Origin: a virus
Virus record (IMG/VR): IMGVR_UViG_3300032215_000830
Location: 1-22,642 of that record
DNA: 22,642 nucleotides
Reading direction: 5' to 3' (one strand)
The notes beneath the pieces are model-generated. The model made no database searches, was not told where the DNA came from, and saw only the letters and a list, made by a program, of their open reading frames with translations. Below, one piece after another: positions 1 to 22,642 of the stretch. Within the stretch, counting starts at the first letter, position 1. Each line of letters begins with the position of its first letter. A program made the translations under genes and the position numbers.

Positions 1-8
1 GAAGGGTT

Positions 9-34
9 AAAAACACGGTTTTTTTGCCGTGTTT
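9..34 (-). terminator. Probable intrinsic terminator at the end of the leftward early operon
   Basis: Arms AAACACGG (11-18) and CCGTGTTT (27-34) form an 8-bp stem. On the minus strand it is followed by a short T run. A third copy of CCGTGTTT at 38-45 offers an alternative pairing. It lies just past the stop of the last early gene visible, so it could end that transcript. The T run is short, so termination strength is uncertain. Confidence 0.5.
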
Positions 35-65
35 CTACCGTGTTTTTTTGGTGGTAAAAAATAAA

Positions 66-179
66 GGTGATAAGGTGATTTTTTTACTAAAGCACAGCGA
101 CTTTGTTGTAATCAAAAGGCTTTGCTTGGGTAGCAAAAAGGGTGATTTTTTGGTGATCATTGGGTGATTTTTTGGTGAT
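66..179. repeat. Phased GGTGAT direct repeats (iteron-like; candidate replication origin)
   Basis: GGTGAT occurs at 66, 74, 141, 152, 163 and 174. The last four copies are spaced exactly 11 bp apart, and GGGTGATTTTTTGGTGAT is present twice (140-157 and 162-179). One turn of helix per repeat is typical of protein-binding iterons. Phage P4 ori and crr carry GGTGAACAG-type iterons bound by its alpha primase-helicase, and this window also encodes a large primase-helicase. The array overlaps the 3' end of a coding region, so it could also be coding repetition. Origin function is inferred. Confidence 0.4.
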
Positions 180-647
180 ACGATACGCCAATGGCAGTTT
201 TAGATAGTATTTTTTATCCTCACGCTGGATGTGTACTTCCATTTTATCTGTAATTCTTTTAATGGCTGTCATGAATTGGTGTTTGGTGTAGTCTTTGGCG
301 TAATCATCGTAAGCAAGGATGGTCTGACCCTCAGCTATTTTGTCGATAAAAATACGCAATAGGGTTCTAGTTTTATCGGCCACAACAGGTACAATTTTAC
401 CTTTAACCCGTATTGATAAATCGTCACCGAAGGTAAAGCCTTCATTACGGGCTTTGTTTTGGTAATAACGATTTAAGTCGTGCAGGTCAAACAGTCTGCC
501 ATCCATACGAATTAAGGTCTCGCGATCTAATTGCTCAACGCTTTTGAGTGTGCCTGGTTCTGAGATGGCGTTGATGTGACTGACAACATTTTTGATATTG
601 GCACTTAAAAAGATGTCGCTACGGGATTTGAAGAGCTGCATTTTCAT
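87..647 (-). CDS. Hypothetical protein with winged-helix-like C-terminal part
   Basis: 186 aa when begun at the ATG at 647, chosen because AGGA lies 8 nt upstream; a longer reading to 749 would cover most of the preceding gene without a ribosome site. I do not recognise the family. The second half (from about residue 93, LLRIFIDKIAEGQTILAYDD, through a basic helix and VHIQREDKKYYLKL) has a helix-helix-helix-strand pattern like a winged helix, so DNA binding is possible. It is the last gene of the leftward early operon and overlaps the gene before it by 29 nt. Its 3' end contains the phased GGTGAT repeats. Confidence 0.6.
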   Translation of the reverse strand: MKMQLFKSRSDIFLSANIKNVVSHINAISEPGTLKSVEQLDRETLIRMDGRLFDLHDLNRYYQNKARNEGFTFGDDLSIRVKGKIVPVVADKTRTLLRIFIDKIAEGQTILAYDDYAKDYTKHQFMTAIKRITDKMEVHIQREDKKYYLKLPLAYRITKKSPNDHQKITLFATQAKPFDYNKVAVL

Positions 648-813
648 GATTGGTGTCCTGTGAAAGTTTGTTTTGGCATTGGTCGCAGATGATGCCCACT
701 TCTGGGATATAGGTGCAGAGGTGAGCAGGTCGATAGTTTTTGCAAACATCGCATGGGCATGGCTGATATTTTTTAAATACCTGTGTGCCTAGTGCTAATG
801 TTTTAGTTGCCAT
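619..813 (-). CDS. Small cysteine-rich (zinc-ribbon-like) protein
   Basis: 64 aa from the ATG at 813. Six cysteines, arranged as C19-x-C21-x2-C24, C33 and C43-x2-C46, suggest a small zinc-binding ribbon. It overlaps the TraR-like gene upstream by 11 nt and the next gene by 29 nt, consistent with translational coupling in a compact early operon. The ribosome site is weak (AGAAG about 9 nt upstream), in keeping with coupling. Zinc ribbons of this size in phages often bind nucleic acid or RNA polymerase, but no specific role can be assigned. Confidence 0.55.
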   Translation of the reverse strand: MATKTLALGTQVFKKYQPCPCDVCKNYRPAHLCTYIPEVGIICDQCQNKLSQDTNHENAALQIP

Positions 814-1012
814 GTCGGTGCTTCTTGTCGTGGTATTCCTGGCAGTCAATACAGCGAGTCACGCCGCCAAGTTGTTGCCGTTTTAGTGGGATTGGTTCGC
901 CACAGTCTTTACATTCTGTCAATGACGGGCGGTTGAATTTTGGGGCGTTAGCAATGGCTCGCTCGATGGATTGTTGGGCGACGTCATTGGCTTGGTCGAT
1001 AATGTCAGTCAT
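803..1012 (-). CDS. TraR/DksA-family C4 zinc finger protein
   Basis: 69 aa. An N-terminal helix (MTDIIDQANDVAQQSIERAI) is followed by a four-cysteine zinc finger with C34-x2-C37 and C54-x2-C57, in the usual TraR/DksA context CxDCGxxIPxxR...GxxRCxxCQ. Short TraR-like proteins are common in P2-like phages; F-plasmid TraR binds RNA polymerase in the secondary channel and mimics DksA with ppGpp. Here it may tune host transcription early in the lytic cycle. AGAGG lies 8 nt before the ATG. It overlaps the stop of the preceding gene in ATGACTGA and the next gene by 11 nt. Confidence 0.88.
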   Translation of the reverse strand: MTDIIDQANDVAQQSIERAIANAPKFNRPSLTECKDCGEPIPLKRQQLGGVTRCIDCQEYHDKKHRHGN

Positions 1013-1226
1013 TTTTAGCCTCTTTTAAATAAGTTTTTCCGAACCAGTCATCAGCGATGTATTCGCCTGTGAATAGAACTTGGTCGCCCTTGGAAAGCTG
1101 AAGGGTAATGCCTTCAGCGTGGTTGAGTAGTTGGCTAAGGTCTAAACCTGTCAATCGCTCGACGACCTTTGTCATTTCATCATCTGACATAGGTTTTGAT
1201 TTTCGGTTGAATATATTTTTCAGCAT
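1005..1226 (-). CDS. Small acidic hypothetical protein
   Basis: 73 aa when begun at the ATG at 1226, which has AAGG about 10 nt upstream and overlaps the end of the ASCH-type gene by 7 nt; a longer reading to 1262 has no ribosome site. The protein has a basic N-terminus (MLKNIFNRKSKP), then a mixed helix/strand body ending in VLFTGEYIADDWFGKTYLKE. No family is recognised. It sits in the middle of the tightly packed leftward operon, coupled on both sides. Confidence 0.55.
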   Translation of the reverse strand: MLKNIFNRKSKPMSDDEMTKVVERLTGLDLSQLLNHAEGITLQLSKGDQVLFTGEYIADDWFGKTYLKEAKND

Positions 1227-1966
1227 GACTTGATTACCTTGAATTCGATTACCCACACCCACTGATTATTCGCCCAACGTTTAGGGCTGTTTTCGTCGTA
1301 GAGTGAATCCCATGATTGAGCGAAACAAGATTGAGAAAAACTATTAAAACCATGTTGCATTGAAATTTTGTCGATTGATGGGTGACTAGGCGGCATACCT
1401 TCTTTTTTTGCATCCGTTTCGCTAATATCCTGCAAACGCTCAACACGAATATCCGTGATTTCTAGCAAGATACGGCTTGCCCAACGTGGCATGGTAATGG
1501 GTGATTTCCATGCACCTTCGACACCATTAACTAAGTCATCAGCCCAATCAGCAAAAGCATATTTTGCTAAACGTGGGTCTGTGTAATTAAGAGTCCCATA
1601 TTCATCTAAAAATTCTTCGTTTTCAGAAAGACAAATAATTTCGTTATCGGCTTTATATGCCAAAGCAGATTCACCACATGAATTGACTGGTGCCCATGTT
1701 TCACGCACCCAAAGACGGTCGCCAATTTTGCCATATGGGCATTTGACTAGCTTGCTCGATGTAACCATGCAGCCAACAGGCTTATTAAAAAAACAAGCAC
1801 TACCTTCACGGCTCTTATCGCTTGACTGTTTGATGATATGACCATGGTCATAAGCGCCGATATCACTCTTAATTACCCGTCTTGCCATCGTCTTTTTGCC
1901 GTCTAAAATAGCCTTGACCATTTCACCGCTAAAGATGATTGGGCGTTCTTTGATATTTTGTTTCAT
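1220..1966 (-). CDS. ASCH/PUA-like domain protein of phage type
   Basis: 248 aa. The N-terminus (KERPIIFSGEMVKAILDGKK, then TMARRVI) and the C-terminal strand VWVIEFKVI match the ends of the ASCH fold, as in E. coli YqfB, where ILAGRKT...R and FYVIEFK bracket the domain. ASCH proteins bind RNA or modified nucleosides; YqfB is an N4-acetylcytidine amidohydrolase using Lys, Thr and Glu. The lysine of GKKT is kept here, but the second threonine position is Ala, so catalysis is doubtful. The long middle (residues about 40-210) holds the typical phage insert GDRLWVRETWAP and PRWASRILLEITDIRVERLQ. AAAGGA lies 8-9 nt before the ATG. It follows the primase gene with a 23-nt gap. Confidence 0.8.
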   Translation of the reverse strand: MKQNIKERPIIFSGEMVKAILDGKKTMARRVIKSDIGAYDHGHIIKQSSDKSREGSACFFNKPVGCMVTSSKLVKCPYGKIGDRLWVRETWAPVNSCGESALAYKADNEIICLSENEEFLDEYGTLNYTDPRLAKYAFADWADDLVNGVEGAWKSPITMPRWASRILLEITDIRVERLQDISETDAKKEGMPPSHPSIDKISMQHGFNSFSQSCFAQSWDSLYDENSPKRWANNQWVWVIEFKVIKSC

Positions 1967-1989
1967 CGTGGTTTCCTTTCAGGGGTTGA

Positions 1990-4659
1990 TTAGCCATTTT
2001 GTGGCCTGGTAAAAATCCAACACTTGAGCGTCTTGTTTTTGCAGTCGTTCAGGTTGGAGTTAACGCTGACATTGCTGTCAACGTATTTGTAACGACTGCT
2101 ATTTTTAAGTAGCCGTTTCATCTGGGTAATGTCTGGCAAATCCTGATAATTGAGTTTTGCGATTTGATAAAAATGGTTGAGATTGATGGCGATATGGCCA
2201 TTGATGTCGTCGACACGTTTGTGATTGACATATTTGCCCGTGGCCTGTAAAAACTCGAACACGCTCCAGAATTTATCAACATCGGGATGGTCGGCTTGTA
2301 AGCGTTGAACTCGGGTTTGCGCCATTTCAAATAATGCTTGCTTGGCTTGTTCCGCTTGTTGGTCCGTCATCAATCCAGACAGTACATGCGTTTGCAAACA
2401 GTCAATCATGGCGGCTATTTGTGCATGATTGAGGGCAATACGAGTATGGGTAACACCAAACTCGTGATAGCGTGCCTCATACATACGGATTCGCTGTTGG
2501 TAAGTTTCTAAAATCGCTTGTTCATTTTTCAGTGCATGCGCCATAAAACGACTGGTTAGCTCGATGGGCAATCGATCAAGGCTGTCGACGATGTGCTTGG
2601 TCTCTAGCGTCTGACCATCCCGTGTCAATTTGACATGGATAATACGGGTTAGCATCGCCTCACTGGCTTGGATTTCCTCATTTTGGCTAATCATCACGGC
2701 GGCACGAAATGGCGGTGAGTAAGTATCATTACCGTTGTTTTTGACGCCTTTAGAGCGGATGGAGCGACCATTAAACGCGTCTTTGAGTGAGTCCCACTCA
2801 AAGGTTTTGAATGATTTGGCTTTGCCGTCTTCGTCGTTGCGGTCGCCTTCGATTAGGGCGATAGGTAAGTTTGCGACTTGGGCAAAGTTGCGGTATACCG
2901 CCACGCTTGTAGATTTGGATGGGTCAAACCCTTCGTAGTCTTCTCGACCTGAGAGTTTCCACATAAATTCAAGCAGACGTGATTTACCTGCACCTGCTTG
3001 TCCTACCAATTCAAAAAAGGGATATGAGCGATCAAGTCCGCGGATTTGCTCGGCAAAGTAGGTGCCAAGCCACCAAGCCATGACGATGGTGCCATAAGCA
3101 CCGCGAACGCGATGAAAGTTATGCCACCAACTAAAATCAGGCTTGTCTTTGGTGTTGATGTGCAATACAGGGTCATTGGCCAATGACTTAATCTCAAGTC
3201 GGCCTAATTTGAAGTAGTCCATACTATTTTTGGCGACGACTTTGCCTTTGGATATTGCCACATCATTAAAGATATAGGCTTGGTGCTCTTTGGCGTAACC
3301 AATAAAGTCCGTGGTTTTGACTTCTTTTAGCCCTTCCATTTGGTGCTTGGCGATGATATCTAATTGCATAGCTGACCCTGTCCAAAGTACACCCGCAAAA
3401 ACCGATAACAAACGCGGTTTTAATTTACTGGGACTAGATAACTGGTCGCCTGTGATAGTTGTTTGCTTGTCGCCTTTGTTGGTGGTAACTCGGGTGAAGT
3501 ACCAGGATTCATCTGTGACGTCGTTGCGCTGAAAATACAGGGCTTCGAGTTTGGCATTTAAAATCTCATGGGTGGTCGATGTCTGGCGAACAAACTTTGC
3601 CATCTGTTCATCTTCCCCTTGAATATCCCCTAACATATCTTCAATCTCATGGGCTTCAACATCAATGAGTTTGGATAGTTTGGCGGTGTCAAGCTCAAAC
3701 CAGTAAGTGCGATTACCATGCTCAAAGTAAAATTGTGATAGCTTGGTGTGCATATAGCGGATGACCGCTGCGTCGGTCGGTGATTTTGCGGTAAGCAAGT
3801 CACCAAAGTAACGGTATTTTTTGAGATGCTCGTCTGTTAGTTGCCCGAGTTCGTGCAGGTCGTTCCAGTCAAGCTTTTTGTGTTTGTCATATGGCGGTTG
3901 GGCAGCGGCACTCTCGAATCCGATTTTTTTGGCTTGTTCGATAAATTGCTTGGTGTAGCGTTGCCCTGCGGCGTCATTGTCAAAAGCCCATACAAGAGTT
4001 GGTAATGTTTGGCGTTTTTCATCGTATTTTGCCTTGAGTTCATACAGTGAATTTTCTGGGAAATTAACGCAGCTTAGTGGGCTGACAGTAGCAAATCCAT
4101 GCTCTGCTAATGCGATAGCATCAAAGATACCCTCACAAATCCATATTTCTTTTGGCATTAAAGCGTTTGATGGGTGCCACCACCAGTAGCCATTAATTTT
4201 GTAGCCATATTTGAAATTGGCTTTTTTGTCAAAACGGTCTGCTCGGTCGATAAAACGCTCCCACCAGCCACCGTTGGGTAAGGCAAAACGCACCGTGGCA
4301 GTGCCTTGGTTGATTTTATTGTCAAAAAAAGATTCTTGGGTGTAGCTGCCTTTTATCTTGGTAATATCCAAGCCTCTGCCTTCTTTAAGGTAGGCATCGG
4401 CGGCAGCGTTGGGGTTGGTCGGGGTACGTTGGTAAGTTTTTGACCAGTCTTTGAATAGATCGTCAAATAGTTCCTTAACATGGATTTCCAAACCGCATTT
4501 ATTGAGCCGCCCGCATTTGACGACACGGGGGCTATGGGCATGGGTGAAAAGTGACTTTTTGCTACAGTCTGGGCAAACGCCTTCACGTAGCCATTCGCCG
4601 ACTTGTTTAAAGCCGTACTCGGATTTCAGACGCGAGACGACTTGGTCATTAATACTCAT
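1990..4659 (-). CDS. Bifunctional toprim primase / helicase, replication initiator-like
   Basis: 889 aa. Domains in order: a zinc-binding primase N-terminus with C29, C32, C49 and C55; a toprim primase core with the glutamate of ICEGIFDA (E176) and acidic pair AFDNDAAG (D227, D229), then the usual DWNDLH (264-269); a linker of about 250 residues; an SF3/DUF927-like helicase ATPase with Walker A GQAGAGKS (553-560) and an acidic Walker B-like LPIALIEGDRND (598-609); and a C-terminal helical region that may bind DNA. It should prime and unwind phage DNA, as P4 alpha does, in place of the rolling-circle gpA used by P2 itself. The ATG overlaps the ogr-like stop as ATGA and has AGGA upstream. Confidence 0.9.
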   Translation of the reverse strand: MSINDQVVSRLKSEYGFKQVGEWLREGVCPDCSKKSLFTHAHSPRVVKCGRLNKCGLEIHVKELFDDLFKDWSKTYQRTPTNPNAAADAYLKEGRGLDITKIKGSYTQESFFDNKINQGTATVRFALPNGGWWERFIDRADRFDKKANFKYGYKINGYWWWHPSNALMPKEIWICEGIFDAIALAEHGFATVSPLSCVNFPENSLYELKAKYDEKRQTLPTLVWAFDNDAAGQRYTKQFIEQAKKIGFESAAAQPPYDKHKKLDWNDLHELGQLTDEHLKKYRYFGDLLTAKSPTDAAVIRYMHTKLSQFYFEHGNRTYWFELDTAKLSKLIDVEAHEIEDMLGDIQGEDEQMAKFVRQTSTTHEILNAKLEALYFQRNDVTDESWYFTRVTTNKGDKQTTITGDQLSSPSKLKPRLLSVFAGVLWTGSAMQLDIIAKHQMEGLKEVKTTDFIGYAKEHQAYIFNDVAISKGKVVAKNSMDYFKLGRLEIKSLANDPVLHINTKDKPDFSWWHNFHRVRGAYGTIVMAWWLGTYFAEQIRGLDRSYPFFELVGQAGAGKSRLLEFMWKLSGREDYEGFDPSKSTSVAVYRNFAQVANLPIALIEGDRNDEDGKAKSFKTFEWDSLKDAFNGRSIRSKGVKNNGNDTYSPPFRAAVMISQNEEIQASEAMLTRIIHVKLTRDGQTLETKHIVDSLDRLPIELTSRFMAHALKNEQAILETYQQRIRMYEARYHEFGVTHTRIALNHAQIAAMIDCLQTHVLSGLMTDQQAEQAKQALFEMAQTRVQRLQADHPDVDKFWSVFEFLQATGKYVNHKRVDDINGHIAINLNHFYQIAKLNYQDLPDITQMKRLLKNSSRYKYVDSNVSVNSNLNDCKNKTLKCWIFTRPQNG

Positions 4660-4877
4660 CGTGGTTGTCCTTTTATAAGCTGCCCTGTTATTTCAGGTTT
4701 TGGGGCAAGGCTTGGTTGGATTTGTCTTGCTATCTCGACATAGACGCTGGCGCTAAATAAGCAATCTGCATTGCGACAAGTGGCTGTCAGTTCTTTTAAT
4801 AGCTCATTCATCTGACGGTGCCGTGCGGTAGTCATTTTGCTACCGCAATGCGGACATCTGATATATGCCGTTGACAT
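4656..4877 (-). CDS. ogr: Ogr/Delta-family zinc finger late-gene activator
   Basis: 73 aa. Cysteines at 8, 11, 34 and 39 give C-x2-C-x22-C-x4-C, the exact spacing of P2 Ogr and P4 Delta, with the typical SASVYVEIARQI helix after the last cysteine. These proteins bind upstream of late promoters and recruit the alpha subunit of host RNA polymerase to switch on capsid, tail and lysis genes. In P2, ogr lies just downstream of gene D; here it is within the early operon, immediately before the primase (ATGA overlap), so late activation would be coupled to replication-gene expression. AGAGG at about 5 nt before the ATG overlaps the stop region of the upstream gene. Confidence 0.9.
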   Translation of the reverse strand: MSTAYIRCPHCGSKMTTARHRQMNELLKELTATCRNADCLFSASVYVEIARQIQPSLAPKPEITGQLIKGQPR

Positions 4878-4884
4878 ACGACCT

Positions 4885-5148
4885 CTATTGCTTGGTTGGG
4901 TTTAGCACGGTAAAACCACCGTGTGGAAGGTGATATTTCACAGTTTGTTTCATTGCTGACTGTGGGTTATTCTTACGGTGCTCGGCGATGATTTGTTGGC
5001 TTCTCTCCACAATCATCTGACGTGCTGCTTTACCTTGAATAGCTAAATCTTGGATGTGCATGGCTTCTAAAAATGCGTCTAGCTCTTTTTGATTGAGGTA
5101 GGCATAGATACGATGGTCGCGGACATCTTGATACTGTTTATACGCCAC
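4885..5148 (-). CDS. Hypothetical protein, GTG start
   Basis: 87 aa if begun at the GTG at 5148. That start is preferred because AGGAGGTG lies 4 nt upstream, the best Shine-Dalgarno in the operon, while the ATGs further upstream (5163, 5211) have none. The protein is helical and basic (KQYQDVRDHRIYAYLNQKEL, then a helix with AARQMIVERSQQIIAEHRK) and ends in GGFTVLNPTKQ. Family not recognised. It overlaps the RHH gene by 11 nt, so the two may act together, for example as DNA-binding partners; this is inference. Confidence 0.6.
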   Translation of the reverse strand: MAYKQYQDVRDHRIYAYLNQKELDAFLEAMHIQDLAIQGKAARQMIVERSQQIIAEHRKNNPQSAMKQTVKYHLPHGGFTVLNPTKQ

Positions 5149-5365
5149 GAGACACCTCCTCATCTTGGGTGATGGATGCCAATGCGGTAAGGGAGTCAGT
5201 GACCAAGTCATTAAGAGAGCCTTGGTATTCTGGGTCTTTTGCTTGATGGTCGGCTAATATCTCATTGACCAATTCTTGAATGCTTGAGCCTTTTTTGTAG
5301 GCTGTGACTTTGAGGTAGGTGTGCATGCTTTCAGGGGTACGCACCGCCAACATTTTGGTTGTCAT
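5138..5365 (-). CDS. Ribbon-helix-helix-like small DNA-binding protein
   Basis: 75 aa. The opening strand KMLAVRTPESMHTYLKVTAY, followed by KKGSSIQELVNEILADHQ, has the strand-helix-turn-helix pattern of Arc/CopG/MetJ RHH proteins, with an acidic C-terminal tail. It is the first gene after the leftward promoter (5448-5476), a position typical of a Cox/Cro-like early regulator of the genetic switch. AAGGA lies about 9 nt before the ATG. RHH proteins bind DNA as dimers, and the operator repeats next door are candidate targets. Assignment rests on pattern only. Confidence 0.6.
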   Translation of the reverse strand: MTTKMLAVRTPESMHTYLKVTAYKKGSSIQELVNEILADHQAKDPEYQGSLNDLVTDSLTALASITQDEEVSRGV

Positions 5366-5447
5366 CGTGATTGTCCTTTTTTTAAAGGGTTGGTTAGAAA
5401 AGGTGTTAAAATGTTTTTGCTAGATTTTTAACAAGTTAACAAGGTTT

Positions 5448-5476
5448 ATTATGACTTACGAAAAATCATAAGTCAA
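5448..5476 (-). promoter_or_regulatory. Leftward early promoter overlapping an inverted-repeat operator
   Basis: On the minus strand, -35 TTGACT (5476-5471) and -10 CATAAT (5453-5448) are separated by 17 bp, each matching consensus at 5 of 6 positions. An inverted repeat TGACTTA (5452-5458) / TAAGTCA (5469-5475) covers the -35 and touches the -10, so a dimer bound there would block the promoter. The divergent XRE repressor starts immediately beside it. A second element, TTAACAAGTTAA, lies downstream at 5428-5439. Repressor binding is inferred from position. Confidence 0.7.
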
Positions 5477-5487
5477 TGGGTGTTATT

Positions 5488-5817
5488 ATGAATAATGAAA
5501 ACTTAAAAATCGTAAGTGAACGGCTAAAGAGCGAACGTATAAGATTAGGTCTTAAGCAAACGGATGTCTTGAAGCAGATTGATGTGGCGATTTCAACCTT
5601 TAGTAATTATGAAAATGGTATACGGTCGCCTGATGTAGAGTTTTTGCTGAAACTTGCTGAATTGGGTTATGACACGGGTTATATACTGACAGGTAAACGT
5701 TTGGATGAAGCGTCATCAGATTTGACAGAGTCTGAACAAATTTGGCTTGAGATCTATCGTAAACTACCCAAGGATGACAGTGAGCGACTTATGAAAATGG
5801 CGAAGTCACTGTTGTAA
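5488..5817 (+). CDS. XRE-family (HTH_3) phage repressor
   Basis: 109 aa from the ATG at 5488, which has GGGTG 6-8 nt upstream; an ATG at 5476 would add four residues. The helix-turn-helix is at residues about 8-60 (RLKSERIRLGLKQTDVLKQI, then STFSNYENGIRSPDVEFLLK), with GYDTGYILTGKR after it, a common ending of phage CI-type and Cro-type XRE domains. The C-terminus is a short helix bundle for dimerisation and there is no LexA-like peptidase domain, so induction would not go through RecA self-cleavage but perhaps through an antirepressor. It is divergent from the early operon promoter and convergent with the RNA-controlled operon to its right. Confidence 0.85.
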   Translation: MNNENLKIVSERLKSERIRLGLKQTDVLKQIDVAISTFSNYENGIRSPDVEFLLKLAELGYDTGYILTGKRLDEASSDLTESEQIWLEIYRKLPKDDSERLMKMAKSLL

Positions 5818-5818
5818 A

Positions 5819-5847
5819 AAAAACCCTGTCAGGTGACAAGGGTTTTT
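5819..5847. terminator. Bidirectional intrinsic terminator between convergent operons
   Basis: The arms AAACCCTGTC and GACAAGGGTTT pair with one bulged A around an AGGT loop, with A and T runs on the two outer sides. It starts right after the repressor stop and lies 15 nt before the end of the leftward gene at 5862, so it serves both. Confidence 0.8.
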
Positions 5848-5861
5848 CTGGAACTAACTAT

Positions 5862-6110
5862 TTAGTTGCCTGTTTGAGATGGCATTGGTGGCTTATCATA
5901 ATTATCGACGAATGGGCAATCATTGTTAATGATGTTTTGCATCTCTGCGTATGCCCAACCTGTGACGTTGGCAATGTCGGCAAAGATGGCTTGTAGTTGG
6001 GCGGTGTCAATATCCGCCTTTAAGCCTTGGTTTGCCAGTTTTGCCATGACGGCGGTGTAATTAGTGATGCGGTTAAGCTCGTGACTTACGGTGTGTAATT
6101 GCTGGGTCAT
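5862..6110 (-). CDS. Hypothetical protein, last gene of the RNA-controlled operon
   Basis: 82 aa, mainly helical (HTVSHELNRITNYTAVMAKL, then DTAQLQAIFADIANVTGWAY) with a Pro-rich acidic end. No family recognised. The ATG overlaps the preceding stop as ATGA and AAGGA lies about 9 nt upstream. It is the last of four co-directional genes behind the C4-like leader, and ends just before the shared terminator with the repressor. Confidence 0.55.
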   Translation of the reverse strand: MTQQLHTVSHELNRITNYTAVMAKLANQGLKADIDTAQLQAIFADIANVTGWAYAEMQNIINNDCPFVDNYDKPPMPSQTGN

Positions 6111-6499
6111 GATTTAATTCCTTGTATAAAATCGGTGATTTGGTGGATAACATCCCAGACAATTTTGTTTAGATCGTTTGATTGTGCCGTCGTTGGTTGC
6201 TCTGTGTTTGATTGGGTCGCCGTCGCTTTTTGTGACATCAGGTCTGCGTATCTGGCTAGTAGTATTTGGGTTGAGCTTAAGGTTAAGGCAATTTCATGTC
6301 GTTTGGCGTTGTACGTCCAGTCGATGTTGTCTCTAAATTTACCCTCTTTAATCATATCTTTCAAGGTCTCGACCAATTTATCACGACAGGATTTGTCGTA
6401 ATCGGTCAGCTCTTCGAGGTGGTCAACAAGGTCAAACAGGTAAACGACAAAACGCCGTTTACCGTTGATTAAGGCTCGTTTGATGGGGAGTTTAGACAT
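6107..6499 (-). CDS. Hypothetical protein of the RNA-controlled operon
   Basis: 130 aa from the ATG at 6499, chosen because AGGAG lies 7 nt upstream and because it overlaps the previous gene by just 8 nt (ATGTCTAA); a longer reading to 6553 lacks a ribosome site. The body is helical with charged stretches (LVDHLEELTDYDKSCRDKLV, then ETLKDMIKEGKF), a polar Gln/Thr/Ser-rich linker near residues 90-107, and a hydrophobic C-terminal helix (IVWDVIHQITDFIQGI). No family recognised. It may be part of an antirepressor or host-control set, judging only from position. Confidence 0.55.
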   Translation of the reverse strand: MSKLPIKRALINGKRRFVVYLFDLVDHLEELTDYDKSCRDKLVETLKDMIKEGKFRDNIDWTYNAKRHEIALTLSSTQILLARYADLMSQKATATQSNTEQPTTAQSNDLNKIVWDVIHQITDFIQGIKS

Positions 6500-6677
6500 T
6501 GGCAAGCTCCTTTTCATAACTGGTGATGATGTCATAAGCCATCCACGGGTCAATCAATCCTTGATGCTGGAGTGCCAATAAGTATCCTCTCATTGTCTGT
6601 ACTTTATCTTGTCCGTAGCGGTCAACTGCCAGATAGGCTTTGCAACGATTGATTAGGGCTAAGGTTTCCTCTGACAT
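6492..6677 (-). CDS. Small hypothetical protein
   Basis: 61 aa, helical (SEETLALINRCKAYLAVDRY, then QTMRGYLLALQHQGLIDPWM, ending KELANV). Its ATG overlaps the previous stop as TAATG, so it is translationally coupled to the 173-aa gene, and its end overlaps the next start by 8 nt. No family recognised. Confidence 0.5.
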   Translation of the reverse strand: MSEETLALINRCKAYLAVDRYGQDKVQTMRGYLLALQHQGLIDPWMAYDIITSYEKELANV

Positions 6678-7198
6678 TATGCCACCTCCGCTAATTGGGC
6701 TTTAACTATTGGTTGATTGAGATTGATTAGCGTGGCGATGGGTAGACGGTAGGCAAGGCGTGGCTCACCTTGACCCGTGGTATCGATTGATTGCTCACTG
6801 ATAATCTCTGCTTCGACACCACCCAATAAGGTCATGATGGTGCGAAATTCGAGGCTCGTTAGATCAGCTATGGGTAACGATACGTCGTCTAATAATCCAC
6901 TAATGCGCTCAAATGATAGATAAAGTAAGCCTTGTTTAAGTTGGCTTGGTCGATCGGTGAGTGTGGTTAAGTCTAATTGCCCTGCGATGATGGCATTATT
7001 AATGATGCGCCATAGTGTGCTGACTTGGATAGGTAAGGGGGTGTATAGCCTGTTGGTTGGTTTAGTCAGGTGATTGACGATGTTATGTTGTGCTGCCTCT
7101 ATGCGCTTGGCTGCATGGCGGCGATTGGGAATGCCATAGATACGGCGTTTGATTTGGCTTAATAGATTTGGCTTGGTTGCCAAGGCGATTGTGGTCAT
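6677..7198 (-). CDS. Hypothetical protein, first gene behind the C4-like leader
   Basis: 173 aa. It starts basic (KPNLLSQIKRRIYGIPNRRH, then AAKRIEAAQ), continues with a helical middle (STLWRIINNAIIAGQLDLTT) and a stretch SLEFRTIMTLLGGVEAEI. No recognised domain. The Shine-Dalgarno (AGGAGG, 7202-7207) directly follows AGACTAG, which is complementary to the loop of the leader RNA, so its translation is likely to be controlled by that RNA. In P1/P7 the gene in this position leads to the antirepressor; that this protein or one of its partners antagonises the XRE repressor is a hypothesis from layout alone. Confidence 0.6.
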   Translation of the reverse strand: MTTIALATKPNLLSQIKRRIYGIPNRRHAAKRIEAAQHNIVNHLTKPTNRLYTPLPIQVSTLWRIINNAIIAGQLDLTTLTDRPSQLKQGLLYLSFERISGLLDDVSLPIADLTSLEFRTIMTLLGGVEAEIISEQSIDTTGQGEPRLAYRLPIATLINLNQPIVKAQLAEVA

Positions 7199-7207
7199 GA
7201 TGACCTC

Positions 7208-7227
7208 CTAGTCTTTTAGTTAGTAGT
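7208..7227 (-). promoter_or_regulatory. Antisense target 2 (seqC-like) at the ribosome site
   Basis: On the minus strand, ACTACTAACTAAAAGACTAG runs directly into AGGAGG. It is a near copy of the element at 7438-7454 and holds AGACTAG, complementary to the loop of the C4-like RNA. Pairing would occlude the Shine-Dalgarno or alter leader folding. Confidence 0.55.
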
Positions 7228-7251
7228 CGTCACACTATTTAGTAGATAGGG

Positions 7252-7329
7252 TGACGGGCATCAACTACCGAGACTAGTCGGCGGAGCTTATTTCCCGAAG
7301 GTATTTTATTCGGCTCTCTCAACCCGTCA
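7252..7329 (-). ncRNA. C4 / P4-CI-like antisense RNA (immunity RNA)
   Basis: On the minus strand a basal stem TGACGGG/CCCGTCA (7329-7323 with 7258-7252) encloses two hairpins: CCGAA...TTCGG (7313-7295) and CCGA-CTAGTC-TCGG (7281-7268), a three-way junction. The second loop sequence CTAGTCT (7277-7271) is complementary to AGACTAG at 7444-7438 and 7214-7208, the first near the leader 5' end and the second against the Shine-Dalgarno of the next gene. This matches P4, where seqB of CI RNA pairs with seqA and seqC, and P1/P7 C4. Family membership is inferred from architecture, not from a covariance search. Confidence 0.7.
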
Positions 7330-7437
7330 TAAGACGTTTTTTGAGTGTGCATTATCTTCCAGTGCCATGATGATAACAATGGCTTGGTAAATTTTAGGCA
7401 CAAAAAAACCACACTGTCGGGGTGATGATTTGAACCG

Positions 7438-7454
7438 CTAGTCTTTTTAGTAGT
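7438..7454 (-). promoter_or_regulatory. Antisense target 1 (seqA-like) at the leader 5' end
   Basis: On the minus strand, ACTACTAAAAAGACTAG lies just downstream of the predicted transcription start. It repeats the target at 7208-7227 and holds AGACTAG, complementary to the leader RNA loop. In P4 the equivalent seqA mediates premature termination of the transcript. Confidence 0.55.
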
Positions 7455-7460
7455 GAGTGA

Positions 7461-7489
7461 ATCATAAATCTTTTGTTTGTCGGTTGCAA
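7461..7489 (-). promoter_or_regulatory. Promoter of the C4-like leader and four-gene operon
   Basis: On the minus strand, -35 TTGCAA (7489-7484) and -10 TATGAT (7466-7461) are 17 bp apart, matching consensus at 4 and 5 of 6 positions. Initiation about 7 nt downstream would put the first antisense target at the very 5' end of the transcript. Between this promoter and the gene at 7198 lies the structured leader, including a possible short leader ORF ending at the base of the RNA stem. Confidence 0.55.
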
Positions 7490-7519
7490 GTTAATTTGTT
7501 ATATTGTTGACAAATTAAC
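7490..7519. promoter_or_regulatory. 30-bp operator-like palindrome between divergent transcripts
   Basis: GTTAATTTGT (7490-7499) and ACAAATTAAC (7510-7519) form a perfect 10-bp inverted repeat with a 10-bp spacer. It abuts the -35 of the leftward leader promoter and includes the TTGACA at 7507-7512, a possible -35 of the rightward operon, although no well-spaced -10 is seen. A dimeric regulator bound here could control both directions. Confidence 0.55.
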
Positions 7520-7542
7520 AGACATTTATAAGGAATATGGAA

Positions 7543-7764
7543 ATGGCAAAGTTTATTGAAGTGACCTATCAAGATGAAAATCATAGCTCACTAGTTAATG
7601 CTAATGAAATTTATCGAATTGAGCCTTATCCTACAAAGGGCTGTGCATTGTCCATCAAGACCTCAATTTCGGGTAGAGATTATTATATAGTAAGTGTTAA
7701 AGAGTCTTATCAAAATATTCGTAGTCAGTTAGAAGTAGCACCTAGTGAAGGTTTTGGTGACTAA
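7543..7764 (+). CDS. Small FlbD-like hypothetical protein
   Basis: 73 aa from the ATG at 7543, preferred because AAGGA lies 8 nt upstream; an ATG at 7537 is too close to it. The pattern FIEVTYQDENHSSLVNANEI, then YRIEPYP and YYIVSVKESYQNIRSQL, resembles the small beta FlbD fold (VNANxIxxIE...VxESxxxI). That family was named from flagellar operons, but such proteins also occur in phages and their function is unknown. It is divergent from the leader promoter and shares the palindromic control region. The downstream cargo genes follow after a 140-bp gap. Confidence 0.55.
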   Translation: MAKFIEVTYQDENHSSLVNANEIYRIEPYPTKGCALSIKTSISGRDYYIVSVKESYQNIRSQLEVAPSEGFGD

Positions 7765-7832
7765 TCCCTCGATTAGATAACTATTTTCTTTTTATAAGCA
7801 TTCCATTTATCAGAATTTACATTAAATTGTTT

Positions 7833-7880
7833 GTATTAATTTTTTAATACCGTTACTCTACCCGGTTTTTTGAAAAAACC
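7833..7880. promoter_or_regulatory. Two perfect palindromes upstream of the TPR-HEPN pair
   Basis: GTATTAA-TTTT-TTAATAC (7833-7850) and GGTTTTTT-G-AAAAAACC (7864-7880) lie in the 140-bp AT-rich gap before the TPR gene. The second has a one-base centre, so it suits a protein-binding site better than an RNA hairpin. No convincing -35/-10 pair is seen. They may regulate the cargo operon. Confidence 0.4.
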
Positions 7881-7904
7881 CTAAGATAATTTCACTAGGA
7901 ATTA

Positions 7905-8792
7905 ATGTCCATGTCTAATCCTGTACCAGAAACCAAATCAGAAAGATTAATTAAGCTTAAAATTAGCTTAATTGACGTTATTTCTGACAGAAGGAATAGC
8001 GGGCTTATTAACGTCGATGAACTATTCTTACAAAGAACTTTAAGAGAAGCAGAGAGATTAAAAGATGCCAACTGGTCTCTCTATTACGAAATTTTAGCGT
8101 ACATGAATATAATTAGAAAAGATTACGTGAGCGCTGATAAAAATTTCAGAAAGGCTATTAAATCGAATCCAACTGATGACTCTATAGTTCTAAACCATAA
8201 TCGTGTTCTTCTGTTATTAGGATTGTTTGATGAAGTTGAAAAATGGATTCTGACAACCTATCCAATAGACCAAATAGATGTTTATTCTTGCCAAATGTTG
8301 TATTTGACAAGCCTGGTGAATCTCGATTTTAAGAAATTCAAAGAATATTTAGTAAACTCTTCTAAAAGTTTAGCTTTGATGTATGACCTAACTAAAACTA
8401 TGGAGAATGTATTAGAAATAGAGAAGCTTTCAGTTGATTTAGAATATATTGGTTTAAGCAAGGATTTATTCAAAGAGGCTTTAATTTTTATCTTTACTTT
8501 CTATAAAGGGCTGACATTTGATGCTTTTAAACCACATTTCAAAATTCAATCTACTGAAATGAATACACTTATAGTTGAAATCTTTCTGAATATTAATGAA
8601 GAAAAAGCAGTTGAATTAACCTCTGATTTTGAAGAAGCTTTTGTAAATTTTGCTATTGAAAAGAATGAAATGGATTTTTTGCGTAAGATTTCGGTATTTA
8701 TAAAACCAACAAATTTAATAGATTGGAATGAACAATATTCAGTATATAAAGGTATTGATGAAGATTGGATGGTTGAATTAAATGGCAATTAA
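7905..8792 (+). CDS. TPR-like helical-repeat protein (cargo gene)
   Basis: 295 aa, start at 7905 with AGGA 5 nt upstream. Helical throughout. Residues about 57-90 (WSLYYEILAYMNIIRKDYVS, then ADKNFRKAIKSNP) form a good tetratricopeptide repeat and residues about 92-116 a second, weaker one; the rest is degenerate helical hairpins. No catalytic motif, signal peptide or membrane segment is seen. The gene is visibly more AT-rich than the tail genes, a sign of separate acquisition. It overlaps the HEPN-like gene by 11 nt, so the pair is probably translated together and acts together, the TPR part likely binding a partner or sensing a phage product. Function unknown. Confidence 0.7.
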   Translation: MSMSNPVPETKSERLIKLKISLIDVISDRRNSGLINVDELFLQRTLREAERLKDANWSLYYEILAYMNIIRKDYVSADKNFRKAIKSNPTDDSIVLNHNRVLLLLGLFDEVEKWILTTYPIDQIDVYSCQMLYLTSLVNLDFKKFKEYLVNSSKSLALMYDLTKTMENVLEIEKLSVDLEYIGLSKDLFKEALIFIFTFYKGLTFDAFKPHFKIQSTEMNTLIVEIFLNINEEKAVELTSDFEEAFVNFAIEKNEMDFLRKISVFIKPTNLIDWNEQYSVYKGIDEDWMVELNGN

Positions 8793-9273
8793 TACTGAGG
8801 ATTTATTTAAACAAAAGAAAGCAATTGATAGGTTTGGTCTTGAACCACAAGAATCATTGGAAAGACTGAAAATATCAAGGGGTTATTATGCTAATTTCTC
8901 ACTCGCAAAGTCTTTAGTACAAGACGCTCAATACAGTATCTCTCTTGTTCAAACGAATAGAGAGGGGAAGTACTTTGGCTCTCATGAGAAAATATTTGAG
9001 AGTCTTATAGCTACTGGCAATTCAGATTTAATTCAACTTGGCTATAAACTAAAACAGTATCACATACTTCGTAAAAAGTCTGATTATGATTTGCATTTAG
9101 ATATTACTGCTATCGATATTAAAAGTGCTGAGACATATTTCAGTGAGTGCGAGGATAGAATGAATTTCTTTATGAAGAATCCAAAAATACCTTATACTAA
9201 ATCAAAAAAAGTGATTAGTGTAGATATGACTAACGGCACAACAAAGGTTAGTGGTTTAAAAGTTTTGAATTAA
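8782..9273 (+). CDS. HEPN-like protein, partner of the TPR protein
   Basis: 163 aa. A helix with YANFSLAKSLVQDAQYSISL, then FESLIATGNSDLIQLGYKL, and the signature LRKKSDYDLH (96-105), followed by the helix SAETYFSECEDRMNFFM, resemble the UPF0332/minimal-nucleotidyltransferase-associated HEPN group, whose hallmark is R-x-x-x-DYD. HEPN proteins are often RNases in toxin-antitoxin and abortive-infection systems, but the strict R-x4-6-H motif is not exact here (R97 to H105 is seven apart), so nuclease activity is uncertain. The start overlaps the TPR stop by 11 nt, without a good ribosome site, so it depends on coupling. AT-rich like its partner. Confidence 0.6.
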   Translation: MAINTEDLFKQKKAIDRFGLEPQESLERLKISRGYYANFSLAKSLVQDAQYSISLVQTNREGKYFGSHEKIFESLIATGNSDLIQLGYKLKQYHILRKKSDYDLHLDITAIDIKSAETYFSECEDRMNFFMKNPKIPYTKSKKVISVDMTNGTTKVSGLKVLN

Positions 9274-9302
9274 AGCATCTGTTATTTAGTTGCAGATGCT
9301 TT
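9272..9302. terminator. Hairpin terminator between convergent genes
   Basis: AAAGCATCTG (9272-9281) and CAGATGCTTT (9293-9302) form a perfect 10-bp stem with an 11-nt loop. It overlaps the stop of the HEPN-like gene and the last codons of the thermonuclease gene on the other strand. T runs are short, but the stem is ideally placed to end both transcripts. Confidence 0.6.
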
Positions 9303-10344
9303 CACACGGCACACCATCGCCATCCCTATCTAATCGACTAACCCCACAATCATTCAAATAATGGCGTGCCTCGGCGCAGGTTGCCATTTGTTTGCAATAT
9401 CGTTTTGAGCCACAACTGCTCCCTGAATCTGCAACGGCTTTTTGCTCGACTTGTTGGGTAATGGTTTGCGTTTGGACAGGGGCGGTTTGTTCGCCACGTT
9501 TGCCCCGTCTAAAATCACTCGGATAGATTGGGTCAGGTTCTGACCATAAGCCTTTTGTATTTGAGCGTGCGCTAGTCTCTAAGTCACCATAGTCGTTATC
9601 CGTCATGTATTCACGATATGCCCAAGCATAACCATCGGCGACCATTGCTTTGTTGATATTTTTATCGCCGACAAACACTTCTGCAATGGTACGTCCATAT
9701 TTATCGGTACCATTGGTTTTTAAGCCAACTGTTTTGCCAAAAACATAGCCAGATAATGCCTGCTTGGCTGCGGTACCAAAGGCTTGTGATTTTTCTGGAG
9801 CGTCAATTTGGTTAAGACGTACTTTGATTTGGGATTTGTCATTGGTGAGACAAGTGAGCGTATCGCCGTCAGATACACCAACGACTTTACAACTGATATC
9901 AGCGTCACTTTTAATTGCTATCGGTTGAGAGGCTGCATTATTTTGTGGCTTTGCATTTGTCGTTACTACCACTGGGGCTACTACGGTTTTGTTTGTGGTA
10001 ATAGGTGGCGGTGCGGCAGAGGTAGTAGGCTTGGATGTGAGTGCCTGTGGTGTGCTCGTTGATTCGCTTGTGGCTGGCTGTGGGACTGGGGTGTTTCCCA
10101 AAGCAATAATAGATAATAAGAACGCTACACTAGCAACTACGCCTGATGTTGTTTTGTGATTGATTTTTTTGACAACCCAATCAGTCACAGGTGGCAGTAT
10201 AAGCATCGCACTTAAAATAAGAAATACCCCTGCTATTCCATAAGTGGGGATATTGATTAAGCCTCCTAATATTAGGAATACCCCAAAACACCAACGAAAG
10301 CCATTCATTATAAACTTAAATGCCTTTTGACCTATATTATCCAT
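9286..10344 (-). CDS. Membrane-anchored thermonuclease (SNase) with Excalibur domain
   Basis: 352 aa. Residues about 16-34, 37-52 and 66-83 are hydrophobic and probably span the membrane; 84-148 is a Thr/Pro/Ala-rich linker; 150-282 is a staphylococcal-nuclease domain with DGDT (159-162), R176, D181, E184 and R218, matching SNase D21, R35, D40, E43 and R87; 310-352 is an Excalibur domain with paired cysteines and DRDGDGVPCE. All catalytic residues are present. The nuclease is likely calcium-dependent, tethered on one face of the inner membrane. GAGG lies 5 nt before the ATG. It stands alone between the cargo operon and the tail operon, so a role in superinfection exclusion or DNA scavenging is possible but unproven. 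Confidence 0.9.
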   Translation of the reverse strand: MDNIGQKAFKFIMNGFRWCFGVFLILGGLINIPTYGIAGVFLILSAMLILPPVTDWVVKKINHKTTSGVVASVAFLLSIIALGNTPVPQPATSESTSTPQALTSKPTTSAAPPPITTNKTVVAPVVVTTNAKPQNNAASQPIAIKSDADISCKVVGVSDGDTLTCLTNDKSQIKVRLNQIDAPEKSQAFGTAAKQALSGYVFGKTVGLKTNGTDKYGRTIAEVFVGDKNINKAMVADGYAWAYREYMTDNDYGDLETSARSNTKGLWSEPDPIYPSDFRRGKRGEQTAPVQTQTITQQVEQKAVADSGSSCGSKRYCKQMATCAEARHYLNDCGVSRLDRDGDGVPCESICN

Positions 10345-10417
10345 GTTTGCCTCGGCTCATATATATTGCTGTCATTTTGCTAAATTGCTGACAATGTTGC
10401 AATATCTTTCTGTAGGC

Positions 10418-10465
10418 AAAAGAAAACCACCGCTTAATCTATCTCTAAATAGTCAGAGGCGGTGG
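10418..10465 (-). terminator. Intrinsic terminator downstream of the tail operon
   Basis: CCACCGC (10427-10433) and GCGGTGG (10459-10465) pair on the minus strand, with an inner CTCT/AGAG stem, and are followed by TTTTCTTTT (10426-10418). It would stop the leftward tail transcript before the thermonuclease gene. Confidence 0.7.
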
Positions 10466-10483
10466 ACGTATTGTTTTTTAATA

Positions 10484-10579
10484 TAAAAAATCAAGGCTTG
10501 GGGCTGAAATCCGTACACGATGAGACGGCAGTCTTATTCGTCCAATCTGGGAAGTTGGCTTATCTCGACACACCCAAGC
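10484..10579 (-). ncRNA. Structured intergenic element, possible small RNA or terminator
   Basis: GCTTGGG (10496-10502) and CCCAAGC (10573-10579) can close an 84-nt element. Inside are smaller hairpins CCAA/TTGG (10542-10558) and AGAC/GTCT (10523-10534). On the minus strand the closing stem is followed by ATTTTTT, as at a terminator. It lies 12 nt past the stop of gene D. It may be a 3' UTR-derived RNA; no family is recognised. Confidence 0.35.
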
Positions 10580-10591
10580 AAGGTTATTATA

Positions 10592-11638
10592 CTATTTTTT
10601 TGTTTTTTCGTCTTTAGATTTATCATCAGGCTTTGCACCAAACTCGTTATTAATCGGTGCGGTTAAGTCAAGCTGCGTAGTCAATCCCTGCGATTTGCTG
10701 TAGCTGTGCGTCGCCCTATCTACCGTCCATTTTAACTCGTCAATCTCGGCCTTGAACCCTTGCAATTGAATGGGGCTTTCGGTGGTGATAGCCGGATAAC
10801 CAAACGCACAATTAATACTAAATTTGGCCTGTTCGCCCTCGATGCGTTTTTTTTCAGCATTAGCCGCTGCCGCTGCCGTCTTTTCATCTTTAAAGGTGCC
10901 TTTGAGTTTTTTTGGTTTTTGCCCACCCTTGTCGGTGTTGACCGTTACTTTTTTGGCTTGTTTGGCGTCTTGGTAAGTGGCTTGTACGTTATCAACGTCA
11001 CCTTGTCGGTCTTCAATACTGAAACGGAACTGGTCGCCCTTGTCACGTTTTAGTACAGTCAGCGTAAGCGGCTGCCCAGATACAGTCTTATTTTCATACG
11101 GCTGGAAGATAAGTAACTTACCGTGTTTGACGTTGACGACCGCCCCAAACTGCCAACAAAGCCGCGTCAGTAAGTGTAGGTCGGACTCATCGGTCTGATC
11201 GATGTGCCCGACTTCAATGTTCATCAAGTAGTCAGTCATAGCAAGTTCCAGCTCATGACGAGTGGCGACTTCTTTGGCAATTTCGCCTAATTTTTTATCA
11301 TGATAGCTTTGGGTGCGTCCGGACTTAAGACTGCCTTTCATATCAGCAGACTTACCTTTTACCGTGATGGTATCGGGTGTGCCACCCCATTCAACGCTAT
11401 CGACCGTATATATACCCATGTCATGGACACCAGCATCGATATAACCCATCCAACATTGCAGTTTGACGCCTCGCTTTGGCATGGCAAGTTTGCCGTCGTG
11501 GTCATTAAGTGTGAGAGACAGCTCATCGGCATCGCCTGACTTGTTATCGGTAACAGATATATCCATCAAACGTGACATGATGGCGTCGTCGAGTGGCTCA
11601 TTGTCGGCGGTTAGGCGAATGATAGGGGTTCTAAGCAT
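10592..11638 (-). CDS. D: Tail hub / late control protein gpD
   Basis: 348 aa. Matches P2 gpD (phage late control D, VgrG-like hub): N-terminal PIIRLTADNEPLDDAIMSRL, then SLTLNDHDGKLAMPKRGVKL and the middle TDESDLHLLTRLCWQFGAVV, LLIFQP. It forms the central hub of the baseplate, connecting the spike (gpV) to the tail tube. The lysine-rich C-terminal tail (PDDKSKDEKTKK) is unusual but harmless-looking. AAGGTGAT lies just upstream of the ATG and overlaps the stop area of gene U. It is the last gene of the tail operon, as in P2. Confidence 0.93.
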   Translation of the reverse strand: MLRTPIIRLTADNEPLDDAIMSRLMDISVTDNKSGDADELSLTLNDHDGKLAMPKRGVKLQCWMGYIDAGVHDMGIYTVDSVEWGGTPDTITVKGKSADMKGSLKSGRTQSYHDKKLGEIAKEVATRHELELAMTDYLMNIEVGHIDQTDESDLHLLTRLCWQFGAVVNVKHGKLLIFQPYENKTVSGQPLTLTVLKRDKGDQFRFSIEDRQGDVDNVQATYQDAKQAKKVTVNTDKGGQKPKKLKGTFKDEKTAAAAANAEKKRIEGEQAKFSINCAFGYPAITTESPIQLQGFKAEIDELKWTVDRATHSYSKSQGLTTQLDLTAPINNEFGAKPDDKSKDEKTKK

Positions 11639-11647
11639 GATATCACC

Positions 11648-12079
11648 TTAATATTGCTGGCTTTCGGGAATATCGGATGATTTGTCCGCTTGGATGCGGT
11701 TGTCATCAACCCGTGTCAATTTGAGTGTGCCGTCAACTTTGCGCGGTACACCATTGATTGTCAAAAAGCTACGGTTATCATCAATGCTATCAATGGCAAA
11801 CACCCCATAAATATAGCCGCTGCCATCTATTAGCACATATCCTGCGCCTGTATCTGCCATCTCTGCCAAGTCATCCACCGATTGGCGATTGCCAAAGCCG
11901 TGTTCCTGGTATATCAAAAACGGAATTGATATCGTCTCTTCGCCCGTGCCTGTAAATTGGTATTGGGGTCTGCCTTGCGCGATATCGTTGCTGGCAAAAC
12001 TCCAACTGCGGGAGCGTTGTAGCTCGTTAAAGGTGAGCGTGTCGACGCTAAATACAAATTGTCCTAACGATAAAATCAT
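11648..12079 (-). CDS. U: Tail completion protein gpU
   Basis: 143 aa from the ATG at 12079, which overlaps the gpT stop as TAATG; a TTG at 12088 would add three residues and is less likely. FVFSVDTLTFNELQRSRSW, then GRPQYQFTGTGEETISIPF and YGVFAIDSIDDNRSFLTING, are typical of P2 gpU (Phage_P2_GpU), the protein that completes the tail end, at the tape measure/hub junction. Order T-U-D is the same as in P2. Confidence 0.93.
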   Translation of the reverse strand: MILSLGQFVFSVDTLTFNELQRSRSWSFASNDIAQGRPQYQFTGTGEETISIPFLIYQEHGFGNRQSVDDLAEMADTGAGYVLIDGSGYIYGVFAIDSIDDNRSFLTINGVPRKVDGTLKLTRVDDNRIQADKSSDIPESQQY

Positions 12080-14805
12080 TATGTCCAAGCCTGTGGTAAG
12101 TCATATAAAGCGGTGTTATTTGTGGTTTGCCCTAGTTTTGCTTTAGCCAGTTCTTGGGCGACTAGCTGGGCAATGTCGGCAGGTGATTGAGTCGGAGCGG
12201 CATTCACAATAATAGTAATCGGTGCGGCTGCCTGTGCATTGGCATAACCACCGTTTGCCATTGATGCAGTAATGGGCTTACGGGTGTCAAATTTGATTTG
12301 ACTGGTATCCATCGCGCTGCGCAAATTGTCGGATGTGCGAATCATTGACTGAATAGGGGCATTGTTGGCAAGTAAGCCGTTGTTAAGCCCTGCCATGATG
12401 TTGTCGCCGTAACCCATGAATACACGGCTAGGGGAGTGGATACCCATCATCCCTGCAAAGGCGGATTTTATCCTTGATGCTGCGGATTGTATGCTTGAGA
12501 CAACGCCTTTTATACGGCTCATAATGCCGTTTTTGAGTCCATCCATAATCTGACCGCCCATGGCTGACATCTGAGCGGGTAGGCCTGCTAAAAATGCCAT
12601 AAATCGACCGGGTAGGCTTGCAACATAGGCAACCGCTTGCCCCCCATGTACGACGACCATCGCGGCGAAAGTGCCGATAGCTTGACCAATAGTTTGCAGT
12701 CCTAAAGCCAAGGCGCCGACGAGTCCTGCCACCACCTGTCCAATGAGTCCGACAATTGTGCCTAATATCATACCAAACGATTGTCCCGCACTGGTTGCCC
12801 CTGCAAGTTGGGCTTGGGTCATTTGTGCTGGGGCAAACAACGACATGAATGCACTGGCAAGCCACCCAATGGCAAAAACAATGGCGTCGATAACAGGTTT
12901 AAGCGGCGCAAAAATCTGTCCAAGCATTGACCACAGACTTGATAATGTCACTATTAATGGGGCAAGCCCTGCTTTAAACCCGTCCCAAAATCCGATAAAA
13001 AACGCCTTGATAGGTGCCCAGTATTTATAAATCAACAAGGCTGCCACGGCGATTGCCATAATTGCCCCGCCGATAGGCGTAAATAATAATACTCTACCCA
13101 GTTGAGTAATGGCGGTAATCACAAAGGGTATCGACTGACGGGCTAAAAACATAAATGCCGTGCCAAACATTCGGGCAAACATCATCACCACCCGACCCAT
13201 CAAGGCAAACCTACCCCAAAAGCTGATGCCAAATTTTGCCAATATGGCATTAACCAGCATCATCATTGCACCGAACTTGATAAAGTGAGCAAGCATACCG
13301 AAAAATGAACCTAACACCAGTGCCACGCTGTATTTGATAGTAAACAAAATCAGATTTAATCTGATGAATTTAATTAGCAAACTACCAATGGTTTTGACTA
13401 GCTCTGGGTTAGCTTGTGCCCACGCCGTGATTTTATTGATAGTACCGGTCAATCCTTGCACAAATGAGCGTAGGGTAGCATTGAGGATGCCGCCTTTTCC
13501 GCCTAGCGCGATTGAAAAGGATTCCCATGCGCCCTTGAGCTGGTCAATATCACCTGCGAGGTTATCCATCTGGATATCAGCGACCTTTTTGGCAGCGCCA
13601 GCAGAATTTTCTAGCTGTTTAGTCAGTTCGGTGAATTTATTGACGACTTGACCTGTGTTTTTATCAAGTACGCCTGTGGCAGCAACGAGCGGTTCTAGCT
13701 TGCTAAAATGCTCTTGTCCTGCGATACCTTTAAAGATATCCATGCGCTGGTCAGTTGATAGTTTTTCTGTTTTGGTGCGTATTTCATTGAGTAAGGCACC
13801 AAAGTCTTTCATTGTGCCATCTTTATTGACCGGGTTAACTTTGATTGTGTCAAGTGCGTCTTTAGCAGGTTTTGGCAATGTAGCAAGCCGAGCCATAATA
13901 GCTTTGATGCCTGTACCAGCGTCTGAGCCTTTAATACCCACATTACCAAGTAGTCCAATAGCCGCATGAGTTTGCTCAAGGCTTGCCCCGTACATCTTAG
14001 CTACAGGTGCTGCCATTTTCATGGCTTCGCCGATATCTTCGATGCCGACGGATGTTTTGTTGGCGGTGGATACCATCACATCACCCAGTCGCCCCATTTC
14101 TTTGGCTTGCATACCAAAGGCATTGAGTACGCCACCTGAGATTTCAGCAGCACGGGCGACTTCCAATTGACCTGCCGCGGCTAAGTCTAATGTACCTGCT
14201 AACGATTCAAAGACTTGCTGACTGTTGAGACCCGCTGCACCAAGTTCGTACTGTGCTTGGGCGGCTTGGCTGGCAGAGAAAGCCGACCTTGCCCCTTCAG
14301 TGATAGCTTGATTGCGGAGCATGGCTAATTCACTTGACTTGGCATCTAGCTCAAGCACCGCTTGCGTGGCACTCATTTGCTTATCAAATGCGATAGCAGG
14401 TTTGAGCATTTGATAACCTGCGACAGCTGCGCCGCCCATCTTGGCGATACTACCCATTGCTTGCTCTCGCAGACCTTTGCGGTAATCGGCAAATGATTTT
14501 GATAAGCTTTCCGCTTTTTTTTGCACGCCTACAATGGCACTAAATACCAGTTTTAAATCACTGGCAAGTCCCCGTGCGTGTTCACGGGCTTTTGAAAATA
14601 ATGAATTGGTTTGATTGAGCGGTTGGTTAAGACCGTTTAGGCGGCTACTATTAACCTTTGATAATGTCTCGTTGAATTGCTCAACCGATGCTGTAGTTTT
14701 GTCAAAAGCTTGGTTTAAGCGCTCAGATTGAGCAACGATAGACTGCAAAGGGGCAGAAATACGGTCAATGAGTTCGAGTGTCGCGGATAAATCAAGATTT
14801 GCCAT
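12079..14805 (-). CDS. T: Tail tape measure protein gpT
   Basis: 908 aa. N-terminal helical/coiled-coil region (SATLELIDRISAPLQSIVAQ), then the TP901-type tape measure core (about residues 120-450) with KQMSATQAVLELDAKSSELA, GAAGLNSQQVFESLAGTLDL and DNLAGDIDQLKGAWESF, a hydrophobic middle with several membrane-compatible segments (about 470-740) and a C-terminal part GIHSPSRVFMGYG, common in tape measures. It sets tail length, and is ejected with DNA and may form a channel in the inner membrane. AAGGGG precedes the ATG. The stop overlaps the U start. Confidence 0.95.
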   Translation of the reverse strand: MANLDLSATLELIDRISAPLQSIVAQSERLNQAFDKTTASVEQFNETLSKVNSSRLNGLNQPLNQTNSLFSKAREHARGLASDLKLVFSAIVGVQKKAESLSKSFADYRKGLREQAMGSIAKMGGAAVAGYQMLKPAIAFDKQMSATQAVLELDAKSSELAMLRNQAITEGARSAFSASQAAQAQYELGAAGLNSQQVFESLAGTLDLAAAGQLEVARAAEISGGVLNAFGMQAKEMGRLGDVMVSTANKTSVGIEDIGEAMKMAAPVAKMYGASLEQTHAAIGLLGNVGIKGSDAGTGIKAIMARLATLPKPAKDALDTIKVNPVNKDGTMKDFGALLNEIRTKTEKLSTDQRMDIFKGIAGQEHFSKLEPLVAATGVLDKNTGQVVNKFTELTKQLENSAGAAKKVADIQMDNLAGDIDQLKGAWESFSIALGGKGGILNATLRSFVQGLTGTINKITAWAQANPELVKTIGSLLIKFIRLNLILFTIKYSVALVLGSFFGMLAHFIKFGAMMMLVNAILAKFGISFWGRFALMGRVVMMFARMFGTAFMFLARQSIPFVITAITQLGRVLLFTPIGGAIMAIAVAALLIYKYWAPIKAFFIGFWDGFKAGLAPLIVTLSSLWSMLGQIFAPLKPVIDAIVFAIGWLASAFMSLFAPAQMTQAQLAGATSAGQSFGMILGTIVGLIGQVVAGLVGALALGLQTIGQAIGTFAAMVVVHGGQAVAYVASLPGRFMAFLAGLPAQMSAMGGQIMDGLKNGIMSRIKGVVSSIQSAASRIKSAFAGMMGIHSPSRVFMGYGDNIMAGLNNGLLANNAPIQSMIRTSDNLRSAMDTSQIKFDTRKPITASMANGGYANAQAAAPITIIVNAAPTQSPADIAQLVAQELAKAKLGQTTNNTALYDLPQAWT

Positions 14806-14821
14806 ATTGCCCCTTTAAAGA

Positions 14822-15306
14822 TTATTTTTTGGTTTCTGAACGTTCCCTTGCCTTGTCGTGCCACATCATCAGCTCTGCTAAATCCATCTGATCGCACACA
14901 TCGGGCGACCAATGGAACACCACGGCAAGGTCTGCTATCACGTCATCTATGCTGACTGGGATTCTAGGTTCGCTTTTGCCTTGGCTCGCTCCGCTGGACT
15001 GGCGAAAAAACCCACCACCGCTGTGGCTACCTTGGTAAAGTCTGCCAAGTCCATATCCGCCAAGTCATGCTCAACGAGTACAGGGGAGACAACACGGGGG
15101 ACGAGTTTGGCAATGGCATCAAATTCTAGCTTGAGTACATCGGTCAACGATAAACCGCGCAATGACCCTGCCTTTGGCTTGCGAATAGTGATTTGACTGA
15201 TGACGGTGTCGCCACGAACAATAGGGGTGTCAAGGGTGACGGTTTCAAGGTCGGGGTTTTGCACGGTAGCGGTGGGTAAGTCTTGGGTTTGACTGTCTTT
15301 TGACAT
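14822..15306 (-). CDS. E': gpE+E' fusion made by -1 frameshift (tail assembly chaperone)
   Basis: Slipping -1 at T-TTT-TTC (15010-15004) joins the first 101 residues of gpE to a 60-residue extension ending at 14822, a 161-aa product. The extension carries VIADLAVVFHWSPDVCDQMD, then LAELMMWHDKARE, the hallmark of the P2 GpE' family (HWxP...M...EL..WH.KA). P2 uses T-TTT-TTG at the same place. Such E/E' pairs act like lambda G/GT as chaperones for the tape measure during tail assembly. Confidence 0.85.
14947..15306 (-). CDS. E: Tail assembly protein gpE
   Basis: 119 aa, the unshifted product. The beta-rich start (VTLDTPIVRGDTVISQITIR, then KPKAGSLRGLSLTDVLKLEF) and helical end (MDLADFTKVATAVVGFF) match the phage tail assembly chaperone gpE family (Phage_TAC_7 type). 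It lies between the tube gene FII and the tape measure gene T as in P2. The slippery run at 15010-15004 lies near its 3' end and yields the longer E+E' form. Confidence 0.9.
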   Translation of the reverse strand: MSKDSQTQDLPTATVQNPDLETVTLDTPIVRGDTVISQITIRKPKAGSLRGLSLTDVLKLEFDAIAKLVPRVVSPVLVEHDLADMDLADFTKVATAVVGFFASPAERAKAKANLESQSA

Positions 15307-15342
15307 GATAGTTTCCTAAAAATGGTTATTATTTTTTGGCAA

Positions 15343-15359
15343 GGTGCGTAGAACGCACC
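15343..15359. repeat. REP-like palindrome between FII and E
   Basis: GGTGCGT-AGA-ACGCACC is a perfect 7-bp hairpin in the gap between E and FII. Similar GGTGCGT...ACGCACC palindromes are common extragenic repeats in many proteobacterial genomes. It may stabilise or attenuate the message, since FII is needed in large excess over E. One copy only in this window. Confidence 0.45.
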
Positions 15360-15381
15360 CTACTCATGGATAAAATAGCGG

Positions 15382-15897
15382 TTACAGACCAAGCAGTGCG
15401 TTAATTTGGCTTGTTTTGTCCACACCGCCCAAAATGCAGATGCCGTTAACAAGGTCGATTTCGCATAGCTCAAAGCCGTCATCAACGACTTTTAAATAAC
15501 TGACGCCATACAGCAACTCTTGCTCGTTAATGCTGCCTAGCTCTATCTCACCGAGCTGAAACTCTTTGAGCGAGCCACGCATATAGACTTCGCGGATAAC
15601 GTGCTTGCAAATATCTTGGCGTTCATAAGCGCCGACATAGCGAATTGGTAAATCACTGACGCCACACTTTGCCAACTGTGCAAAGTGACGGCTGTCAACA
15701 CCCGTGTAGGTGATGGTGCTTTCCATCTTCTCAAAACCCATATCAAGGTCGATGTCACCAATCATACCAGCGCCGCGGTACTCCTCGGTTTTTTTGACGA
15801 TTTCGGGCAGCTCAATTGTCTTGGCGGTACCAGCGTAGCTATCGCCATCGACAAAAACGTTGTAGTTTTTGAGGACGGCTGGGAGTTGTTTTGCCAT
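15382..15897 (-). CDS. FII: Major tail tube protein gpFII
   Basis: 171 aa. LKNYNVFVDGDSYAGTAKTI, then LPEIVKKTEEYRGAGMIGDI, LDMGFEKMESTITYTG and RGSLKEFQLGEIELGS, are the standard P2 tube protein signatures. It polymerises into the rigid inner tube inside the sheath. Order sheath-tube is conserved: the C-terminal sheath fragment ends 10 nt before its start. Confidence 0.95.
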   Translation of the reverse strand: MAKQLPAVLKNYNVFVDGDSYAGTAKTIELPEIVKKTEEYRGAGMIGDIDLDMGFEKMESTITYTGVDSRHFAQLAKCGVSDLPIRYVGAYERQDICKHVIREVYMRGSLKEFQLGEIELGSINEQELLYGVSYLKVVDDGFELCEIDLVNGICILGGVDKTSQINALLGL

Positions 15898-15907
15898 TTT
15901 TTTATCC

Positions 15908-16498
15908 TTACGCCGTTTGGGCGATTAGTTTGCTAAAGTCAACCAGATAGCGGTCGGTGATACGCTGGTTCAAAAACAAGTTTTCTAGCGTTGGCACAGG
16001 GGTATAGTCGTAGTCGATATACATAATGCCTTGGCTTAAATCTTGGGGGTTGTTAATCTCTTCGTTGTACCAGCAGCTTGCACCGATGAGCCAACCTTTG
16101 GCGACGAATTGGCGTAACTTTGCGTTGATACTGTCGATGATATCACGGGCTAAAATAGGCGTGAGCGGCTTGTCAATGAATGGAAAACAGCCTGCAATGA
16201 TGGTATCAAGCAAAAATTGGGCGGTGCGTGTGGTGGTCTCAAAGGCAAATCGGGGGTCGTCGCTACAGGTGCGATTACCCCAAAAGCGAAAGCCCTCGTG
16301 CTGGATGAGACTGGTAACTTCATTGGCGTTGAGAAAGCCGACCTCAGTGTCTGGGTCTTCCAAGTCCCATGTGCGTGGGTAGCTAATGCCGTCCACCGTA
16401 CTGATAGCGACATTGCTGATTGACTTGGTAAATGAGGCTGGGTCGGTCTCATCAATTTTTGCCCGTAAGGCTAGCGCGGTTGCGATAATTGGGGTCAT
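15908..16498 (-). CDS. FI: Tail sheath protein gpFI, C-terminal fragment
   Basis: 196 aa from the ATG at 16498, which has AAGGA about 8 nt upstream. ATALALRAKIDE, then RFWGNRTCSDDPRFAFETT, IDYDYTPVPTLENL and QRITDRYLVDF match the C-terminal half of P2 gpFI, equivalent to roughly its last 200 of 396 residues. The N-terminal half is encoded separately at 17227-17769 and an unrelated ORF lies between. The start looks genuine, so this piece may be made as its own polypeptide; whether two halves build a working sheath is unknown. Its frame is the same as that of the frameshift extension after the N-terminal half. Confidence 0.9.
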   Translation of the reverse strand: MTPIIATALALRAKIDETDPASFTKSISNVAISTVDGISYPRTWDLEDPDTEVGFLNANEVTSLIQHEGFRFWGNRTCSDDPRFAFETTTRTAQFLLDTIIAGCFPFIDKPLTPILARDIIDSINAKLRQFVAKGWLIGASCWYNEEINNPQDLSQGIMYIDYDYTPVPTLENLFLNQRITDRYLVDFSKLIAQTA

Positions 16499-16508
16499 AA
16501 GTATATCC

Positions 16509-17159
16509 TTAAGCATAAATTTTAATATAGAGCATTGCATTTGCATGTAATGTGATTTTATTTTCATCACGTTCTGCTATTGCATAGTTTTTTTCGTCTA
16601 ATGCAGATATCTTGTTTGGTACTAACGGGTACAACAAATCGTAAAGACTTTCAACTGTCGTATTAACAGTAAAAGGTGCTTTTGCTTGTAATGATGCAAG
16701 TTCATTTTGAATCTGTACTTGCGACAACTGATAAATCTCAACGGCTATTTTTTTTGATGTATATGATGCCATTTCGTTTGTTACTGCCATGCCGCTAGAT
16801 TGCTCAACACCATCAACAATATTCATCATTCTAATCATCAGAAAATTATTAATGTACTCCTCGATTAAGCCAAAAGATTTCATATAACCGTAACTTAGGG
16901 TATCTGCACCCAATTGTTCTTCGTGATTATTATCGACTTTTGGGATTTCAAATGGTTCTGAATTTTGAATACGCGAAAAATACTCATCACGAATGTTACT
17001 ATGTAAAATTTTAGACATTGAAAAAAATGCTGCAATAGCTTGGGCGTCTGTAATAGTAGATGCGGTTGCCACTGGTGCGATTTCTAATACGAACGAGTCT
17101 TTTAGCACTTCAATATCATCGTATTTAATTGCAATTTTGCTAATAATTGTGCGATTCAT
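16509..17159 (-). CDS. Unknown ORF inserted within the sheath gene
   Basis: 216 aa. GAGG lies 7 nt before the ATG, and the ATG overlaps a TAA in the sheath-extension frame as TAATG. The body is helical with MKSFGLIEEYINNFLMIRMM, SYTSKKIAVEIYQLSQVQIQ and a Gln/Leu-rich helix, and an acidic start. No signal peptide, membrane segment or catalytic motif is seen, and no family is recognised. It is visibly AT-richer than the flanking sheath parts, so it was probably acquired separately. P2 carries its AT-rich moron Z/fun near this locus, between G and FI; here the insertion lies inside FI. Possible roles: immunity cargo, or a tail accessory protein. Confidence 0.75.
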   Translation of the reverse strand: MNRTIISKIAIKYDDIEVLKDSFVLEIAPVATASTITDAQAIAAFFSMSKILHSNIRDEYFSRIQNSEPFEIPKVDNNHEEQLGADTLSYGYMKSFGLIEEYINNFLMIRMMNIVDGVEQSSGMAVTNEMASYTSKKIAVEIYQLSQVQIQNELASLQAKAPFTVNTTVESLYDLLYPLVPNKISALDEKNYAIAERDENKITLHANAMLYIKIYA

Positions 17160-17236
17160 TATGCATCCTCACCTAAATAGACGTAACTTACTTTGTTTGT
17201 TGTACCACCCCCATCGCTGGGGGCAGCTACTTTCCC
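17159..17236 (-). other. Candidate programmed -1 frameshift site and sheath extension
   Basis: The N-terminal sheath ORF ends CTG-GGA-AAG-TAG. G-GGA-AAG (17236-17230) is the lambda G/GT slippery heptamer in the right phase. Six nt further (TAGCTG) a GC hairpin CCCCC-AGCGAT-GGGGG (17223-17208) follows, extensible with wobble pairs. A -1 shift adds 23 residues ending SYVYLGEDA and a TAA at 17161-17159 that overlaps the next ATG. The extension is in the same frame as the C-terminal sheath half. It could be real recoding or a simple one-base indel in a decaying gene. Confidence 0.5.
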
Positions 17237-17769
17237 AGTGGCTTACCCCACTGATTTTCAATCAAAAGCAATTCACGGTCGCCAAAGGTATCGCGATATG
17301 CCGCAATCTCAGTTTTATCAGTAATCAATGTGCCGTCATCTTTGCGTGGCGACGCATAGACAAAAGCTCGACGGCGCTTGGCAATGCTGACCAACTTGCG
17401 TACCACAGCAGGGCTATCAATCTCAGGCGCACCTAGGATTTTTGGTATTACCCCTAAACGTGATTGACAAGCGAGCAGCTCGTCTAACACATCGACGTTA
17501 TCAGCATTGCTCACACGCATGACAACCACGGTTGGGTTAGTGATGTCACGGATGGTCTGCAATGATGTTTTGAGCGTGCCTTGGGTGCCTGCTTTATCAA
17601 TATTGTCTTTGGTGATACCTGTTAGTAATACTGGGGTATCGGCTGGGTACATTGTGGCATCGGCATCGGTCGCCGTGGCGATTAAACCGATTACGCTGAT
17701 GTTGGCGTTTTGCATGGGCAAAATGCCTTGGGTGAGTTCTTGGGCGGTGATGCCGTGGTGTAAAGCCAT
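17227..17769 (-). CDS. FI: Tail sheath protein gpFI, N-terminal fragment
   Basis: 180 aa. HHGITAQELTQGILPM, then GLIATATDADATMYPADTPV, PKILGAPEIDSPAVVRKL, and AAYRDTFGDRELLLIENQWG match the N-terminal half of P2 gpFI (full length about 396). The reading frame stops at TAG (17229-17227) in the loop that normally joins the halves. A -1 frameshift at the stop would extend it by 23 residues. AAGGAG lies 6 nt before the ATG. It directly follows the fibre gene with 12 nt between, so no G-type chaperone gene is present here. Confidence 0.9.
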   Translation of the reverse strand: MALHHGITAQELTQGILPMQNANISVIGLIATATDADATMYPADTPVLLTGITKDNIDKAGTQGTLKTSLQTIRDITNPTVVVMRVSNADNVDVLDELLACQSRLGVIPKILGAPEIDSPAVVRKLVSIAKRRRAFVYASPRKDDGTLITDKTEIAAYRDTFGDRELLLIENQWGKPLGK

Positions 17770-17781
17770 GTTAGCTCCTTT

Positions 17782-19461
17782 TTATGGTTGATAAGTTAAT
17801 TTAACCGTATTGATTAAAGTGCCATCTGGTATTAGTCCGTTTCTAAAATCGTCGGCACCTGAGACTGTCGGTACGACATAGTACATCTCCCCATCTGCCT
17901 TAAGGTAGTTGGTCAATTTAAAATCCGAATAACCGTTAACAGGTGTTTGTTCTTCTATAAAAAACGCACTTGGTTCTGCTAAATCAGTAGGCACTTTAGA
18001 GATTTTTATACAGCCTTCAGCTTCCGTAAACGGGTCACATGCTTCCACGATAAACGGTGAATTATTTTCGAGAACTTTAGGTACGCATTTAATCCTGCCC
18101 CTGTCATTCGTTATGTAAATTTCAAACTTCATACCGTTGTAAGGTGGCACATCACTGACCGTATCATTAATGGTTAAACCTGCATGGATATTTTGCGTCT
18201 TACCAATAGTGGCATCAAACAAGGTAAAGCCCCAGTCAATGATGGTTTGCATATCGACATGATAATTTTCTGGCAACACGCCAACCATTAAGTTTTTGCC
18301 GTTATTGATTGTGGGTGGGTAGGTTAAATTTGCCCCATCGGATATAAAATCGCCAGCGCCTTGTTGGTTGAATCCTGAAACAGCGATAGGCACAGTCGCA
18401 TTGGCAACATCAATCCATAGATAAATAGCGCTGTCTTCATTTATTTGACTAACGCGATTTTGCCCCAGGGCATCTGAGGTGAAGTAAATATCAAAGCTTG
18501 TTGCCGTGTAATCATTTGGCAGTCTAAGCCACATACCAACACCGATTGATGGTTGGATATTATTGTGGGGTTGGTTGCCGCCTGTGGCTAGCGTCATGCC
18601 ATCGCTTTGTTCGCCTTCCCATGGTTCATCAGCCGTTGCTGCGCTGCCTGTGCCATTAACACCGCCATAACTGCCATAACCATGCTTATGACTTGGCATC
18701 TCATCAATCGTTAATTGGTGCTCGTATTCACCGAGTTGCTGCATCATACTAATATTTTTGGTAACGCCATTTTTATCAGTATGACTGCCAATACCTAGCA
18801 ATAATTGACCTTCTGAAAACTTAGTCCACTTGCCATAGCCCTCACCGTCATGCACTTCTTGGCTGTTGGCATAATTGCGAGTAGTGATTAGCAAACCACC
18901 AATAGAGACGGGTTCGATTTTGCGGTTTTTAACTAATGCAAGGTCTTGATTAACTGATTGTTGCCATGAATTAAACAAGGCTTGAAAGTCTGCAAACTCT
19001 TTGCTAATGGTGCTATTAACCCACGACTGTGTGGCTGTGATAGCGTTGGCATCAATCACAATACTGACCTGTGGGTTATCAATCTGTACCACCGCTTTGA
19101 GTCGATAATCAACCGCGGCAGTGTTGGTAGCGTCTGGTTTTTGTACCTCTGGTAGACTGCCAACCCACACCAATACGCCATCACTATCAATCAATCCAAA
19201 CTCACGAATGGTAAAACCACCCACGTCGACAGGGACGACACACACAATCTCGTACTTGTTTGGCGCGACAAGATTGACAGACTCGACCTTGCCTTGGTAA
19301 CGCTTGGCGACCAAGGTTTGTTTGTCAAGGCGTGTACTGAAGTCGACATTAACGCCTTGTCCTACCGCAAAGTCAGTAATATGCAAGGGTGTCCCACCTG
19401 CATTACTGGCGGTAGCGATTTTGGTGGCGCCAGCGTTCGTTAAGAGTAATTGATAGCTCAT
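17782..19461 (-). CDS. H: Tail fibre protein gpH-like, with collar domain
   Basis: 559 aa. Residues 1-145 match the conserved P2-type fibre N-terminus (LLTNAGATKIATASNAGGTP...VDVGGFTIREFGLIDSDGVL) that docks to the baseplate. Residues about 186-314 form a phage-collar domain (GGLLITTRNYANS, GKWTKFSEGQLLLGIG, DEMPSHKH, GGNQPHNNIQPSIGVGMWLR). Residues 320-559 are unlike known tips I recall and probably set host range. The start overlaps the stop of the previous gene as ATGA. Unusually for P2-like phages, no chaperone gene follows. Confidence 0.9.
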   Translation of the reverse strand: MSYQLLLTNAGATKIATASNAGGTPLHITDFAVGQGVNVDFSTRLDKQTLVAKRYQGKVESVNLVAPNKYEIVCVVPVDVGGFTIREFGLIDSDGVLVWVGSLPEVQKPDATNTAAVDYRLKAVVQIDNPQVSIVIDANAITATQSWVNSTISKEFADFQALFNSWQQSVNQDLALVKNRKIEPVSIGGLLITTRNYANSQEVHDGEGYGKWTKFSEGQLLLGIGSHTDKNGVTKNISMMQQLGEYEHQLTIDEMPSHKHGYGSYGGVNGTGSAATADEPWEGEQSDGMTLATGGNQPHNNIQPSIGVGMWLRLPNDYTATSFDIYFTSDALGQNRVSQINEDSAIYLWIDVANATVPIAVSGFNQQGAGDFISDGANLTYPPTINNGKNLMVGVLPENYHVDMQTIIDWGFTLFDATIGKTQNIHAGLTINDTVSDVPPYNGMKFEIYITNDRGRIKCVPKVLENNSPFIVEACDPFTEAEGCIKISKVPTDLAEPSAFFIEEQTPVNGYSDFKLTNYLKADGEMYYVVPTVSGADDFRNGLIPDGTLINTVKLTYQP

Positions 19462-19901
19462 GCTTGCTCACTGCCTTGTGTCAGCGCAGGTGAATTTAAG
19501 CCAAGGTCAGATAGCACGTATTGACCATTTACCAAGCGCAGCTCAAGTTGGCATATTTCACCAGCCTTGATGGTGAGTGGATAACTTGCGATAAAATAAT
19601 TGGCTGGGTCAGCATTGGCTTTGGCAATATCAACAATCGGTTGTTTGGCGATATGGATGTTGAGCGCAAGCTCTGCGTCACCGCTATTGTCCACCGCAAA
19701 TACCATGCTGTCTTGATGGGTGCGTAACAGCCCGTCATTGACGACCAGTTCGGCAGTGCCCGAGTGACCTGTGCCGTCGATATTGACTAGATTTGGAATT
19801 GTGGTTTGTCCGTCTTCTTTAAACTCAATAGGATAAAAAGGCATAGCGACAGCGAGTGCAATGGCTAAAATAACGCCTTGGGGTTGACATAAGTTTGACA
19901 T
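19458..19901 (-). CDS. Hypothetical protein between I and H
   Basis: 147 aa, hydrophobic near the N-terminus (VILAIALAVAMPFYPIEF), then beta-rich (TAELVVNDGLLRTHQDSMVF, ELALNIHIAKQP), reading like an Ig-like or fibre-associated beta domain. AAAGGA precedes the ATG and the stop overlaps H as ATGA. P2 itself has no gene here. It may be an accessory baseplate or fibre-linking protein. Family not recognised. Confidence 0.6.
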   Translation of the reverse strand: MSNLCQPQGVILAIALAVAMPFYPIEFKEDGQTTIPNLVNIDGTGHSGTAELVVNDGLLRTHQDSMVFAVDNSGDAELALNIHIAKQPIVDIAKANADPANYFIASYPLTIKAGEICQLELRLVNGQYVLSDLGLNSPALTQGSEQA

Positions 19902-19916
19902 AATAAAGTCCTTTAG

Positions 19917-20489
19917 TTAGGTGGAAACAGTAAGTTCAACGCCGACCACGGGGACGGCATAAGTAGCAATAACAGCGGGTAAGGTGTAACCTAGATAAAC
20001 GTCGTAGTGAGCGGATAAGCGTTTGACCGCGTCTATCATGGCTCGGATTTGTAAAATATTGTCAGCGATAATACCCGTCGTTGGGTGTACCTCGACGCTA
20101 AAAGTACCTGCTTTCCCACGGGGTGATTTTTGAAACCACTCAATGATGCTAGCGTCATAATTCATGGCTGACAGTGAGCGTTTGACGGCACTAAGTGTTC
20201 CTTTACGCTCATGCACCCATAGGCTGTCACGAATCACTTGGCGTTTGGTCTCGGCTGTCCAGTTGTCGTTCCATTCGTCCACGCTCCAAGCATAGGCAAG
20301 GTAAGGCAACAAACTATCGGGGGCGGTGTCTACGTCCCAGATAGTGTCAAACGGTACGGGTATTGGCTCAAGCTTGGCGGTTGCTCCTGCTAGCGCATGC
20401 TCCAGTGGACGGCTATTGGCGGGGAGTAGCGATTGGTGGCGGTCATTGATAGCGATTGGTGGCTGGGTAGGGTCGGCGGTATAAATCAT
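19917..20489 (-). CDS. I: Baseplate/tail protein gpI
   Basis: 190 aa. SLLPANSRPLEHALAGATAK, PDSLLPYLAYAWSVDEWNDN and RDSLWVHERKGTLSAVKRSL match the P2 tail protein I family (TIGR01634), a baseplate wedge subunit that connects fibres to the baseplate. Its start overlaps the J stop as ATGA. Confidence 0.95.
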   Translation of the reverse strand: MIYTADPTQPPIAINDRHQSLLPANSRPLEHALAGATAKLEPIPVPFDTIWDVDTAPDSLLPYLAYAWSVDEWNDNWTAETKRQVIRDSLWVHERKGTLSAVKRSLSAMNYDASIIEWFQKSPRGKAGTFSVEVHPTTGIIADNILQIRAMIDAVKRLSAHYDVYLGYTLPAVIATYAVPVVGVELTVST

Positions 20490-21427
20490 GTACCCTCCGA
20501 TTTTGCAATGATGTTATAGCCTGTGCAATGAGCCACTTCGCCAATGGCAGTCATGACATCGGTTTTTGGTTCGGTCAATTCAATACGGCTAACGCCTGTC
20601 ACGTCCAATGCCCCAATGATACGGCTGGTTGCCACGCGCGCGTTTGGCTTAAAATTGTCTGTGAGATACGCTCGTAGAGCAGTCATGCCTTGGCTCAAAA
20701 TCAACTGTGGGCTAATGCCGTTTTTGACATAGACAACAGCATCGATACGGTAGGCTTTGGCGGTGGCAGAGTTGACACGCACTAAATCCGTTAAAGGTCG
20801 CACGTCATCGGCGACAAGCGCGTTATATACATCAGTCACCGCTTTGGCTGATACGCCAACGGTTTTATTAGCTTGTTCTAGTACGTCGCCATCAATTTGC
20901 CCAGCCAAATAAACATCCACTTCAGTAGGAGCAGGGCTGTGTACGGTAACACTATGCACTTCGGCACTGGCTGACAAGGCATGAAATTCGTAACTACCTG
21001 CTGACCCTGCCATTGTCATCGCTTCAACTGATAGGGCTAGGCGGTAGCGGTAGTCGTCGTCACTCTCGAAAATGGCAGGTTTTGGTGGAATGGCGTTTTT
21101 GTCTTCGGCTTGAATGAGTTTTCGCTCGAGGCGGTAATAGGTTACGCCAATATGGTCAAGGTCTGACCCTGTAGCGAATGCCAACATCAAGCTACGGGCT
21201 TTGCGATTAATTTCGCTAATCTTTAATACATAGCGGTAGGCAAGTACTTCAATGACTTTGTTAATCGGCTCGGATTCAAGGCTTAATGCGGCTTGAATGG
21301 GGTGGTCAGTGGCAAACTTGGCAGATAGCTCGGCACGGATGCGCGCGACTTCGGTTTCAAAATCTAACGGCTCAAGCACATTTGGCAAGGGCAATCCTGC
21401 TAGGTTGATGGCATTGTAAACGCTCAT
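20486..21427 (-). CDS. J: Baseplate wedge protein gpJ
   Basis: 313 aa. LEPLDFETEVARIRAELSA, AYRYVLKISEINRKARSLML, DLDHIGVTYYRLER and DDYRYRLALSVEAMTMAGSA match the Baseplate_J family. It forms the wedge with W and I. ATGA overlaps on both sides keep stoichiometry with W and I. Confidence 0.96.
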   Translation of the reverse strand: MSVYNAINLAGLPLPNVLEPLDFETEVARIRAELSAKFATDHPIQAALSLESEPINKVIEVLAYRYVLKISEINRKARSLMLAFATGSDLDHIGVTYYRLERKLIQAEDKNAIPPKPAIFESDDDYRYRLALSVEAMTMAGSAGSYEFHALSASAEVHSVTVHSPAPTEVDVYLAGQIDGDVLEQANKTVGVSAKAVTDVYNALVADDVRPLTDLVRVNSATAKAYRIDAVVYVKNGISPQLILSQGMTALRAYLTDNFKPNARVATSRIIGALDVTGVSRIELTEPKTDVMTAIGEVAHCTGYNIIAKSEGT

Positions 21428-21807
21428 GATGCCCCCCGTGCCAGTGTCAAAGTGGTAGGCAATTTCGTATTGTCGCTACGGCGCAAATCTAGTAATACGT
21501 TAACGCCTGTGTTGCCTGTGTCATTGGTAGCGTCCGCATTCATGGATAACTGGACTTGACGTACTTTGACCCGTGGTTCCCATTTGATAATCGCGGTGGC
21601 AATGGCTGCCATCATTTTTAGTTTGGTCGCTGGGTTCACTGGCTGGTCAATCAAAAACGGAATCAAACTGCCATACTCACGGCAGAGCAGACGGCTACCG
21701 ATGGGGGTCATCAACACATCGCAGATGGATTGTTTTAGATGGTCGTCAGGTGATAATAGTGCGCCCGTGGTACGGCTCATGCCCATGGCAAAATTGATAT
21801 CCATCAT
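21424..21807 (-). CDS. W: Baseplate wedge protein gpW (gp25-like)
   Basis: 127 aa. SPDDHLKQSICDVLMTPIGS, RLLCREYGSLIPFLIDQPVN and IIKWEPRVKV are typical of the GPW_gp25 family, a lysozyme-like fold without catalysis in phage baseplates. It overlaps V by ATGA; AGGAG is 7 nt before the first ATG. Residues MM at the start leave a three-base ambiguity. Confidence 0.95.
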   Translation of the reverse strand: MMDINFAMGMSRTTGALLSPDDHLKQSICDVLMTPIGSRLLCREYGSLIPFLIDQPVNPATKLKMMAAIATAIIKWEPRVKVRQVQLSMNADATNDTGNTGVNVLLDLRRSDNTKLPTTLTLARGAS

Positions 21808-22349
21808 TGCGGTGCTCCTGTATTTGAGCGTCCGCTTTGGACATTGCCATGTGTGTGGGATTTTAGGCTAATAGAACCTGCAACGGTATCGCCAAGCGAA
21901 TGGATATCCCCACCGACTAAAACATTTTTGCCAACGTCCACGCCACCTGTGACGGTCAAGTCACCATCAAAAACAATATCATTAATTTTTAATGTAAGCT
22001 GACTATCTTGGTTTTTGATACTTAAAAAATCGCTATCGTTAAAACGCACGCGGATTTCGTTGGGGTCGTTTGATGGGCTTGGGTGTTGATTGCTGTAAAG
22101 CGATAAGACAGGGATAGCGTTGGCAAGCTCACCACTTGGACTGACTAACAAAAATTGTTCACCAACGGATGGGCAACGCCATACACGTACTTGTCCAGCC
22201 GCCAAGGCGGGTATAGGCAGCCAGTCGGTTTGGTTATCGCCGACGTCTAGGCGCATGGTTTGGTCGTCTGGGTTGACGTCAAACACAGTGCCAATGGTGG
22301 CAATGTTATGTAAGCGGCGTTGTTGTTCGGATAAAATTTGCGCAGTCAT
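21804..22349 (-). CDS. V: Baseplate spike protein gpV
   Basis: 181 aa. The OB-fold N-terminus (HNIATIGTVFDVNPDDQTMR, DWLPIPALAAGQVRVWRCPS) leads to a repetitive beta-helix stem (ISLKSHTHGNVQSGRSNTGA at the end), the usual P2 gpV membrane-piercing spike. The HTH near the tip may bind a metal ion, as in P2. It begins the baseplate gene run V-W-J-I. Confidence 0.95.
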   Translation of the reverse strand: MTAQILSEQQRRLHNIATIGTVFDVNPDDQTMRLDVGDNQTDWLPIPALAAGQVRVWRCPSVGEQFLLVSPSGELANAIPVLSLYSNQHPSPSNDPNEIRVRFNDSDFLSIKNQDSQLTLKINDIVFDGDLTVTGGVDVGKNVLVGGDIHSLGDTVAGSISLKSHTHGNVQSGRSNTGAPQ

Positions 22350-22408
22350 GGCTCAGTACCTAAGGATTGGGTAAAGTGTGGCATGAGTGAGCAATGGGTA
22401 AAATAAGC

Positions 22409-22440
22409 AAAAGACCGCAATCAATAATTGCGGTCTTTTT
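22409..22440. terminator. Bidirectional intrinsic terminator between the gpS-like gene and V
   Basis: AAAGACCGCAAT and ATTGCGGTCTTT form a strong 12-bp stem around CAATA, flanked by A and T runs. It ends transcription coming from the gpS-like gene, so V-to-D should have its own promoter in 22350-22408 or a late-activated one. No Ogr-type TGT-N12-ACA box was found there by eye. Confidence 0.8.
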
Positions 22441-22475
22441 ATGGTTAGGGATAATAAATTCTTGTATAGTTTCCT

Positions 22476-22642
22476 TCAGTTAAGATTCATAAAAAAATTC
22501 TCAAATTCTTCGATGATAAGCTGCTCATCCTCGCTACTAAATCCCACCGTTTCACGTACTGCATACTGGACGGGGCGGACTGTCGGCGACGGTCTGGCGA
22601 CTTGTCCGTATTGATGCACTGCCATAATCTGTGCCAATCGCC
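22476..22642 (-). CDS. S: Tail completion / virion morphogenesis protein (gpS-like), 3' end
   Basis: Last 54 codons only; the gene runs off the right edge. The sequence RLAQIMAVHQYGQVARPSPT, then VQYAVRETVGFSSEDEQLII, matches the C-terminus of the phage virion morphogenesis family (P2 gpS: RLARIHQFG...RxLLGFS..D...I). It ends at the TGA at 22478-22476. In P2, S lies just before V, as here. Confidence 0.75.
   Translation of the reverse strand, partial: RLAQIMAVHQYGQVARPSPTVRPVQYAVRETVGFSSEDEQLIIEEFENFFMNLN

Follow-up and report, generated by a model that had tools for sequence, protein, structure and literature searches.

A conserved tail sheath encoded in two halves, with swappable genes between them and a putative -1 frameshift, in P2-like prophages of Moraxellaceae

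In several phages, some copies of an abundant virion protein acquire a binding-type domain through a programmed frameshift at the end of its gene. The major tail proteins of the 936 lactococcal phages (TpeX) and of SPP1 are extended in this way (PMC6669499), and T3 and A2 have frameshifted Ig-like extensions of coat or tail proteins (PMC5009743). Contractile sheaths also have variant forms. The sheaths of types 2 and 3 carry extra, often Ig-like, domains that were proposed to aid adhesion (PMC9230969), PaBG has two sheath proteins in one phage (PMC7412058), and the subunit of the T6SS sheath is made of two chains, TssB and TssC (VipA/VipB) (PMC5807055). Here, we describe a clade of prophages in which two genes, both conserved, specify the N chain and the C chain of the sheath, with swappable genes in between. 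Like TpeX and its analogues, it appears to use frameshifting at the end of a gene to add such domains, but those systems concern tail tubes or coats encoded by one gene, whereas here a contractile sheath is concerned, and its second half is encoded separately, 3' of the cargo. The predicted two-chain subunit is shared with T6SS, which lacks phage cargo between the chains. In contrast, the sheaths of types 2 and 3 are one continuous chain, while those of the clade are two chains under putative frameshift control, and the components of PaBG are full-length paralogues, not halves. The open literature, with most subscription journals outside our scope, revealed no phage sheath that is split, none with a frameshift, and no diversity-generating retroelement (DGR) in a sheath gene.

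The window, i.e., the whole stretch of 22,642 nucleotides analyzed here, encodes the two halves of the tail sheath gpFI on the minus strand. The N half (180 aa, 17227..17769) matches positions 21-271 of the profile phrog_23 (E 1.9e-21). The C half (196 aa, 15908..16498) matches positions 286-472 of the same profile (E 1.2e-65) and Pfam Phage_sheath_1C (PF17482) in the profile search, aligns with residues 215-381 of the R2 pyocin sheath in the PDB search, and has its own ATG with AAGGA upstream. The two halves together thus cover gpFI in sequence, and their PDB matches are to the R2 pyocin sheath; the single chain of about 390 aa that is typical of gpFI is replaced by two ORFs, in the window as in all 38 loci of the clade. 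Between the halves lies an AT-rich ORF of 216 aa (16509..17159, minus strand), with a GC content of about 34% as compared with about 48% on each side. The neighboring genes on the same strand, the tail tube FII (15382..15897; PF04985, E 1.5e-42) and a tail-collar fibre protein (17782..19461; PF12571, E 2.8e-27), are intact. In these respects our results agree with the original prediction, made from the letters of the window, which had located the three ORFs, assigned both halves to the sheath (as the alignment to homologues confirms), and noted the base composition of the insert. We found no relative of the 216-aa ORF in Pfam, PHROGs, PDB, phages, genomes, or viral contigs, save in the locus L081, which is not independent evidence because its sequence matches the window at 100% identity over 8.6 kb. 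A fold model of this ORF was discarded (pLDDT 33).

The split is a common trait of a fully supported clade of P2-like prophages of Moraxellaceae, where each of the 38 distinct loci has it; the hosts belong to Moraxella, Psychrobacter, and Acinetobacter. We searched 161 loci with both sheath halves by tblastn: where the identity of the C half was at least 62%, the halves were always apart, mostly by 0.1-3 kb, whereas the remaining loci had one chain, with 25-73 nt separating the two matches. Similarly, in 349 genomes of Moraxellaceae, all matches to the C half with at least 62% identity stand alone (199-229 aa), as do three at 55-58% identity, while the other sheath matches are mostly intact chains of 391-411 aa; one genome (G003) has both a split and an intact sheath. 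Beyond Moraxellaceae, samples of the order and of the class contained almost exclusively intact chains and no convincing split sheath. One candidate, a 214-aa open frame in G402, was judged truncated, as its match begins at base 188 of the contig. The 38 split sheaths form one clade in the tree of the C half (support 100, with a quick tree method), and both halves are under purifying selection, the N half with dN/dS of about 0.06-0.15 when the window is compared with L001, L222, and L223. The same split layout is found in a named GenBank phage, Bracchivirus U2F1 (MF417929, Peduoviridae), which differs from the window in its cargo and has a TTTTTTGGGAAAG slip site followed by a -1 extension of 453 aa; its record annotates separate or hypothetical genes and leaves the split unremarked. 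That the split is conserved and arose once in this clade is, in our view, practically certain.

The cut falls between the strand ending in REVMVVWPDF and the helix ALGLRAKID of intact sheaths. This loop tolerates insertions, since an intact Acinetobacter sheath of 517 aa from outside the clade (L204, on G179:C3) is enlarged at exactly this place by about 127 inserted residues. It represents an independent use of the same site. The split also has a minimal, cargo-free form with an interrupted C half (L007 / L203, on G108), apparently a decaying member of the clade.

The genes between the halves come in three layouts. In the first (22 of the 41 loci), the cargo lies in the -1 frame past the stop of the N half; in the second, it is fused in frame to the N chain and measures 77-213 aa; in the third, there is no cargo and the stop of the N half overlaps the start of the C half (L007, L092). 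The cargo differs from phage to phage, even between near-identical phages. For example, three loci have N halves 97-98% identical to that of the window, and two of them (L222, L225) carry a repeat protein and fibre genes while the third (L223) has a 619-aa protein with a GDSL domain. In L005 and L006, the -1 extensions are alike in their first part and then diverge completely. Among the domains identified are tail fibres in L001 (phrog_4176, E 6e-47; phrog_4950, E 7e-49), Hoc-like Ig domains in L002 and L003, and BspA-type LRR, laminin-G, and GDSL domains. In L001 (1990-2433) and L004 (1997-2440), the -1 extension is a tandem peptide repeat (approximately DAYQPTVKPLDITL) followed by two tail-fibre genes, and this repeat is possibly a fibre anchor. 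The gap in L195 (G338) encodes a sugar-nucleotide epimerase and a protein with a weak glycosyltransferase match, which could perhaps glycosylate a displayed domain.

The N half of the window ends with CCA CTG GGA AAG TAG, where the stop TAG occupies 17229-17227. Its sequence and its relatives point to a putative -1 slip heptamer, G GGA AAG (17230..17236, minus strand), in phase and immediately 5' of the stop; this heptamer was named highly shift-prone in E. coli in a review of frameshifting (PMC5009743). Entered exactly at GGGAAAG, the -1 frame encodes an extension of 25 aa, GKVAAPSDGGGTTNKVSYVYLGEDA (17159..17236, minus strand), whose length alone is not significant (p 0.2). Its stop TAA overlaps the ATG of the 216-aa ORF as TAATG, an arrangement that resembles that of L223. 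The junction GEDA described in the original prediction is at the right position, but it is not in the frame of the N half, as these residues are reached only in the -1 frame past the TAG. Just 3' of the slip site, the sequence folds into a hairpin (17205..17226, minus strand; core CCCCCA-GCGA-TGGGGG at 17223-17208), with -16.6 kcal/mol and a z of only -1.1, which is a possible stimulator. On this sequence evidence, a -1 frameshift probably operates in the window.

The signal is stronger in the clade. Of the 41 loci, 15 have an in-phase GGGAAAG in the final 45 nt of their N ORF; the loci are related and do not count as independent events. None of the 13,980 background positions elsewhere in the same sheath genes has one. 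The heptamer usually leads into a cargo frame of 110-525 aa. A slip site at the 3' end of a structural gene is thus present as in TpeX. In 20 of the 22 loci of the first layout, the -1 frame is open for 113-525 codons, which is improbable by chance and gives a long domain; the window has 25 aa only. In five loci (L002, L086, L162, L202, L235), the first possible start codon of the cargo frame lies 41-287 nt past the stop of the N half, and ordinary initiation would therefore lose the start of the domain. Pairs of loci that allow a comparison show the -1 frames evolving as protein-coding sequence. Three in-frame fusions (L088, L096, L195) retain the heptamer at the homologous codon, where a slip would end the chain within 3-8 codons, i.e., with reverse polarity. 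The pattern has exceptions that count against it: some loci of Acinetobacter show TTTTTTG or lack a clear heptamer, several of them with a strong hairpin at the stop, and in L085 the cargo frame is +1. Four loci (L090, L094, L091, L201) have a -1 cargo frame without a canonical heptamer, and in L090, L094, and L201 a strong hairpin spans the stop. We rejected the hairpin as a universal feature, since it is strong in only some loci, as well as the idea that larger modules are frameshifted and smaller ones fused in frame (medians 261 and 152 aa, p 0.29). These results strongly indicate that the N chain exists in two forms, short or extended at its C-terminus, by -1 slippage at GGGAAAG, and we consider it very likely that such frameshifting operates in the clade.

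The best explanation of these observations is probably a conserved tail sheath made of two chains and bearing a display cassette, and it has to be weighed against other accounts. The orphan AT-rich ORF and the stop codon in the N half could suggest a tail gene that broke recently, one of the two outcomes that the original prediction had left open. Decay is nevertheless most improbable for a trait of single origin that extends over a whole clade, with both halves under purifying selection and the other tail genes open. The close relatives, which the original prediction envisaged as possibly all intact, are all split, and it is the more distant ones that are intact; the search that it had proposed, for the same insertion in related prophages, returned the same split with different inserts. 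The data thus speak for its other outcome, a new kind of split sheath with cargo, as the split is clade-wide and under selection and the cargo varies between phages. A further alternative is that a single sheath protein is restored, whether by splicing of an intein or intron or by translational bypassing of the insert. The 666 bp whose removal joins the frames are indeed divisible by three, but the arithmetic does not extend to an intact sheath plus an insertion, since the ATG of the C half is the same in relatives whose cargo is entirely different. Searches of the insert in Pfam and Rfam gave no intein family and no intron, the cargo is totally different between loci with no conserved insert, the C half comes with an ATG and a ribosome site of its own, and in L007 and L092 the halves overlap with nothing in between. 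Rejoining is hence hardly credible.

Two other accounts accept the split. One regards the gap as a mere hotspot where inserted morons are tolerated, without any connection to the sheath, in line with the epimerase and weak glycosyltransferase match of L195 and with the cargo ORF of the window, which falls in no identified family. We consider it improbable, given that most of the identified cargo is of the adhesin or fibre type and is linked to the N chain, either in the same frame or through a -1 shift. The other retains the two-chain sheath and dispenses with frameshifting, the cargo ORFs being separate proteins made by ordinary or coupled initiation. It fits the window and L223, which have short -1 tails with a separate cargo ORF at or just past their end, and the loci that lack the canonical heptamer. 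Yet the cargo frames of the five loci with late start codons are conserved and open from the slip site, and the heptamer is enriched at the end of the N half, which leaves this account rather unlikely, though the least so of the four. The idea that the cargo is expressed only by start/stop coupling, as proposed from the window, also conflicts with most relatives of the first layout, where the -1 signal would fuse the cargo to the N chain.

Under the preferred reading, a two-chain sheath with a display cassette, the N chain would be made short or extended and the C chain separately from its own start. The two would pair into one sheath subunit like that of intact homologues; judging from the sequences, it is highly probable that both chains are made and co-assembled. 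The extension would project from the sheath at the cut loop, showing adhesins or anchoring fibres along the tail, and the slip rate would set the number of subunits that bear it. Such display on the tail is likely. We modeled the fused N chain of L095 as a single chain, which gives no subunit context: the model has moderate confidence (pLDDT 60) and divides into the sheath part, a linker of low confidence (188-210), and a further region that folds separately, and its matches to known structures, led by the R2 pyocin sheath (Z about 9), cover only the sheath part. In the window, a slip would add the 25-aa tail and leave the ribosome at the ATG of the 216-aa ORF, which could be translated by ribosomes that have shifted, by initiation at its own SD-like AGGTGAGG, or by both. 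Its product would be a chain of its own, co-regulated, and may dock on the tail; that it is part of the virion is a tentative proposal.

If this reading is correct, a highly constrained phage protein, the contractile sheath, has been permanently cut at one loop and is still under selection, and the cut loop accepts whole genes. This would be a second route to a two-chain sheath, beside TssB/TssC of T6SS, and a natural precedent for contractile tails that display domains at an adjustable density. It would also make adhesion along the shaft of the tail testable. It also calls for caution in annotation, as such sheath halves get labelled 'hypothetical'.

In Psychrobacter sp. 72-O-c, a complete DGR lies between the sheath halves (L083:422-4591). 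It has the VR, TR, Avd, and RT of known DGRs, and differs from them in that its target is fused to a sheath half by the -1 frame: the variable protein lies in frame -1 relative to the N chain and is accompanied by bAvd (E 4.2e-17), the TR, and the RT (PF00078, E 1.7e-15). In an alignment that includes diverged ends, 18 of the 39 TR adenines are changed, compared with 16 of the 116 other bases. The same contig has an identical copy (L084), and the two 8.6-kb copies are identical including the variable region. None of the homologues of this RT (L207-L220) is within a split sheath. No RT was found in the other split genomes and records that we checked (G271, G254, G338, G273, L002-L004) or seen among the ORFs listed between the halves in the window, a 22.6-kb virus record that may be a fragment. 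We moderately favor a broader reading, a new virion architecture in which the two-chain sheath would be a multivalent display platform, the -1 frameshift would set the fraction of subunits with an exchangeable receptor-binding module, and one lineage would have the module hypermutated by a retroelement inside the split gene. In another phage type, an Avd and an RT like those of L083 are directly upstream of an intact sheath (L207:220-3103). Finally, the gpE gene of the window (14947-15306) has T TTT TTC close to its end and a -1 frame open for 40 codons beyond its stop, an arrangement that resembles the E/E' frameshift of P2.
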